Shown: piece after piece, positions 1 through 64,000 of the stretch
Numbering within the stretch: position 1 is the stretch's first letter
Layout of the letters: the number at the start of each line of letters is the position of its first letter
From: Comamonas testosteroni
GTDB taxonomy: Bacteria; Pseudomonadota; Gammaproteobacteria; Burkholderiales; Burkholderiaceae_C
Length of the DNA: 64,000 nt
Assembly: GCA_008727115.1 (NCBI GenBank)
Contig: CP044131.1
Coordinates: 1,240,001 to 1,304,000, forward strand
Direction: 5' to 3'
The notes under the pieces: generated by a model
Told to the model about the DNA's origin: nothing
Database searches by the model: none
The model's input: only the letters and a program-made list of their open reading frames with translations
Made by a program: the position numbers and the translations under genes

Positions 1-1687
1 CCGTTTTTGTTTTTCTTGGTGATTCCACAATCGGTAAGTGTCTTGTTCATCTTCTGTGAAATTGAAGCATAAGGGCGTATGCTTCCTGTCGAGATTTCAG
101 GAAACAACCGTCCTCCTTTTGACTTAATGCTATCGACATAATCAAGAAGTCCGAGATTGATAAGTGTCTTGCTTACGGGGACATCTCTAATTGATGATCC
201 ATTTTTGACGGTCTTTTTCTTCTTTTCCTTGGCGTTTTCGCCATTGTCGTCTTCGTCGCCCTCAATGGAGAACACCAGAACGCCATCTTCTTCTCTTATG
301 TCGGGTACATTCATCTGACATATCTCGTTGGGCCTTGCACCTGTTTGCCACAATATCAGTGGTAACCAATATTCATGAGGGTGGTTGAATGTTCGGGTTG
401 CGTAGTTTGTACTTGAACCAGCAAAGTAAAGCATCAGTTCGCGACTTGTAAATGGGCGCTTTGATGGTTCTTTTATTAGTTCGGCCCACTCTAAGCCGTT
501 GGCTCTCTCGACAAGCTTTTTCGCGGTGGAATATGCGTTCCTTGCTCTTTCTGGAACTATTGCCTTTTCATCTTCTGTGCTCTCATAAAACGCTGCATCG
601 TTGATGATCCAGCTTATGTGTTCGGATTGTTCGACCACATTTTTGAATCCAGATATTCCCACGGGATTTTTCATTTCCTTGAGAATTTGCTCAACAGGTA
701 TTTTTATGCGATCGCCTGTCAGCCTGAATTTGTAGTCCATTTTCATCGCAGTGTCCCAAAACTTGCGAATTGTCTTATGGTTTATTTCTCTGATATTTAG
801 GTCGCCCATTGCCAAATGAAAACACGCACTGAGCGTTCGTATCTTTTAATCTTTTCTTTGCTCGTTCCCCCAGCTTTTTCTTTTCGATTGATCCATTTTT
901 GTGCCAATACTGATATTGGCAGATTCAGTATCTTGTCGGCATCTGGGGCTGCTTCTGTGCCGGAGCGTGCAAGCGCTGCCATGGCTACGCTTGCTAATTG
1001 GGCTGAATGCTCTGTCGCCATGCGCTCGACCGTGGTCGTGTGCTCGTCCTGGGCTTGCTGGCGCTGCTGGTGTGCCGCTTTGGCTTCATTGGCGTGGGTT
1101 TCGGCTATCTGGATAGCTGTGTTTCTATCTTTCCTAGCGGTTTGTAGCTCGGTCACAGTGGCCTGCTGGGCTGTCTGTGCATGTTCAATCTTCTGGGCCA
1201 TATCCTGAAACACCGCGGAAAGCGCTTCCCTGTCTTCTGGGTCTGGGACTATTGGCGCCAGTGATGCCGCCGTTTTCTCCCGCTCCAGTTGCTTCTGCGC
1301 CTCCTGGTCGGCCTCTTGGGTGTATCTGGCTTCAGCCTCTTGGGCGAGTCTGATGCTCTCTGCGTCTTCATCGAGGTCTTGGTGGGCCTCGGCGTGCAGG
1401 CGCTGCTGAATCAGTGTTAGAAGGTGGTTGCGGGCTTCTGCCTGCTGCTCTGGCGCCGGGTTTGAGTTGTTTTTGTTCATCGTGACTCTCAATTCATCGA
1501 AGGCCGTGATTTTCCTCGCGTGAATGAGTCGTGCTGCCTGAATTGCATACCGGCGCTGCTCTGTGCCAAGCGATATGCGGATTTCCTTGCGCCCAAGCTG
1601 TGGGGCAAGGTCTTTGGGTACACAGATTCGGGTGTGGAACTGGTTACCGTGGCGGTTGCGGGTCAGTCCGAGTCCTGGTTGCATGGC
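1..1687 (-). pseudogene. Tyrosine-recombinase integrase, frameshifted, 3' end off window
   Basis: Integrase of an integrated element, read leftwards. The upstream reading frame (from ATG 1687; an in-frame GTG lies at 1711) has an N-terminal arm-binding type domain and a long charged helical insertion, ending in a stop at 797-799. The -1-related frame then continues open to the window edge with the family core-binding sequence GDLNIREI and the box I motif TGARPNEI, which carries the catalytic Arg. The two halves join as a typical integrase if one G is added to the GGG run (plus-strand CCC at 805-807). The inactivating change is therefore a single-base loss or a sequencing error. The catalytic His/Arg/Tyr part lies beyond position 1. 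The downstream half is visibly more AT-rich than the neighbouring core genes, which suggests transfer. Confidence 0.8.
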
Positions 1688-1870
1688 GGGTCTGTCACCT
1701 TGTGGGGTCACGCTGTCGTAACACCTTGGAGTTGAGTTCTCCTCTGAGCTGCTGGGACTTCATAAAATCAATGAGTTGGTACCCTGTTTTGAGTCCCCTT
1801 CGGGAGCCATTTGCTTTTCTTTGAGCGTATTCGTGATCTATGCGCAGGTGCGGCAGCAATGGGGACTCAT

Positions 1871-1960
1871 AAAAAGGAGCTAGAAGCGCTTGCCATGATG
1901 TGATTTCAGATACAAAACCATCTGAAACTCAATTCAGACGAGCGCTAGCTGCTCCTTTTA
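1871..1960. repeat. Intergenic palindromic repeat, copy A
   Basis: About 90 bp with outer arms AAAAGGAGC...GCTCCTTTT, inner AGCGCT motifs and a central stem TTTCAGAT / ATCTGAAA at 1904-1927. The central 24 nt are the reverse complement, with one mismatch, of the centre of the repeat at 22001-22098. It lies in the 395-nt gene-free stretch 1688-2082 between the integrase and tilS, where I see no other feature except a short tRNA-3'-end-like sequence at 1786-1809. Confidence 0.8.
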
Positions 1961-2082
1961 TTGGTTTTACAAGACGATTCCAGGGCGCGCGCGTTCTTGG
2001 TTTCATTCAAATGAAATCGGTCTCCAGCCCTTGTTCATCAAGCGCTGGTTGCTATTGAGTAAAAAGTTGGGAGTCTGCTTTT

Positions 2083-3075
2083 ATGCAAGCCCAGTCAGGC
2101 GCTGATTTGTTGAGGGCCTCTGCCAGCCGGGTGGATGCGGCGATGGCAGGATGGAATCCACCGCTGCCATTGGCTGTGGGCTTTAGCGGCGGTGCCGATT
2201 CATCGGCGTTGCTGCTGGCCTGTCATGCGCGCTGGCCAGGTCAGGTGAGGGCAATTCATGTGCATCATGGTTTGCAGGTGGCGGCTGATGGGTTTCAGGC
2301 GCACTGCGAGCAAGTCTGTGCTTCGCACGGTATTGCGCTCAAGGTCTGTGCCATTGATGCACGCAATGTGCAGGGGCAAAGCCCTGAAGATGCGGCACGT
2401 CAGGGGCGCTATGCGGCTTTGATTGGCGCAGCCCAGCAGCCTTGGCTGAATGCTGAAGGGGGCGTGAGATCGATGGCTCTGGCTCAGCATGCTGACGATC
2501 AGGTGGAGACTTTGCTATTGGCGCTATCGCGTGGGGCTGGGGTGGCCGGGTTGGCGGCCATGCCCCAGCATTGGCAAAGAGTGGGGCTGGATTGGTTTCG
2601 GCCTTTGCTGACGGTGCCTGGGCAGTCTTTGCGAGATTGGCTGGGGTTGAAAGGTGTGAGCTGGGTCGAGGATCCAACGAATACCGATCAAAGCTACACG
2701 CGCAACCGCATTCGGGCGCAACTGCTGCCGGTGCTGGAGCAGGTTTTTCCGCAATTTCGCAGTACTTTCGCCCGCAGCAGTGCTCATTGTGCGCAGGCTT
2801 CCGAGCTGCTCGATGAGCAAGCGACAGCTGATTTGCAAAGGGTGGGTGCGCCGCCCAATATCAAGGCGCTGCAGGGTTTGAGTGAGGGGCGGCTGGGTAA
2901 TGTTCTGCGCTACTGGCTGCGCGTCAATCATGGCACTACCCCTACTGCTGCACAGCTGGCGCAGCTCATTGCTCAGGTGGGTGCTTGTACTACGCGAGGG
3001 CACCGCATCCATATCAAGGTGGGGCGGGGGTTTGTTGAGCGCCAAGGCGCAATTCTCGGTTGGTACAATTCCTAG
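2083..3075 (+). CDS. tilS: tRNA(Ile)-lysidine synthase TilS
   Basis: ATP-dependent modification of C34 to lysidine in the CAU anticodon of tRNA-Ile2, which switches it to isoleucine identity; cytosolic and essential. The N-terminal PP-loop SGGADS is at residues 35-40. The N-type ATP pyrophosphatase body follows, with the family motifs HHGL, ARQGRY and AQHADDQVET. The 330-residue length is at the short end for TilS, with a reduced C-terminal tRNA-binding part. The ATG follows a long non-coding leader with no strong Shine-Dalgarno sequence. It precedes lysC on the same strand by 93 nt. Confidence 0.95.
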   Translation: MQAQSGADLLRASASRVDAAMAGWNPPLPLAVGFSGGADSSALLLACHARWPGQVRAIHVHHGLQVAADGFQAHCEQVCASHGIALKVCAIDARNVQGQSPEDAARQGRYAALIGAAQQPWLNAEGGVRSMALAQHADDQVETLLLALSRGAGVAGLAAMPQHWQRVGLDWFRPLLTVPGQSLRDWLGLKGVSWVEDPTNTDQSYTRNRIRAQLLPVLEQVFPQFRSTFARSSAHCAQASELLDEQATADLQRVGAPPNIKALQGLSEGRLGNVLRYWLRVNHGTTPTAAQLAQLIAQVGACTTRGHRIHIKVGRGFVERQGAILGWYNS

Positions 3076-3168
3076 GTTTTGGTCTTTTTACTTGTACGAA
3101 AACCGCCGGCGCGCCAAAACCTCTGTGACCTGCGCCGTGGCTGCTGTTTCGTCACCCTTTAGTATCCA

Positions 3169-4434
3169 ATGGCACTGATCGTTCATAAATACGGCGGCAC
3201 ATCGATGGGCTCGACAGAGCGCATCCGCAACGTCGCCAAGCGCGTGGCCAAGTGGGCTAGGGCAGGTCACCAGATGGTGGTTGTACCTAGTGCCATGAGT
3301 GGCGAAACCAATCGACTGCTGGGCTTGGCCAGTGAGCTGGCTCCCGGTCATGCAGATACTTCGTACTATCGTGAGCTGGACATGCTGGCGGCCACAGGCG
3401 AGCAGGCATCTTCTGCTTTGCTTGCGATTGCGCTGCAATCCGAAGGTGTGCAGTCTGTCAGCTACGCGGGTTGGCAGGTTCCTGTCCGCACTAACAATAG
3501 CTACACCAAGGCTCGTATTGAGTCCATTGATGATCAGCGTGTGCGTGCTGACCTTGATGCTGGCCGTGTTGTTATCGTGACGGGATTCCAGGGCATTGAC
3601 CCCGAAGGCAATATCACCACGCTGGGTCGTGGTGGTTCGGATACTTCCGCTGTGGCTGTGGCTGCTGCGCTGAAGGCGGCCGAAGTACTCATCTATACCG
3701 ATGTGGACGGCGTCTATACGACCGACCCCCGCGTCGTGCCTGCTGCCAAGCGTCTGGGTACTGTGAGCTTCGAGGAAATGCTCGAGATGGCAAGCTTGGG
3801 CTCCAAGGTGCTGCAGATTCGCTCCGTAGAGTTTGCTGGCAAGTACAAAGTGCCCATGCGCGTGCTCTCCAGTTTCACGCCTTGGGATATCGATCTGGAA
3901 GAAGAGGCCAAGTCCGGCACGCTGATTACTTTTGAGGAAGACGAAAAAATGGAAAAGGCAGTCGTATCCGGCATCGCTTTCAACCGTGGTGAAGCTAAGA
4001 TTTCTGTGCTGGGTGTGCCTGATACCCCCGGCATCGCTGCTGGCATCCTGGGCCCTGTGGCTGATGCCAACATCGAAGTCGATGTGATCATTCAGAACAT
4101 CTCCAAGGACGGCAAGACCGACTTCAGCTTTACCGTGAGTCAAGGCGACTACCAGCGTGCTCTGGAGTTGCTGAGTGAAAAGGTCGCTCCTTCTCTGGGT
4201 GCTTCCGAAGTGGTGGGTAATCCCAACATCGCCAAGGTCAGCATTGTCGGTATCGGCATGCGCAGCCATGTGGGTGTGGCATCCACCATGTTCCGTGCTC
4301 TGAGCAAGGAAGGTGTGAACATCCAGATGATCTCCACTTCGGAGATCAAGACCTCTGTGGTGATCGACGAGAAGTATCTGGAGTTGGCGGTGCGCTCTCT
4401 GCATACAGCCTTCGGTTTGGACAAAAGCGAATAA
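3169..4434 (+). CDS. lysC: Aspartate kinase (lysine-sensitive type)
   Basis: Phosphorylates L-aspartate, the first step of the lysine/threonine/methionine and diaminopimelate pathway. The kinase motif KYGGTSMGS stands at the N terminus, followed by the amino-acid kinase fold with TLGRGGSDTSAVA (about residues 148-160) and YTDVDGVYTTDPR. Two C-terminal ACT domains (about 265-421) give the usual allosteric control. Length 421 aa matches the monofunctional bacterial enzyme. It is followed by tRNA-Ser and the rRNA operon, not by other pathway genes. Confidence 0.97.
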   Translation: MALIVHKYGGTSMGSTERIRNVAKRVAKWARAGHQMVVVPSAMSGETNRLLGLASELAPGHADTSYYRELDMLAATGEQASSALLAIALQSEGVQSVSYAGWQVPVRTNNSYTKARIESIDDQRVRADLDAGRVVIVTGFQGIDPEGNITTLGRGGSDTSAVAVAAALKAAEVLIYTDVDGVYTTDPRVVPAAKRLGTVSFEEMLEMASLGSKVLQIRSVEFAGKYKVPMRVLSSFTPWDIDLEEEAKSGTLITFEEDEKMEKAVVSGIAFNRGEAKISVLGVPDTPGIAAGILGPVADANIEVDVIIQNISKDGKTDFSFTVSQGDYQRALELLSEKVAPSLGASEVVGNPNIAKVSIVGIGMRSHVGVASTMFRALSKEGVNIQMISTSEIKTSVVIDEKYLELAVRSLHTAFGLDKSE

Positions 4435-4488
4435 TTTTCGCGACTTTCCAAAAACTGCTCAAAAAGCTGTTTACAATAACGTCATTCC

Positions 4489-4581
4489 GGAAACGTGACC
4501 GAGTGGCCGAAGGTGCTCCCCTGCTAAGGGAGTATGGGGTGTAGAGCCTCATCAAGGGTTCGAATCCCTTCGTTTCCGCCA
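4489..4581 (+). tRNA. tRNA-Ser (anticodon GCU)
   Basis: Acceptor stem GGAAACG / CGTTTCC, anticodon loop CTGCTAA with GCT, a long variable arm as in class II tRNAs, T loop TTCGAAT, discriminator G and an encoded CCA at 4579-4581. Confidence 0.95.
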
Positions 4582-4587
4582 GGATGC

Positions 4588-4613
4588 AAAAGGCACTCGC
4601 AAGAGTGTCTTTT
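4588..4613 (+). terminator. Rho-independent terminator after tRNA-Ser
   Basis: Stem AAAAGGCACTC / GAGTGTCTTTT (one G-U pair) with loop GCAA and a T-rich 3' side, 6 nt after the CCA end. Confidence 0.7.
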
Positions 4614-4647
4614 CTTTGAAAGTCTTTGATAAGACTTTCAAAGAAAA
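4610..4647. other. Perfect 17-bp inverted repeat upstream of the rRNA promoter region
   Basis: Arms 4610-4626 and 4631-4647, loop TGAT. It lies between the tRNA-Ser terminator and the rRNA leader. It could be a second terminator stem or a protein site; its role is not known. Confidence 0.6.
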
Positions 4648-4662
4648 TTGAAGCAAGAAAAC

Positions 4663-4683
4663 AGTGCTACAATCTAAGGCTTC
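4663..4683 (+). promoter_or_regulatory. Candidate rRNA promoter -10 block
   Basis: Contains an extended -10 element TGCTACAAT (4666-4674 region, hexamer 4668-4673), with AAATTG 17 nt upstream as a weak -35. A 21-nt block here recurs with one mismatch at 6754-6774 in the tRNA-Ala/23S spacer. The remaining leader to 4908 holds the 5' arm of the 16S processing stem. Confidence 0.5.
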
Positions 4684-4754
4684 GCTGATCACAGCAAGCA
4701 ACGAAATTTGAATCGGTTCTGCTGATTCTTTGCTCGGTTCATTAAAAAATACAG

Positions 4755-4786
4755 CCGATAAGCGTGGGCGTTTGAGGGCAAGCAGC
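4755..4786 (+). other. 5' arm of the pre-16S processing stem
   Basis: Begins CCGATAAGCGTGG and ends AAGCAGC. It pairs, with G-U pairs and a small bulge, with 6454-6484 just after the 16S 3' end. This encloses the 16S rRNA in the long RNase III stem usual for bacterial rrn transcripts. Confidence 0.7.
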
Positions 4787-4908
4787 CAGTTCTTCGGGAC
4801 AAACTCTTCGGAGTTATCAAACGCTCACAAAAACAGTAATGAGGAAGAATTTATTCTTCTTGATTCCGTCAAGTGAGTGAGTAGTCGAAAGACTTTAAAT
4901 TTAAGATC

Positions 4909-6443
<1,535 letters not shown>

Positions 6444-6545
6444 CTGGAAAAATGCTGCTTCAATTGAACGTCCACACTTATCGGTTGTTGGAACAAGCCA
6501 AAGCCTGGTGAACAAGAAGAAATTCTTGCTGCCATGTTGAGGAAT

Positions 6546-6622
6546 GGGTCTGTAGCTCAGCTGGTTAGAGCACTGTGTTGATAACGCAGGGGTCGTTGGT
6601 TCGAGCCCAACTAGACCCACCA
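6546..6622 (+). tRNA. tRNA-Ile (anticodon GAU)
   Basis: Spacer tRNA of the rRNA operon. Acceptor GGGTCTG pairs with TAGACCC (one G-T), anticodon loop TTGATAA with GAT, T loop TTCGAGC, encoded CCA. Confidence 0.96.
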
Positions 6623-6650
6623 AGATTCCAATGTCTGGTTCGAGGATCCC

Positions 6651-6726
6651 GGGGGATTAGCTCAGCTGGGAGAGCACCTGCTTTGCAAGCAGGGGGTCGT
6701 CGGTTCGATCCCGTCATCCTCCACCA
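6651..6726 (+). tRNA. tRNA-Ala (anticodon UGC)
   Basis: Second spacer tRNA. Acceptor GGGGGAT pairs with ATCCTCC (one G-T), anticodon loop TTTGCAA with TGC, T loop TTCGATC, encoded CCA. Confidence 0.96.
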
Positions 6727-6753
6727 AAAATGATAGCGCTCAGCAGTTGCCGT

Positions 6754-6814
6754 AGTGCTACAATCGAAGGCTTCCCAATACAAAAGCAGTCTTGCAAAGA
6801 CTGCTTTTGTATTG
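6754..6814 (+). promoter_or_regulatory. Promoter-like block plus perfect 18-bp hairpin in the tRNA-Ala/23S spacer
   Basis: 6754-6774 repeats the extended -10 block of the 16S leader (TGCTACAAT) with one mismatch in 21. One nt later comes a perfect inverted repeat, arms 6776-6793 and 6797-6814 with loop GCA. It may be an internal promoter and RNA processing hairpin ahead of 23S; this is inferred from sequence similarity only. Confidence 0.4.
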
Positions 6815-6833
6815 AGATTTCATCTCAATAGGC

Positions 6834-6846
6834 TGTTCTTTAAAAA
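6834..6846 (+). promoter_or_regulatory. BoxA-type antitermination element in the spacer
   Basis: TGTTCTTTAAAAA closely matches the rrn BoxA (TGCTCTTTAA) that recruits NusB/NusE. It stands 5' of 23S, as usual in betaproteobacterial spacers. Confidence 0.6.
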
Positions 6847-7103
6847 TTCATAGAGTCGAAATCAGCGTTGCTGATGGAAAGCGCAAATCAAGGTTTACCA
6901 AGATCTGTGCACCGTGCCATCAGCAACTTTTTGATTGCGTCAAAACAGATATTTTGCGAATGCGAAATTATCTAGTAATGACGAATATTCTCTAAGCTGT
7001 ATTGAAAAATGCAGCCAAAGATATTCACATTACGGCATAACGCGTGAGGTGCAAGACCTCACCAGTCTTTGAAATCTAGAGCTTTGTGCTTCGCAAGAGG
7101 CGT

Positions 7104-7114
7104 CAAAGTTATAG

Positions 7115-7121
<7 letters not shown>
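7104..7121 (+). other. 5' arm of the 23S processing stem
   Basis: An 18-nt arm (CAAAGTTATAGGGTCAAG) is perfectly complementary to 9986-10003. It brings the 23S ends together for RNase III cleavage. Confidence 0.8.
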
Positions 7122-9993
<2,872 letters not shown>

Positions 9994-10170
9994 TATAACT
10001 TTGGGTTGAAGCTCAGAAAAATAAGACTGAACAGATTGAAAGATCGTTCAAGTTATGCCGAAAAGGCGCAATCGAAAAGCTGATTAAAGACTCTATGAAT
10101 TCGTTGGATTGAAAGCGAGCGATTAAGCAGTTAATCGTAAAAACAAGTGCTCAATCTGACAAAAAGTTTA

Positions 10171-10285
10171 TGCCTGATGACCATAGCAAGTTGGTACCAC
10201 TCCTTCCCATCCCGAACAGGACCGTGAAACGACTTTGCGCCGATGATAGTGCGGGTTCCCGTGTGAAAGTAGGTCATCGTCAGGC
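10171..10285 (+). rRNA. 5S ribosomal RNA
   Basis: Terminal helix GCCTGATGACC / GGTCATCGTCAGGC, with the conserved CCCATCCCGAAC loop. It lies 177 nt after 23S. The 23S-5S spacer holds no tRNA. Confidence 0.96.
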
Positions 10286-10295
10286 TCTTACAGTG

Positions 10296-10330
10296 AAAAC
10301 CCCGCAGTCCCAAAGACTGCGGGGTTTTTT
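10296..10330 (+). terminator. rRNA operon terminator
   Basis: 14-bp stem AAAACCCCGCAGTC / GACTGCGGGGTTTT, loop CCAAA, followed by further Ts. It ends the rrn transcript 11 nt after 5S. Confidence 0.92.
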
Positions 10331-10400
10331 ATTTGATGAATTGAAACAATTGATATTGTTGATATTGATTGCGCAGACGTAGACAGGGAAGGAGTCAGGT

Positions 10401-11147
10401 ATGCAGTTGCAGGATATGTTGTATTCACAGGGCTTTGGTATTCGCCGCGTTTGTTCCGGTCTGGTGCAGCAGGGGTGGGTAGAGCTGTGGAATACGGAGA
10501 CTGAATCCTGGGAGCAGGTGCTGGATTCCACGCTGGATATTGACCCTGAAGGCATGAGCTTCCGGGTGCAGGGTGTGGAGTGGGAGTACCACGCTCTGGG
10601 CTATGTGCTGCTGAACAAGCCTGCCGGTACTGAGTGCTCGCAAAAGCCGTCAGCCCATCCCAGCATCTATACCTTGCTGCCTTCTCCGCTGCGTTTACGA
10701 CCCAATAAAGGGGCGGTGCAAGGGGTTCAGGCGGTGGGACGTCTGGATCAGGATACGACGGGGATGCTGCTGCTTAGCGATGATGGGCAGTTCATCCACC
10801 GCATGTCTTCTCCCAAAAAGCATGTCTCCAAGGTGTACCGGGTGACTTGCAAGCACGAAGTCGATGCCAAGCAAATCCAGAAGCTCTTGGACGGTGTGGT
10901 GCTTGATGATGATCCCAAGCCTGTCAAGGCCGCTGCCTGTGAGCAGGTCGATAGCCATGTGCTGGATCTGACCCTGACTGAAGGAAAATATCACCAGGTC
11001 AAGCGCATGATTGCGGCGGTGAGTAATCGGGTGGAAGGCTTGCACCGCCGAAAAATCGGCGGGATGGAGCTGCCCGAGAATCTGGCTCCGGGTCAATGGC
11101 GCTGGCTGACCGCTGATGAGCTGGAGTTGTTCAAGCCAGGCAAGTAG
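10401..11147 (+). CDS. rsuA: RsuA-family 16S rRNA pseudouridine synthase
   Basis: Isomerises a uridine to pseudouridine in rRNA, most likely 16S U516 as in RsuA. The catalytic motif GRLDQDTTGMLLL has the active Asp near residue 117. The C-terminal family motif EGKYHQVKRM is followed by HRRKIGG. The N-terminal 60 residues fit a divergent S4-like RNA-binding domain. A good ribosome binding site GGAAGGAG lies 7 nt before the ATG. It stands alone just after the rRNA operon. The symbol is by family; a paralogue with other specificity is possible. Confidence 0.85.
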   Translation: MQLQDMLYSQGFGIRRVCSGLVQQGWVELWNTETESWEQVLDSTLDIDPEGMSFRVQGVEWEYHALGYVLLNKPAGTECSQKPSAHPSIYTLLPSPLRLRPNKGAVQGVQAVGRLDQDTTGMLLLSDDGQFIHRMSSPKKHVSKVYRVTCKHEVDAKQIQKLLDGVVLDDDPKPVKAAACEQVDSHVLDLTLTEGKYHQVKRMIAAVSNRVEGLHRRKIGGMELPENLAPGQWRWLTADELELFKPGK

Positions 11148-11174
11148 TCAAATCCTGGAACATTTGCATGAATG

Positions 11175-11210
11175 AAAAAAGCCTGCTGGTTACACCAGCA
11201 GGCTTTTTTT
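11175..11210. terminator. Terminator between convergent genes
   Basis: Stem GCCTGCTGG / CCAGCAGGC with loop TTACA, flanked by A6 and T7. It could serve both the pseudouridine synthase and the convergent nuclease. Confidence 0.9.
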
Positions 11211-11224
11211 GTGGGGGCAGAGCT

Positions 11225-12112
11225 TTAGCGCTGCTGCGTGCTGCCTGGAATCGAGGCCTGGTGACGTGTTCCAGTGGTTTGCAGCGGTGTACCAGGCAGA
11301 AACTCTATGCCAGTGCGGCTGACCAGCTCTTCGTAGCTGATGGGCTGCGTGACGCGGGCGGCATCGTTGTTGGCTTGCCAGTGTGCCCATGCTCGCTGGG
11401 TTTGAGCGTCATAGACCAGCTTGTAGAGAAAGCTTGGCACGCGCACCTGATTGCCACCGACGGTGGATGCATCGGATTCAAAAACGGGGCCGGTGATGAC
11501 GTAGACATCGCCTTGGGCGCGCTGTGCATAGCTGCGCGTGTCTTTTTCAATACGGGCCCAGGGGCCGCCGTTTTGCTTGATGGACTGGGGAACCATATTG
11601 GCCAGCGAGAAACTTTGCGCCATGGCCTGTGCGCTGGGCATATCGCCAGCGGGAGCCATGTGCCCGCGTGAATAACCGGAGCGCTTGTAGTCATCAAGCT
11701 CAGCCCGTTCGTCGCGGGGCAGGCGGGCATCGCTGTAGAAGCGGTTGGTGCGTTTTTCGTTGGCGTCGTCTACCAAAGCCTTGTTCAGGCGTTGGGCGAC
11801 AAAGACAGGGGTCTTGCTCTGGCCGCTGTGCAGCACCGCAAAGGCGTCATAGCAAAGCGCTCGCAGCTTGGGTTGATCGCTGAGAACGGGGGGCTTGGCA
11901 TTGGCAAAGAACTGGGGGCATTGGCTAAAGCCCTGGGTGGCCCGCGTAGGGTTGCTGACCTGCAGTGCCTGAGCGCTTGATGCCGGCAGAGGCATCTTGG
12001 CTGTGCAAGCCCATGAGCTGATGGACAGCAGGGCGATAGAGGAGTAGCGAGCAAGGCGTTGGCTTGCCTGCGAAAAACTGGGGCGGGCAGGCTGAGAAAA
12101 AGTGCAGAGCAT
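11225..12112 (-). CDS. Secreted DNA/RNA non-specific endonuclease (NUC family)
   Basis: Sugar-nonspecific nuclease of the Serratia nuclease family (beta-beta-alpha metal). The motif SRGHMAPAGD carries the catalytic His that activates water, and NMVPQ downstream carries the Mg-binding Asn. It is followed by WARIEKDTRSYA and VITGPVF, conserved in the family. The N-terminal hydrophobic stretch (SSIALLSISSWAC) suggests export, perhaps as a lipoprotein. The start is uncertain: ATG at 12112 is used, but an in-frame TTG at 12166 gives 313 aa and neither has a clear Shine-Dalgarno sequence. Monocistronic. Confidence 0.85.
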   Translation of the reverse strand: MLCTFSQPARPSFSQASQRLARYSSIALLSISSWACTAKMPLPASSAQALQVSNPTRATQGFSQCPQFFANAKPPVLSDQPKLRALCYDAFAVLHSGQSKTPVFVAQRLNKALVDDANEKRTNRFYSDARLPRDERAELDDYKRSGYSRGHMAPAGDMPSAQAMAQSFSLANMVPQSIKQNGGPWARIEKDTRSYAQRAQGDVYVITGPVFESDASTVGGNQVRVPSFLYKLVYDAQTQRAWAHWQANNDAARVTQPISYEELVSRTGIEFLPGTPLQTTGTRHQASIPGSTQQR

Positions 12113-12244
12113 TCGAGACAGGGAAAACCGAAGAATGTGGAACGCCGCAGAGCGGATTGGCCGCAATGCTGGGATGGCGTTGGGTGATACGTGTGTGCTC
12201 AGGCGAAGGGCCAGTGCTTCAGCAGCAATGAAGGATTGGGCCTA

Positions 12245-12299
12245 AGAATGTGTTGAATTTCTACGCTGTCGTGGCGCGAGGAGATCCTCAACACGTTCT
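12245..12299. repeat. Imperfect inverted repeat in a gene-free stretch
   Basis: Arms 12245-12256 and 12288-12299 (AGAATGTGTTGA type, one mismatch) flank a GC-rich middle containing GAGGAGATCCTC. It lies in the 428-nt non-coding stretch 12113-12540. That stretch also holds a partial AGCGCTAGCTGCTC repeat at about 12383-12398 and nothing else I can support. Confidence 0.45.
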
Positions 12300-12540
12300 A
12301 AGTGCTGACTTGAAAAGCATAGCGCTTCCCGCTTGTCTAGAAAGCATTTCAGCATAAAAGTTCCATGAAATCGTTACAGACTAAGCGCTAGCTGCTCTGA
12401 TTTAATGAAGAATGTAGAGAGTGGGGGCTCAAGCTCAGCCTGCTGATGCAGATTGTTGGAGAGGGCTTGTACGGGCTGTGAAGGTCCCCGGCCGCCATGT
12501 CTTTGATGCCTGGCTTGCATGCAGGCTAGGCTTGAAAGGC

Positions 12541-12987
12541 TCAGTCGTCGATGGAGGCACTCCAGCGGTCTCCCCAGCCGCTGCTGCGGTAGTCTTTGCT
12601 GACACGGTCGATCTCCCGGCGGTCTCGCTTGGTGGGGCGGCCCGTGTGTTGTGCGGCCAGAAAGGCGGCGGGCTCGGGCGCCAGACGGCGCTGCTCGGCC
12701 AGTTGCTCGCGCTGGGCAATGCTCTGGGCGGTTTCTTCATACAGAAGCTGGGCTGCGGGGGCTGGCCCGCGCATGCCGCTGAGGCCGCGCACGATGACTT
12801 CCTTGGGAATATTGCCCTGGCGCAGTGCAATGGTGTCGCCAGGGCGAATCTCACGCGAGGCCTTGGCATTGGCCTTGTTGACGGTGACGCGGCCCTTGCC
12901 AATTTCTTCCACGGCCAGGCTGCGGGTTTTGTAGAACCGCGCACACCACAGCCATTTGTCCAGACGCATGGATTCAATTTCACTCAT
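12541..12987 (-). CDS. hslR: S4-domain RNA-binding protein, Hsp15 family
   Basis: Hsp15-type protein that in E. coli binds 50S subunits carrying stalled nascent peptidyl-tRNA. The S4 domain occupies residues 7-65 (MRLDKWLWCARFYKTRSLA... GKGRVTVN), the family's alpha-L motif. The C-terminal third is basic and ends PTKRDRREIDR, as in HslR. At 148 aa it is slightly longer than E. coli Hsp15 (133). It is downstream of tctE by 42 nt but unrelated in function. Confidence 0.88.
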   Translation of the reverse strand: MSEIESMRLDKWLWCARFYKTRSLAVEEIGKGRVTVNKANAKASREIRPGDTIALRQGNIPKEVIVRGLSGMRGPAPAAQLLYEETAQSIAQREQLAEQRRLAPEPAAFLAAQHTGRPTKRDRREIDRVSKDYRSSGWGDRWSASIDD

Positions 12988-13029
12988 GGCGCTATTTTGC
13001 GGTCTGGATGACCTTCTGCAATCCTTGTT

Positions 13030-14532
13030 TCAAGCCCGAGGTGCTGACATGGATTCAGAAAGAGGGGTCTGAAGTGGCAGGTGAACCAGCGCTTGCAGGC
13101 CGCGCACCTGTCCAGGCGTTTGGTAGAGGTTGCGCAGTTCGATCTGGCCGCCCAGGGTGTGCACAATCTCCTGGCATATCGCCAGGCCCAGACCCGAGCC
13201 ACTGCGCGTGTTGCCAGCAGAAAAAGGCTGAAACAGCCGCTGGCTCAGCTCTGTATCAATGCCGCTGCCGCTGTCTTCTATGCTGAGCATGGCGCACTCT
13301 TGCGTCTGACGCACTTCCACCTGCAAACGACCGCCCCGTGGGGTGTGGCGCAGGGCGTTGTGCAACAGGTTGCGTGTCAGCTCGCGCAGCATCCACTCGT
13401 GGGCAGGCACTTTGCACGGCTGGGTGTCGATGTCAAAGTCCATTTCGTGCTCGGCAATCAGCGGGGACAACTCCAGTGCCACGTCACGCACGATTTCGTC
13501 GAGTGGTGCGAGCAGGCCGCTGCTTTGGCTGGGGTCCTCCTGGCGCAGTTGCTCTACCTTGGCCAGAGCCAGCATCTGGTTGGCCACGCGGGTGGCGCGG
13601 TCGACGGTGTCGTCCATTTCAACAAAGGCCTGATCAGGAGGGATGTCGCCGCGTTTGGCGGATTGAACCTGGGCCTTGAGTACGGCCAGCGGCGTGCGCA
13701 ATTGGTGGGATGCATCGCGCACAAAACGCTTTTGGTTCCTCAGCAGGCTTTGCAGACGCTGCATGGTCTGGTTGGTGGCATCGAGCAGCGGCTGGATTTC
13801 GCGTGGAGCCTCGGGTGCGGATAAAGGGCTCAGGTCGCCTTGGGCGCGGCTGTGCAGATCCTGGCTGAGCTGGCGTATGGGCTGGGTGGCGCGCTGCACG
13901 ACGATGATGACGATGAGGGCGACGACCAGCACCAGCAGGGCCTGGCGAATCAAGGTGTCCCGCAAAATCTGCAGCGCCAGCGATTCACGCAGCTCCAGCG
14001 TCTCTGCGACCTGAATCACGGCCATGCCACGGCCATTGGCGCTAGAAACAGGCTGCAGCAGCACAGCCACGCGCACGGGGTGGCCGCGAAACTCGTCATC
14101 ATAGAAGTCCACCAGTGCCGCATAAGGCGGGCGCTGTGGAATCTTGCCGTGCCAGAAGGGAAGCTCGTCAAAACCAGAGATCAATTGCCCATCCAGTGTG
14201 GAGACGCGATAGAACATGCGGCTTTGGTTGTCGGCCTCAAAAATCTCCAGGGCAGAGTACGGCACCATGGCGCGCAGCTGAGCTTCATCGTCATAGCCGG
14301 TGACGCCAATTTGCTCGCTGATGCTTTTGGCCGATGCCAGCAGGGTTCTGTCATATGCCGTGTGCAGCGAGGACAGGGTCTGCTGGTAAAGGCTCCAAGC
14401 GTTGAGGGCGATCAGCAGCAGAACGGGCAGCAAAATGCCCGTGAGCAGCAGCCGCCTCAAGGACCAGCCAGTCTGGGCGTGTGCTGGGCCTGCACGGCCC
14501 TTGGCTGAGCTGGCGGCTGTGGTTGATGTCAT
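13030..14532 (-). CDS. tctE: Sensor histidine kinase of the TctE type
   Basis: Membrane sensor of a two-component system. TM1 is at about residues 30-48, a periplasmic domain of about 130 residues follows (2CSK_N-like), TM2 at about 190-210, then HAMP, the H-box RDASHQLRTPLAVLK (autophosphorylated His near 277) and an HATPase domain with N-box NLLHNALRHTP and G-box GSGLGLA. Its ATG overlaps the stop of the regulator by 4 nt (ATGA), so the two are co-translated. Divergence from tctCBA implies that it senses tricarboxylates or a related substrate. The ligand is inferred. Confidence 0.9.
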   Translation of the reverse strand: MTSTTAASSAKGRAGPAHAQTGWSLRRLLLTGILLPVLLLIALNAWSLYQQTLSSLHTAYDRTLLASAKSISEQIGVTGYDDEAQLRAMVPYSALEIFEADNQSRMFYRVSTLDGQLISGFDELPFWHGKIPQRPPYAALVDFYDDEFRGHPVRVAVLLQPVSSANGRGMAVIQVAETLELRESLALQILRDTLIRQALLVLVVALIVIIVVQRATQPIRQLSQDLHSRAQGDLSPLSAPEAPREIQPLLDATNQTMQRLQSLLRNQKRFVRDASHQLRTPLAVLKAQVQSAKRGDIPPDQAFVEMDDTVDRATRVANQMLALAKVEQLRQEDPSQSSGLLAPLDEIVRDVALELSPLIAEHEMDFDIDTQPCKVPAHEWMLRELTRNLLHNALRHTPRGGRLQVEVRQTQECAMLSIEDSGSGIDTELSQRLFQPFSAGNTRSGSGLGLAICQEIVHTLGGQIELRNLYQTPGQVRGLQALVHLPLQTPLSESMSAPRA

Positions 14533-15218
14533 GCGCTGGCCTCTGCCTTGATCAGATAACCCAGACCGCGCAGCGTCACCAGCTGGACACCGGTGCCGCC
14601 CAATTTTTTGCGCAGGCGGTAGGCCACGACCTCTACGGCCTCGTACTGCACATCGCTCTCTCCAGGAAAGACAAGACTGAACAAACGCTCCTTGGAGACT
14701 GCATGACCGGGGCGGGCCAGCAGGGCGTGCATCATGGACAGCTCGCGCGGAGTCAGCTCCAGCACCTGGTTGTCGAGATAGATGGCCCCGCTTTCTTTTT
14801 CATAGCGCAATGCGCCCAGTGTTAAAGCCTCAGGGCCTGATTTGGGTGTGAAGCTGTCTTGGCTGCGGCGCAGCAGCGCGCGCAGGCGGGCCTCCAGTTC
14901 GTCAAGGTCAAAAGGCTTGGCCAGATAGTCGTCGGCACCGGCATTCAGCCCCAGCACGCGGTCACCCACGGTGCCTCGCGCCGTCAGTATCAGCACGGGC
15001 GTGCGCAGACCTTGGGAGCGAGCACGCTCCAGCACCTGCAGACCGTCAAGGCCGGGCAGGCTCAGATCCAGCACCACGGCGTCGGGCTCGCGGCTTACCC
15101 AATGGGCCAGAGCGCTGGGGCCGTCGGCTGCGACCTCCACATTCAGGCCGCGGCGCATCAGCGTGCGCTGCAGCGTGGTGCGCATGGCGGAGTCATCTTC
15201 AACAAGCAGTAATTGCAT
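14529..15218 (-). CDS. tctD: OmpR-family response regulator of the TctD type
   Basis: DNA-binding partner of the adjacent kinase. Receiver domain residues 1-115 have the acidic pair EDD, phospho-acceptor Asp in VVLDLSLPG and the conserved Lys in AKPFD. The C-terminal winged helix runs about 135-225 (LTPRELSMMHALL... VVAYRLRKKLG). The start ATG 15218 (MQLLLVEDD) fits the family; the frame is open further upstream to 15332, but the extra 38 residues would be non-homologous. Likely activates the divergent tctCBA across the 147-nt intergenic region. Confidence 0.92.
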   Translation of the reverse strand: MQLLLVEDDSAMRTTLQRTLMRRGLNVEVAADGPSALAHWVSREPDAVVLDLSLPGLDGLQVLERARSQGLRTPVLILTARGTVGDRVLGLNAGADDYLAKPFDLDELEARLRALLRRSQDSFTPKSGPEALTLGALRYEKESGAIYLDNQVLELTPRELSMMHALLARPGHAVSKERLFSLVFPGESDVQYEAVEVVAYRLRKKLGGTGVQLVTLRGLGYLIKAEASA

Positions 15219-15253
15219 GTTTGCGAACATAGCACTGCGCTGTGTGGGCCAGA

Positions 15254-15331
15254 ACTTTGTGCCAAAGTCGGCAGCGGGATTAAGGGATAGCCCTAGGCTT
15301 TTGGACAGCTGTTTGACAGGCAGGCTGTCCA
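15254..15331. promoter_or_regulatory. tctD-tctC divergent control region with two inverted repeats
   Basis: ACTTTG-TGC-CAAAGT at 15254-15268 and TGGACAGC...GCTGTCCA (arms 15302-15309 and 15324-15331). Both lie between the divergent tctDE and tctCBA, so they are candidate TctD sites or, for the second, a leader hairpin. Inference from position and symmetry only. Confidence 0.35.
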
Positions 15332-15365
15332 TGATTCATCACACCAATTACATAAGGAGCAACCC

Positions 15366-16331
15366 ATGCGTCGTGATACGTTTTTGAAGTCTCTGGCTGC
15401 CATGGCGGCAGTCGGTGCCTTGCCTTTGTCGGCACAGGCGGCATCTGCCATCAAGATGATGCTGCCCGCCAATCCGGGTGGCGGCTGGGACACCACGGGC
15501 CGCTCGCTGGGCAAGGCCTTGCAGGACGCGGGTGTGGCTTCTTCCGTCACTTATGACAACAAGGGCGGCGCAGCCGGTGCCATCGGTCTGGCCCAGTTCG
15601 TCAACGGCAGCAAGGGCGATCCCAACGCCATGATGGTCATGGGCGCGGTGATGCTGGGCGGCATCATCACCGGCAAGCCTCCGGTCAACCTGAGCCAGGC
15701 CACGCCTCTGGCACGCCTGACCAGCGAATACAACGTCTTTGTGCTGCCGGCCAATTCGCCTTACAAGAGCATGGCCGAAGTGGTTGCACAACTGAAAAAG
15801 GATCCCGGCTCCATCAAGTGGGGCGGCGGCTCGCGTGGCTCTACCGAGCACATTGCGGCAGCCATGATTGCGCGTGAAGTGGGCGTGGACCCCGCCAAGA
15901 TCAACTACGTGGCATTCCGAGGGGGCGGCGAGGCAATTTCTGCCATCCTGGGCGGCAACGTCACCGTGGGCGGCAGCGGCTTCAGCGAGTTTGCCGAATA
16001 CATTGCCACTGGCAAGATGAAGCCCATTGGCGTGACTTCGGGCCAGCGTCTCAAGGGAGCTGCCGCCAATGTTCCCACGCTCAAGGAGCAGGGCATCAAC
16101 GTGGAAATCGGCAACTGGCGCGGCGTGTACGGTGCGCCTGGCATCTCCAAGGCGCAACGTGATGAGCTGATCGCTCAGATCGAGAAAGCCACCAAGAGCA
16201 AGGCCTGGGCCGAGGCGCTGCAAAAGAATGACTGGACACCGGCCTGGCTGGGTGGTGATGCCTTTGCCAAGTTTGTGGACGACGAGTTCGCCAGCCTGCG
16301 CGCCACCATGGCCAAGTCCGGCATGATCTGA
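15366..16331 (+). CDS. tctC: Tripartite tricarboxylate transporter substrate-binding protein TctC (Bug family)
   Basis: Periplasmic high-affinity binding protein delivering tricarboxylates (citrate-like) to TctAB. An N-terminal signal peptide ending near SAQA/A (residue 25) precedes the Bug-fold motif NPGGGWDTTGR and the family sequence WGGGSRGSTEH. The 321-aa length is usual. AAGGAG lies 7 nt upstream of the ATG. It is the first gene of tctCBA and is separated from tctB by 232 nt containing a terminator-like hairpin. Confidence 0.93.
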   Translation: MRRDTFLKSLAAMAAVGALPLSAQAASAIKMMLPANPGGGWDTTGRSLGKALQDAGVASSVTYDNKGGAAGAIGLAQFVNGSKGDPNAMMVMGAVMLGGIITGKPPVNLSQATPLARLTSEYNVFVLPANSPYKSMAEVVAQLKKDPGSIKWGGGSRGSTEHIAAAMIAREVGVDPAKINYVAFRGGGEAISAILGGNVTVGGSGFSEFAEYIATGKMKPIGVTSGQRLKGAAANVPTLKEQGINVEIGNWRGVYGAPGISKAQRDELIAQIEKATKSKAWAEALQKNDWTPAWLGGDAFAKFVDDEFASLRATMAKSGMI

Positions 16332-16370
16332 TGATCACCTCAGGCTGCTGCGTTCTGCAGTGGCCTTTTC

Positions 16371-16429
16371 AGGACATGGCACAGGGCAGGCGACAACTGC
16401 CCTGATCTTGTGATGTCCTGCCATTTTTT
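16371..16429 (+). terminator. Terminator-like hairpin between tctC and tctB
   Basis: Nested stem: outer AGGACAT / ATGTCCT, inner CAGGGCAG / CTGCCCTG with loop GCGACAA, followed by CCATTTTTTC (T6 at 16424-16429). Its position after tctC suggests partial termination that would make more binding protein than permease. Confidence 0.6.
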
Positions 16430-16563
16430 CCCCTTCGCACTGATTGATGGCTTGTTCCGAAACGGCGCAAGCCAGGGTTTGTGCAACCCCATGATGCCGT
16501 GAGAGCTGCTGCAGAGGTCGTTCTGACGGGTTCCGAAAACCACTGAAATCAAACGCATTCATC

Positions 16564-17157
16564 ATGTCTGATTCCTTCCAAGATCTGGCCCGGGCGGCGG
16601 AGGCTGCACAGGTGTCAGCCTATGCAGAACCTGGAGAGCCACCAAGCGCCAACGTGCCGTCCGCCAAGGCGCAAACCATTGTGGGCGCAGGCGTGCTGCT
16701 GGTCGCCGCCGGTCTGGCCTTTGGCGCGCTGGGCATTCCCTCTGACTCCGGTTATGGCGGCGTGGGCCCCAATTTCTTGCCCTGGGTGTGTGCCATGGTG
16801 CTGGCGATTTGCGGAGCCATGTTGATTTGGGAGGCGCGCACCGGCGGCTTTCGCCATGCGGCGGACCCTGGCGGTCAGCCCAAGGCCGACATCCTGCCTT
16901 TCGTCTGGGTTTCGGCAGGTCTGCTGATGAATGCGGCGCTGATCAGCACGCTGGGCTTCATTGTGAGCTGCACCGTTTGCTATGTGCTGGCCGTGCAAGG
17001 GCTGCGCCGCGCTGCGCATCAGTCTGAGGTATCGGCGGCAGGAACCTGGGTCAAGGATGTGATCACTGGCGTACTGATTTCGGCGCCCGTGTTCTGGACG
17101 TTTACGCAATTCCTGGCCATCAATCTGCCGGGCCTGACTCAGACGGGGTGGCTGTAA
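16564..17157 (+). CDS. tctB: Tripartite tricarboxylate transporter small permease TctB
   Basis: Small membrane subunit that, with TctA, forms the cation-coupled tricarboxylate permease. Four predicted TM helices at about residues 37-57, 72-90, 115-150 (two) and 170-190. Residues 1-35 form a soluble, Ala-rich N terminus longer than in many homologues. The stop overlaps the tctA start (TAATG), giving coupled translation. Confidence 0.88.
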
Positions 17158-18671
17158 TGGATATTTTTAACGCTTTGATGGCGGGCTTTGCCACGGCCAT
17201 CACGCCCGCCAACTTGCTGTGGGCTCTGGTGGGCTGTGCACTGGGCACGGCGGTGGGCGTGTTGCCCGGCATTGGCCCCGCAGTGGCAGTGGCCATGCTG
17301 CTGCCGATTACCGCCAAGGTCGATGTCACGGCATCCATGATCTTCTTTGCGGGCATTTACTACGGCGCCATGTATGGAGGATCGACCACCTCGATTTTGC
17401 TGAACACGCCCGGTGAAACCGCTTCCATGGTCACGGCCATGGAGGGTAACAAGATGGCCAAGAATGGGCGAGCGGGGGCCGCGTTGGCAACCTCGGCCAT
17501 TGGCTCTTTTGTGGCCGGCACGTTTGCTACCGTCATCGTGACGTTGTTTGCGCCGCATGTGGCGGACTTTGCGGTCAAGCTGGGCCCGCCTGAATACTTC
17601 ATGCTCATGGTGCTGGCCTTCACCACCGTGAGTGCGGTGCTGGGGCAAAGCTCGCTGCGTGGCATGACGGCACTGTTTGTGGGCCTTGCGGCTGGTTGCA
17701 TCGGCATGGACCAGATTTCCGGCGCGGCGCGCTACACCGGCGGCAAGATGGAGTTGCTGGACGGCATCGACATCGTGCTGGTGGCCGTGGGCCTGTTTGC
17801 CGTGGCCGAAGTGCTGTACGCGGCGATGTATGAAGGCAAGGTGGAGGAATCCCAGAACAAGCTGACCCGCGTGCATATGACCAAGCGCGACTGGAAGCGA
17901 TCCTGGCCCGCCTGGCTGCGCGGTACGGCCTTGGGCACGCCGTTTGGCTGTATCCCCGCTGGCGGGACCGAGATTCCGACCTTTCTGAGCTATGCCGCAG
18001 AGAAGAAGCTGGCCAAGGGCGAGGACAAGGCCGAGTTCGGCACCAAGGGTGCGATCGAAGGCGTGGCTGGCCCCGAAGCGGCCAACAATGCCACGGTGAC
18101 TGCGGCCCTGATTCCGCTGTTGACCCTGGGCATTCCCACCAGCAACACCACGGCCGTGCTGCTGGGGGCTTTCCAGAACTACGGTATCAACCCCGGTCCT
18201 CAGCTGTTTACCAGCTCTGCGGCCCTGGTCTGGGCGCTGATCGCATCGCTCTATATCGGCAACGTCATGCTGCTGGTGCTGAACCTGCCCATGGTGGGGC
18301 TGTGGGTCAAGCTGCTGAAGATTCCACGCCCCCAGCTGTATGCGGGCATCCTGATCTTCGCCACGGTGGGAGCCTATGGCATGCGACAGAGTGCGTTTGA
18401 TCTGTTCCTGCTCTATGGCATTGGCTTGCTGGGTGTGATCATGCGCCGTTTTGACTTCCCGACGGCTCCCGTGGTGGTGGGCATGATTCTCGGCCCTCTG
18501 GCGGAAGCCCAGATGCGCAACGCGGTTGCCATCGGTGAGGGGAGCTGGTGGATTTTCCTGCAGCGTCCCATGTCGCTGACGCTGGTCATCATCGTGCTGG
18601 CGGTGTTGATCATCCCTCGCGTGCTCAAGCGCATGGCTGATTCAAGACATGCCAAGGGAGCCGCCGCCTGA
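17157..18671 (+). CDS. tctA: Tripartite tricarboxylate transporter large permease TctA
   Basis: Main permease of the TTT family with about 12 TM helices. Shows the family's signature regions [19 protein letters not shown] near the N terminus, [15 protein letters not shown], and [14 protein letters not shown] in the second half. ATG 17157 overlaps the tctB stop; an in-frame GTG at 17148 would add three residues. A strong terminator follows, closing the operon. Confidence 0.95.
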
Positions 18672-18727
18672 GTCTTTATTTCCTAGCCTGCTGCGGGTGC
18701 TGTACGCATGGAACCCGTTGCATTGAT

Positions 18728-18762
18728 ATCCCCTGACTGGTGATTCGGTCAGGGGATTTTTT
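18728..18762 (+). terminator. tctCBA operon terminator
   Basis: Stem ATCCCCTGAC / GTCAGGGGAT with a 10-nt loop and a T run. Confidence 0.88.
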
Positions 18763-18958
18763 ATGGAAGCAAGCTTTATCTCTTTCGCAGAAAGCCTTGT
18801 CTGCTCATGTATGGATAGTGCTGATCTGCTGCTGGCCAGCAGTAAGAGCAGCCGGAAAAATTGAATTTCTGGTCCATGCTAGGGATTGCCCTTGGTGGCA
18901 GGAGCCTGATTTGTTTTTATAGTTATAAAAAATATCTATTTTAGGTTTCGGAGACGGC

Positions 18959-20947
18959 ATGGCAGTGGAACAAGGGCAGCAGTTGTGGGCACCCACGCAG
19001 CAACAGGTGGAGCGCAGTGGGCTCTGGCATTACATGAACTGGCTGCGTGGCAACTGTGGCCAGGACTTCGCAAACTATGAAGCGCTGTGGCAATGGTCGG
19101 CTACGGATATTGATGGCTTCTGGCGCTCCATCTGGGACTACTTCGACATTCAGGCCGATGGCGATCCGGCGCAGGTGCTTGCCAGCCGCAAGATGCCCAG
19201 TGCGGACTGGTTCCCGAATACGTCGCTGAACTACGCCGAACACATCTTTCGCAATGCAACGGATGAACGCCCCGCCATCATTGCGCGCTGTGAGGGCAGC
19301 CAGCCGGTAGAAGTGTCATGGCAGCAATTGCAGCGCGATGTAGGCGCGCTGGCTGCAACGCTGCGCGGCCTGGGTATACAGCGCGGCGACCGTGTGGTGG
19401 CTTACCTCTCCAACGTGCCGCAGACCGTGGTGGCCTTTCTGGCCTGTGCCAGCATTGGTGCCGTCTGGTCCAGCTGCGCGCCGGAGATGGGCGTCTCTGT
19501 GGTGCTGGACCGCTTTCAGCAGATTGCGCCCAAGCTGATCTTTGCCACCGACAGCTACACCTATGCGGGCAAGCAGTTTGACCGCCGTGAGGTGCTGAAC
19601 GAGGTGCTGCAAGGCCTGCCCGATATTGCTCAGGTCATTCATGTGCCCGGTCCGCTGTTTGGCAGCGATGCAGAGCATGCCAGCGTCCCCTGGCGTGACT
19701 GTATGCGCTGGAGCGATGCAACGCGTGATGAAGCACCGCTGCAGTTCGAGCGTGTGCCGTTCTCGCATCCGCTGTGGGTGGTGTACTCCTCGGGCACGAC
19801 CGGCCTGCCCAAGGCCATGGTCCACAGCCATGGCGGCATTGTGCTCACCCATCTGAAAACCAACCGCCTGCAGCACGATGTACTGCCCGGCGACCGCTTC
19901 ATGTTCCTGGGCAGCACGGGCTGGATTGTCTGGAATCTGATGATTGGCAGCCTGCTGGCCGGTGCGACGGTGGTGCTGTCCGACGGTAATCCGACAGCGC
20001 CCCATGATGCGGCGCTCTGGGACTTTATCGACCAGTATGACGTCAGCATCTTTGGCTGCGGCGCGGCCTTCCTCATCAAGAGCATGAAGGATGGCGTGCA
20101 GCCCAGTCAGGGCAGAAAGTTCGAGAAGCTGCGTGCCATCAACTCCACGGGCTCGCCGTTGCCGCTTGATGCCTATGCCTGGGTGTACGAGAACGTGAAG
20201 AGCGATCTGTGGCTGGCCTCGATCAGCGGCGGCACCGATATCGCCTCGGGCTTTGTAGCCTGCGCGGCCATACTGCCTGTCAACGCGGGCGAGATTCAAT
20301 GCCGCGAGCTGGGCGTGGCTGGCTATGCCTTCAACGAGCAGGGCGAGAAAGTGATTGGCGAGGTGGGCGAGCTGGTGATTACCGAGCCCATGCCTTCCAT
20401 GCCCGTGTTCTTCTGGAATGACGAGCAGGGCGCGCGTTACTACGACAGCTATTTCGATGTCTTTCCCGGCTACTGGCGCCATGGCGACTGGATCGAGTTC
20501 AGCGAGCGCGGCACGGCCGTGATCTATGGCCGCTCCGACAGCACCATCAACCGCTTCGGCATACGCATGGGAACGGCAGAAATCTACCGCGTGGTGGAGG
20601 AGTTAGAGGCCGTCAAGGACAGCCTGGTGGTCGATCTCGAATATCTGGGCCGACCCTCCTTCATGCCGCTGTTTGTCACGCTGGGCGAGGGGCAATCACT
20701 GACGGACGAACTGGTTGGCCAGATCAAGAGCGCCATCAAGACCAAGGCCTCGGCACGCCATGTGCCCAATGTGGTGGTGCAAGTGGCCGAGATTCCGCGC
20801 ACACTGACGGGCAAGAAGATGGAAGTGCCGGTGCGCAAGCTGCTGCTGGGGGCCGATGCCGCCAAGGTGGCCAGCCCCGACGCCATGGCCAACCCATCCA
20901 GCATTGATTTCTTCATTCAATTTCGAGAGCAGGTTCCGCAGGCGTGA
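18959..20947 (+). CDS. aacS: Acetoacetyl-CoA synthetase
   Basis: Adenylate-forming ligase activating acetoacetate to acetoacetyl-CoA with ATP; cytosolic. An N-terminal ACAS-like domain (NWFPN-type SADWFPNTSLNYAEH at 80-95) precedes the AMP-binding core motif YSSGTTGLPKAMVHSHGG and the C-terminal catalytic Lys in TLTGKKMEVP. Length 662 aa fits AacS (about 650) better than acetyl-CoA synthetase. It is followed by an amidohydrolase 50 nt downstream, probably co-transcribed. The 287-nt upstream region shows nothing recognised besides the tctA terminator. Confidence 0.9.
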   Translation: MAVEQGQQLWAPTQQQVERSGLWHYMNWLRGNCGQDFANYEALWQWSATDIDGFWRSIWDYFDIQADGDPAQVLASRKMPSADWFPNTSLNYAEHIFRNATDERPAIIARCEGSQPVEVSWQQLQRDVGALAATLRGLGIQRGDRVVAYLSNVPQTVVAFLACASIGAVWSSCAPEMGVSVVLDRFQQIAPKLIFATDSYTYAGKQFDRREVLNEVLQGLPDIAQVIHVPGPLFGSDAEHASVPWRDCMRWSDATRDEAPLQFERVPFSHPLWVVYSSGTTGLPKAMVHSHGGIVLTHLKTNRLQHDVLPGDRFMFLGSTGWIVWNLMIGSLLAGATVVLSDGNPTAPHDAALWDFIDQYDVSIFGCGAAFLIKSMKDGVQPSQGRKFEKLRAINSTGSPLPLDAYAWVYENVKSDLWLASISGGTDIASGFVACAAILPVNAGEIQCRELGVAGYAFNEQGEKVIGEVGELVITEPMPSMPVFFWNDEQGARYYDSYFDVFPGYWRHGDWIEFSERGTAVIYGRSDSTINRFGIRMGTAEIYRVVEELEAVKDSLVVDLEYLGRPSFMPLFVTLGEGQSLTDELVGQIKSAIKTKASARHVPNVVVQVAEIPRTLTGKKMEVPVRKLLLGADAAKVASPDAMANPSSIDFFIQFREQVPQA

Positions 20948-20997
20948 CAAGCGCTTGAGGCTGATTTGACTCATAACTCATACAAGCAGGCCCACTC

Positions 20998-21879
20998 ATG
21001 AATCATCAAGACCTGATAGCCATCGACTTCCACACCCATGCGGAAGTCAGCTGCCGCAATCCTTTCGACAGCTATGGCGAGGAATACGACCGCGCGGCCG
21101 ACAAATACTTCGGCAGCTCGCTGCGCCCCACGATCGCTGAAACCATTGCCTATTACCGCGAGCGCAAGATCGGTCTGGTGATGTTCACGGTGGATAGCGA
21201 GGCACAGTTAGGCCGTCGCCGCATCCCTAACGAAGAGATTGCCGATGCCGCGCGCGAGAACAGCGACATGATGGTGGCGTTCGCCAGCATCGACCCGCAC
21301 AAGGGCAAGATGGGGGCACGCGAGGCCGAGCGCCTGATTACCGAATGCGGCGTCAAGGGCTTCAAGTTCCATCCCACGGTGCAGGGCTTTCATCCCTACG
21401 ACCGCATGGCCTGGCCCATCTACGAGGTCATCAACCACTACAAGCTGCCCGCCATCTTCCACACCGGCCACAGCGGCATCGGCAGTGGCATGAAGTGCGG
21501 TGGTGGCCTGCGTCTGGCCTATAGCAACCCCATGCTGCTGGACGACGTGGCTGTGGACTTTGGCGATATGCAGATCGTCATGGCCCATCCCAGCTTTCCC
21601 TGGCAGGACGAGGCGATCTCGGTGGCGCTGCACAAGCCCAATGTCTGGATTGACCTCTCGGGCTGGAGCCCCAAGTATTTCCCCAAGCAACTGATCCAGT
21701 ACGCCAACACGCTGCTGAAAGACCGTGTGCTGTTTGGCAGCGACTTCCCGCTGATCACGCCCGAGCGCTGGATGAAGGACTTCGAGGTTGCAGGCTTCAA
21801 GCCCGAAGTCATGCCCGGCATTCTCAAGGACAACGCCGTTCGCCTGCTGGAGCTGGACAAAAAGCGCGACGCGCAATAA
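20998..21879 (+). CDS. Amidohydrolase-2 family metal-dependent hydrolase or decarboxylase
   Basis: TIM-barrel amidohydrolase-2 enzyme. The N-terminal metal motif DFHTHAE is at residues 9-15. KGFKFHPTVQGFHP and the His region IFHTGHSG follow, with AHPSFPWQ and the C-terminal metal Asp in LFGSDFPL. These families include hydrolases and non-oxidative decarboxylases of aromatic or oxo acids; the substrate cannot be read from sequence. The ATG is 50 nt after aacS, so a shared catabolic operon is likely. Confidence 0.75.
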   Translation: MNHQDLIAIDFHTHAEVSCRNPFDSYGEEYDRAADKYFGSSLRPTIAETIAYYRERKIGLVMFTVDSEAQLGRRRIPNEEIADAARENSDMMVAFASIDPHKGKMGAREAERLITECGVKGFKFHPTVQGFHPYDRMAWPIYEVINHYKLPAIFHTGHSGIGSGMKCGGGLRLAYSNPMLLDDVAVDFGDMQIVMAHPSFPWQDEAISVALHKPNVWIDLSGWSPKYFPKQLIQYANTLLKDRVLFGSDFPLITPERWMKDFEVAGFKPEVMPGILKDNAVRLLELDKKRDAQ

Positions 21880-21884
21880 CCCAC

Positions 21885-21910
21885 AAGGATCACGGAAGTG
21901 ATCCTTTTTT
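21885..21910 (+). terminator. Terminator after the aacS-amidohydrolase pair
   Basis: Stem AAGGATCAC / GTGATCCTT with loop GGAA and T6, 6 nt after the stop codon. Confidence 0.88.
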
Positions 21911-22000
21911 CATTACTGCGGATGCAACCCAGGGCACATTCCCAGGGCGAGAGATTATTTGCACGCTAGGAACGCTTCTGAAGAACTCATTCGGTCCCAT

Positions 22001-22098
22001 CCATAAAAGGAGCATATAGCGCTCGCCAGTATTGAGTTTCAGATGGTTTTCTATCTGAAATCAAGCAACAGCAAGCACTATCAGCTCCTTTTTTATGG
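22001..22098. repeat. Intergenic palindromic repeat, copy B (inverted relative to copy A)
   Basis: Outer arms CCATAAAAGGAGC / GCTCCTTTTTTATGG, with a central stem TTTCAGAT / ATCTGAAA at 22037-22060. The centre is the reverse complement of 1904-1927 with one mismatch. It occupies most of the 379-nt gap 21880-22258; nothing else is visible there apart from the terminator. Confidence 0.8.
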
Positions 22099-22258
22099 GT
22101 TATCAGCTAGGATAGGTTGTCGTGCATGAAGCCGCCCGCCTGAGTTCAAGCTGCCTTTGTCTGGCCCGGTCTGCAGCACAACAACCTCTGCCTTTCGAGG
22201 ATGTTTTGTGCTCGCTAGCATCGGAGCCCATCCGGGTGCAGGACAAGGGGCAAGACAT

Positions 22259-23230
22259 ATGGGCTGGTTGGTGGATCTGATTCGAGAGCATGGCTTTGGC
22301 ATCGTGTTTCTCAATGTGCTGATTGAGCAGCTGGGGGCTCCCATTCCCGCCTATCCGGTGCTGGTGGTGACGGGGGCGCTGGAGGGAGCCAGCCTGGCGC
22401 GGCTGCTTTGGCTGACCATCATTGCCGTCACGGCGGCCCTAATTGCCGATGTTTTCTGGTATCACGCGGGCAAGACTTATGGGCACCGAGTACTGGGCCG
22501 CATCTGCCGCATTTCGCTCTCGCCCGATGCCTGCATTCGCCAGACCGAATCCGTCTACGGCCGCTGGGGTGCCAAGTCCTTGCTGGTGGCCAAGTTTGTG
22601 CCGGGCTTTGCATCCATTGCCAGCGCTCTGGCAGGCGTGGTCGGCACGCCGCTGCGCACCTTTGTCTTGTTTGACACCCTGGGCGCGCTGATCTGGGTGG
22701 GCTCGGCTGTTTTTCTGGGCTCGCTGTTTTCCTCCACGGTGCAGGACTTGCTGGATGTGCTGACTGCGCTGGGCAAGTGGGGGCTGCTGCTGATCTCGAT
22801 TGCCTTTGTGGTGTTTGTTGCCCGCAAGTGGTGGCAGCGCCAGCGTGTGGTGCGCTCGCTGAAGATGCCGCGCATTTCTGTGCAGGAGCTCGCGGGCCTG
22901 AACGCGCAAGGCATACACCCGACGGTGATTGATGTGCGCGAGCCCATGCTCTATGGCATGGGCCATATTCCGGGCGCGCACTCCTGGGCCCAGCGTCCCG
23001 AGAAGGGCAAGCCTGCCTATGACCGCTTGCTGCCGCGCGAGCAGCACCAGCATGGGCTGGTGGTGTATTGCGACTGCCCCAATGAAATATCTGCAGCACG
23101 CGTGGCACGGCAGTTGCAGCGGGCGGGGTTCACCAATGTGCGGCCCCTGGTGGGCGGTCTCACTGCCTGGGAAGCGGCAGGGCTGAATGTCGAGGCCCAG
23201 CCCGATCAGGTGGTGGATGCTGAGACATGA
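22259..23230 (+). CDS. DedA-family membrane protein fused to a C-terminal rhodanese domain
   Basis: Residues 1-195 are a DedA (SNARE-associated, VTT) integral membrane domain with the family pattern FLNVLIEQLGAPIPAYPVL and AKFVPGFASIASALAGVVG. After the last TM helix (about 180-195) and a basic linker comes a rhodanese domain (about 210-315) with VIDVREPMLYGMGHIPGA and a Cys-containing loop VVYCDCPNE, the expected active-site position. ATG 22259 removes a non-homologous 34-residue extension. DedA proteins act in lipid flipping and membrane homeostasis; the rhodanese suggests sulfane-sulfur transfer at the inner membrane. Near other rhodanese and thiosulfate genes. Confidence 0.88.
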   Translation: MGWLVDLIREHGFGIVFLNVLIEQLGAPIPAYPVLVVTGALEGASLARLLWLTIIAVTAALIADVFWYHAGKTYGHRVLGRICRISLSPDACIRQTESVYGRWGAKSLLVAKFVPGFASIASALAGVVGTPLRTFVLFDTLGALIWVGSAVFLGSLFSSTVQDLLDVLTALGKWGLLLISIAFVVFVARKWWQRQRVVRSLKMPRISVQELAGLNAQGIHPTVIDVREPMLYGMGHIPGAHSWAQRPEKGKPAYDRLLPREQHQHGLVVYCDCPNEISAARVARQLQRAGFTNVRPLVGGLTAWEAAGLNVEAQPDQVVDAET

Positions 23231-23268
23231 AAAAGCGGCAAGCCCTGATGGAGCTTGCCGCTTTTTTT
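23230..23268 (+). terminator. Terminator after the DedA-rhodanese gene
   Basis: Stem AAAAAGCGGCAAGC / GCTTGCCGC with a T7 tail; overlaps the stop codon's last base. Confidence 0.9.
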
Positions 23269-23299
23269 GATGGGTGAGGATGAATGGGCTGGCTGCTGC

Positions 23300-23473
23300 T
23301 TATTTGCCAGCAGGCATGGAGCAGTGTCCGCCCTGAGCCGCCTGGCCTGAGCCTGCTGCGATCAGCGGAGCTTCAAAGCGCAGATCAATGGCGGGCGAGC
23401 CGTGCACATCCCAGGCCAGAAAAACGACAAGCACGGTCCAGAAAACAGCACGCAAGGTAGTTTGTGTAGTCAT
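23300..23473 (-). CDS. Small hypothetical membrane-anchored protein (57 aa)
   Basis: Begins MTTQTTLRAVFWTVLVVFLAWD, giving one N-terminal TM or signal-anchor helix, then a short polar tail ending GGHCSMPAGK. AGGAAA lies 7 nt before the ATG. It starts 14 nt after the stop of the YeeE/YedE transporter on the same strand, so it is likely a co-expressed small partner. A lone Cys near the C terminus in a sulfur-transport operon may matter. No family recognised. Confidence 0.6.
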   Translation of the reverse strand: MTTQTTLRAVFWTVLVVFLAWDVHGSPAIDLRFEAPLIAAGSGQAAQGGHCSMPAGK

Positions 23474-23487
23474 TGCGATTTCCTTGC

Positions 23488-24585
23488 TCAGAAGCCAAAG
23501 TGGCGGCGAATGCGCAGCCCGAAAATCGTGCCTGCAAAGGCCAGCGGCACCCAGATCCAGCCGTGGATGGAGCCGGTGGAGATGCCCGACAGCATGGCGC
23601 CCACATTGCAGCCAAAAGCCAGACGCGAGCTGTAACCCAGCACCAAGCCCGCGACCAGCGCGACGATCCACTGCGTGCCGGTCAAGGCCTTGGCAGCCGT
23701 GGTCTTGCCAGCGGCAATCCACAGCGCGCCACCCAGAATGCCGATATTGGTGATGCTGGTCACGTCCAGCAGCACGGTTTCGTGCAGTCGCGCGGCATTG
23801 CCGGGCTGGCTCCAGAACCAGTTATGGGCCAGATCGACAGCGCCTGTGGCATTGGCCACCTTGGCAGCCCACAGGCCAAAGCCATAGACCACGCCCCAGG
23901 GCTGGCCCGCGATGATGAGGTTGAGCGTGGCCAGAATGGCCAGCAGCACGGCGCCCACCAGCCATTTGCGTGCCAGCAGCGGCTTGGCGGGGCGGTTGAG
24001 CGCTGCATTGGCTTTTTTCACGTACCAAGCCACGCCTGCAGCGACCACGGCCAGCGCCGCCAGTGTGGCGATCAGTGCGGGTGCCCAGCCCCATTCGGTC
24101 ACCAGGCCCACGGGCGCGGTGTTGCCCAGGTCCAGCCACCAGCCCAGGTGCAGGCTGCCCAGAAAACTGCCAATGGCAAACACGGGCAGGATGGCGGTAT
24201 TCATGGGGATGCCCATGCCCGCCTTGTACAGCGTGCCGCTGCCGCAGCCGTCTGCAATTTGCATGCACAGACCAAAGACAAAGGCTCCTACCAGCAGGCT
24301 GATGCTGGGGGGGCCCAGAGCTGCCGTCAGTTCAGGGAAGTGGCCGAGCAAAGGCATGGCCAGCGCTGCAGCCAGCGCCAGCAGCAGCAATTGGCCAAAG
24401 ATGCCGCTGCCGTCTTTTTCCTCAACCAGCATGCGCCAGCCTGTGGTGAAGCCAAAGCGTTTGCCAGCCAGCACCGCGCCCAGGCCGATACCCACGGCAA
24501 ACAGCGCCGCCTGACGCACGGAGACCGACCACAGCAGCCAGCCAAAGAAAACGGCCAGCAGCGCCGTTATGGGAAGTCGTTTCAT
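23488..24585 (-). CDS. YeeE/YedE-family thiosulfate/sulfur transporter
   Basis: Integral inner-membrane protein of the TsuA/YeeE family that imports thiosulfate or a related sulfur species. About nine TM helices. The conserved Cys motifs are present: MQIADGCGSGTLYKAG near 110-125 and FGCNVGAMLSGI near 330, matching the family's paired-Cys pore. The 365-aa length is usual. It lies 56 nt downstream of a periplasmic rhodanese gene on the same strand and probably forms an operon for thiosulfate uptake and sulfur transfer. Confidence 0.88.
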   Translation of the reverse strand: MKRLPITALLAVFFGWLLWSVSVRQAALFAVGIGLGAVLAGKRFGFTTGWRMLVEEKDGSGIFGQLLLLALAAALAMPLLGHFPELTAALGPPSISLLVGAFVFGLCMQIADGCGSGTLYKAGMGIPMNTAILPVFAIGSFLGSLHLGWWLDLGNTAPVGLVTEWGWAPALIATLAALAVVAAGVAWYVKKANAALNRPAKPLLARKWLVGAVLLAILATLNLIIAGQPWGVVYGFGLWAAKVANATGAVDLAHNWFWSQPGNAARLHETVLLDVTSITNIGILGGALWIAAGKTTAAKALTGTQWIVALVAGLVLGYSSRLAFGCNVGAMLSGISTGSIHGWIWVPLAFAGTIFGLRIRRHFGF

Positions 24586-24600
24586 GTTTTTATGAATTTG

Positions 24601-24650
24601 ATAGCTGTCAGCGCTTGATACGTAAGCGCTGGAGCCTGTTTTTATTTAAA
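24601..24650. repeat. AGCGCT-type intergenic repeat
   Basis: ATAGCTGTCAGCGCTTGATAC then GTAAGCGCTGGAGCCTG: the short palindromic repeat family also seen at 32456, 34740, 48165 and 50424. It lies between the rhodanese and YeeE/YedE genes. Confidence 0.7.
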
Positions 24651-25601
24651 AGTTTTTTCCCACCACTTCTTGGCGTCGTATGCAAGGGATTCGGCGCGGC
24701 CGGGTTGGTTGGCCATGCGCGGTGCATCTTTTTGCTGGGTCCAGTCCACCATGGAGCCTGCGTACAGCTTCACATTGGGCAGGCCCGCCATTTCGGACAG
24801 GCCAAACCAGTCGGTCGCAGCCCAGTGGCCGGTGTTGCAAAAGGCCACCATGTCCTGGCCCTGCTGGCGCTGGATTTTCGCGGCGATGTCCTTGGCCTTG
24901 CTGGCGTCCACAAACAAGGTGGTGCCGGGCACAAACCACTGGTTGAAGTCCAGCTGCTGGGCGCCGGGCAGCGTGCCCGATACCTTGGCGGCGGGGGCGC
25001 GCGTCTTGCCTTGATAGAACGCATCGGGGCGCGAGTCCACCAATGCGGCGTTGGACAGGTCGATGTGCTTGCCCACATCCTGTTGCGTGGCCAGCCAGTT
25101 GGCATCGAACGTCGGGGCGTAGGAGCTGGGGGCGATCTGCACCGTGGTCTTACCCACGGGCTTGCCTGCGGCCTCCCAGGCCTTCATGCCGCCGTTGACG
25201 ATGGACAGCTCTTTGAGGCCCAGGCTTTTGAGCGTCCAGTACACACGGGCCATGGCGCCAAAGTCCGTGGCGTCCGCTCCGCTGGAAATGACGATGGCGT
25301 GCGTCTCGGGCGTCAGACCCAGCGACTGCACCAATGCCACCAGCTTGGGCTGGTCGGGCAGCTCGCCGGGATTGGTAGCCGGGCCGCGCCATTTGCCGTA
25401 AGGGGCGTTGGCGGCCTTGTCGATATGGCCGGCCTCAAAAGACTTGGGGTCGCGGATGTCGATCAGGCGAACGTCGGCTTGCTGCAGCAGCAGGGGCTGT
25501 AGCTGCTCCGGCGTGAGCAGAGGTTGTGCGGCAAGGGCACAGCTGCTTGCGCCAAGGCTCAAGCCCAGGCCCAGTGCATAGATGGTCAGAGAATTTTTCA
25601 T
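24642..25601 (-). CDS. Periplasmic two-domain sulfurtransferase (rhodanese)
   Basis: Thiosulfate:acceptor sulfurtransferase type. A signal peptide ends near ALAA (residue 25). The first rhodanese domain (about 30-150) has VRLIDIRDPKSFEAGHIDKA but Ser in place of the catalytic Cys (ISSGAD near 106), so it is structural only. The second (about 165-300) has the active Cys255 in AFCNTGHWA. First gene of the leftward sulfur operon with the YeeE/YedE transporter. The stretch 25602-25890 upstream shows no further gene. Confidence 0.88.
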   Translation of the reverse strand: MKNSLTIYALGLGLSLGASSCALAAQPLLTPEQLQPLLLQQADVRLIDIRDPKSFEAGHIDKAANAPYGKWRGPATNPGELPDQPKLVALVQSLGLTPETHAIVISSGADATDFGAMARVYWTLKSLGLKELSIVNGGMKAWEAAGKPVGKTTVQIAPSSYAPTFDANWLATQQDVGKHIDLSNAALVDSRPDAFYQGKTRAPAAKVSGTLPGAQQLDFNQWFVPGTTLFVDASKAKDIAAKIQRQQGQDMVAFCNTGHWAATDWFGLSEMAGLPNVKLYAGSMVDWTQQKDAPRMANQPGRAESLAYDAKKWWEKTFK

Positions 25602-25890
25602 GGCAGGAGTCGGCGCAGGCCGAATCGTCAGAGGGCGTGGCTACGCCTGAGGTCTCTATTGTCCGGCCTGAGGGGCGAGACACCAACCAAGAAAAACTTG
25701 TCTGCTTATTGCCTGGAGTTATGAAGAAGGCTGTTGCTGTCTGTGGCAATAAATTTCACTCAAAAAGCGGTCAAAAGCTTTTGTATAAAGGGCTGATAGA
25801 TATTGAATTGAGAGTTGGATGTGGGCGCTGCTTTACCGAGGGGACCGTCATGGGGTATTGCCCCCTGGGTTGATGGTCGAAGTGATAGCC

Positions 25891-26457
25891 TTATTCGGCC
25901 AAGGTAATGCGCCCAAACTGGGTATCCACCGACGCTTCAATTACCTTGTCGCACAGGACACGCACTTTTTTGGCCTGACCGAATTTCAGCGTGAAAGGCA
26001 TGTCCACAGGCACCATGACTTTCTGAATATGCGAGTGCTGGCAGTTGCCGCGATTGATTTCCAGATCGTAGATCGTGAGTTCGTCGGCTCTTGAACGGAT
26101 GGTCATGATGTAGTCCGGTTTGCCCGGCGTATACACATGCTCCAGCGTGATCGAGACCGGCTGGCCTTCGCCGAACCAGGGCTCGGTGCCGGACTCGGGT
26201 TCGGACTCGGTGTAGGGCTCCTCGATGCCGGCGGCCTCCCGAGCTGCGGCCTCTGCTTGCCCTCCGGTGATGGGCTCGTCGGATGCGGCGTGTGCAAACT
26301 CAGGCTCTGGTGTGCTGGCCGGTGTGGTCTGAGCGATGGTGTCCGCGTTTGCAGATGTGCTGGCAGGTAGTGTGCTGGGGGACGTTGTCTCAGGCTGGCA
26401 GCCTGCAAGGGTGAGGGCAACAGTGGCGGTGAGCAGCAAAGAGCGCAGAGCAGTCAT
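25891..26457 (-). CDS. Putative lipoprotein, unknown function
   Basis: ATG 26457 gives MTALRSLLLTATVALTLAGC, a lipoprotein signal with lipobox LAGC (Cys20). An upstream open frame is non-homologous. A low-complexity Ser/Thr/Ala/Glu-rich linker (about 21-95) precedes a compact C-terminal domain containing GNCQHSHIQKV and VRVLCDKVIEA, with two Cys that could form a disulfide. No known family recognised. It precedes nothing obvious; hemH ends 154 nt upstream on the same strand. Confidence 0.7.
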   Translation of the reverse strand: MTALRSLLLTATVALTLAGCQPETTSPSTLPASTSANADTIAQTTPASTPEPEFAHAASDEPITGGQAEAAAREAAGIEEPYTESEPESGTEPWFGEGQPVSITLEHVYTPGKPDYIMTIRSRADELTIYDLEINRGNCQHSHIQKVMVPVDMPFTLKFGQAKKVRVLCDKVIEASVDTQFGRITLAE

Positions 26458-26611
26458 GAGAAGCGTCGAAGACCTGGCAAGAGGGGGCAAACAAAGCGGC
26501 CAAAGCGGATCAAGGCCTGACGGGGCAGCGCAGGCCTGAAAAGCCAGGCGGGTACAGCTGGCGCTGAGCCCGTTTGGCTGTTTGCGCTGAGGCTGCTGGC
26601 GTGGTCGTTGG

Positions 26612-27709
26612 TTATTGCTGGGCACCCAAAGCTTTGGCGCGTTCGGCGCGGGCTTTGAGTTCGGCTTCGTCCTCGCGTTGCGTAGGCCAGCCTTGCAGGT
26701 GTTGCTGAGCGATGTCGCTGAGTGCAGTAATCCAGGGCGCGCTGTCGTTGAGGCAGTCTATGTATTCAAACTGCTGGCCACCCGCGTGCAAAAAGGCTTC
26801 GCGGGCTTCTTGATTGATTTCTTCCAGAGTCTCCAGGCAGTCGCTGGTAAAGCCGGGGCAGACGACATCGACGCGTTGGGTGCCCGCCTGGGCCATGGCA
26901 ATCAGCGAAGGCTCGGTATAGGGCTCCAGCCACTTGGCCTTGCCAAAGCGCGACTGGAAGGTGACCAGGTACTGGTCGGCATTGAGCTTGAGCCGCTCGG
27001 CTAGCAGGCGTGCCGTCTTGTGCGATTCGCAGTGATAGGGGTCGCCCAGGTGCAGGGTGCGCTCGGGCACTCCGTGAAAGCTCATGACCAGCTTCTCACC
27101 TCGGCCATGGCCGCGCCAGTGCGCTTCAATGCGCTGTGCCAAGGCTTCGATATAGCCGGCGTCATCGTGATAACGGTTCACAAAGCGCAGCTCGGGAATA
27201 TGGCGCTGGGTCTTGGCCCAGTCATAGACAGCATCGAACACGCTGGCCGTGGTCGTGCCCGAATATTGGGGGTAGAGCGGAAGAACAAGAATGCGCGTCA
27301 CGCCTTCTTTTTTGAGCGCGTCGAGCTGGGCCGCAATGGATGGCTTGCCATAGCGCATGGCCGGCAGCACATGCACGTTATGCCCGCGCTCGCCCAGCCA
27401 GCCGCGCAGCAGTGTGGCCTGGCGTGTGGTCCAGTGCAGCAGGGGCGAGCCTTCGGTCTCATGCCACACGGTGGCGTACTTGGCGGCCGACTTGGCGGGC
27501 CGTGTGCGCAAAATGATGCCGTGCAAAATGGGCCACCAGGCCAGCTTGGGAATCTCCACCACGCGGTCATCACCGAGAAACTGTGCCAGGTAGGGGCGAA
27601 CAGCTGCTGCAGTGGGGGCATCGGGAGTGCCCAGATTGCACAGCAGAATGCCGGTGCGGGCAGATTGATCGTGACGGAAAGGTGGTTCGGGCACAAAGCG
27701 TGAAGGCAT
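26612..27709 (-). CDS. hemH: Ferrochelatase
   Basis: Inserts Fe2+ into protoporphyrin IX, the last step of protoheme synthesis. Shows LCNLGTPDAPT at the N terminus, LPLYPQYSGTTTASVFD with the substrate-contact region, the catalytic His in MSFHGVPERT and the QSRFGKAKWLEPYT motif. The 365-aa length is usual for betaproteobacteria. Monocistronic on the minus strand. Confidence 0.96.
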   Translation of the reverse strand: MPSRFVPEPPFRHDQSARTGILLCNLGTPDAPTAAAVRPYLAQFLGDDRVVEIPKLAWWPILHGIILRTRPAKSAAKYATVWHETEGSPLLHWTTRQATLLRGWLGERGHNVHVLPAMRYGKPSIAAQLDALKKEGVTRILVLPLYPQYSGTTTASVFDAVYDWAKTQRHIPELRFVNRYHDDAGYIEALAQRIEAHWRGHGRGEKLVMSFHGVPERTLHLGDPYHCESHKTARLLAERLKLNADQYLVTFQSRFGKAKWLEPYTEPSLIAMAQAGTQRVDVVCPGFTSDCLETLEEINQEAREAFLHAGGQQFEYIDCLNDSAPWITALSDIAQQHLQGWPTQREDEAELKARAERAKALGAQQ

Positions 27710-27780
27710 GCGCTTATTGTCTCAGCTAAGAGGTAGGTCCAGTATTCCTGAGACTTTGCCGGCCAGCTATTCTTGAGGCC

Positions 27781-28530
27781 ATGTATTTCCAAGAACGACT
27801 TGAATCATCGCTGGCCGCCTTGCAGGCGCTGCGTCACAACGGACAGATTCGTGCCATCAGCCTTGACCTTGATGACACCCTGTGGCCTATCTGGCCCACG
27901 ATTGCCAAGGCCGAGGCAGCTTTGCTGCAATGGCTGAAGGAGCATGCTTCTGTTACGGCATTGCACCTGGGAGATACGGTCAAGGTACGGGCGTTGCGAC
28001 AGGAGATCGTGAATCTGCGCCCCGACCTTCAAGGTGACTTGAGTGCTCTGCGGCGAGAGTCGATCCGGCTGGCCTTGCAAAGAGCGGGGGATGATCCAGC
28101 GCTGGCTGAGCCCGCTTTTGATGTGTTCTTTGCGGCACGCCAGCGCGTCGACCTGTTTGAGGATGCCTTGCCAGCGTTGGATTTTCTCTCGCAGCGCTGG
28201 CCTGTAGTGGCCTTGTCCAATGGGAATGCAGATGTACATGTAGTGGGCATTGGCCAGCACTTCAAGGCCAGCCTATCGGCCAGTGGCAGCGGAATGGCCA
28301 AACCGGAAGCCCGTTTTTTTCATGCAGCGGCTGATGCGCTGGGAGTAGCTCCTGAGCAGGTGCTGCATATCGGGGACGATGCTGCGCTGGATGTCCAGGG
28401 AGCCATGGATGCGGGTATGCACGCGGTCTGGCTCAACCGCGGGCAGTTAGCATGGCCTTACGTGGGAGCTGAACCCCACGTCACAGTCGCCAGCCTTTGG
28501 CAGTTGTGTCAGGGGCTGGCAGATCGTTGA
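27781..28530 (+). CDS. HAD-superfamily hydrolase
   Basis: Haloacid dehalogenase-like phosphatase. Motif I DLDDTLW (residues 29-35) has the nucleophile Asp. An alpha-helical cap covers about 40-125. Motif II ALSNGN near 141, motif III Lys in GMAKPEARFF, and motif IV HIGDDAALDVQGA follow. Such proteins dephosphorylate small metabolites; the substrate is unknown. Divergent from hemH with 71 nt between. Confidence 0.88.
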   Translation: MYFQERLESSLAALQALRHNGQIRAISLDLDDTLWPIWPTIAKAEAALLQWLKEHASVTALHLGDTVKVRALRQEIVNLRPDLQGDLSALRRESIRLALQRAGDDPALAEPAFDVFFAARQRVDLFEDALPALDFLSQRWPVVALSNGNADVHVVGIGQHFKASLSASGSGMAKPEARFFHAAADALGVAPEQVLHIGDDAALDVQGAMDAGMHAVWLNRGQLAWPYVGAEPHVTVASLWQLCQGLADR

Positions 28531-28575
28531 CCGGGACGAGGGCAAGCTTTGCGGGTCAGCGAAAAGGAACAGCCT

Positions 28576-29424
28576 ATGCCTACCTGCCTGTCTGCCCGCT
28601 TTCTCAATCCACCGCCACTGGCTCCAGTGCAAACCATTGGCTGGCGTCAGCCCTTTGTATGGCTGTCCAGAGCTTTTCAGGACATCTCTAACGCTCCGTT
28701 AATCAGCCTGGCGCATGGTCTGGCCTTGATCCTGATTGGTGCAGCAATCCTGACCGTGGGGCACAATCGCTTCTGGCTGATGGCCGGAGCCTTGTCAGGC
28801 TTTCTGGTCGTGGGGCCACTGGTGGCGACCAGTCTCTATGCCGTAAGCCGGGCACTGGAGCGTGGCGAAGCGGCTGACTGGAGCCTGATTGCCCGCACCT
28901 GGACTCAATGGCAAAGCTGCCATGCCACGGGCCAGGGTGGCTACTGGTGCATGGTGAAGTTCGGCGCCTTGCTGGCGCTGGCCGCGACTGGCTGGGTGCT
29001 GGTTTCGGCATCGCTGATTACCGTGATGTCGCCCGTGCCTGTGCAGACACCTCAGGATTTCATTGCGCATGTGGTGCTGGCAAAAGATGGCCAGTTGTTC
29101 ATGCAATGGATGGCTTTGGGCAGCTTTCTGGCTGCTCCGATTTTTGCGTCCAGCGTGGTGGCCATGCCGCTGATGCTGGACAGGCGAGTGACCGTGCGCC
29201 AGGCCGTGTTGACCAGTTGGTCCGTGGTGCTGGCCAACCCGGGCCCTATGGCCTTGTGGGCGGCGCTGATTGTGATGTTGACTTTGCTGGGCCTTGGCAG
29301 CTATTTGCTGGGGCTGGTGCTTGTGATGCCCCTGCTGGGCCATGCCAGCTGGCATGCCTATCGAGATCTGGTGGATGCTTCGGCATTCCCTGCCAGGGAT
29401 GAAACGATAGAGCCTGCCGTCTGA
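28576..29424 (+). CDS. DUF2189-type integral membrane protein
   Basis: About six TM helices. The N-terminal motif IGWRQPFVWLSRAFQDI leads into the DUF2189 pattern with LAHGLALILIGAAIL, and the C terminus has LPVLGHASWHAYRDL-like sequence. ATG 28576 is preferred (AAGGAA 7 nt upstream); an in-frame TTG at 28549 has no such signal. Function unknown. Follows the HAD gene by 45 nt. Confidence 0.75.
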   Translation: MPTCLSARFLNPPPLAPVQTIGWRQPFVWLSRAFQDISNAPLISLAHGLALILIGAAILTVGHNRFWLMAGALSGFLVVGPLVATSLYAVSRALERGEAADWSLIARTWTQWQSCHATGQGGYWCMVKFGALLALAATGWVLVSASLITVMSPVPVQTPQDFIAHVVLAKDGQLFMQWMALGSFLAAPIFASSVVAMPLMLDRRVTVRQAVLTSWSVVLANPGPMALWAALIVMLTLLGLGSYLLGLVLVMPLLGHASWHAYRDLVDASAFPARDETIEPAV

Positions 29425-29470
29425 GTGTTGCGCGACCAGGGCCCGGCAAGGCTGTAAGGACCTGGTTGTC

Positions 29471-29686
29471 GTGATATTCGGTTATACGGAAGAGCAGCTT
29501 GCCCACTTTTTCCTGACCTGGGGCGTGGGCGCCTTCATCTTGTTCATGGTGTTCATCATCCTGCAGCTGGCGCGTCAGTCCAAGGCAGGAAAGTTCGGCA
29601 CCTTTGTGATCTTTCTCGGTCTGGGAGTGGGCTTCGTCGGCTACCTGGCCAAGATCATCATCCAGTGGTGGATTGAGAGCCACTGA
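29471..29686 (+). CDS. DUF2788-family small membrane protein
   Basis: 71 aa, GTG start. Two TM helices (about 14-32 and 43-62) separated by a basic turn RQSKAGKFG, ending IIIQWWIESH, the pattern of the DUF2788 family common in betaproteobacteria. Function unknown. Confidence 0.75.
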   Translation: MIFGYTEEQLAHFFLTWGVGAFILFMVFIILQLARQSKAGKFGTFVIFLGLGVGFVGYLAKIIIQWWIESH

Positions 29687-29778
29687 TCTGGCTGAGTCCC
29701 TGCTCACTTTGCTCGCTTGCAAGGGACACAAGCCGTCGGTGGTGTATCCGGCACGGTACGTGCTCGCCAGACTCTGAC

Positions 29779-30024
29779 TTACTGATAAAGGGCCAGGTTT
29801 CGCAGTGATGAGCCTCCAGGCTTGCTGAACATGCGAAGGCTCAAGTCCGCAGCTTGAGGGCGAGCGTTGGTCATGGCCGCCTCATCAGGCGTGAAGGGCA
29901 CCCTGATGCAGTCCGAGCGGCTACCTGCAGGATCGTCGGCAGCCATCTCTACCGCTCCAGCCAGCAGGTGGCGGCGCGAAATATTCAGAAATTCGCGTGT
30001 GGATTGATTCAATGTGGATGCCAT
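29779..30024 (-). pseudogene. Possible remnant of a Tat-exported protein gene
   Basis: 81-codon frame whose N terminus has SRRHLLAGA, resembling a twin-arginine signal, but the hydrophobic stretch and mature protein expected after it are absent and the rest has no family features. It lies in the 486-nt gap 29687-30172, which otherwise shows no gene. It may be a decayed 5' end or not coding at all. Confidence 0.3.
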
Positions 30025-30172
30025 GTTGTCTCCGTTGCTTTGGGGATGGGTGTGGCGATGAGATTGCCTCGCAAGCCATGGCTCAACTGTGGCGGCTCAA
30101 AGGTTGCCCGGCCTGATGCAGCAGGACTATGAGGCGATCAGGATTGTCCCTATAGGGCTTTCTATGAGGGGC

Positions 30173-31519
30173 TTAATTCTGGTCCGCACGGACTAGCCCA
30201 TCCACGGCCTGCAAGCCGGATCGCACGGCACCTTCCAGGGTGGCTGGGTAGGGGCCGCAGAGATAGTCGCCACAAGCCCAGAGAGCGTGGCCAAGCTCCA
30301 GGCCGGGGCGCTCTATGCCGGGCTTGCAGGCGAAGGTGGCCCGTTTTTCCACCACGGTTTGCACAGCCTCAATGTCTTGCCAGCCCAGTTGCTGGCGGGC
30401 TTGCTCCAGCACCTGCTGTTCAAGCGCTTCGCGGCCTGTGCGGCAGTCGCTGATGACAAAAGCCATCAGGCCTTGCTGCGCCGGGTCTGCGGGATGCAGA
30501 TGGCCACGGTCAAACACAAATTGGGCGGGAGCCTGTTCGCAGGGGTGCAGCGCAATCCAAGGCAGCTTGTGATCAAGGCGGCGGCGTGTGCGGGCATAAA
30601 CCGTGGCAATGGCGGTGTGCTCCAGTGATTGTGCGGTCTGTGCCCAGTCTTGATAGTTCACGCCAATGCGGGCGGGCAGGCGCTCATCCTCGGCAGCCAG
30701 CAGCGCCAGGCGTGCTGCCTCTTGCGGTGAGCAGGCCAGCAGTACCGCATCAAAGCGCGATTGCTCCAACTCGGTGGCAATGGCGGTATTGGCACTGCGC
30801 AGCTGCCATTGCTGACCTTTGGGTATCAGCTCCTGAATGCGGCTGGCCGTGTGCACTGTGTGCTCGCGGGCTTGCAGCCACTGGGCGGCGGGCACAGGAA
30901 AAAGATCGCCCAAGCCGCAATGAGGCACGAGAAAGTGCGAGCCGCCAGTGCCCGCAAACAGTGCGTCGTGCAGCACGCGCAAGAAGATGCTGCCACTGGC
31001 TTGCGCGGCGGGCAGGTTGAGGGCGGAGACGCACAGAGGCTCGATGAATTCATCCATCAGCCGCTGGGGCAGGCCGTTGCAGATATCGGCCACGGTGGCG
31101 GTGTCTGCGCAGCGAAAGCCTTGCACACGCCAGCGCACGGCGCGCGCCAGTAGAGCGGCGCGTTCGCGCAGCGACCAGCCGCTGGCGCTGGCAATGCCAA
31201 CTAGCGCATCGAGAGGTGCGGGGAGCTTGGGAAAGGAAAGACCGCTGCCATCGGCATAACGCATGGCCAGCGGCTTGCGCAGCATGGCTTGTTCGGGCGC
31301 TATGCCCACGGCGCGCATCAACCGAAGGCTGTCGACATAGGCGCCAATCAGAATGTGCTGCCCGTTGTCCACGGTAGTGCCATCAGCCAGCGTCAGGTTG
31401 CGGGCTCGGCCCCCCAAATGGCGGCTGGCTTCGAATACCGTAGGTGAATGACCGCTGAGCGAGAGCTGTACGGCGGCTGCCATGCCGGCCCAGCCGCCAC
31501 CAATGATGGCAACTTTCAT
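30173..31519 (-). CDS. hpnE: Hydroxysqualene dehydroxylase HpnE
   Basis: FAD-dependent enzyme reducing hydroxysqualene to squalene, the third step of the HpnCDE route. The N-terminal Rossmann motif is VAIIGGGWAGMAAAVQL, then FEASRHLGGRAR and NGQHILIGAY as in the family; the C-terminal FAD motif is ALWACGDYLCGPYPATLEGAVRSG. ATG 31519 is preferred over the frame's earlier start at 31558, which overlaps hpnD. It ends the hpnC-D-E row. Confidence 0.92.
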   Translation of the reverse strand: MKVAIIGGGWAGMAAAVQLSLSGHSPTVFEASRHLGGRARNLTLADGTTVDNGQHILIGAYVDSLRLMRAVGIAPEQAMLRKPLAMRYADGSGLSFPKLPAPLDALVGIASASGWSLRERAALLARAVRWRVQGFRCADTATVADICNGLPQRLMDEFIEPLCVSALNLPAAQASGSIFLRVLHDALFAGTGGSHFLVPHCGLGDLFPVPAAQWLQAREHTVHTASRIQELIPKGQQWQLRSANTAIATELEQSRFDAVLLACSPQEAARLALLAAEDERLPARIGVNYQDWAQTAQSLEHTAIATVYARTRRRLDHKLPWIALHPCEQAPAQFVFDRGHLHPADPAQQGLMAFVISDCRTGREALEQQVLEQARQQLGWQDIEAVQTVVEKRATFACKPGIERPGLELGHALWACGDYLCGPYPATLEGAVRSGLQAVDGLVRADQN

Positions 31520-31527
31520 GGCCGCGC

Positions 31528-32367
31528 TTACATGCGGCCCAGCGCCTGCATCTTCCACACCAGCCAGAGCTTGCGCAGTGGCGTGAGGCTGATGCGCTGG
31601 TGCAGCACCTGGAAGTTTTCGGACTCGATCTCGCGCAGCAATGTGCGGTAGATGCTGGCCATCATCAGGCCAGGCTTCTGGGCACGGCGGTCGGCATCAG
31701 GCAGCAGGGCCAGTGCCTTGTCGTACAGGCCATGAGCGCGTTCGGCCTGAAAGCGCATCAAAGCCGTGAAGCGGTCCGAGTATTCGCGCTTGTTGATCTC
31801 ATGGGCCTTCACATCGAACTGCTGCAACTCGCTGATGGGCAGGTAGATGCGCCCGCGCATGGCGTCTTCGCCCACGTCGCGAATGATGTTGGTCAGCTGA
31901 AGGGCCTGGCCCAGAGCGTGGGCATATTCGGTGGTGCGATCGTCTACTTGACCAAAGATGCGTGCCGCCACTTCGCCCACGACCCCCGCGACCAGATGGC
32001 AGTAGCGCTGCAGACCGGCGTAGTCCAGGTAGCGGGTCTGGTCCAGATCCATCTGGCAGCCTTCGATGACGGCTTGAAGGTGGCGCTCTTCGATGCCATA
32101 GGCTTTGCTGTGGGGCATCAGGGCCTGCATCACGGGGTGCGAGGACTGGCCGGTGAAGGCCTTGTGCACCTCGGCCTTCCACCAGGCCAGCTTGGTGGCC
32201 GCGACGCCCGGGTCCGTGACCTCGTCGACTACGTCATCCACTTCGCGGCAAAAAGCATAGAAAGCCGTGATGGCAGCGCGACGCTCCTTGGGCAAAAAGA
32301 GAAAGGCGTAATAGAAGCTGCTGCCAGAAGAGGCGGCTTTGTCTTGGACGTACTGATCCGGATTCAT
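31528..32367 (-). CDS. hpnD: Presqualene diphosphate synthase HpnD
   Basis: Condenses two farnesyl diphosphates to presqualene diphosphate. Squalene/phytoene-synthase fold with the two Asp-rich motifs: EVDDVVDEV (about 42-50) and NIIRDVGEDAMRGRIYLP (about 160-178). 279 aa. Preceded by hpnC, with 148 nt between containing a repeat, and followed by hpnE 8 nt downstream. Confidence 0.93.
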   Translation of the reverse strand: MNPDQYVQDKAASSGSSFYYAFLFLPKERRAAITAFYAFCREVDDVVDEVTDPGVAATKLAWWKAEVHKAFTGQSSHPVMQALMPHSKAYGIEERHLQAVIEGCQMDLDQTRYLDYAGLQRYCHLVAGVVGEVAARIFGQVDDRTTEYAHALGQALQLTNIIRDVGEDAMRGRIYLPISELQQFDVKAHEINKREYSDRFTALMRFQAERAHGLYDKALALLPDADRRAQKPGLMMASIYRTLLREIESENFQVLHQRISLTPLRKLWLVWKMQALGRM

Positions 32368-32455
32368 AGGGGAAGCATTGTCCCATGGTGCGAGCCCCTG
32401 GCTGACACAAGAGTGAAATGCGCCAGGTGCATATAGTCAGGCGGCGATGAGTTGA

Positions 32456-32512
32456 CTCAAAATCAATAGCTGTAAGCGATTGACCAGTAAGGGATTAAGG
32501 CCTTTTTTGCCT
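32456..32512. repeat. AGCGCT-type intergenic repeat, divergent copy
   Basis: TCAAAATCAATAGCTGTAAGCG then ACCAGTAAGG and AAGGCCTTTTTTGCC. It matches the layout of the family, with a decayed second half. Lies between hpnC and hpnD. Confidence 0.5.
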
Positions 32513-32515
32513 AAT

Positions 32516-33463
32516 TTACATGCGCCATGTTTTCCAGAGCATGGCGGGTAGGTCTGCCTTTCCTAGCTTGATGCGCTGATAGAGGTTGCGACCTTGCATG
32601 GCATCCAGTCTGTCCAGAATTCGCAGTCCCCCTTGAATGACCAGGCGCAGCTCCCAGCCTGCGCGCCCTGGTAGCTGGTGGACCAGTGGTGATCCTTGCG
32701 TCATCAGAGTACGGGCCTGGTGGTTGAGCTCTGCCAGCAAGGCCTGAAGTGCAGGGGTCAAGGCTTTGGCTTCGGGCTGGATCACAGATCGTTCAATTCC
32801 ATGGCGGGCCAAATCGGAGTCCGTCAGGTAATGGCGCTGACGTGGCAAGTCCTGGCTCAGGTCCTGCCAGAAGTTGATGAGCTGCAAGGCCGTGCAAACG
32901 GCATCGCTTTGCGTCAAGGCCCTGGGGGTGTCCACGCCATAAAGGTGCAGCAGCAAGCGGCCGATGGGGTTGGCCGAGTGGCGGCAATAGTCCAGCAACT
33001 GGGCCGTGTTGGTGTAGGGGGTTTGAGAGGCTGTCATGCGCACGTCTTGCTCAAAGGCACGAAGCAGGTCGGCCAAAAGTGGCTTGGGCAACTGGTGGGC
33101 TTGCACCTGAACGGCCAGCGGGCCGAAGACCTGAGGCCAGGCGGTACCCGCCAGCATGGCGGCCTCATCAGCAGTGTTGAGCTGGTGCAGATCTTTCGCA
33201 TACTGCTGCAGCAGTGACAGGCGTTGCTCGGTACTGAAGTCGCCTTCATCGGCCAGGTCATCTGCGGTGCGGGCAAAGTGATAAATGGCTGCGATGGGAG
33301 CGCGCAGGCGGGGAGGGCACAGCCAGGACGCGACGGGGAAATTCTCGTAATGCGTGATGCTGGCGGGTGCCTGCGGAGTGATGCTTGCGGAGGATTGTTG
33401 ATTCACGGGCCGTATTGTGAACCGGGAGTGGGCAAGACGGCGACTGCTGGCCGGATGCTGCAA
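32516..33463 (-). CDS. hpnC: Hydroxysqualene synthase HpnC
   Basis: Converts presqualene diphosphate to hydroxysqualene. Squalene/phytoene-synthase fold with FARTADDLADEGD (first Asp motif, about 62-74) and LINFWQDLSQDLPRQRHYL (second, about 190-208), the HpnC-type pattern. The ATG at 33463 adds a basic tail; a GTG at 33406 (19 residues shorter) is an alternative. First gene of hpnCDE. No squalene-hopene cyclase is in view. Confidence 0.9.
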   Translation of the reverse strand: MQHPASSRRLAHSRFTIRPVNQQSSASITPQAPASITHYENFPVASWLCPPRLRAPIAAIYHFARTADDLADEGDFSTEQRLSLLQQYAKDLHQLNTADEAAMLAGTAWPQVFGPLAVQVQAHQLPKPLLADLLRAFEQDVRMTASQTPYTNTAQLLDYCRHSANPIGRLLLHLYGVDTPRALTQSDAVCTALQLINFWQDLSQDLPRQRHYLTDSDLARHGIERSVIQPEAKALTPALQALLAELNHQARTLMTQGSPLVHQLPGRAGWELRLVIQGGLRILDRLDAMQGRNLYQRIKLGKADLPAMLWKTWRM

Positions 33464-33567
33464 AAAGCCTGCATGAAAAATGCACGAACGTGCACAATCA
33501 GCGCTGATTGGTGTGCAGCTGCCCGTCGGGCGGCTGTGCTTTTTTATTTCTACAAGCCCAGAGCACC

Positions 33568-34827
33568 ATGGCTGTTTTGTCTTCTCGCTGTCTTGTCGTT
33601 TCGTCTTTGCTGCGCCGCACTTCTGTGCCTTTGCTGGCCTTGTCTGTCATGGCTTCAGCCGCTTTTTTGACGGCCTGCTCCAAGAAGGAGGTGGCGCCCG
33701 ATCCGGTGCGCGCGGTCAAGCTGGTGACCGTGGGTGAAGGGCGGGTTGAGTCTGCACAGGACTATGCCGGCGATGTGCGAGCCCGCGTGGAGTCACGCCT
33801 GGGCTTTAGGGTGGGTGGAAAAATTACCCGGCGCGAAGTGGAGCTGGGCCAGCATGTGAAAGCAGGTCAGGTGCTGGCGCGCCTGGATGCGCGTGACTAC
33901 CAGCTCAGCGCCGAGGCGGCGCGAGCCCAGGTGACCTCGGCCACCACGCAACGCGATCTGGCGCAGGCCAATGTGCAGCGCTTTCGCACGCTGCGTGCAC
34001 AAAACTTCATCAGTGCGGCTGAGATGGAGCGCCATGAGGCCAACCTGAAGGCGGCCCAGGCTTCACTGGATCAGGCGCGAGCTCAGCTGTCGGGTCAGGC
34101 CAATCAGGAAAATTACACCCAGCTGCTGGCTGATGTCGATGGCGTCGTCACCAGCGTGGATGCGGAGCCGGGTCAGGTGGTGGCCGCTGGTACCCCGGTG
34201 GTACGCATTGCGCAAGATGGTGCGCGTGATGCGGTGTTCAGCGTGCCCGAGGACAGGCGTGCCGCGCTCAAGCTGGGCCAAAGCGTTCAAGTGCGGCTGT
34301 GGTCCGACGAGTCTCAGGCCCTGACGGCCCGTGTGCGTGAAGTGGCAGCCAGTGCAGACCCGGTAACGCGTACCTTTGTGGTCAAGGCCCAGCTCGACGC
34401 TGCTCCGCTGCCGGCCTTGGGCTCCACCGTACGTGTGACGCTGGAGGGCGTGAGCGTGAATGGCGGTGCTGTGGGTGAGAAGGTCATCAAGCTGCCAACG
34501 ACGGCTTTGCGCCAGGAGGGAGGCGGAGGGCAGGGCACGGCTGTGTGGGTGTATGACAAGGACAGCAGCACGGTCCAGCTGCAGCCGGTGAAGGTCGCCA
34601 GTGCAGACGGCAATGAGGCTGTGATTGCCTCGGGTCTGCAGCCGGGTATGCAGGTGGTGGCTACGGGCGTGCATGTTCTGACTCCAGGGCAGAAGGTCAC
34701 GGTCTATCGCGATAAATACGCCAAGCCAGAGCAGGATTTGGCATCAAATCAGGCTCAAGCGCATACTGGTAAAGCGCTGACAGCTCCTGAAAAAGGAGTT
34801 GCTCAGCCAGCGGAGGCTGGTCAATGA
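33568..34827 (+). CDS. RND efflux periplasmic adaptor (membrane fusion lipoprotein)
   Basis: Lipid-anchored adaptor linking the RND pump to an outer-membrane channel. Signal with lipobox LTAC near residue 17-20 of the mature start region, lipoyl half-motifs RVGGKITRREVELGQHVKAGQVLARLD and DGVVTSVDAEPGQVVAAGTPVV, a helical hairpin between them, beta-barrel and membrane-proximal domains after. ATG 33568 is used; the frame is open to 33508. Residues from about 391 on are encoded by an intergenic-type repeat (34740-34803). The stop overlaps the pump start (ATGA). Confidence 0.92.
   Translation: MAVLSSRCLVVSSLLRRTSVPLLALSVMASAAFLTACSKKEVAPDPVRAVKLVTVGEGRVESAQDYAGDVRARVESRLGFRVGGKITRREVELGQHVKAGQVLARLDARDYQLSAEAARAQVTSATTQRDLAQANVQRFRTLRAQNFISAAEMERHEANLKAAQASLDQARAQLSGQANQENYTQLLADVDGVVTSVDAEPGQVVAAGTPVVRIAQDGARDAVFSVPEDRRAALKLGQSVQVRLWSDESQALTARVREVAASADPVTRTFVVKAQLDAAPLPALGSTVRVTLEGVSVNGGAVGEKVIKLPTTALRQEGGGGQGTAVWVYDKDSSTVQLQPVKVASADGNEAVIASGLQPGMQVVATGVHVLTPGQKVTVYRDKYAKPEQDLASNQAQAHTGKALTAPEKGVAQPAEAGQ
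34740..34803. repeat. AGCGCT-type repeat inside a coding sequence
   Basis: CATCAAATCAGGCTCAAGCG, then TACTGGTAAAGCGCTGACAGCTCC and a GGAG end: the same family as 24601 and 50424, but read through as the C-terminal tail of the RND adaptor. Confidence 0.65.
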
Positions 34828-37800
34828 GCGGCTCTGAACACCCAAAGGCCACTGGCGCGCATTTCAACCTCTCTCGTTGGGCGCTTGATCATGTGGCGCT
34901 GACGCGCTACTTCATGGTGGTGCTGATGCTGCTGGGCTTTGCCGCGTTTTTTCAGTTGGGGCAGGACGAGGACCCGCCTTTTACCTTCCGCGCCATGGTG
35001 ATTCGCACTTACTGGCCTGGTGCCACTGCCGAGCAGGTGGCCCAGCAGGTGACGGACAAGATTGAGCGCACGCTGCAGGAGGTGCCTTATGCCGACAAGA
35101 TCAGCAGCTACTCCAAGCCTGGTGAGTCGCAGGTCATCTTCCAGCTCAAGGACTACTCGCCACCCAAAGAGGTGCCGCAGCTTTGGTACACCGTGCGCAA
35201 AAAGGTAGGCGATATGCGCTACACCCTGCCGCAGGGAGTGCAAGGACCTTTCTTTAACGACGATTTTGGCGATGTCTATGGCGTGATCTATGCGCTGCAA
35301 GCCAAAGGCTTTAGCTATGCGGAACTCAAAACACTGGCCGATGACGTGCGCCAGCAATTGCTGCAGGTGTCTGACGTTGCCAAGGTGGAGCAGTTTGGCG
35401 TGCAGGATGAGAAGGTCTATGTGGAGTTGTCGCAGCGCGCCACGCAGATGGGGCTGAACCTTAAACAGGTGCTCAATCAGCTCAATCAGCAAAACGCCGT
35501 GGTGTCTGCTGGCACCTTGCAGACGCCTGCTGAAACGATTGCCCTGAGGGTGCAGGGCCAGTTCAACGACCTAGAGCAACTGCGCGCCATGCCCATCATT
35601 GGTCAGGGCGGGGCACAGTTGCGCCTGGGTGATATTGCCGAGGTCAGCCGGGGCTATGCCGATCCGGCCAATGTCATGGTGCGCTTTCAGGGCGAACCTA
35701 CGCTGGCCTTGGGTGTCTCCATGATCAAGGGGGGAGACATCATTGCCCTGGGCAAGGCCTTGACGCAGGCGACGGACCGCATTGCCAAAAGCCTGCCCGT
35801 GGGGGTGACGCTGAGCAATATGCAAAACCAGCCCAAGGCGGTGGCAGATTCGGTCAGCGAGTTTCTGCATGTGCTGATCGAGGCCGTGGCCGTGGTGCTG
35901 GCCGTGAGCTTTCTGAGTCTGGGTCTGCACAGGCGTGAGGGCCAGCATCCGTTGTGGAAGCGCTGGTATATCGATCCACGACCCGGTCTGGTGGTGGGCA
36001 TCACCATTCCTTTGGTGCTGGCCGCCACCTTTTTGGCCATGTGGTACTGGGATATCGGGCTGCACAAGGTGTCTCTGGGCTCTCTCATCATCGCGCTGGG
36101 CCTGCTGGTGGACGACGCCATCATTGCCGTGGAGATGATGGTGCGCAAGATGGAGGAGGGCTACGACAGGTACCGAGCCGCCACCTTTGCCTATGAGATC
36201 ACCGCCAAGCCCATGCTGACGGGTACGCTGATTACGGCGGCGGGCTTCTTGCCCATCGGCATGGCCAAGTCCATGACGGGCGAATACACCTTTGCCATCT
36301 TCGCGGTGACGGTGATTGCACTGGTGCTGAGCTGGTTTGCCTCGGTATATTTCGTGCCCTATCTGGGGCTGTTGCTGCTGAAAAAGCCACCGCATGCAGC
36401 CACGCTGCCGCCCGAAGTGGCTTCGGGCGAAGTGTCTGCTGAAGAGGCGGGCATCGACACCAATGCTGGCGAGCATGAGCTGTTCGATACGCCTTTCTAC
36501 AACCGCTTTCGCCGTACGGTGAACTGGTGTGTTCAGCATCGCTGGCTGACGATTGGTGCGACGGTGCTGGTCTTTGTGCTGGGGCTGGCAGGCATGGCCA
36601 AGGTGCAGCAGCAGTTCTTTCCGGACTCCAGCCGGCCTGAGGTGCTGATGGATATATGGTTCCCCGAAGGTACTTCCCTGCAGGCCAACAAGGAGGTGAC
36701 GCTGCGAGTCGAGCAGCGCATGCTGCAGCTCGAAGGGGTGGAGTCGGTCAGCGAATGGATTGGCTCGGGTGTGCCGCGCTTTTACCTGCCGCTTGACCAA
36801 GTCTTCCCGCAGAACAACGTCTCGCAGTTCATTCTGGTGGCCAAGGACTTGAAGGCGCGCGAGGAAGTTCGAAAGAGGCTGCCGGCGTTGATGGCCGAGG
36901 AATTTCCGGAGGTACGTGCACGCTCCAAGCTGCTGCCCAATGGCCCGCCCGTGCAGTATCCGGTGCAGTTCCGTGTCTTGGGCTCTGATCCTGCCAAACT
37001 GCGCAGCTATGCCGATGAGGTGAAAAAACTCATGCAGGACAGCGTCAATATGCGTGGCGTGAATGACAACTGGAATGAGTCCGTCAAGGTCATTCGCCTG
37101 CAGGTCGACCAGGACAAAGCGCGGGCGCTGGGCGTGAGCAGCCAGTCCATTGCAGAGGCGACCAGCGCCAACTTCAGTGGAAGCACGGTCGGGCAGTTTC
37201 GGGAGGGGGACAAGCTTATTGATATCGTGATGCGTGCGCCCAGGCAGGACAGGGATGCGATCACTGATGTGGCTGGGGTTTATGTAACCACGGCAGGTGG
37301 GCAGTCGATTGCGCTGACTCAAATCGCCAAGCCAGTCATGACCTGGGAGCCTGGTGTGATGTGGCGTGAGAAACGCAGCTTTGCGATTACGGTTCAAGGC
37401 GATGTGCGCGAAGGCCTGCAGGGAGCCACTGTGACCCATGAGCTGCTGCCTGCGCTGCGCGAGCTGGAAGAGGTCTGGCACGCAGCTGGCGATACGGCTT
37501 ATCGCATTGAGGTGGCCGGTGCCGTCGAGGAAAGTTCCAAAGGCTCTGGAGCCATCGTGGCAGGCATTCCGGTTTTGCTGTTCCTGACGTTCACGCTGCT
37601 CATGCTGCAGCTGCGCAGCGTCAGCCGCTCTTTGCTGGTGTTCATCACCGGGCCACTGGGTATTCCTGGTGTAGCAGCAGCCTTGCTGCTGCTCAATCGC
37701 CCTTTTGGCTTTGTCGCTCTGCTGGGAGTGGTGGCCTTGATGGGAATGATTCAGCGCAACTCTGTCATTTTGGTTGACCGGATCGAGAGTGCTCGTGCGC

Positions 37801-38033
37801 AAGGGGTACCGGCTTGGGATGCGATTGTGGAGGCGGCGGTACATCGCCTGCGCCCCATTGTCCTGACGGCTGCAGCGGCTGTGCTGGCCATGATCCCGCT
37901 CTCGCGCAGCGTGTTCTGGGGGCCTATGGCCGTTGCCATCATGGGGGGGTTGATCGTGGCGACGGTATTGACCTTGCTGGCATTGCCGGCGATGTACGCG
38001 GCAGTGTTTCGCATCAGAAAGGCGGAGGCCTGA
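34824..38033 (+). CDS. RND-family efflux transporter permease
   Basis: Proton-driven trimeric inner-membrane exporter of the AcrB superfamily. 1,069 aa with 12 TM helices and two large periplasmic loops. N-terminal LTRYFMVVLMLLG, then motif GLLVDDAIIAVEMM with the paired Asp of the proton relay in TM4, and GVVALMGMIQRNSVILVDRIE in TM11. Domain pattern (QDEDPPFTFR start) resembles the TriC/VexK-like subgroup. Co-translated with the adaptor; no outer-membrane channel or regulator gene is adjacent. Substrate unknown. Confidence 0.93.
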   Translation: MSGSEHPKATGAHFNLSRWALDHVALTRYFMVVLMLLGFAAFFQLGQDEDPPFTFRAMVIRTYWPGATAEQVAQQVTDKIERTLQEVPYADKISSYSKPGESQVIFQLKDYSPPKEVPQLWYTVRKKVGDMRYTLPQGVQGPFFNDDFGDVYGVIYALQAKGFSYAELKTLADDVRQQLLQVSDVAKVEQFGVQDEKVYVELSQRATQMGLNLKQVLNQLNQQNAVVSAGTLQTPAETIALRVQGQFNDLEQLRAMPIIGQGGAQLRLGDIAEVSRGYADPANVMVRFQGEPTLALGVSMIKGGDIIALGKALTQATDRIAKSLPVGVTLSNMQNQPKAVADSVSEFLHVLIEAVAVVLAVSFLSLGLHRREGQHPLWKRWYIDPRPGLVVGITIPLVLAATFLAMWYWDIGLHKVSLGSLIIALGLLVDDAIIAVEMMVRKMEEGYDRYRAATFAYEITAKPMLTGTLITAAGFLPIGMAKSMTGEYTFAIFAVTVIALVLSWFASVYFVPYLGLLLLKKPPHAATLPPEVASGEVSAEEAGIDTNAGEHELFDTPFYNRFRRTVNWCVQHRWLTIGATVLVFVLGLAGMAKVQQQFFPDSSRPEVLMDIWFPEGTSLQANKEVTLRVEQRMLQLEGVESVSEWIGSGVPRFYLPLDQVFPQNNVSQFILVAKDLKAREEVRKRLPALMAEEFPEVRARSKLLPNGPPVQYPVQFRVLGSDPAKLRSYADEVKKLMQDSVNMRGVNDNWNESVKVIRLQVDQDKARALGVSSQSIAEATSANFSGSTVGQFREGDKLIDIVMRAPRQDRDAITDVAGVYVTTAGGQSIALTQIAKPVMTWEPGVMWREKRSFAITVQGDVREGLQGATVTHELLPALRELEEVWHAAGDTAYRIEVAGAVEESSKGSGAIVAGIPVLLFLTFTLLMLQLRSVSRSLLVFITGPLGIPGVAAALLLLNRPFGFVALLGVVALMGMIQRNSVILVDRIESARAQGVPAWDAIVEAAVHRLRPIVLTAAAAVLAMIPLSRSVFWGPMAVAIMGGLIVATVLTLLALPAMYAAVFRIRKAEA

Positions 38034-38117
38034 GCGCGCTTTGTACAGAGCGCACTCAATTTGCGGCTAGAATCTGCGCCTTGACCTCAGTAAGCGTAGA
38101 TTTGCGCATTGCTGACC

Positions 38118-38204
38118 GCGCGGGTGGCGAAATTGGTAGACGCACCAGGTTTAGGTCCTGACGGTGGCAACACCGTGCCGGTTCGAGTCCGGCTCCGCGC
38201 ACCA
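38118..38204 (+). tRNA. tRNA-Leu (anticodon UAG), prophage integration site
   Basis: Acceptor GCGCGGG / TCCGCGC, anticodon loop TTTAGGT with TAG, long variable arm, T loop TTCGAGT, encoded CCA. The phage integrase starts 192 nt downstream, so the 3' half of this gene is the expected attachment core. Confidence 0.95.
38173..38204 (+). other. Putative attL within the 3' end of tRNA-Leu
   Basis: P2-type integrases commonly use the T arm to CCA end of a tRNA. The matching copy (attR) would lie beyond the right edge, so the core length cannot be fixed here. Confidence 0.4.
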
Positions 38205-38240
38205 CGAATAAAAACCGCTTAAACCAAGCGAACCCTGCAT

Positions 38241-38274
38241 AAGCCCGCTTTCTCCTATGAGAGCGGGCTTTTTT
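38241..38274 (+). terminator. Terminator after tRNA-Leu
   Basis: Stem AAGCCCGCT / AGCGGGCTT, a 12-nt loop, then Ts. Closes the tRNA transcript before the integrase. Confidence 0.85.
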
Positions 38275-38395
38275 CTTGCCTATTTTTCGTTGGGCGTTCC
38301 TACCGAATCCAGCAGAATACTGTTTAAAACTACAGCCCCTTCCCGCGCGGTTCCCGTTCCCGATCCCGCGCGGGATTTGGCAGCAAGGATTTGAT

Positions 38396-39412
38396 ATGGC
38401 GTATCTGAGGAAGGTTAAGAACGGCTGGCGCGCGGAAGTTGAGCGGGCAGGCGTGCGCAAGACGGCCACACGGCCCACAAAGGCAGAGGCTCAGGCTTGG
38501 GCCGTGGCCGAAGAGGCGGCGATTCTGGCTGGCGCGCGGGGAGAATTCCCGCAACGCACGTTGGCAGAGGCGGTTGAGCGCTACCGCAACGAGGTCACAA
38601 ACAAAAAGACCGGCAGCACCGTGCGGGCCGACAACCTGCGCTTTGATGCCTGGCTGCGGGACTACCCCGAGCTGGCAAATAAGGTTTTTCACCAGATCAC
38701 CGGCAACGATCTTGCTGCGTGGCGCGATGCCCGTTTGCAGCATGTCAGCGGTGCCAGCGTGTTGCGTGAGGCTCAGCAGTACCGACCCATATGGACGCTC
38801 GCCACCAAGCAATGGAAGTGGGCAGGCTCAAGCCCATGGAAAGAAATCACGCTGCCAGCTGCATCGTATGCGCGCCGTCGTGTAAGCAGTTGGATGGAAA
38901 TTCGCCTGATCCTGCGCTCTGCAGGTGTCTCTCTTCGCACTGCACCGCGCACGCTTATGCAAGAAACAGGCTGGGCCATGATGATTGCCTTGCACAACGC
39001 ATTCCGCAGCGGTGAGATTCTGAGGATGGCCCGCAGCACGGTTGACCTCAAGCGCAAGGTGTACGAGCTGCCGCATCACAAAACCGAAGCCCTTGTGGGG
39101 GCACGCCGCGTGCCTTTGGCCAGGCGAACGGTGAGGCTGTTGAAAATCCTTGAAGAAAATGCGATTCGTGAAGGCCGGGACAACTACTTCACGATCAGTG
39201 ATGACAGCCGGGATGCCATTTACCGCAAGCTGCGTGACCGCTGCATGGTGGAAGGGCTACGCTTTCACGATCTGCGCGCCACATCATTGACTCTGCTCAG
39301 CAAAAAGGTCGATGTAATGACGCTGGCCCGCATCAGTGGCCATGTCAACATCAATGAGCTTTTCAATACTTATTACAGGGAATCTGCAGAGCAGATTGCT
39401 TCAAGAATTTGA
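38396..39412 (+). CDS. int: Prophage tyrosine-recombinase integrase
   Basis: Site-specific recombinase for integration and excision. ATG 38396 (AAGGA 7 nt upstream) gives MAYLRKVKNGWRAEVERAG, an arm-binding domain, then a SAM-like core-binding domain (about 60-155). The catalytic domain has box I with Arg in ALHNAFRSGEILRM, Lys in PHHKTEA, box II HDLRATSLTL and HVNINELFNTYY with the nucleophile Tyr near the end. Plus strand, convergent with the early operon's excisionase candidate. The upstream frame to 38276 is repeat and leader sequence. Confidence 0.93.
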   Translation: MAYLRKVKNGWRAEVERAGVRKTATRPTKAEAQAWAVAEEAAILAGARGEFPQRTLAEAVERYRNEVTNKKTGSTVRADNLRFDAWLRDYPELANKVFHQITGNDLAAWRDARLQHVSGASVLREAQQYRPIWTLATKQWKWAGSSPWKEITLPAASYARRRVSSWMEIRLILRSAGVSLRTAPRTLMQETGWAMMIALHNAFRSGEILRMARSTVDLKRKVYELPHHKTEALVGARRVPLARRTVRLLKILEENAIREGRDNYFTISDDSRDAIYRKLRDRCMVEGLRFHDLRATSLTLLSKKVDVMTLARISGHVNINELFNTYYRESAEQIASRI

Positions 39413-39420
39413 TTCTTTGT

Positions 39421-39927
39421 CTATTTATATACATTACTGATAAAGCGATTAGCTTTACTGTATATCGTCCTTTTATCAGTAGTTGTTACTTCTATTTTAT
39501 AAAGTGGCCCTTGAAGTTGGAGAGAGTATGGGTCACCTCTCCGTATCGTGTGTTTAAGCTCAATCGCTTGATTTGTCTCTATCTTTATCGGTGCTCCGCA
39601 ATGTAGCGTGAGACTGATCATTTTAAAGCGTGAGAATTTTCTTGTTTTATAGAATTTAATTGGATTTTTAATTATTTGCGAAATAATTCTTCTCAAAGAT
39701 TCCGGTGATCGTGCCCTGCACTCAGATATATATAGTGTCTGTTTCCCAATGTTGGTGATGCTGGCTGAAATTGAATGATCTTTTTCAGGGACAAAACTTA
39801 CATGAATGGAAGGTGTGATTATTAAAGGATTTAGCCAGTGTTTGCATGATTTGTATGCCACCAGTATTACAGTCACGTATCCAATAACTGCTGCAATTTT
39901 ATTCAGATTGGAAATAATTTCGTCCAT
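39421..39927 (-). CDS. AT-rich hypothetical membrane-anchored protein (168 aa)
   Basis: One N-terminal TM helix (about residues 11-27, IAAVIGYVTVILVAY), then a short linker and a soluble, beta-rich domain (from about 38) with Ile/Ser/Thr-rich strands resembling an immunoglobulin-like fold. Strongly AT-rich with codon use unlike the rest of the prophage, which points to separate acquisition. Lies between the integrase and the AlpA-like gene, a common place for lysogen-expressed cargo. No family recognised. Confidence 0.65.
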   Translation of the reverse strand: MDEIISNLNKIAAVIGYVTVILVAYKSCKHWLNPLIITPSIHVSFVPEKDHSISASITNIGKQTLYISECRARSPESLRRIISQIIKNPIKFYKTRKFSRFKMISLTLHCGAPIKIETNQAIELKHTIRRGDPYSLQLQGPLYKIEVTTTDKRTIYSKANRFISNVYK

Positions 39928-39944
39928 TTTTTGATGACCTCATT

Positions 39945-40160
39945 CTAATTTCCGGTTTCCATCCATTTGAGCACATCTATTGTGCGCCAGTACCGCAGGC
40001 GTCGGCTCACGTTAATGAATGGCCTGGGAAAGTCTGGGCGCTTTGTGATGCGATCAGTGACGTGCTCGCGTGTCACACCCAGCATCTCGGCAATTCCTGC
40101 TGTATCCAGACGAGGCACTGAGCTGGCCATGGGGCCTTGTTGGATGGTGGTGGTATTCAT
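39945..40160 (-). CDS. AlpA-like helix-turn-helix protein, candidate excisionase
   Basis: About 71 aa from ATG 40160 (the frame is open to 40226). The C-terminal half matches a winged-HTH of the MerR/AlpA type: LDTAGIAEMLGVTREHVTDRI then RPDFPRPF and RRLRYWRTIDVLKWM. Such proteins activate or direct excision. It is the last recognised gene of the leftward early operon, next to the convergent integrase, which fits an excisionase (Cox/Xis) role. Confidence 0.7.
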   Translation of the reverse strand: MNTTTIQQGPMASSVPRLDTAGIAEMLGVTREHVTDRITKRPDFPRPFINVSRRLRYWRTIDVLKWMETGN

Positions 40161-40185
40161 ATCTGTTTTCCTGTTCTTATGTTCG

Positions 40186-40296
40186 TCAGCGGAATGCCTT
40201 GATGACGGCTGCGATGGCTTCACCAATAACAGCTATCAGCACAATAGAGCCAAGAAAGTGCCAAACGCTTTGAAAAATAAAAGCTAGGACGGTCAT
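40186..40296 (-). CDS. 36-aa single-helix membrane peptide
   Basis: MTVLAFIFQSVWHFLGSIVL continuing with AVIGEAIAAVIKAFR: one TM helix and a basic C terminus. GAGGGAG 7 nt before the ATG; its ATGA overlaps the stop of the preceding gene. Function unknown. Confidence 0.6.
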   Translation of the reverse strand: MTVLAFIFQSVWHFLGSIVLIAVIGEAIAAVIKAFR

Positions 40297-40421
40297 TTCT
40301 TTACTCCCTCTTGCGCCTGGGCGCGTTTGTCATAGACGCCGCGCTCTGTCATGACTTTGATCAGTTCAGTGGTGCCTGGGCGATCAATTCCGATCCAGTC
40401 TTCTCTCTTCATATTAGTCAT
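40293..40421 (-). CDS. 42-aa hypothetical phage protein
   Basis: Begins MTNMKREDWIGIDRPGTTEL, polar and basic. Stop overlaps the next start (ATGA at 40293-40296), and its own ATG lies 3 nt from the stop of the 67-aa gene upstream. The tight packing supports coding. No family recognised. Confidence 0.55.
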   Translation of the reverse strand: MTNMKREDWIGIDRPGTTELIKVMTERGVYDKRAQAQEGVKK

Positions 40422-40424
40422 GGC

Positions 40425-40628
40425 TCAGCCCTCCACGCGCTCGGCTCGCAGCACTTGCTTGCCGCTGACCATGTGGGCGGCGGCTTCGGCCTGTTCGTTG
40501 TTTGCCGCCTTCACACGGATAGTGGGCAGCAGGCCAGCGTCGGCAAGGTCCTCAAGGTTGTCGGGGTTTGCGTTGGTGGGAATGAGGATGGCGCGGTAGC
40601 TGTGCAGGGTGGTGATTGCGTGGTCCAT
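40425..40628 (-). CDS. 67-aa hypothetical phage protein
   Basis: Soluble, mixed alpha/beta, MDHAITTLHSYRAILIPTNA at the N terminus. Part of the leftward early operon between gpA and the small genes. Similar short proteins are frequent in betaproteobacterial P2-like prophages. Function unknown. Confidence 0.6.
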   Translation of the reverse strand: MDHAITTLHSYRAILIPTNANPDNLEDLADAGLLPTIRVKAANNEQAEAAAHMVSGKQVLRAERVEG

Positions 40629-40653
40629 TGTGATGACTCCTGTGGGTGGTTGC

Positions 40654-40881
40654 TCAGACGGCTTGCTTGAAAAGAGGAAGTACTTGCGCGCCTTGCTCCA
40701 GCTCCAGCGACTGCTGGGCCTGGGCTAACTCGGCGGCTGCGGCTTCGCGCTGGGCCTTGGCTTGCTCGCGGCGGATGGCTGCAAAGCGCTTGGCCAGATC
40801 GGTGCTCTCGGCGCGCGTGTACTTGAAGCCCGCAGCCGGATTTACGGCTGCGCGGCTGGGTTCGGTGCGTTTTGCGGGCAT
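40654..40881 (-). CDS. 75-aa hypothetical, helical, Ala/Glu/Gln-rich
   Basis: Basic N terminus (MPAKRTEPSRAAVNPAAG) and a long charged helix (AAIRREQAKAQREAAAAELA) likely to form a coiled coil. Directly downstream of the replication gene in the early operon. No family recognised. Confidence 0.55.
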   Translation of the reverse strand: MPAKRTEPSRAAVNPAAGFKYTRAESTDLAKRFAAIRREQAKAQREAAAAELAQAQQSLELEQGAQVLPLFKQAV

Positions 40882-40902
40882 GAGTACTCCTCCTGTGATG
40901 GA

Positions 40903-43014
40903 TCAGTGGGCGTTTTGGAAGAAATGGGCTGCTTGCTGGAAGCGGTTGGCCATCGTTGGTGGCTGATACAGCACCGAATCGGGGCTGTTAGGACTGCTCC
41001 AGTCCTCTGGTTCGTGGTCTCCACGGCCAAAAAACTCTTTGGCCGTCTCGCCCGTGAGGCGGGCCGTACAGTTATTGAAACCAGTCCAAGGGGCCGCCAG
41101 CGGCGGCCTGGACACGGCCATGCCTCTGCCCTGCGCCTTATCGGCCCCTTGGGTCAATTCAGACTTCTCAGCATCCACATCAGCGGCCAATGTCGAGACG
41201 TAGGGTGTCCACGCAATGCGGCGGCTGACGAGCCAGCGGCCACGCATGCAGCCGCGCTGCGGGGTCAGGCCCACGATGCGGCCTTGTGCGATCTCTTCGC
41301 CGTATTGGTTGACGGCCCCCGCCTCGGGCGTGCGGTGCACCACGCGCAGATGCCACTCACTGCGCTTGCGGGCATGGCCACCCATGGCCTCCATAAAGCT
41401 GCACCAGTCGGCGCGTATCTCGCCATGGCGGTGGCAGGCCGTGTAGGCACGGCGGGTATCGCGGTCACCCTCACGGCCAAACAGCTCCAGCTGGTCTTTG
41501 CTTACGCGCCGCAGCTCGCGCCATACCGTCACACTGGGCATGCCAATGGTCTGAAACTGCCGAATGCCCCAATGGCTGGCCCATGCATCGACACGGCGGT
41601 AACCGGCAAAGCCATCCTTGTCTGACTCTTTGGCCTCGGGCTGCACCGGCTTGTCCAGGTCCAGTGCCATTTGCACCTCCTGGCCTTGCACCACATCGGT
41701 GTGCTCGGCCAGTGCGTGGTGACCTACGGACTTGGCGATGTACTTGGCCACATAGCCCGCCGCACCGCCGGCCACCATGCGCTTGATGCACACGCGGTTC
41801 TTCTGCGCACCCGGCTCCTCGCCCTCATCGGCCAACCAGTACTTGCGAATCAAGGCCTCCAGCGCCTGGGCCTGCTCCTCGTTCTCCACCCAGACCAGCG
41901 CATGCCAGTGGGGCGTGGCGTCATGGTGCGGCTCGGCCACGCGCAGGCCATACATGGCAATCTTCTTGCGCTTGGCAGCGCTGCGCAGCTTTTGCCAGTT
42001 CCCGCGCAGCCACATCTGGCCATCACGAGGGGTAATGCCGGGCTCATACTTTTCATTGGGTACAGGGCGGCCACCCCGGCCCAGCTTCACTGGGTGAAAG
42101 CGGCTGGGCAGTGTCAAGGTCAGGAACAGGCCCACATGGGCGCGGGCATCGGCATATTCCTCGGCACCACGCACCCGCGTCATCAGCTCACCACCGCGCA
42201 CCACGGGGTTGGATGTGCCCAGCGCCGCCAGCTCGGCCAGGTTGTAGATCTGCCCCGCCTCATTGGTATAGAGCGAGCGGGCCAGTGCCTCTGCATTGCG
42301 CTTGATCTGGTGCGTGCGGCGCATCAGCCCGGCATGGCTGATATAGCCACCACTGGCGCGGTGCACCATGCCCAGGCGGATATAGCCGCCCTCAACAATG
42401 CGAGCCACATGCGTACGCAGACGCCTGCGCCACCAGCGTGGGTCTTGGGCGCGTTTGACGGCGGGCAGCCCCTTGATAGGCTTGTCCTCCTCCACGCCAA
42501 TCATGCGCACCAGCATGCGAATGGCATCCACACGGCGGGCAATGCAGCGGGCGGCCTCGGCTTCCTTGTCTTCTTCGGTCTGGCGCGTACCCTTGGCCAA
42601 GCGCTGCAGCACCTCGGTGGCGCGCAGGCTGCTCTCTTCGGCCAGGCACACCGCCTCCAGCTCGCCCGCCTGCCCAGCCAGTGCATTGGCCCATTTGCAG
42701 ATGTCGTGATCGTCCAGGTTCCAGCGCATGGCATCGCCATAGGCATCTTGAAATGCCGCCAGCTCTTTCAGGCTTCTCCATGCCTTGGCCCAGTCCGGCG
42801 GCTGCTGGGTAAACCAGCGGGCCTGCTCATTGGCATCTGCGCCCATGGGGGGCACAGGCTCTATCTTGGTAAAGCGATTGCGAATGAATGCGCGCCACGC
42901 TTGCGGCGCATCGTCAATGATGCGTTCCAGATGCTCGGCCACATGCCGCAGCTGGGGCTTGTTCTTCCTCCAGTCTGCAAGGCCCTTGGGCAGTTCGCGC
43001 AGTATCTTGGCCAT
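40903..43014 (-). CDS. Phage replication endonuclease (P2 gpA type)
   Basis: HUH-superfamily nicking enzyme that starts rolling-circle replication. 703 aa, near P2 gpA (761). The HUH metal motif is in the TPHWHALVW segment (about residue 390), followed by the Tyr motif in GYVAKYIAKSVG (about 436), where nucleophile tyrosines sit in this family. The first 270 residues are helical and charged. Central gene of the leftward early operon. Its own sequence usually holds the nick site; I could not locate it. Confidence 0.88.
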   Translation of the reverse strand: MAKILRELPKGLADWRKNKPQLRHVAEHLERIIDDAPQAWRAFIRNRFTKIEPVPPMGADANEQARWFTQQPPDWAKAWRSLKELAAFQDAYGDAMRWNLDDHDICKWANALAGQAGELEAVCLAEESSLRATEVLQRLAKGTRQTEEDKEAEAARCIARRVDAIRMLVRMIGVEEDKPIKGLPAVKRAQDPRWWRRRLRTHVARIVEGGYIRLGMVHRASGGYISHAGLMRRTHQIKRNAEALARSLYTNEAGQIYNLAELAALGTSNPVVRGGELMTRVRGAEEYADARAHVGLFLTLTLPSRFHPVKLGRGGRPVPNEKYEPGITPRDGQMWLRGNWQKLRSAAKRKKIAMYGLRVAEPHHDATPHWHALVWVENEEQAQALEALIRKYWLADEGEEPGAQKNRVCIKRMVAGGAAGYVAKYIAKSVGHHALAEHTDVVQGQEVQMALDLDKPVQPEAKESDKDGFAGYRRVDAWASHWGIRQFQTIGMPSVTVWRELRRVSKDQLELFGREGDRDTRRAYTACHRHGEIRADWCSFMEAMGGHARKRSEWHLRVVHRTPEAGAVNQYGEEIAQGRIVGLTPQRGCMRGRWLVSRRIAWTPYVSTLAADVDAEKSELTQGADKAQGRGMAVSRPPLAAPWTGFNNCTARLTGETAKEFFGRGDHEPEDWSSPNSPDSVLYQPPTMANRFQQAAHFFQNAH

Positions 43015-43031
43015 GGCGTTCTACCTAGTGC

Positions 43032-43457
43032 CTACCAAAGGCTGACCAGCGCAACCAGGCGCGCAAACTGACGCTTGGCAAGACGCAGCTCAGACTTGAT
43101 AGCACCACGCTCAGGCGGTGGCATGGACTGAATGTCACGCCCGGCCAGCGTGGGCAAGTCCCCCTCAATGCCGCACAGCAGCAGCAAAGCCATACGCCAG
43201 CGCACGGGCAGAGCCATCCACTCCTGATTTTCTGCATCGATATAGCCACGCCCCGAACTGCGGCGGTAATCCTCACGCAGCGCCTTGAGCTTTTTGCGCA
43301 CGGCCAGCGGCATAGGGGCCGCGTCCTCTTCACGCAGCGGCCCCCAGGCCTCTGTCGTAATGCGCAGCAAATCCACGGCACCAGGCAGCAACTGCGCAGC
43401 ATCAGGGGAGGGCTGGGGCAGCATGACCAGCGCATTGCGCAAGATGGGCTGGCTCAT
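43032..43457 (-). CDS. Hypothetical phage protein, 141 aa
   Basis: ATG 43457 (MSQPILRNALVMLPQPS) is chosen because GAGGGTG precedes it and upstream sequence belongs to the 48-aa gene. Helical, basic, with a Trp-rich middle (NQEWMALPVRWRMALLLLCG). Lies between small early genes and gpA. No family recognised. Confidence 0.6.
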   Translation of the reverse strand: MSQPILRNALVMLPQPSPDAAQLLPGAVDLLRITTEAWGPLREEDAAPMPLAVRKKLKALREDYRRSSGRGYIDAENQEWMALPVRWRMALLLLCGIEGDLPTLAGRDIQSMPPPERGAIKSELRLAKRQFARLVALVSLW

Positions 43458-43459
43458 GC

Positions 43460-43606
43460 TCACACCCTCACAGCCGACAGATACCAGGGCATGCCATACA
43501 GCTGCTCGGCAAAGGCCCATGCCTGTGCACGGCTGGGCGCTCCGATGACCATGCGGCGTCGCACGCCCAGGGCATCCACATGGGTCACGTTGTAGTGGTT
43601 GCTCAT
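43460..43606 (-). CDS. 48-aa hypothetical phage protein
   Basis: MSNHYNVTHVDALGVRRRMV then a short helix containing RAQAWAFAEQLYG. ATG overlaps the stop of the preceding gene (ATGA at 43603-43606) and the stop is 3 nt before the next ATG. The overlaps support real coding. Function unknown. Confidence 0.55.
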   Translation of the reverse strand: MSNHYNVTHVDALGVRRRMVIGAPSRAQAWAFAEQLYGMPWYLSAVRV

Positions 43607-44232
43607 GCGGCACCTCCTTCCGCGATTTGCTTGGCCGCCAACATGCGAGCCTGATAGGCCGCAGCCTTGAGGGAGTCGGCCAGTTCGTCCGCCGCATCGG
43701 GGGAGAGGAAGCCAGGCAGCATCTGGGAGCCAGCGATAAACCCCTGCTGGCTGTACATGCACAGATGCACTTCAGGCTTGGACTGGTGCTCCAGCTGCGA
43801 GGCGAACACGCGAAAGCTGACCCCGCCTAAGTTGGCATCGACAAAGCGGGGGCTGATCTGCTCGTAATGCACCCAGTCTTCAGGCTTGGTTGCCGGCACT
43901 TCCACAACTTCGCCCAGCGAGCGAATCAGGCCGACGGTGTGAATGCCTTTCTGCAGGCCCATGACCATCTCACGCGCCGAATCAATGGTGAGGTCTATGC
44001 CGCAATGGAAATTGCCCTCGTTCAGCGTCAAACACAGATGTGCATCTCCAAACGAGTCCCCCGCGCCAAGCCGGGAATAGACGCCCACCGAAGTGCCTTC
44101 CGCTCTCAAACTGATGTGGTCTTGCCAGTGCGGCGTGGAGCCGACCGGCTTCAACACCTGCTCAGGCTTGAGCGCAGGCACCAATGCAGGTGCGGCAGCC
44201 TGGGTGTTTTCTTGGGAGACTTCTTGTGTCAT
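43603..44232 (-). CDS. Hypothetical phage protein, 209 aa
   Basis: ATG 44232 (MTQEVSQENTQ) follows AAAGGAA. An Ala/Pro-rich N terminus (about 1-35) precedes an alpha/beta body with GDAHLCLTLNEGNFHCGIDL. No family recognised. First of a tightly overlapping run with the 48- and 141-aa genes; 96 nt after the ogr-like gene. Confidence 0.6.
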   Translation of the reverse strand: MTQEVSQENTQAAAPALVPALKPEQVLKPVGSTPHWQDHISLRAEGTSVGVYSRLGAGDSFGDAHLCLTLNEGNFHCGIDLTIDSAREMVMGLQKGIHTVGLIRSLGEVVEVPATKPEDWVHYEQISPRFVDANLGGVSFRVFASQLEHQSKPEVHLCMYSQQGFIAGSQMLPGFLSPDAADELADSLKAAAYQARMLAAKQIAEGGAA

Positions 44233-44327
44233 GGCGATTCCTTTCAATGTTTTTGGGCGTAAGAAGGGCCGCAGCGCCTGAAAACAGGCTCTGTCAGCGG
44301 GGTGGAAATGGGGAAGGGGGAGCGGCT

Positions 44328-44849
44328 CTAGCTGAGCGGTAGCGACTGGTCTAAGAACAGGTCGCCGGTCACCGGCTTGCTGTTCACAGAGCTATAGGGC
44401 ACCGATGGGGCTGAATCCATCTGGGCACGGATCACATCGCGGCGCATCTTGTCGGGCATGGGCAGAACGACCGATGGGTCGGGCGTGCCGCTGGGGGACA
44501 GGGTGTGGCGGATCTCCATGCTGGCCACGAAGGTGTGGCCGCATTCGACGTTGTTGCACTGGTAGTGATACTCGCGGGTGAGCTTGCTCATGCGGCGGCT
44601 AGACCGGATGGTGCAGGGCGCATCGCAGTGCGGGCACTCCAGGCGGTTGCGGGCCTTGGCGAAGTTTTTTGCGCGCTCCGCCTTGATCTTGTCCACCTTC
44701 GATTGCAGCAGCACGCGGTGATCGGCCTCGATGGCTTCGGCATCCACGCCCATGGTGATCTTGCGTGCAGGAGCACCCCGGCCTTCTTGCGAAAGATCGC
44801 TATGTGCCTGCAGGGCCGCCTTGTGGTCAAACGGGTTGTTTTCAGCCAT
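44328..44849 (-). CDS. ogr: Ogr/Delta-type zinc-finger late-gene activator
   Basis: P2 Ogr and P4 Delta activate late promoters. The Zn ligands are Cys72-x2-Cys75 and Cys98-x4-Cys103, with ECPHCDAPCTIRSSRRMS and the family's EYHYQCNN...CGHTF between and MEIRHTLSPSG after. 173 aa is longer than P2 Ogr (72) because of a helical N-terminal extension (1-70) and a C-terminal tail. It sits in the early operon rather than beside D as in P2. Expected to act at the late tail promoters. Confidence 0.85.
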   Translation of the reverse strand: MAENNPFDHKAALQAHSDLSQEGRGAPARKITMGVDAEAIEADHRVLLQSKVDKIKAERAKNFAKARNRLECPHCDAPCTIRSSRRMSKLTREYHYQCNNVECGHTFVASMEIRHTLSPSGTPDPSVVLPMPDKMRRDVIRAQMDSAPSVPYSSVNSKPVTGDLFLDQSLPLS

Positions 44850-44861
44850 GACAGCACCTTG

Positions 44862-45173
44862 TTATTGAGCGCAGTGGGCGCGTTCAGCGGGCCCGCATTC
44901 GCCGCCGCCAGAGCGGGCGCAGTGGCAATACGCACCCACACGACTCAGCACGCCAATGGCGTCCATATATTCACGGCTGACCAGCACATAGCCCGCCGCG
45001 CCCACAATGGCGTCCAGCTTGGCCACCGGCACACCCTGCTGGCCGCTGAGTACCCGGCTGACATTGCTGGCATCCCAGCCCGCAGCCTCCTGCACAGCGC
45101 TGCCGGGCTGGCTCAGGTTGTGGCGCAGCACACGTTCAATCGTGCCGGCTGAAAGCGGTGAGCGCATGTTCAT
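44862..45173 (-). CDS. CII-like transcriptional regulator
   Basis: 103 aa. Residues 12-70 (TIERVLRHNLSQPGSAVQEA, then AGWDASNVSRVLSGQQGVP) follow the lambda CII pattern of a helix, HTH and a Val-rich helix. The C terminus is Cys-rich and unlike CII. AGGAG lies 5-6 nt before the ATG. Directly upstream is a regular TTGC/GCAA array with 6-nt spacing (45202-45235), the CII recognition format, so it may control its own operon. In this role it would promote lysogeny or early transcription. Confidence 0.65.
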   Translation of the reverse strand: MNMRSPLSAGTIERVLRHNLSQPGSAVQEAAGWDASNVSRVLSGQQGVPVAKLDAIVGAAGYVLVSREYMDAIGVLSRVGAYCHCARSGGGECGPAERAHCAQ

Positions 45174-45201
45174 GGGGACTCCTTCCGAATGGGATCAGCG
45201 C

Positions 45202-45247
45202 GCAACGCCACGCAAAACAAGTTGCGTGTGATTGCGTGAGGTATTGC
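45202..45247. promoter_or_regulatory. Symmetric TTGC-N6-TTGC array upstream of the CII-like gene
   Basis: GCAA (45202), GCAA (45212), TTGC (45222), TTGC (45232), each separated by 6 nt, giving a TTGC-N6-TTGC site on each strand, back to back. A further TTGC at 45244 is 8 nt on. Lambda CII binds TTGC-N6-TTGC. It lies 29 nt upstream of the gene's ATG. Confidence 0.6.
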
Positions 45248-45270
45248 GCAAGATGCAATGCATGAACTTC

Positions 45271-45534
45271 TCAGCCCCGTGCATTGACAGCCGCCGAAGC
45301 AGCGCCGCCCTTGTGGGCCGCGATGATGGCTTGCTCGGACTCAAGGTCTGCCAGACCCCGCGTGATCAGCTCGCGGATCACACCGGCAATGCTGCTGCTG
45401 CCGCCGCGCGCGGCCACGATCTCGCGCACCTTGCGGTGGTTCTCGGCGCCTTGTTTGCCAAAGCGGAAATAGACCAGGTCGTCCGGCTTGGAGCTGGCCT
45501 GCCGGTCAACGGGCTGGGCTTGATGGGAGCGCAT
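45271..45534 (-). CDS. Small early protein divergent from the repressor (87 aa)
   Basis: MRSHQAQPVDRQASSKPDDL, a strand-rich middle (VYFRFGKQG), then helices with RGGSSSIAGVIRELITRGLADLE, a pattern compatible with a ribbon-helix-helix DNA-binding fold. Its place, first leftward gene opposite the S24 repressor, is that of a Cro/Cox-type antirepressor. The ATG has no strong ribosome site. Function inferred from position. Confidence 0.5.
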   Translation of the reverse strand: MRSHQAQPVDRQASSKPDDLVYFRFGKQGAENHRKVREIVAARGGSSSIAGVIRELITRGLADLESEQAIIAAHKGGAASAAVNARG

Positions 45535-45692
45535 GTATCATCAATCCTTGTTAAGAAATGTCTGCACCTGTGCAGCTCTCTCACCTTGTCGACAGCCTGT
45601 GCAGTGGACCGCGTTGGCTGCTATCTCGGTGGATGTTTGTTAAGAGTTGAAGGCATTGTGTTATGAAAAAACATAACGGTCAAGCATAAGTA
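45535..45692. promoter_or_regulatory. Immunity region: divergent promoters and candidate operators
   Basis: Two direct repeats TTGTTAAGA (45548-45556 and 45637-45645) and an inverted repeat GTTATG-A6-CATAAC (45660-45677) lie between the repressor and the divergent early operon. The IR overlaps the expected repressor promoter or start. Which site binds which protein is not known. Confidence 0.55.
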
Positions 45693-46397
45693 ATGGAAAA
45701 AGATAACTTTCCATCGAGGCTACGTGAGGAGCGTGAGCGTCTTGGCCTAAACCAAGAGGCGCTTGCAGAAGCCGGCGGAGTAAAAAAGCTCGCTCAGCAC
45801 AAGTACGAAAAGGGAGAGAACAGCCCTACGGTTGCTTATCTCCAGGCAGTTGCTGCTGCTGGCGTTGACGTGGTCTATGCACTGACTGGCGTACGTGAAT
45901 CTGTTGCCGCTCCAGCAGTGGCTGGCAAGCACGCACTATCTGGTTCTGCACCAGCCCCAGCCAGCAATGAAGACACGATCTATGTGCCACTGCTTAGCGC
46001 CACCGGCAGCATGGGGCCGGGCAATGAGCTGCTGAGCGAAGACGTCATCCTCAACGACGTACCGTTTTCACGCCGCTGGCTGGCCACGCACCTGCCGCGC
46101 TGCAGGCCTGCGGCCATCAAGCTGATTCACGCCTATGGCGACAGCATGCACGGCACGCTGGAAAGCGGTGACTTCTGTCTGGTCGATACCGATGTGATTG
46201 AAGTGCTGGTGGACGGCGTGTATGTGCTCGAAGCGCACAGCCGTCTCTTTATCAAGCGCGTGCGCCAGCGGCTCGATGGCCGCTATGAGGTCAGCAGCGA
46301 TAACGAGGCCATCAAGACCTCCGACATCCTCGACGGCTCCGAGCAAATCTGCATCAAGGGCCGCGTGGTGTATGGGTGGAATGGACGGCGGTTTTAA
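45693..46397 (+). CDS. LexA-like (S24) phage repressor
   Basis: 234 aa. HTH-XRE domain in residues 5-62 (RLREERERLGLNQEALAEAGGV). The linker contains an Ala77-Gly78 pair suitable for self-cleavage, and the S24 peptidase domain has Ser151 (YGDSMHGTLESGD) and Lys188 (LFIKRVRQ). Known in the family: RecA-stimulated cleavage inactivates the repressor. P2 itself uses a different, non-cleavable C repressor, so this lysogeny control is lambdoid. Divergent from the early operon. Confidence 0.88.
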   Translation: MEKDNFPSRLREERERLGLNQEALAEAGGVKKLAQHKYEKGENSPTVAYLQAVAAAGVDVVYALTGVRESVAAPAVAGKHALSGSAPAPASNEDTIYVPLLSATGSMGPGNELLSEDVILNDVPFSRRWLATHLPRCRPAAIKLIHAYGDSMHGTLESGDFCLVDTDVIEVLVDGVYVLEAHSRLFIKRVRQRLDGRYEVSSDNEAIKTSDILDGSEQICIKGRVVYGWNGRRF

Positions 46398-46454
46398 GCA
46401 CAAAGCAAGGCATGCGACCCAGAGAGGTCGCAGCCAATACTCGAGGGGGAGATT

Positions 46455-46955
46455 ATGAAGAAAGTAGGCATCGCCATAGCCATTGCGCTGGCAGCTCTTG
46501 TTGGTTGTTCTGAGCAAAGCAATGCGATTCCCGATAAGCCTGCGCAGTCAGTGCCCCGCGCAGCCCAATTGGATGAGGGCGGCTTAGTTGCAGCTGTGGG
46601 CAGCCCTGTTACCCATGAATATGCGCTGGACGATGGCAAAGGCGTGAGTTTTCATGGCCAGAAATGCGGCAAGCGAGTTTGCGGTCCCGAATTCAGCCTT
46701 GAGTTCAGAAAGGGGCGCGTCAATGTCTACTGGGAAAACTTCAGGGACGGCGACGGCAAGACTTTTGAGGCGATGAACAAGGAGAACTTGGTTTGGGCTA
46801 ATCAGGTTCTGACCTATGCATTGGGCGAGGATGCCGCCAAGCAAATTCTGGAAAGTCAGAAGAGTGGGCAGCCTATTCGCGATGGGAAGTTTCTGGGCCA
46901 GCGAGTAGGCATGTCTCTTGGGGAGACTTCCACACTGGTTCAGATTTATCAGTGA
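46455..46955 (+). CDS. Prophage-encoded lipoprotein (166 aa)
   Basis: Signal with lipobox LVGC (Cys18): MKKVGIAIAIALAALVGCSE. The mature part has paired Cys (CGKRVCG) and a mixed fold ending LVQIYQ. Starts 57 nt after the repressor on the same strand, and its stop overlaps the GTG of the next gene, so it is likely expressed from the lysogen. No family recognised; surface lipoproteins at this place often exclude other phages. Confidence 0.65.
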   Translation: MKKVGIAIAIALAALVGCSEQSNAIPDKPAQSVPRAAQLDEGGLVAAVGSPVTHEYALDDGKGVSFHGQKCGKRVCGPEFSLEFRKGRVNVYWENFRDGDGKTFEAMNKENLVWANQVLTYALGEDAAKQILESQKSGQPIRDGKFLGQRVGMSLGETSTLVQIYQ

Positions 46956-47314
46956 CTGGGCTTTACATGCTCGCTCATTTATTAAGAGCTGTACTCGCTT
47001 TTGCAGTAATGGCTACAGCCTCTTTTCATGTAAATGCTGCGAACTATCCATGCTCTGGCAAAAAGGGCGGGGTGTCGCATTGCGCGGGTGAGAAGTTTGT
47101 CTGCAATGACGGCTCGATCAGCGGCTCCAAGCGCAGCTGCAGCGCCGAGATGGGCGGCGGTGCCAGCCGCGCCCTGGGCCTGACGTCACAGCCGAAACCC
47201 ACCAAATCTGCCGGCGGCGACTGCAGCTGCCGCAGCGGCAATATCTGCACCGGGCCGCGTGGTGGGCGGTATTGCTATTCCGATTCGGGGCGCAAGAGTT
47301 ATGTGCGGCGATGA
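46952..47314 (+). CDS. Cys-rich secreted protein (120 aa)
   Basis: N-terminal signal (LLRAVLAFAVMATASFHVNA) ending near residue 29, mature part with ten Cys in CSGKKGG, CSAEMGG, CSCRSGNICTGPRGGRYC patterns suggesting several disulfides. GTG at 46952 overlaps the lipoprotein's stop; an ATG at 46967 is an alternative. A similar Gly/Cys motif is seen in phage-linked hypothetical proteins. Function unknown. Confidence 0.6.
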   Translation: MTGLYMLAHLLRAVLAFAVMATASFHVNAANYPCSGKKGGVSHCAGEKFVCNDGSISGSKRSCSAEMGGGASRALGLTSQPKPTKSAGGDCSCRSGNICTGPRGGRYCYSDSGRKSYVRR

Positions 47315-47371
47315 GGCTTAGATAAGCACTGAATGTATTTTTCAACTCAGACCACGTCTAGAGAGGGACAT

Positions 47372-47542
47372 ATGGTTGATATTCGTAGAACTCCACCCCC
47401 ACCGCCACCGCCACCGCCACCGCCACCACCACCACCACCACCACCACCACCACCACCCCATGTGAACAACGATGGCGGGCGAATCGAACGGAAGCACGAT
47501 GTTCAGCGCAACATCGCTCCGCCTCCACCACCTAGGCGTTGA
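47372..47542 (+). CDS. 56-aa polyproline peptide
   Basis: ATG 47372 (GAGAGGGA 6 nt upstream) opens MVDIRRT, then 22 consecutive Pro codons (47393-47458: mostly CCG/CCA alternation then CCA repeats), then HVNNDGGRIERKHDVQRNI, ending in a second short Pro run and RR. Such a tract would stall ribosomes without EF-P. The CCR tract is a microsatellite likely to vary in length. Function unknown; coding is supported by the ribosome site and in-frame tract. Confidence 0.5.
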   Translation: MVDIRRTPPPPPPPPPPPPPPPPPPPPPPHVNNDGGRIERKHDVQRNIAPPPPPRR

Positions 47543-47625
47543 AGTGATGCTTGTGGAGGGTGTGTTCACAGTAGGTACGCAAGCGCGGCCTAGGCTTGCG
47601 CACACCGCGGAGCGAGCATGACACC

Positions 47626-48156
47626 ATGACCAATACCCAAGCCACTCCTACTTCTGCAAACAAGCCAGAGCCCACGCCGCTAGAGTTGGATCGCTGGGAT
47701 ATTTTGCATTGGGCCAAAGTTACCTTTCGCTATCACAAGAAGCGTGAGTGGTTCTTCAATATGTGCGATCTCGGCACGCAGTTGATTTGCACGCTTGCGG
47801 GTTTGACGCTGTTCGCCAAGTTCTTCAGCGATGTGTGGATTGCGGGGGCAGTGGTGGCGGTTCTGTCAGTGTTGGCCTTGCTGGTGCGTTATGGCGATTG
47901 CAAGCAACGCCATATTGAACTGGCCAAGCGGGCACAGCAACTGATTGGCGAGATTGAAAAACTGCCGTTGGCAGACGTCACTCCGCAGCATGTGGCGGGC
48001 TGGACGCAAACGCGCAGCCAGATCAACAGTGATGAGCCACCATGCATCAAAACGCTAGTGGCTTTGTGCGAGTGGGAGCAGTGCGTGGAAGATGGCTGGC
48101 CTGACCATGCGCCAAAATTGACACGACGGGAAAAATTGCATCGTCATTTTTGGTAA
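47626..48156 (+). CDS. Two-TM membrane protein, SLATT-like
   Basis: About 176 aa. Polar N terminus (about 30), an aromatic helix (HWAKVTFRYHKKREWFFNM), then two close TM helices (about 50-95) and a charged helix KQRHIELAKRAQQLIGEIEKL, then EPPCIKTLVALCEWE. The order (helix, TM hairpin, H..LA...L..EI helix, EPP segment) recalls SLATT two-TM effector domains; I infer this from pattern only. ATG 47626 has GGAG 13 nt upstream; the start is uncertain. Expressed next to the repressor; a superinfection-exclusion or abortive effector is plausible. Confidence 0.6.
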   Translation: MTNTQATPTSANKPEPTPLELDRWDILHWAKVTFRYHKKREWFFNMCDLGTQLICTLAGLTLFAKFFSDVWIAGAVVAVLSVLALLVRYGDCKQRHIELAKRAQQLIGEIEKLPLADVTPQHVAGWTQTRSQINSDEPPCIKTLVALCEWEQCVEDGWPDHAPKLTRREKLHRHFW

Positions 48157-48159
48157 ATA

Positions 48160-48210
48160 AGCCTCTAGCGATTGCCTGACAAGCGCCGCTAGCTATCAAT
48201 TTTTACCAGC
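48160..48210. repeat. AGCGCT-type repeat in the prophage
   Basis: CTCTAGCGATTGCCTGACAAG then CGCCGCTAGCTATCAATTTTTACC. Member of the dispersed family, located within the prophage between the 2-TM gene and umuC. Confidence 0.6.
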
Positions 48211-48272
48211 TTCACCCACGCCTTGTCTTTGATCCTCATGTGCCCAGCATGCCAGTTCAAGCATGCAGCCCC

Positions 48273-49562
48273 CTAGGAGGCAGGCGGCATGCTCTGCACG
48301 CTGGCAATGTAATTCGGCGTCTTGCGCTGCTGCCGCATGCCCCAGCCTGCTGACTGCCGGGCACTGGCCACACCCACAGTGCCTTTACCCCAGCGGGCAT
48401 TGATGTGGTCCATGGTTTCCATGAGTGCACTGCGATCGCGCACGGGGGGCGGGGCATCGTCTAGCAAAGACGCTTGCTCCTGCGTGCGGGGCGAGAGGTC
48501 CATCAGAATCACACCGGCCTTGGCCAGACGGTAGCCTGGTTCATAAAAGTCTTTGATGCCGCGCATGGCTGCGTCCACCAGCACGGCGGTGTCTGCGCTG
48601 GGCGGGTGCAGCTGTATGGTGGCGCTGCCGCTGAAGGGTTCGTCACGTTCACGGAATGGGCTGGTGCGGGCAAACACATGCAGCATGCCGGCGCGGTGCT
48701 GCTGGCCGCGCAGCTTTTCGGCGGCGCGTTGGGCGAAGTGGCTGACGGCCTCCAGCAGCGGCTCTATCTCTTTGACGGGCTGGCCGAATGAGCGGGTGCA
48801 GGCGATCTGCTGCTTGGGCGGTGCCTGCAGCTCAAGGCTGATGCAGGGCGTGCCCTGCAGTTCACGCACGGTGCGCTCCAGCACCACGCCAAAGTGGGTG
48901 CGCACGGTGGCAATGGGCATATTGCGCAGCTGCCAGGCGGTGTGCACATCCAGCCCTGCCAGCCGTTTGGTGAGCTGGCGGCCCACACCCCAGATCTCAC
49001 CTACGGGCGTGCACTCCAGCACCTGCCGAAGCTCGGGCTGCGTCAGCTCGGCAAAGTTGCACACGCGCTGCAGGTGGGCGGGGTAGCTGCCGGGTTTGCG
49101 TTCAGAGTCCTTGGCGACATGGTTGGCCAGCTTGGCCAGGGTCTTGGTGGGGGCGATGCCGATGCAGGTGGGGATGCCAATGCCGCGCAGGATGCGGTCA
49201 CGAATGACCCAGGCGCGGCGGGTGACTTCGGGCACGCCTTGCAGGTCGATAAAGCACTCGTCGATGCTGTACTCCTCCAGCTGCGGGCCCAGGGCCGAGG
49301 CAAGGCTCATCATGCGCTCGCTCATGTCGCCATACAGAGGGAAGTTGGCGCTCAGGGCGACCAGCCCGGCTTCATCGTGCAGATGTTTGATCTGGAAGTA
49401 GGGCGTGCCCATCTTGATGCCCAGCGCCTTGGCTTCATCGCTGCGGGCCACGGCACAGCCGTCATTGTTGGAGAGAACGACCACGGGCACGCGCTTGAGG
49501 CTGGGCCTGAAAACGCGCTCGCAGCTTACGTAGAAGTTATTGCCGTCGAGCAGGGCATACAT
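48273..49562 (-). CDS. umuC: Error-prone DNA polymerase V subunit UmuC
   Basis: Y-family translesion polymerase catalytic subunit. MYALLDGNNFYVSCERVF starts with the catalytic Asp motif, and YSIDECFIDL has the second acidic pair; the little-finger domain follows (from about 230) with TRSFGQPV and the C-terminal beta-clamp region. 429 aa, near E. coli UmuC (422). ATG 49562 lies 4 nt after the umuD stop. The open frame upstream of it is antisense umuD sequence. Works with processed UmuD. Confidence 0.95.
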   Translation of the reverse strand: MYALLDGNNFYVSCERVFRPSLKRVPVVVLSNNDGCAVARSDEAKALGIKMGTPYFQIKHLHDEAGLVALSANFPLYGDMSERMMSLASALGPQLEEYSIDECFIDLQGVPEVTRRAWVIRDRILRGIGIPTCIGIAPTKTLAKLANHVAKDSERKPGSYPAHLQRVCNFAELTQPELRQVLECTPVGEIWGVGRQLTKRLAGLDVHTAWQLRNMPIATVRTHFGVVLERTVRELQGTPCISLELQAPPKQQIACTRSFGQPVKEIEPLLEAVSHFAQRAAEKLRGQQHRAGMLHVFARTSPFRERDEPFSGSATIQLHPPSADTAVLVDAAMRGIKDFYEPGYRLAKAGVILMDLSPRTQEQASLLDDAPPPVRDRSALMETMDHINARWGKGTVGVASARQSAGWGMRQQRKTPNYIASVQSMPPAS

Positions 49563-49566
49563 GGCG

Positions 49567-50007
49567 TCACCATTTGCGAAAGCGCCGCACGCTGGAGGTG
49601 ACCACGCCCCACAGCTCGATGGTCTGGCCTTCACGCGGGCGAATGTCGGGGTAGGTGGGGTTTTCAGGGCGCAGCATGAAGACGCCGTTGCGCTGGTAGA
49701 GGCGCTTGCAAGTGAACTCGCCATCCACCTCGGCAATGACGATGTCGTCATGCACGGCGCGCAGCACCTTGTCCACCACCAGCCAGTCGCCGTCATAGAG
49801 GCCTGCGCCAATCATGCTGTCGCCGCGCAGCGGCATGACAAAGGTGGTGGCCGGGTGCTGGATCAGGCTCTTGGCCAAGTCAAAACGAGTGGTGCCAAAG
49901 TCTTCAGCTGGACTGGGAAATCCTGCACGCACGCAGCCCACAACCATGGGCAGCTCCAAGGGTGTGCTGGCCACGGGCACAGGAATGCATGTGTTGATAC
50001 TGTTCAT
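49567..50007 (-). CDS. umuD: UmuD, LexA-fold SOS protein
   Basis: Self-cleaving S24 protein that on RecA contact loses its N terminus to give UmuD', the Pol V accessory. Cleavage pair Ala28-Gly29 in CVRAGFPSPAED, active Ser64 in RGDSMIGAGLYDGD and Lys101 in FTCKRL. 146 aa. A LexA box overlaps its start codon. Paired with umuC within the prophage. Confidence 0.93.
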   Translation of the reverse strand: MNSINTCIPVPVASTPLELPMVVGCVRAGFPSPAEDFGTTRFDLAKSLIQHPATTFVMPLRGDSMIGAGLYDGDWLVVDKVLRAVHDDIVIAEVDGEFTCKRLYQRNGVFMLRPENPTYPDIRPREGQTIELWGVVTSSVRRFRKW

Positions 50008-50015
50008 GCATACAG
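50000..50015 (-). promoter_or_regulatory. LexA box of umuDC
   Basis: CTGT-N8-ACAG (CTGTATGCATGAACAG on the minus strand), the canonical SOS half-sites, overlapping the umuD start codon. Confidence 0.85.
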
Positions 50016-50057
50016 TATATCCGCCGGCTATTTGCCGAGTTTGTGATGCTGCCCCCG

Positions 50058-50357
50058 TTACCGACTCTGGTTTTTGTACTCTTCAGCATCCTCAATGTAT
50101 TTGCCGCGCAGAGCATCCATCATGAATTGATAGGCGCCCCAGATACCCAGCAAGACCCCCGCGCCATAGATCACCATTGCGGCAAAGGAGATGGTGGATG
50201 TATCGACCGGCGTGGATTCAAGGTTCAGCAAGATGTTGACCGCACGCGAGATCATGACCGCGATGATGCAGATACCGACACCGTGCGCCACGATGACGGG
50301 CCCACGCCATTTTCCAAATTTCTTGGCCATTCGGCCTGTGTCAAAAATCCAGAGCAT
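50058..50357 (-). CDS. Hypothetical two-TM phage membrane protein (99 aa)
   Basis: ATG 50357 follows GGAGGG by 9 nt. Basic N terminus (MLWIFDTGRMAKKFGKWRG), TM helices at about 19-38 and 55-75, acidic/basic tail ending EEYKNQSR. Between gpD and umuD, minus strand, with a LexA-controlled gene downstream. No family recognised. Confidence 0.55.
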   Translation of the reverse strand: MLWIFDTGRMAKKFGKWRGPVIVAHGVGICIIAVMISRAVNILLNLESTPVDTSTISFAAMVIYGAGVLLGIWGAYQFMMDALRGKYIEDAEEYKNQSR

Positions 50358-50423
50358 GGTTTGTTGCCCTCCTGCAGCTGCATTCTGCATAGAAGAACGG
50401 TATAGCCACAAGCTTTAAAGAGA

Positions 50424-50470
50424 AATGCTTTCTAGCGCTTACCAGTAAAGCGCGAGTAGCTATCAATTTT
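50424..50470. repeat. AGCGCT-type repeat overlapping the gpD stop
   Basis: TTTCTAGCGCTTACCAGTAAAG then CGCGAGTAGCTATCAATTTTC. Family member within the prophage; its end contains the TGA (minus strand 50463-50465) of gpD. Confidence 0.65.
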
Positions 50471-51614
50471 CTTCGGCTTCGTCGCCCCCATCCACGCCTT
50501 CGCTTTGCTGCGTCTCCAGGGTGAGCTGGCTGGTGTAGCCGCTGCTGCTCAGGCTGTGGCGCACGGCAGTGACCATCCACACAGTTTCATCGATCTGCTT
50601 TTTCCAGCCGCTGACGATCACGGGGCGCTGGGGCATGACATCGGCACGGCCGTAGGCTAGGGTGATGTCGAAGGAGTAGATGCCGCGCTGGATGCGCAGC
50701 CACTCGGCGCGGGCGGCGGCCAGGGCGTCGGCTTCGTTGGCAAAGGTCTGGCGCAGGGTCTTGGCCCGGCCGCTGATACCCGCCACGACGCTTGAGCGGG
50801 TGCCGCGCTTGATGTTGTTGTAGAAGGCCTTGACGCCGCTATACGAGTCACGGTCGGCACGGGACCAGCGATGCTGGTCGCCCGCGTCGCGGGTGATGGT
50901 GACGGGTGGCAGCTCTGTGCCACTGGGTGTGCGGGCCTTGCGCGCCTGGCTGAAAAGCAGGGTGCCGTTTTTGATGTTGCACAGGCAGTCCATCTGGCGG
51001 CCCAGGCGGCGCAGAAAGGAGGCGTCGGACTCTTGCGACTGATCGGCGTGGCCAATCTTGCGCTTTTCGATCTCTTTGTCGATGCTCACTTTGAGCTTGT
51101 TCTGCGCGGCGATGCTGCGCACGATGGTACCCACGGTGGTCTTGTGCCAGCTGCGGTCTTTGAGGTCGCGCAGCTCATCGAGCAGGTTGGCGGCGCGGCC
51201 GCGCAGGGTGATGGTGTCGGGGGCACCGCTGTATTCCACCGCCTGGATGGTGTAGCTGCCTTTGTCCACCAGCCCCAGGGGGAAGCCGCCCATTTCTTCC
51301 TGGGTGGGAGCGCGGTAGGGGCCGGTGCCCCGGCTGAGCTGCCAGCCTATGGCCACGGTCATGGTGTCGCCGGTATCGGGCAGATCCACGGCGCCATCGT
51401 GGTCGCTGATGACGATTTCGACCTCATCGGCTTCGCCGTCGCGGTTGTCGGTGATGGTGAGGCTGACCAGGCGCGGGGCAAAGCGGGCCGATACGTCCTG
51501 GCCTTTGACGGTGACGCGCCAGATGGGCGTGAGCTGCAGAAAGAGGCGCTGACCACGGCCACCGGAGGAGGTGGCGTAGGGCTGGCGGTGGCGGATGTCG
51601 TCAATATCGCTCAT
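50463..51614 (-). CDS. Phage late control / tail protein gpD
   Basis: P2 gpD-type tail protein (hub at the base of the tail tube; VgrG N-terminal-like fold). 383 aa with TPIWRVTVKGQDVSARFAPRLVSL at the N terminus and DLPDTGDTMTVAIGW; central ESDASFLRRLGRQMDC. ATG 51614 used; a TTG at 51623 overlaps the gpU stop. Last gene of the T-U-D row; its stop lies in a repeat. Confidence 0.9.
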   Translation of the reverse strand: MSDIDDIRHRQPYATSSGGRGQRLFLQLTPIWRVTVKGQDVSARFAPRLVSLTITDNRDGEADEVEIVISDHDGAVDLPDTGDTMTVAIGWQLSRGTGPYRAPTQEEMGGFPLGLVDKGSYTIQAVEYSGAPDTITLRGRAANLLDELRDLKDRSWHKTTVGTIVRSIAAQNKLKVSIDKEIEKRKIGHADQSQESDASFLRRLGRQMDCLCNIKNGTLLFSQARKARTPSGTELPPVTITRDAGDQHRWSRADRDSYSGVKAFYNNIKRGTRSSVVAGISGRAKTLRQTFANEADALAAARAEWLRIQRGIYSFDITLAYGRADVMPQRPVIVSGWKKQIDETVWMVTAVRHSLSSSGYTSQLTLETQQSEGVDGGDEAEEN

Positions 51615-51619
51615 GGTGA

Positions 51620-52066
51620 TCAACTCAGGCTGACGGCTTCAGACATTTCAAGGTCGCCCATTTCATCGCTGTAGGCGGCATCACCTTCATCGTCTTGATC
51701 GACACGGCGCAGGGTGAGGCTGAATTCGATCTTGCGGGCCGTGCCGTCCACCTCGAAGTAGGTCTTGGTTTCCTGCATTTCGGTAATGACGAATGCGCCA
51801 TACACGGTGCCGCTGCCTTCGACCAGGGCGAAGGCCAGGCCGGTGTTGCCCATCATGCGCAGCTCATCAAGGCTGGCACGCTTGCCTTTGAACTCGGGCA
51901 CCACGCTGCCGCTCAAGGTGATGATGTCCTCGCCATAGCCGAGGAACTGTGAGGTGTCACGCCCACCGACGATGCTTTGGGTGGGGTGCTTCCACGAGGT
52001 GCGGCGCTGCAAGTCCTGGTAAGAGAGGGTGTCCAGGCTGAAGACAAAGAGGCCAAGGCAGAGCAT
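51620..52066 (-). CDS. Phage tail protein gpU
   Basis: Tail terminator/completion protein of P2 type. 148 aa; FSLDTLSYQDLQRRTSWKH and GGRDTSQFLGYGEDIITLSGSV near the N terminus, then ALVEGSGTVYGAFVITEMQ, all typical gpU segments. Sits between the tape measure gene and gpD. Confidence 0.9.
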   Translation of the reverse strand: MLCLGLFVFSLDTLSYQDLQRRTSWKHPTQSIVGGRDTSQFLGYGEDIITLSGSVVPEFKGKRASLDELRMMGNTGLAFALVEGSGTVYGAFVITEMQETKTYFEVDGTARKIEFSLTLRRVDQDDEGDAAYSDEMGDLEMSEAVSLS

Positions 52067-52069
52067 GGG

Positions 52070-55000
52070 TTAGTTCCAGTCGGTGTAGCTGGCTTGAAGG
52101 CGCGCAGCTTTGTTGCGCTCGCGGCGGTCCAGCTCAGCCGTCAGCATGCGCAGCAAGGCCTGCTCATCCATGCCAGGTGCGGCGTGAAGCTGGATCGTGA
52201 TGTTGTCGCCCTGAATGATGGGCGCGGGGCGGGCCGCAGCAGGTGCTGGCTGGCTCATTGCAGGGCGGCGGTCGATCTGGACTGGGTCGGCTTGCAGCGG
52301 GATGGCCTGCGCAGCCAGTTTGGGCAACTGCTGCAGGCCAGGCACGGCAATGGCTGGTGCTGCCAGTGATAGCCCTGTTGCAGCGGCCATGGCCGCTGCA
52401 GACTTGCGCACCATGCCCACTGTGCTGTTGATACCGATGGCCGCGCCTTCGCCCACGTTGACGCCTGCGGCCATGAAGACGCGACTGGGGCTGTGGATGC
52501 CCAGCTTGCTCTTGAACCAGCCCAAAGCCGAATCTGCCGCAGCGCCCACGGCATCGCGCACCATGGACAGCTTGCTGGTGATGCCGCTGACCAGGCCCTG
52601 GATGATGTTGGCCCCGAACTCGGTGAACTTGGTGGGCAGCTCCACACCGAAGTAGCTCATGACCGCTGCAAAGGCCTGGTAGAACAGGCCCAGCGGGCTC
52701 CAGTTGATGATGGCTGTGCTGATGGTTTGAAGCACTGCAGGAAATGAGCCGCCCAGTTGCTGCCAGAGGGCAGTAGCGCCGCTGACCATGGACGTCCAAA
52801 TCTGGCTGAGCGTGGATGAGATGCCCGACCACATCGCAGATGCCGTGGTCGTGATGCTCTGCCACATACCCGAGAAGAAGCCGGGCAGGGCGGCCCAGAT
52901 GGTCTGCGCCGCGCTGACTGTGCTGGACCAGGCACCAGACAAGCGGGCCTTGATGGAGGCCCACGCCTCAGAGGTGTAAGCCTTGACGCTTTTCCAGAGC
53001 CCCGAGAAGAACTCAGAGATTGCGCCCCAGTTTTTGTAGATCAGGTAGGCCGCACCCGCAATGGCGGCAATGGCCAGCACAAACCAGCCCACAGGTGTGG
53101 TGAACAAGGCCACGCCGAACTTGACGACCACGCCCATCAGCCCCTTGAGGGCACCCCCCAGTAGTGAGAAGCCAGCACCCAGCGCGGGCACTTTGATGCT
53201 GAGCATGCCGAACAGAAAGCGCATCAGCATGAACTTGCCAGCGATCAGGGCCAGAGGGATCAGCAGTGTGCCCAGCACAACCATCAGCCCGGCCAGCACG
53301 GCCACGGTGCGGGCAATGCCTGCGGTCAGGGCGGGGTGCTCTTTGATCCAGCCGCCGACTTTGGCGGTGATGTCGCCAATGGCTTTGATGACGTCCTTGG
53401 CATCGCTTTTGATGGTGTCGCCAATGTCGGCCATGACGTTGGTGAAGCCGCCTTGTGCTGCTTCCATGACGTTGCTCAGCGTGCCCAGTTGCTGATCAAC
53501 CCGTTGCTTCAGATCGGCCTGGGCTTGCATTTTGGCAACGACTTCTTCGTAGCCCGCCTGGCCCTTGCTGATCATGGTGTCCAGCGCCTGGATGGTCTCG
53601 CTGTCGTCGCCAAACAGGTCTTTGATAACGGTAAGGCGTTGCTCAGTGGTGAGATTGTTGAGCTTGCCCAGCTCTTTGTACATCTGCTCGATGGAGCCGA
53701 ACTCACCTTTGCCGTCGGTGAAGTTGAGTTTCAGGTTGATGCCTTTTTCTTTCTTCAGCCCGTCAGTGACTTTCTTGATCTTGTCGGTATTCATGGCCGA
53801 CTGGAAGATTTTGCGGAAAGCGTTGCCTGCAGCTTCGCCCTTCATGCCGGTCTGATCCATCATGACCAGCAGAGGGGCCAGCATCTTGCTGGCTTCCAGC
53901 CCGTCTTTGCGAATGACATTCATGATGGGCGACATCTTGGTGAAGCCCTGCAGCATGTTCCCCGAGTCCACACCGAGGTAGAAGGTGCGCTGGATCATGT
54001 CCATCAGGCCCAGCATGTCCTTTTCGGTGGTGCGAGTTGCGTCCTGCATCTTGGCTGCGAACTCGGCAGCCTCTGTCACAGGCATGCGCAACTGCACACC
54101 CAGCAGTGCCGCCGCCTCACCGGTGCCACCCAGAATGGTTTGCGCAGACAGGCCCTGACGACGCAGCATGGTCATCATTTCGATGAAGTCAGCGGTGGTG
54201 CCCGGCAGGCGGTCGCCCAGCCGTTTGGCCAGCGCATCGATTTCCGTGAACTCTTTGGATACGCTTCCGTCGGACTGCATCATGCTGGCGCTCAGCTGGG
54301 TGGTCGCATCCTCCTGCTGCGAAAAAGCGCCCAGTGTGGCCTGCACGGGCTTGGCGATAGCTCGCCCGCCTGCCACCATGCCAACCCCCGCAGCTGCCAC
54401 CATGCCGGTGTGCATCATGGCTTTGCCGTGCTTTTCCTTGAGAGCTGCGAGCTTTTCCTGCTGGGCCTTGAGGCCTGCCAGGGTTTGCTTCTGGCGCTCC
54501 ATCGCAGCGGTTGCGGCCTCGATCTGGATTTTCTGGTTGCGAGACTGCTGGCCCAGCTTTTCGGTGCTGATGCCTGCGCGCTCCAGCCGCTCACGGAAGC
54601 CTTGCAGGCGTTCTTTGCCGTTGTCTATCTTGCCGCTGAGCTGGGCGATGCCCGCCTCGGTGGTTTTGATCTGGTTGCGGTATTTGCCCAGCGTGGAGTT
54701 GGAGCGTTCGTATGCGGCCTGGCTGGTTTGCAGGCGAATGCGGGCCAGCTCCAGCTGGCGGCTGAATTCAGGGGTGGCGGTGGCGCCATCCTGCAGCGCC
54801 TTGGTGAGCTTGCTGTGGGATTCGCGAGCCGTCTTGAGCGATGCGGTGATGTTCTTGTGGCGTTCGCGGTGCTCGGTCAGGCTGGCATTGCTGCCTGCGA
54901 GCTTGGTCTGCAGCTCTTGCAGGTCGCGCTGCTGGCCACGCAGCTGCACGCGGGTTTTGCGCAGGCCGTCCATGTCCTGCTGGACTTTTTCCAGATCACG

Positions 55001-55123
55001 CAACTGGTCGCGGGTGGACTTGAGGGCTGCAGCAGCGTCCTTGCTGCCGGCCTGAATGCTGCGTAGTGGCGCTAGGACTTTTTCACGCAGGTCCAGAATG
55101 AGCTGCAGGCGCGCGTCAGCCAT
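52070..55123 (-). CDS. Phage tail tape measure protein (gpT)
   Basis: 1,017 aa, the longest tail gene, sets tail length. The first 230 residues are a charged coiled coil (repeated Gln/Glu/Lys helices). A TMP core follows with QVTLGAFSQQEDATTQLSA-type sequence, then hydrophobic segments (about 600-720) and a C-terminal lid with GIHSPSRVFMAAGVNVGEG. Lies after E/E' as in P2. Larger than P2 gpT (815). Confidence 0.93.
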   Translation of the reverse strand: MADARLQLILDLREKVLAPLRSIQAGSKDAAAALKSTRDQLRDLEKVQQDMDGLRKTRVQLRGQQRDLQELQTKLAGSNASLTEHRERHKNITASLKTARESHSKLTKALQDGATATPEFSRQLELARIRLQTSQAAYERSNSTLGKYRNQIKTTEAGIAQLSGKIDNGKERLQGFRERLERAGISTEKLGQQSRNQKIQIEAATAAMERQKQTLAGLKAQQEKLAALKEKHGKAMMHTGMVAAAGVGMVAGGRAIAKPVQATLGAFSQQEDATTQLSASMMQSDGSVSKEFTEIDALAKRLGDRLPGTTADFIEMMTMLRRQGLSAQTILGGTGEAAALLGVQLRMPVTEAAEFAAKMQDATRTTEKDMLGLMDMIQRTFYLGVDSGNMLQGFTKMSPIMNVIRKDGLEASKMLAPLLVMMDQTGMKGEAAGNAFRKIFQSAMNTDKIKKVTDGLKKEKGINLKLNFTDGKGEFGSIEQMYKELGKLNNLTTEQRLTVIKDLFGDDSETIQALDTMISKGQAGYEEVVAKMQAQADLKQRVDQQLGTLSNVMEAAQGGFTNVMADIGDTIKSDAKDVIKAIGDITAKVGGWIKEHPALTAGIARTVAVLAGLMVVLGTLLIPLALIAGKFMLMRFLFGMLSIKVPALGAGFSLLGGALKGLMGVVVKFGVALFTTPVGWFVLAIAAIAGAAYLIYKNWGAISEFFSGLWKSVKAYTSEAWASIKARLSGAWSSTVSAAQTIWAALPGFFSGMWQSITTTASAMWSGISSTLSQIWTSMVSGATALWQQLGGSFPAVLQTISTAIINWSPLGLFYQAFAAVMSYFGVELPTKFTEFGANIIQGLVSGITSKLSMVRDAVGAAADSALGWFKSKLGIHSPSRVFMAAGVNVGEGAAIGINSTVGMVRKSAAAMAAATGLSLAAPAIAVPGLQQLPKLAAQAIPLQADPVQIDRRPAMSQPAPAAARPAPIIQGDNITIQLHAAPGMDEQALLRMLTAELDRRERNKAARLQASYTDWN

Positions 55124-55168
55124 GGCAACCCCCTTGCACAGGAGCCGCCGGATTACGAAGAGAGGGGC

Positions 55169-55339
55169 TTAGTCCTTGCCAGCCAGCAGGCGCTCGATTT
55201 CCTGCGCCTTGGCTTTGTGACCCTTGGCGCTGGTGCCTGCCCACAGGCCGGTGGCAGCCATGATGGGGGCCAGCACAAAGCCCAGCAGAGCCAGGGCGGC
55301 CAGCGCGATCAGCGCGTAGATGAAGAAGTTGGCGAACAT
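55169..55339 (-). CDS. Small hypothetical membrane protein (56 aa)
   Basis: MFANFFIYALIALAALALLG: one or two TM helices with a basic C-terminal helix (AKAQEIERLLAGKD). Starts 11 nt after the E' stop and precedes the tape measure gene. Weak ribosome site. It might be real phage membrane protein or chance coding in a GC-rich gap. Confidence 0.5.
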   Translation of the reverse strand: MFANFFIYALIALAALALLGFVLAPIMAATGLWAGTSAKGHKAKAQEIERLLAGKD

Positions 55340-55349
55340 GGCCCATATA

Positions 55350-55523
55350 TTAACCACCCTGGTGCTGGGCGCGCACGCGGGCACGTTCACGCCATTCCAT
55401 GAGGTCGGCCAGCGGCATGTCTTCCATGTCCACCGGCCGCCAGTGAAAGACCATGGCCAGGTCGGCCATGGCGTCTTCTACGCAGTCTGATAGGCCTCGC
55501 GGGAACTCTTGCGCACGAAAAAA
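55350..55523 (-). CDS. gpE' part of the E+E' tail assembly chaperone, made by -1 frameshift
   Basis: No independent start is needed: a -1 slip at T6C (55518-55523) in E leads into an open frame running to TAA 55350-55352, with GpE-family sequence MADLAMVFHWRPVDMEDMPL and then ADLMEWRERARVR. The full E+E' product is about 156 aa. Mirrors P2, where E+E' arises at TTTTTTG. An internal ATG at 55469 also exists. Confidence 0.8.
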   Translation of the reverse strand, partial: FFRAQEFPRGLSDCVEDAMADLAMVFHWRPVDMEDMPLADLMEWRERARVRAQHQGG

Positions 55524-55819
55524 GCGGCCACCTTGACGCCCAGTTCAGTCAGGTCGGCAGGGTCGAGCAGGGCGATTTCGTGCGGCAGCAAAGAGGGAGT
55601 GGTGATGCGGGGCAGAACCAGCTGGACGGAGCCCACGTCCAGGTTCAGCAGCTCGGCCAGCTTGACGCCGCGCAGCTGGCCGGCCAGGGGCTTGCGCAGG
55701 GTGACTTCCTTGATTTCGGCTTCGCCGCGCTGGATAGGGCAGTCCAGGGTGACGACGACCACGCCTTCGGGTACCGGGGCGACGTTGGAGATTTGATCTT
55801 GGGTTTCGTTTTCGGACAT
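55478..55819 (-). CDS. Phage tail assembly chaperone gpE
   Basis: 113 aa, matching the Mu-like/P2 gpE chaperone family (PF10109-like): VVVVTLDCPIQRGEAEIKEV then TLRKPLAGQLRGVKLAELL and TTPSLLPHEIALLDPADL. Ends ...VAAFFVRKSSREAYQTA. The Phe-Phe codons GCT TTT TTC form the slip site for E'. Upstream of the tape measure gene, as expected. Confidence 0.9.
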   Translation of the reverse strand: MSENETQDQISNVAPVPEGVVVVTLDCPIQRGEAEIKEVTLRKPLAGQLRGVKLAELLNLDVGSVQLVLPRITTPSLLPHEIALLDPADLTELGVKVAAFFVRKSSREAYQTA

Positions 55820-55866
55820 GTCGGTGTGCTTTCAGGCAATGAGGGTGGCGGGCAGGGCGAGGCAGG

Positions 55867-56376
55867 TCACAGGCCGATGGCGCGGCGGATCTTGGAGAGG
55901 ACGTCATTGCCGTCCACGTTGAAGACCATGCCGGGCATGTCGATCTCGATGATGTCGCGGCCATCGACGGTGAGCTTGTAGTAGCTGACGCTGATGGTGT
56001 GGGTGTGCTCGGTGTCGTCGCCGGCCTTGGCGTCGCCGGGGTCGATCTCACGCACGCGGCCGCTGACCATGACTTCGACGGCCTGGACGTTGCCGGTGCT
56101 GTCGTCCTCATAGGCGCCGGCAAAGCGCCACTGGTTGGCGTTGTGGGTGCTGCCGCCAAAGGCGCGGTAGCCGTCCAGCAGGAAGCCGCCGGCCTTGAAG
56201 GACATTTCGATCTTTTCCAGACCGAGATCAACTTCGATGGGGCCGTGCATGCCGCCACCGCGCCACTCTTCGACCTTGCGGGTGAGTTTGGGCAGGGTGA
56301 CGCTGTCGATGAGGGCGCGCCAGACGTTGCCGTCGCCAAAGAGGTTGAAGTTCTTGAGTTTGGAAGGCAGTGCCAT
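55867..56376 (-). CDS. Phage major tail tube protein FII
   Basis: 169 aa tube protein. MALPSKLKNFNLFGDGNVWR at the start, then KLTRKVEEWRGGGMHGPIEV, the family hallmark, and EVMVSGRVREIDPGDAKAG. Follows the sheath gene by 30 nt. Confidence 0.95.
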   Translation of the reverse strand: MALPSKLKNFNLFGDGNVWRALIDSVTLPKLTRKVEEWRGGGMHGPIEVDLGLEKIEMSFKAGGFLLDGYRAFGGSTHNANQWRFAGAYEDDSTGNVQAVEVMVSGRVREIDPGDAKAGDDTEHTHTISVSYYKLTVDGRDIIEIDMPGMVFNVDGNDVLSKIRRAIGL

Positions 56377-56406
56377 GTGGTGGTGCTCCTATGGGTATGA
56401 CGCGGC

Positions 56407-57615
56407 TCAGGCCTGGATGGCGGAGGCGAATTCGGCCAGGAAGTCGTCGGTGATGGACTGCTCGAAGATGAGGTTTTCCAGCGGCGGCACGGGCGTGTAG
56501 CGGTAGCTGATGAGCAGGCGGCCAGCGGCGAGGTCTTCCTTGCTGTTGCGGTCGGGGTCGAAGTAGGCCTCGGCACCGATCAGGTAGCCACCGGCAACGA
56601 GGTCGCGGAAGCGGCTGTTGATGTAGCCCAGCATGTCGCGCACCAGGCTGGGGTGCATGGGCTTGTCGATAAAGGTGAAGTGGGCTTCGGCAATGGTGTC
56701 GGCCAGCACCTGGGCGGTGCGGGTGTAGTTCTCAAAAGCGAACTTGCCGCCTTGCTCTTCACAGGTGCGCGAGCCCCAGAAGCGGTAGCCGCTGCGGCGG
56801 ATGATGGTAGTGACTTCCAGTGCGTTGAGGTAGCCCGCATCGCTTGCCGGGTTCTGCAGGTCGAAGAACACGGGCACGGTGATGCCCTGGGGGCCGGTGA
56901 TGACGGCGTTGCTGATGTTCTTGTGCCAGCCGATGTCTTGGTCCAGCTGCGCACGCAGGCCCAGCGCGTAGGCTGTGGCGGCCATGGTGACCACAGCCCC
57001 CTTGCCTTCTGCGCCGCCGTTGTTGTCCCAGGCGAGGAAGTTGGGCCACAGGATCATGACTTCGCGCTGGCCGAATTCCTTGCGGTAGGCCGTTGCTTCT
57101 TCCTTGGTCTGGGCGTAGCCGCCAGTGGTATTGCGGGCCGCCACGTAAGTGAAGGCGCGCAGGGACTTGGCTGCGGTCGCCAGGGCGTTGGCGACTTCCT
57201 GCGTGTCCAGTTCTGGTGCGCCGATGATGCGCGGCTTGACGCCCAGCTCGGACTCAGCCGAAAGCAGTGCCTGAATGCCGGTGCGCTGGCCTGTGTCTGT
57301 GATGGTGCCGATGACGTTGGAGGTGGTGGAGGCGGCGTCGTCGCCTTCTTCCACGCGCACCACGATGGTGACGGCGCGTGACTGGCCGCTGATGGCCGTG
57401 AGTGCTCGGGCCAGGGTGCCGGTCTTGCCAGCCTTGCCGATTCCGCCTGCGGGGTTTGTGAGCAGCACGGGGGTGTTGAGCGGGAAGGCATCTTCGTCCG
57501 CATCTGTAGCAGTCGCCACAAGGCCGATGACGGCCGTGGAGACAACGCGGATTGCCGCGCCTGCGCCCGTGGTCTCGATGACGCGGACGCCGTGGTGGTA
57601 TTCGGTAGCAGCCAT
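56407..57615 (-). CDS. Phage tail sheath protein FI
   Basis: 402-aa contractile sheath protein. MAATEYHHGVRVIETTGAGA and NTPVLLTNPAGGIGKAG near the N terminus; YVNALEVTTIIRRSGYRFWGSRT-like middle; ends SITDDFLAEFASAIQA. First gene of the FI-FII-E-T-U-D late unit, preceded by a 27-bp element shared with the V promoter region and a terminator of the upstream unit. Confidence 0.95.
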   Translation of the reverse strand: MAATEYHHGVRVIETTGAGAAIRVVSTAVIGLVATATDADEDAFPLNTPVLLTNPAGGIGKAGKTGTLARALTAISGQSRAVTIVVRVEEGDDAASTTSNVIGTITDTGQRTGIQALLSAESELGVKPRIIGAPELDTQEVANALATAAKSLRAFTYVAARNTTGGYAQTKEEATAYRKEFGQREVMILWPNFLAWDNNGGAEGKGAVVTMAATAYALGLRAQLDQDIGWHKNISNAVITGPQGITVPVFFDLQNPASDAGYLNALEVTTIIRRSGYRFWGSRTCEEQGGKFAFENYTRTAQVLADTIAEAHFTFIDKPMHPSLVRDMLGYINSRFRDLVAGGYLIGAEAYFDPDRNSKEDLAAGRLLISYRYTPVPPLENLIFEQSITDDFLAEFASAIQA

Positions 57616-57677
57616 GGGCTTCCTTCAAATGGTGGAGAGCCCTATGGTTGCTTTGGGTGATCGATGCGGCCAGCGCG

Positions 57678-57704
57678 GGCCGTTGTGGCGGTGACTTGCA
57701 CGCA
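57678..57704 (-). promoter_or_regulatory. Candidate late-promoter activator site upstream of FI
   Basis: Shares 22 of 27 positions with 63292-63318 upstream of V, including GGCCGTTGTGGCGG (plus strand). Centre is 76 nt from the FI start. It fits a site for the Ogr-like activator. Confidence 0.45.
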
Positions 57705-57713
57705 GGCGCAATG

Positions 57714-57738
57714 AAAAAGGCCCCGGTTTCGGGGCCTT
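57714..57738 (-). terminator. Terminator after tail fibre assembly gene
   Basis: On the minus strand AAGGCCCCG / CGGGGCCTT with a T-rich tail, 16 nt after the G stop codon. Ends the V-to-G unit before the FI promoter. Confidence 0.8.
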
Positions 57739-57753
57739 GGGTTGCGGATTTAA

Positions 57754-58248
57754 CTACACCTTGACGCTGGCGGCGTAGCTGAATAGTTCGTCCAGATCTG
57801 GTTCGGTTAGCTGCAGCAGCTGGGCCATGGTTTGCATGGTGGGGCTGCCCCGCTCCCAGCTTGTGGCGCGCTGGTAGCCGATCTTGGCCGCGTATTGCTG
57901 CACGGGGTCTGGGATCTGCGCGATGGCTTCCAGAATGTTATCTTCTGTGATGCGCTTGAGCGTGAAGAGGGCGACCAGGCCTTGTGCGGGAGTGCATGAC
58001 TTAGGCGAGGACTGCTCCGTGGGCGGTGTTTCCTCGGGCTCAGATACAGACTGCTTCTCAAGTACCCATCTAAGACCGTCAATGCTGCGCCGCCAGCGTG
58101 ATCCATCGGGAACAGGAGACTTTGGAGCATCCTCAAATGCCCATCGTGGAATCAGATAGATACCCGGCTCTTCAGGGCTTTCGTCGGCCAAGGTCGTGCC
58201 GATGAAATACCCAGCTTCATCTGCTTGGAATACTGTAATTTGATTCAC
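57754..58248 (-). CDS. Tail fibre assembly protein (gpG-like)
   Basis: 164 aa, directly downstream of the fibre gene by 11 nt. N terminus with YFIGTTLADESPEEPGIYLIP then WRRSIDGLRWVLE, the Tyr/Gly/Pro/Trp spacing of tail fibre chaperones. C-terminal half helical. Chaperones of this kind are specific to their fibre. Confidence 0.7.
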   Translation of the reverse strand: MNQITVFQADEAGYFIGTTLADESPEEPGIYLIPRWAFEDAPKSPVPDGSRWRRSIDGLRWVLEKQSVSEPEETPPTEQSSPKSCTPAQGLVALFTLKRITEDNILEAIAQIPDPVQQYAAKIGYQRATSWERGSPTMQTMAQLLQLTEPDLDELFSYAASVKV

Positions 58249-58259
58249 TGGTGTGGCTC

Positions 58260-60752
58260 CTAGTTGTATTTGATGAGCGCGAGAAGCGACACGTTGCGCG
58301 GGCGGGTTTCAGAGCCGAATCGCCCCTCCCATGCCGCGCCATTTGCATAAGGCCAGGTTCTTGCTGGATCAGAGGGTGCGTCAGCAGGGTTGGCATTAGA
58401 GCCGCCTGCGGTGTATTGCCAAAATTCGTCTTTGATACCCCAATTGGTTCCGTCTGGCCCAGATGGTGAGGATGTCGGAAGTAGGTGATAGTGGGTTTGA
58501 ACGGTATCGATCTGATTGCTGCCAATGACGCGCCCGGAGTCAATGGCAGAGCCATCCGACCAGAAGCGTGGAAATTCCCCGCGCAGGTCTGGTAAGTTGA
58601 AAGTCGTGGAGCCATTACCTACACCGTAAACAGTCCCTATTAGCGCAAACAGCTTTGCATAGGTTGCTCGGCTGACAGCAGCGCCATTAGCGCGTAAATA
58701 GCCAGCAGGCAATACATTGACCGGATACATGACAATAGAGCCGGTTGGCATGTGGTCGCTGATGGTGTCCACCAGACCCTTGGGAGTCACTACGCGCACG
58801 CTATCAATGCCCGCCTTGGCTTCAGCCACGGTTGCCAGCTCGCTCACGCCGCTCACAGTTTCGGTGGCCGCGGCGATTTGGTGCGTATGGCTTTCGGTTT
58901 GCACCGCGTTGGAAGTGGATCCGCTCAGCGTGCCAGGCGTGCCCAGCGTAAGCGTCCGATTCGCCGCAAGCGTGCCTCCGCCCGTCAGACCATTGCCCGC
59001 CACGATGTTGCGCGCAGCCAGGGCACCATCCGTGATGCCATAGCCTGCCAAGGTGGTGGGCTTGCCGGTGACGCTGCCCCAGGCCGGGGTGACGGTCACG
59101 GCCCCTGCCGCCGTCAGCCGCCCCTGCGCATCGACCGTGAAAGTGGGCATGGCAGTGGCGCTGCCGTAGCTGCCAGCTTTCACCGCTGTATTGGCCAGGG
59201 CAATGGTGCGGTTTTCGGACATGTCTCCGCCGCCCGTCAGGCCGGTGCCTGTGCTGATGGTTCGCTCATCGGTCAGGCTTTTGCGCCAGGCACTCCAAAC
59301 CGTGTTGTCGCGGGAGCGTGTCCACTGGTCGCCGTTGTTGTAATGGGTATAGGTCTGGGTGGTGATGGAGCCGCCCGCGTCCATCACCAGCAAGGTGCCT
59401 GCGACTGCTGCGGGGTAGTTACTACCGCCGGATGCATTGGCGTTGGCGCTTTGCGAGTAGATGCCCCGAGCGGTGATGGTGTTCAGGTCAACGCCAGCAC
59501 CCAGCGCGGCTGCCATGGTGACGGCAGCTCCATCGCCAAGGTCTGCGACATTGAGAGACACCGCGTGCGTGTGGCTGGTGGCAGTGACGGCGTTGCCTGT
59601 GGAGCCGGTCAGCGTGCCGGGTGTGCCCAGGGTCAGCGTGCGGTCGGCGGTGAGGTTGCCGCCACCCGTTAGGCCATTGCCTGCCACAAGATTGCGCGCG
59701 GCCAGGGCTCCGTCAGTGATGCCGTAGCCCGATAAGGTGGAGGGCTTGCCAGTCACATTGCCCCAGGCTGGGGCGATGGCAGCACTGCCTGCTGCAGTGA
59801 GGCGACCTTGGGCGTCAACTGTGAAAGTCGGCACCGTAGAGGAGCTGCCGTAACTACCCACGGTCACGGTGGTGTTGGCCAGCGCAATGGTGCGGTTGGC
59901 CGTGAGGTTGCCGCCGCCAGTCAGGCCAGTGCCTGCGCTGATAGTGCGGGCGGCCAGGGCGCCATCGGTGATGCCGTAGCCCGCCAAGGTGGTTGGCTTG
60001 CCGGTGACACTGCCCCATGCCGGCGTGACAGTGACGCTGCCTGCAGCCGTGAGGCGGCCTTGAGCGTCCACAGTGAAGGTAGGCACCGAGGTTGCGCTGC
60101 CATAGCTGCCAGCGGCTACGGCGGTGTTGGCCAGAGCAATGGTGCGGTTGGCCGCAAGACTGCCACCGCCCGTCAGGCCCGTGCCTGCGCTGATGGTTGT
60201 GGCACCCAATGCGCGGGCATTGAAAAGCGTCTTGACGCTGGCGGCAGTCAGGGCGCGCACGGCGTCTGCCAGCCCGTTGGCCTCGGTTTCGGTGGCCAGC
60301 TCCACCACGCCCTGGCGCTCGGTAGTGGCAGGCGGGTTGATGAAGTTGGTCTCGCCAAATTGCAGGGTGCTGATGTTGACAGAGCCATCGAGCACGCGCA
60401 GATCTGTGGAGAGCAGAAAGATGGACGCCGCCGACTTTTCGAGGATGACGGCCGCTTGGCTGTAAGTGCCCAGCAGCACGCCGTTGTCCAGGTACAGACC
60501 GATGCCGCGCACGGTATAGGTCTGGTTGCCATCGTCGCGCACAGTGACGTGGATGGTGTCCTTGGCCACCACATCCCCGGCGATGGTGGTGATGCGCTTG
60601 ATTTCATTGGGAATGGTCGTCAACGTCTCGGTAGGCGTGAAAGCTGTGGCGGTGACACCGACGCTGACGAGTGTGCGCGCGAGGGTGCCGTCCTGGGCGG
60701 CGTTGATCAGGGCCTGCCGCCCTGCGGTGGTGAGCTTGAAGATGATGGCCAT
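58260..60752 (-). CDS. Phage tail fibre protein (gpH-like, collar domain)
   Basis: 830-aa receptor-binding fibre. N-terminal baseplate-binding domain (about 1-160, [20 protein letters not shown]). Beta-helical shaft made of near-identical modules: unit A ([11 protein letters not shown]... TDGALAAR, 84 aa) at about 186-269, 270-353, 498-581; unit B ([10 protein letters not shown]... SHTH) at about 354-400 and 582-628. Tail collar domain at about 670-740 ([20 protein letters not shown] and [12 protein letters not shown]), then a His/Trp-rich receptor tip. Confidence 0.93.
58869..60197. repeat. Internal modular repeats of the tail fibre gene
   Basis: Unit A copies (about 252 bp each) at 59946-60197, 59694-59945 and 59010-59261; unit B copies near 59553-59693 and 58869-59009. 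Coding, in frame, and diverged mostly at synonymous or loop positions. Confidence 0.85.
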
Positions 60753-60783
60753 GGTGTTGTGCTGCTGTCCTGTGCCTTTGTGG

Positions 60784-61332
60784 TCAGCTCACATCCATAT
60801 CAAGCCGGGCATAAGCCACGGGCCTGCCTACGCATGCGAGGTTGAGGGATGCCTGGGCACTGAGCCCCTGAATGAAAGTGAAGTGAGAGCGAAGCGGCTT
60901 GACGCGCGAGACTTCGGCCATGACGTCTTGCACAAAGGCGGCGCTGGCCTGCTCTCCGTCCTGGCCGGTCATGGTGAAGACCAGCTCAAAGGTGTGGGGT
61001 GTGCCCTTGGGTGCGGTTTGCCACCACTCGCGGATGCTGATGGCACCGCCAAAGCTGGCCACGGTGTCGCGCACGCTTTTGAGAGTGCCCCGCTGCCGCT
61101 GCACCTGAATGGCATTGCGCACCAGCGCCCGCTTGATGGCTTCCGGCCATTCGCTGCGCCAGGCTTCCACGCCCATGGACCACGCCAGCCAGGGCAGAAA
61201 CTCCAGCGGGCAGGTGTCGGGGTTCCATAGCGCGCGGTGCGGCTGGTCGATGGCGTCAAGGTGCTTGACCATGACGGACTCTGCCGCCCGGTCCAGCGCC
61301 GAGGCATTGGGTGGGAGCAGTGAATCAGCCAA
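60784..61332 (-). CDS. Phage tail protein I (baseplate)
   Basis: P2 gpI-type wedge protein. [20 protein letters not shown] at the N terminus, then [22 protein letters not shown], the family hallmark. Start is uncertain: TTG 61332 overlaps the gpJ stop; the frame is open to 61398 with no better start. 183 aa as given. Confidence 0.9.
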
Positions 61333-62242
61333 CGATGCCCCCGTGCGTGACGTTGATGGCTGTGCACCAACTGGCCTGGGTTTCGCCCACGGCGACATCG
61401 GCTGCGGGGCTGGTCAGCTCCACACGATCCACGCCCTCGATGTGCAGGGCGGCATAGATTCCGGACAGGGTTGGGCGGCGGCCAATGCGGTGCATGGATT
61501 CGGCATAGGCGGCAACGCGCTGGAGGGCTGTTGCCAGGACGCTGGACGAGTCTGGCCCCGGCAGAGTGAAAACCCGGCCAGTGATCTGGTAATTGACGAT
61601 GCCTGCCGCCTGGACGATGACTTCATCAGTCAACGGGCGGATGTCATCGGCATTGACTGCGGCTGCCACGGTGTTCAGCAGCGCCTGGCTTGGCGTGCCG
61701 CTGCCAGAGCGCGAAAGCACGGACACGATGACGCGGCCAGGGGTGGGGCTGGTGGCTGCGGCATCCAGCACCTGGCCGTCAGCAGTCTTGGCATGGAAGA
61801 CATAGGCACCCACGGGCCCGGCCACGCTGTAGCCGCGTGGGGCCAGCTGGATGCGGGCGCGGAAAGTGTCGTCATCTTCGAGTACAGCGGCCACGGGCGG
61901 GACGGCAGCCGGGTTGGCCGGCGTGATGACCAGGCGCACGACGCCAAAGAATGCGCCGAGCTGGTCCAAATCGCCGCCACGGGCGTAGGCCAGCATGACG
62001 GCGTGGGCGCTGTCGTTGCGGTCGCTGCGCTCCACCACCAGCTGATAGGCCAGTCGCTCCAGCCACTTGGTCAGCGGCTCGGACTCTAGGGCCAGTGTGT
62101 CGCTGATGTCGGGGCGCAGATCTGCGGGCAGGGCGGCCAGCAGATCTGCCTTGAGGTCGGACAGGATGGTTTCAAACTCCGGCACCACGACCACATCGGG
62201 TGCGGGGAGCTTGCTCATGTCAATGATCTGGGCATTGCTCAT
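61325..62242 (-). CDS. Baseplate assembly protein J
   Basis: 305-aa baseplate wedge protein of P2 gpJ type. Features VVPEFETILSDLKADLLAAL and RLAYQLVVERSDRNDSAHAV near the N terminus, ARGGDLDQLGAFFGVVRLV, and RVIVSVLSRSGSGTPSQALL in the second half. ATG overlaps the gpW stop by 4 nt. Confidence 0.93.
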   Translation of the reverse strand: MSNAQIIDMSKLPAPDVVVVPEFETILSDLKADLLAALPADLRPDISDTLALESEPLTKWLERLAYQLVVERSDRNDSAHAVMLAYARGGDLDQLGAFFGVVRLVITPANPAAVPPVAAVLEDDDTFRARIQLAPRGYSVAGPVGAYVFHAKTADGQVLDAAATSPTPGRVIVSVLSRSGSGTPSQALLNTVAAAVNADDIRPLTDEVIVQAAGIVNYQITGRVFTLPGPDSSSVLATALQRVAAYAESMHRIGRRPTLSGIYAALHIEGVDRVELTSPAADVAVGETQASWCTAINVTHGGIVG

Positions 62243-62583
62243 GCGCTGGCCCCCGGCTGGATATTGATGCTTTGGCGGCGGGTGCTGGCCTGGCCACGGT
62301 CCTGGCGCTCGATCTGCAGTACGGCGCGGCCACTGGCATCAAAGGCCAGCACAGCGCGGCGCAGTCGGGTGCGGGGTTCGTGCTTCATGATGGCCTGCGC
62401 AGTGGCCGCCTGTAGCCGCAGGATGTTGGCCGCCGTCATGGGCTGGTCAATGAGCTGCGGGATAAAGCTGCCATAGCCCCGGCGCATGAGGCGCGAGCCG
62501 ATGGGCGTGGTGAGGATGTCGGTGATGGACTGGCTGATGTGGGCCGAGTAGGCGAGGCGCTTGCCGGTTTTGACGTTCATCAT
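62239..62583 (-). CDS. Baseplate protein gpW (GPW/gp25 family)
   Basis: 114 aa. HISQSITDILTTPIGSRLMRRGYGS is the family signature, followed by LIDQPMTAANILRLQAATAQA. Overlaps gpV and gpJ by 4 nt each, giving coupled translation of V-W-J. Confidence 0.93.
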   Translation of the reverse strand: MMNVKTGKRLAYSAHISQSITDILTTPIGSRLMRRGYGSFIPQLIDQPMTAANILRLQAATAQAIMKHEPRTRLRRAVLAFDASGRAVLQIERQDRGQASTRRQSINIQPGASA

Positions 62584-63251
62584 GCGGAGCCCCCAGTCGG
62601 GCCGCTGGTGTTGCCGCCGCCTGTTTGGACGCCGCCATGCTTGTGGCCGGTGAGGCTGATGCCGCTGGCAATCACATCGCCCGTGGTGCGCAGCGTGCCC
62701 TGAATGTCTGCAGCGCCGCTGGCACCTGCTGCTGTGCCACTGCCAAGCATGCCGCCCTGGTAGACCAGTGAGCCTTTGACCAGGCAGTGGCCTGTCATGG
62801 TGACCTGAGGGCTGTCGATGGTGACGCTGCCGGGAGCGATCAGCGTGGCCGTGCCGACACCGGGCAAGGTGGCAGTCAGCGCATGGGTCGCATGGTCGTA
62901 TTCAATGACCGCACCGTCGGCGTGGCGGGTGACGGTCTTATTGGGATCGTTGCTGGGTGCAGGCTTGCTGGTGCTGTTGAGGCCGACGATGACCACGGCC
63001 GCACCGATGTCGCCGCTGGGCGAGAGCACGGTGGCCTGTTCGCCCACGGTGGGCGGGTTCCAGGTGGTGGTGCCACCTGCGCGGGCTTCGTGGTAGGGCC
63101 GCCAGTCGGTGATCAGCTCACCCAGAGATACCCGCACCAGGGCGGGCTTGCCGGGGCCGCCATGGTCCACGCTGTGGATGGTTCCCACGCGGATCATGTT
63201 GTGCAGCAGGCGCTGGATTTCGCCAATGGCGAGGGCCGGTTCTGAGTTCAT
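62580..63251 (-). CDS. Baseplate spike protein V (gpV)
   Basis: Membrane-piercing spike at the baseplate tip. OB-fold N terminus (IGEIQRLLHNMIRVGTIHSV, then LITDWRPYHEARAG), beta-helix in the middle, C-terminal HKHGG with the His pair that binds iron at the apex. ATG 63251 gives 223 aa; no Shine-Dalgarno sequence is visible, so translation may be leaderless. Preceded by a 27-bp element shared with FI. Confidence 0.9.
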   Translation of the reverse strand: MNSEPALAIGEIQRLLHNMIRVGTIHSVDHGGPGKPALVRVSLGELITDWRPYHEARAGGTTTWNPPTVGEQATVLSPSGDIGAAVVIVGLNSTSKPAPSNDPNKTVTRHADGAVIEYDHATHALTATLPGVGTATLIAPGSVTIDSPQVTMTGHCLVKGSLVYQGGMLGSGTAAGASGAADIQGTLRTTGDVIASGISLTGHKHGGVQTGGGNTSGPTGGSA

Positions 63252-63291
63252 GCGCTGACTGTGCCGGGCAGCACGCGGGCGCGCGAGCGGT

Positions 63292-63318
63292 GGCCGTTGT
63301 GGCGGCGATGAGTACGCA
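63292..63318 (-). promoter_or_regulatory. Candidate late-promoter activator site upstream of V
   Basis: GGCCGTTGTGGCGG plus GCA-end spacing shared with 57678-57704. Centre is about 54 nt from the V start codon, matching the usual -55 activator position if transcription starts at the ATG. Confidence 0.45.
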
Positions 63319-63452
63319 AACGGTGTTGCGGCCATATCCATAGAATTGAGCCGATGGAGCAGGCCGGAAAGGGCCAGCCGCAAGGCGCAACCCCTGGCGT
63401 TACCCCAGGGCCGATGTCCTGCCCCATCCATTCACCTGCCCATGCCCCGGCT

Positions 63453-63920
63453 TCATCCTTTGGTCGCGTGCTCCATCAGGATTTCTTCGATTCCCTTGAT
63501 TTCTTCCTGCGTGTAGCCCAGCAGCTCGCGGCTCGCATACTTCACCACAGGGCTGTTGCGGTCGCGGCGGTCCACCTTGTCGCGCAGGCCGTAGTGATGG
63601 ACGCGGGCTACGTAGGACACACGGGGATTCATGGCCACGCTGGCCATGTCTGCAGTGGCCTTGCGCTGCAGGTTGCGAGCCTTGCGCAGCCCCACAAACA
63701 TCTCTGAGCGAATGGCACCCTGGCGCTTGGCCAGTTGCTCGCGCGGGCGGCGTGGCTCATAGGGGGTGCCGTCCGGGTTGCGCTGGTCGGCAATGCGCTG
63801 GGCCTGACTTTTGCGCAGATAGTTGGCCACCTCCAGCATGGCGGCCTTGCGGCCAGCGGGCTCCATACGCTGCAGCAGCGGGGTGACCCACTGCGCGAGC
63901 TGCTGCAAGGCGTCGGCCAT
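63453..63920 (-). CDS. Tail completion protein S (virion morphogenesis)
   Basis: 155-aa P2 gpS type. N-terminal helix ALQQLAQWVTPLLQRM, then YEPRRPREQLAKRQGAIRSEM and the C-terminal ELLGYTQEEIKGIEEILMEH, hallmark of the phage virion morphogenesis family. ATG overlaps the gpR stop (TGATG). 201 nt separate it from V and hold the late element. Confidence 0.92.
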   Translation of the reverse strand: MADALQQLAQWVTPLLQRMEPAGRKAAMLEVANYLRKSQAQRIADQRNPDGTPYEPRRPREQLAKRQGAIRSEMFVGLRKARNLQRKATADMASVAMNPRVSYVARVHHYGLRDKVDRRDRNSPVVKYASRELLGYTQEEIKGIEEILMEHATKG

Positions 63921-64000
63921 CAGTCAAGCCCCTTTGTTTGGTGCCATTCGGCGCCAATCTTGTCGCCCAGGTACAAGCTGTAGTCGCCCAATGCGTAGGG
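63920..64000 (-). CDS. Tail completion protein R, C-terminal fragment at window edge
   Basis: Last 26 residues visible (YALGDYSLYLGDKIGAEWHQ then TKGLD), followed by TGA overlapping the gpS start. Position upstream of S matches P2 gpR. Rest lies beyond 64,000. Confidence 0.7.
   Translation of the reverse strand, partial: PYALGDYSLYLGDKIGAEWHQTKGLD

What the first reader, a model, noticed from the sequence alone, without database searches (positions are those of the whole stretch)
45202..45247. Regular TTGC/GCAA array at the CII-like gene
GCAA-N6-GCAA-N6-TTGC-N6-TTGC is exactly symmetric, giving back-to-back TTGC-N6-TTGC sites, the lambda CII recognition form, 29 nt before the CII-like gene. 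P2 phages do not use CII, so this looks like a lambdoid control circuit in a P2-type phage, perhaps autoregulated.
Basis: partly seen in the sequence, partly recalled or inferred. Interest (0 to 1): 0.6.

Follow-up and report, generated by a model that had tools for sequence, protein, structure and literature searches.

The report
Phage lysogeny switch with doubled operator
A short, perfectly regular four-part DNA pattern in a dormant virus is almost certainly the landing site where a small viral protein switches on the gene that keeps the virus dormant; the same pattern, always at the same distance from its promoter, recurs in dozens of related viruses but is doubled compared with the textbook lambda version.

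Summary
The array is real: GCAA-N6-GCAA-N6-TTGC-N6-TTGC at 45202-45235 is the only exact copy in the 4.14-Mb host genome. It is an operator, not chance. In 25 diverged phage loci carrying the CII-like gene, the four half-sites recur at the same 10-bp steps, and exactly 13 nt beyond the last one lies a -10 hexamer NANNNT in 25/25. This is the spacing of lambda pRE. The promoter faces the repressor gene; the CII-like gene's side has no -10. A DNA-only scan of 2.9 million viral contigs found 67 matches, 56 beside a CII-like gene; moving the -10 by 2 nt left 6, none beside one. The CII-like protein is a distant relative of lambda-type CII, not of 186 CII. Best reading: a pRE/pE-type establishment promoter, activated by the CII-like protein. 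Wrong: that P2 phages do not use CII (186 does), and that the site drives the CII-like gene. New relative to lambda is the conserved second, inverted pair. Binding is inferred, not shown.

The parts
45202..45205 (-). half-site 1 (GCAA; TTGCG on the - strand), outer half of the second, inverted pair, about -58 relative to the predicted start
   Evidence: conserved as NCAN: CA in 16/16 representatives when the alignment is anchored only on the other pair and the -10
45212..45215 (-). half-site 2 (GCAA), inner half of the inverted pair, about -48
   Evidence: CAA in 16/16 representatives under the same anchoring, at most 6/16 at any other nearby offset apart from half-site 1
45222..45225 (+). half-site 3 (TTGC, extended TTGCGTG), about -38
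   Evidence: same place as the upstream TTGC of lambda pRE
45226..45231 (+). N6 between half-sites 3 and 4, the position of a -35 hexamer 17 bp from the -10 (GTGTGA, a poor -35, as expected for an activated promoter)
   Evidence: sequence; the GTG is nearly invariant; role inferred from lambda pRE
45232..45235 (+). half-site 4 (TTGC, extended TTGCGTG), about -28
45249..45254 (+). -10 hexamer CAAGAT, exactly 13 nt after half-site 4; predicted transcription start near 45261
   Evidence: NANNNT at spacer 13 in 25/25 representatives chosen without using it, at most 7/25 at any other spacer; start site inferred
44862..45173 (-). CII-like gene (103 aa; HTH followed by a long C-terminal helix and a conserved Cys cluster), presumed ligand of the array
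   Evidence: phrog_20051 4e-26, phrog_725 CII-like 0.043; family-level matches to lambda CII PHROGs; hhalign to lambda CII family; model pLDDT 82
45271..45534 (-). 87-aa ORF in the position of 186 apl / lambda cro; the predicted transcript runs antisense to it
   Evidence: ORF list; no family match; in Burkholderia relatives this position holds an Arc-like repressor
45693..46397 (+). phage repressor (HTH_3 plus Peptidase_S24), target of the predicted promoter
   Evidence: Pfam and PHROG matches
44328..44849 (-). Ogr/Delta-type late activator, next gene after the CII-like gene
   Evidence: PF04606 2.9e-18
40903..43014 (-). P2 gpA-type replication protein, shows that the phage is P2-type
   Evidence: PF05840 8.8e-57

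Best explanation
The array is the operator of an establishment-of-lysogeny promoter of the pRE/pE kind. After infection the early operon (87-aa gene, CII-like gene, Ogr gene) is transcribed leftward. The CII-like protein binds the four TTGMG half-sites, which lie at 10-bp steps on one face of the helix at about -28, -38, -48 and -58. It helps RNA polymerase start at the -10 hexamer 45249-45254. The transcript runs rightward, antisense to the 87-aa gene, into the repressor gene at 45693, and so commits the phage to lysogeny. The proximal pair (-28/-38) uses the lambda CII direct-repeat geometry around the -35 region. The second, inverted pair (-48/-58) is a conserved addition that lambda lacks and most likely holds a second CII-like multimer for cooperative binding or extra RNA polymerase contact. 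Shown here: the array, its conservation, the fixed -10 position, its one-sidedness, the constant CII-like neighbour and the protein's distant relation to lambda CII. Inferred: that this protein binds it, activation, and the role of the second pair.
For: Array exact and unique in the genome. Among 59 distinct upstream regions of CII-like homologues, spacing 6-6-6 is the best of 343 spacing combinations (mean score 12.1 of 14; next 10.5; all combinations 8.6 +/- 0.5) and 48 of 59 score 11 or more. In 25 representatives under 80% identical, NANNNT occurs at exactly 13 nt in 25/25 (YANNNT 22/25), against at most 7/25 at other spacers and 1/25 on the mirror side. Anchoring only on the proximal pair and the -10, CAA is found at half-site 2 in 16/16 and CA at half-site 1 in 16/16. 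A DNA-only scan of viral contigs gave 67 stretches, 56 with a CII-like gene on the predicted side, including subfamilies the protein search had missed. The pattern with the -10 shifted by 2 nt gave 6 stretches, none with a CII-like gene. Lambda pRE has TTGC-N6-TTGC-13 nt-AAGTAT, and P22, phi21, Edno5 and S9-5 also have 13 nt. The repressor-type ORF lies downstream on the promoter strand in the window and relatives. The CII-like gene is the only constant neighbour: the apl-position gene and repressor differ between loci. The gene order matches 186 cI / apl / pE / cII. The protein profile matches the lambda CII family (hhalign probability 92.5, E 4.9e-7, 55 columns).
Against: No binding or transcription data exist. 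The AlphaFold model matched only generic XRE folds (E 0.18 or worse), and Pfam Phage_CII is not reached at its cut-off. Some homologues have a weak or absent array (L036 and L064, scores 8-9.5; L021 and L023 degraded). Half-site 1 is less strictly kept than the others (CAA in 10/16). In Burkholderia-type phages the outermost TTGA includes the stop codon of the upstream gene, so part of that conservation has another cause. Several loci are related by descent, so counts overstate independence.
Confidence: 0.87

Rival explanations
1. The four half-sites bind the CII-like protein mainly to repress: the array sits in the early transcript just before the CII-like gene and works as a roadblock or operator for autorepression, and the -10 is secondary.
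For: The array lies 28 nt from the start codon in the window and within about 3-44 nt of it in all 56 DNA-found loci. The inverted pair points toward the CII-like gene.
Against: The -10 at exactly 13 nt is as invariant as the half-sites and exists only on the repressor side. For the analogous 186 pE, DNA-bound CII was not a roadblock to pR polymerases (PMC6593788).
Confidence: 0.07
2. The array is the operator of another regulator, the repressor or the small protein in the apl position, not of the CII-like protein.
For: The inner GCAA-N6-TTGC is a palindrome of the sort that XRE repressors bind, and both proteins are encoded nearby (sequence).
Against: The repressors differ widely between loci (S24 type, short 150-190-aa HTH types) and the apl-position gene changes class (Arc-like, Cro-like, unknown), while the CII-like gene is present at 56 of 67 DNA-found sites.
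Confidence: 0.04
3. The inverted repeats form an RNA hairpin in the leader of the CII-like gene (translation or termination control).
For: In the window the leader can fold into a 6+7-bp hairpin (-18.5 to -21.8 kcal/mol).
Against: Pairing between the two spacers that would complete the stem is at or below the shuffled expectation across 16 and 29 representatives, and folds differ from locus to locus. There is no T-run, and the -10 conservation is unexplained.
Confidence: 0.02

Closest known systems
Phage lambda CII and promoter pRE (also P22 C1, phi21, D3)
   Same: Direct TTGC-N6-TTGC pair around the -35 region, 13 nt to the -10, antisense transcript into the repressor gene, activator gene next to the site; distant protein relation.
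   Different: Lambda-family sites lack the second, inverted pair (none of lambda, P22, phi21, D3, Edno5, S9-5 has CAA at the half-site 2 position; read) and lie inside the 5' end of cII. Here the array lies before the gene. The family has a C-terminal CxC...C motif not seen in lambda CII.
Coliphage 186 CII and promoter pE
   Same: P2-type phage; gene order repressor, apl-position gene, establishment promoter, cII; half-sites at about -38 and -58 in inverted orientation two turns apart (PMC6593788), positions also present in this array.
   Different: 186 CII (169 aa, phrog_101) shows no relation to this family; half-site ATGTTTG, not TTGMG; only two half-sites; the 186 site is inside the cII gene.
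phrog_20051 'DNA binding protein' (Burkholderia phages KS5 gp9, AP3)
   Same: Same protein family as the window's CII-like gene; the same array and -10 precede the KS5 and AP3 genes.
   Different: Annotated only as a DNA-binding protein. No operator or lysogeny role for it was found in the KS5 paper by the terms searched (PMC3091744).
YdaT of prophage CP-933P
   Same: CII-equivalent position, HTH plus long helix forming a tetramer (PMC9986795).
   Different: Binds a TTGATT-N6-AATCAA inverted repeat, not 10-bp-stepped TTGMG half-sites.

Membership tests
Lambda-type CII-activated promoter (pRE class) | two direct TTGC half-sites 10 bp apart | tested here: met
   45222-45235; conserved
Lambda-type CII-activated promoter (pRE class) | -10 hexamer 13 nt after the second half-site | tested here: met
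   CAAGAT 45249-45254; NANNNT 25/25 in representatives; lambda pRE measured the same way
Lambda-type CII-activated promoter (pRE class) | promoter oriented antisense to the early genes and toward the repressor gene | tested here: met
   orientation and gene order by sequence; transcript itself not observed
Lambda-type CII-activated promoter (pRE class) | binding and activation by the CII protein | not testable with these tools
   needs footprinting or a reporter
Lambda CII protein family (Pfam Phage_CII PF05269) | match to the family profile at its curated cut-off | tested here: not met
   only 1 of 38 members at E 0.059; the window protein has no match
Lambda CII protein family (wider, PHROG 191/725) | detectable profile similarity to lambda-type CII | tested here: met
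   28/38 members match phrog_725 and 14/38 match phrog_191 at E<=0.1, best 1.6e-5 and 1.2e-4; window protein phrog_725 0.043; hhalign 92.5%
Lambda CII protein family (wider, PHROG 191/725) | CII fold and tetramer | tested here: inconclusive
   model has HTH plus a 24-residue helix; fold search gave only weak generic XRE matches; oligomer not tested
186-type CII/pE system | 186-type CII protein | tested here: not met
   186 CII is phrog_101; no member of this family matches it
186-type CII/pE system | ATGTTTG inverted repeat two turns apart | tested here: not met
   half-site here is TTGMG; 186 sequence read
P2-type (Peduoviridae-like) phage | gpA replication protein, Ogr/Delta activator, gpD tail gene | tested here: met
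   PF05840, PF04606, PF05954

The most novel reading that the evidence does not exclude
The CII-like protein assembles on a symmetric operator of four half-sites as two back-to-back tetramers or one larger complex, combining the lambda direct-repeat geometry (-28/-38) with the 186-like inverted spacing (-38/-58). This would be an activator architecture not described for any CII, with a strictly one-sided promoter, carried as a module by both P2-type and lambda-type phages.
Probability: 0.4. Interest if true: 0.65.

Novelty: new variant of a known kind. Interest (0 to 1): 0.55.

Why it matters
It gives a function, a target site and a promoter to a phage protein family annotated only as 'DNA binding protein' (phrog_20051), and predicts the lysogeny decision circuit of many prophages in Comamonas, Burkholderia and relatives. 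It shows that a lambda-type CII circuit is at home in P2-type phages, where the known case (186) uses an unrelated CII. The doubled operator is a clean natural test of how CII-type activators use spacing and symmetry. The DNA pattern alone is specific enough to find such circuits in raw sequence.

Tried and rejected
Searching 401 genomes of the host family with the single protein or with the first alignment found almost nothing; viral contigs were the useful source. Two bidirectional CII promoters: rejected, no -10 on the CII-gene side. RNA hairpin: rejected on covariation. A wider regulon (lambda pI- or paQ-like extra sites): the pair-plus-minus-10 pattern occurs once in the 64-kb window and once in the whole KS5 genome, so no second target was found. 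The first attempt at that pattern had the spacer one base too long and hit a chance site at 33385 (corrected). Fold search: no match to the CII fold listed; only generic XRE domains, which does not exclude it. Literature searches found no report of this array, but the library is open-access only.

Full report
What is there. It is the only perfect copy in the window (0.09 expected even when two mismatches are allowed) and in the 4.14-Mb host genome. Single TTGC-N6-TTGC pairs are at chance level in the window (8 found, 7.0 expected), so the pairwise motif alone means little; the fourfold symmetric arrangement is what stands out. It lies 28 nt before the start codon of a 103-aa HTH gene (44862-45173, - strand), after an 87-aa ORF (45271-45534, - strand), and opposite a Peptidase_S24-type repressor (45693-46397, + strand). 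The next gene downstream is an Ogr/Delta activator, and P2-type gpA and gpD genes lie further out. The phage is therefore P2-type.

Is it conserved, and how? Homologues of the CII-like protein were collected from viral contigs and annotated phages. Across 59 distinct upstream regions, all 343 combinations of three spacers from 3 to 9 nt were scored. The combination 6-6-6 came first (mean 12.1 of 14; next best 10.5; average over combinations 8.6, sd 0.5), and 48 of 59 regions scored 11 or more. In Comamonas-type loci the half-sites are GCAA/TTGC in an intergenic gap. In Burkholderia-type loci (KS5, AP3 and many contigs; protein about 50% identical) they are TCAA/GCAA...TTGC/TTGA, overlap the end of the upstream gene, and lie a few bases from the start codon. 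The half-site consensus over 25 representatives (under 80% identical over 100 nt) is TTGMG, with GTG after half-site 3 nearly invariant.

A promoter on one side only. The 25 representatives were aligned on the array alone. In all 25 a hexamer NANNNT (YANNNT in 22) begins exactly 13 nt beyond half-site 4, on the strand that faces the repressor. No other spacer gives more than 7 of 25, and the mirror position on the CII-gene side gives 1 of 25. In the window this hexamer is CAAGAT, 45249-45254; in Burkholderia loci it is mostly TAACTT. Lambda pRE, read from the lambda record with the same script, is TTGC-GTTTGT-TTGC, 13 nt, AAGTAT, and P22, phi21, Edno5 and S9-5 also show 13 nt. The agreement is exact.

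Reciprocal tests. (a) Anchoring only on half-sites 3 and 4 and the -10, without using the inverted pair, 16 representatives remain. CAA is at half-site 2 in 16/16, and CA is at half-site 1 in 16/16 (CAA in 10/16); CAA at any other nearby offset is found in at most 6. The inverted pair is therefore conserved in its own right. (b) A DNA-only scan of 2.9 million viral contigs for array + GTG + -10 returned 67 stretches. In 56 of them a member of the CII-like family lies on the predicted side, including subfamilies the protein search had not reported; the other 11 have no such gene and look like chance matches. Moving the -10 by two bases gave 6 stretches, none with a CII-like gene. (c) The array-plus-(-10) pattern has one match in the whole host genome and the pair-plus-(-10) pattern one in the whole KS5 genome.

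Who binds it? The CII-like gene is the only neighbour that stays constant. The gene in the apl position is Arc-like in some loci (AP3, L093), a different DNA-binding protein or unassigned in others, and the repressors fall into different types. 39 of 56 DNA-found loci have an Ogr-like zinc motif downstream, while others look like lambda-type phages: NinB in L139 and an O-like replication protein in L098. Bordetella IFTN phages (NinB, DnaB), whose homologue is 33% identical, show a degenerate TCAN/TTKA array and CAAACT at the same 13-nt position (read). The protein is a distant lambda-type CII: 28 of 38 family members match phrog_725 and 14 match phrog_191; lambda CII itself belongs to phrog_191 and 186 CII to phrog_101, which no member matches. 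Profile-profile comparison with nine lambda-family CII proteins gave probability 92.5 and E 4.9e-7 over 55 columns. Lambda CII (1zs4) was one of only two PDB sequences listed, at an insignificant E of 0.8. The recognition-helix region reads DxSQ/NxSR in both families. Pfam's Phage_CII cut-off is not met, and the AlphaFold model (pLDDT 82; HTH plus a 24-residue helix at 67-90) found only weak generic XRE matches. The fold comparison is inconclusive.

How it most likely works. The layout is that of the 186 and lambda establishment circuits: repressor, apl/cro-position gene, establishment promoter, cII, with the promoter running antisense over the apl/cro-position gene into the repressor. With the -10 fixed, the half-sites are centred at about -28, -38, -48 and -58. 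The first two are the lambda CII positions. 186 CII binds an inverted repeat at -38 and -58, two turns apart, and contacts the alpha and sigma subunits (PMC6593788). The array thus contains both geometries. Lambda-family sites have no second pair (none of six has CAA at the half-site 2 position; read). The proposal is that the CII-like protein activates rightward transcription from about 45261 into the repressor, and that the inverted pair adds a second multimer or a second polymerase contact. Binding, activation and the role of the second pair are inferred. Lambda CII binds its direct repeat as a tetramer with two of its four subunits (PMC9986795, citing the structures), which is why two tetramers are the first guess for four half-sites.

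Rivals. Autorepression of the early operon fits the position but not the one-sided -10. An operator for the repressor or the apl-position protein does not fit the changing identity of those genes. An RNA hairpin is possible in the window sequence, but pairing between the spacers is not above the shuffled expectation in relatives.

Limits. Counts come from related sequences and overstate independence. In Burkholderia loci the last TTGA includes a stop codon. A few homologues have a degraded or missing array (L036, L064, L021, L023). Host names of the viral contigs were not available. The literature search covers only open-access papers.

Verdict. Observation confirmed; interpretation partly supported. 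A lambda-type CII circuit does sit in this P2-type phage, but P2-type phages were already known to use a CII (186), and the site drives the repressor, not the CII-like gene. The conserved doubled operator makes it a new variant of a known kind.

Noticed in passing
44862-45173 (residues about 83-93 of the CII-like protein) and all homologues: A C-terminal cysteine motif (CxCAR...GxGEC; C83 invariant and C93 nearly so in 38 sequences, CC...C in the Bordetella group) is conserved and not seen in lambda CII; a metal site or redox switch on the activator is possible.
   Followed up: partly
L085, L098, L139 and L012: The CII-like gene and array also occur in phages that look lambda-type (NinB, O-like replication genes), so the module seems to move between phage types.
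   Followed up: partly
48273-50007: ORFs resembling a UmuD/UmuC (error-prone polymerase) pair lie between the repressor block and tail gene D, a possible lysogenic-conversion cargo; judged by eye from the translations only.
   Followed up: no
47333-47542: A short ORF with an uninterrupted run of about 20 prolines followed by another proline tract.
   Followed up: no
45271-45534: The 87-aa ORF in the apl position has no family match, although Burkholderia relatives have an Arc-like repressor there; it may be a diverged or replaced early repressor.
   Followed up: partly
45244-45258: Extra TTGC/GCAA words (TTGCGCAAGATGCAAT) around the -10; GCAAGATGCA is shared by several Comamonas-type relatives but not by Burkholderia-type ones, so it is probably promoter context and not a further half-site.
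   Followed up: partly
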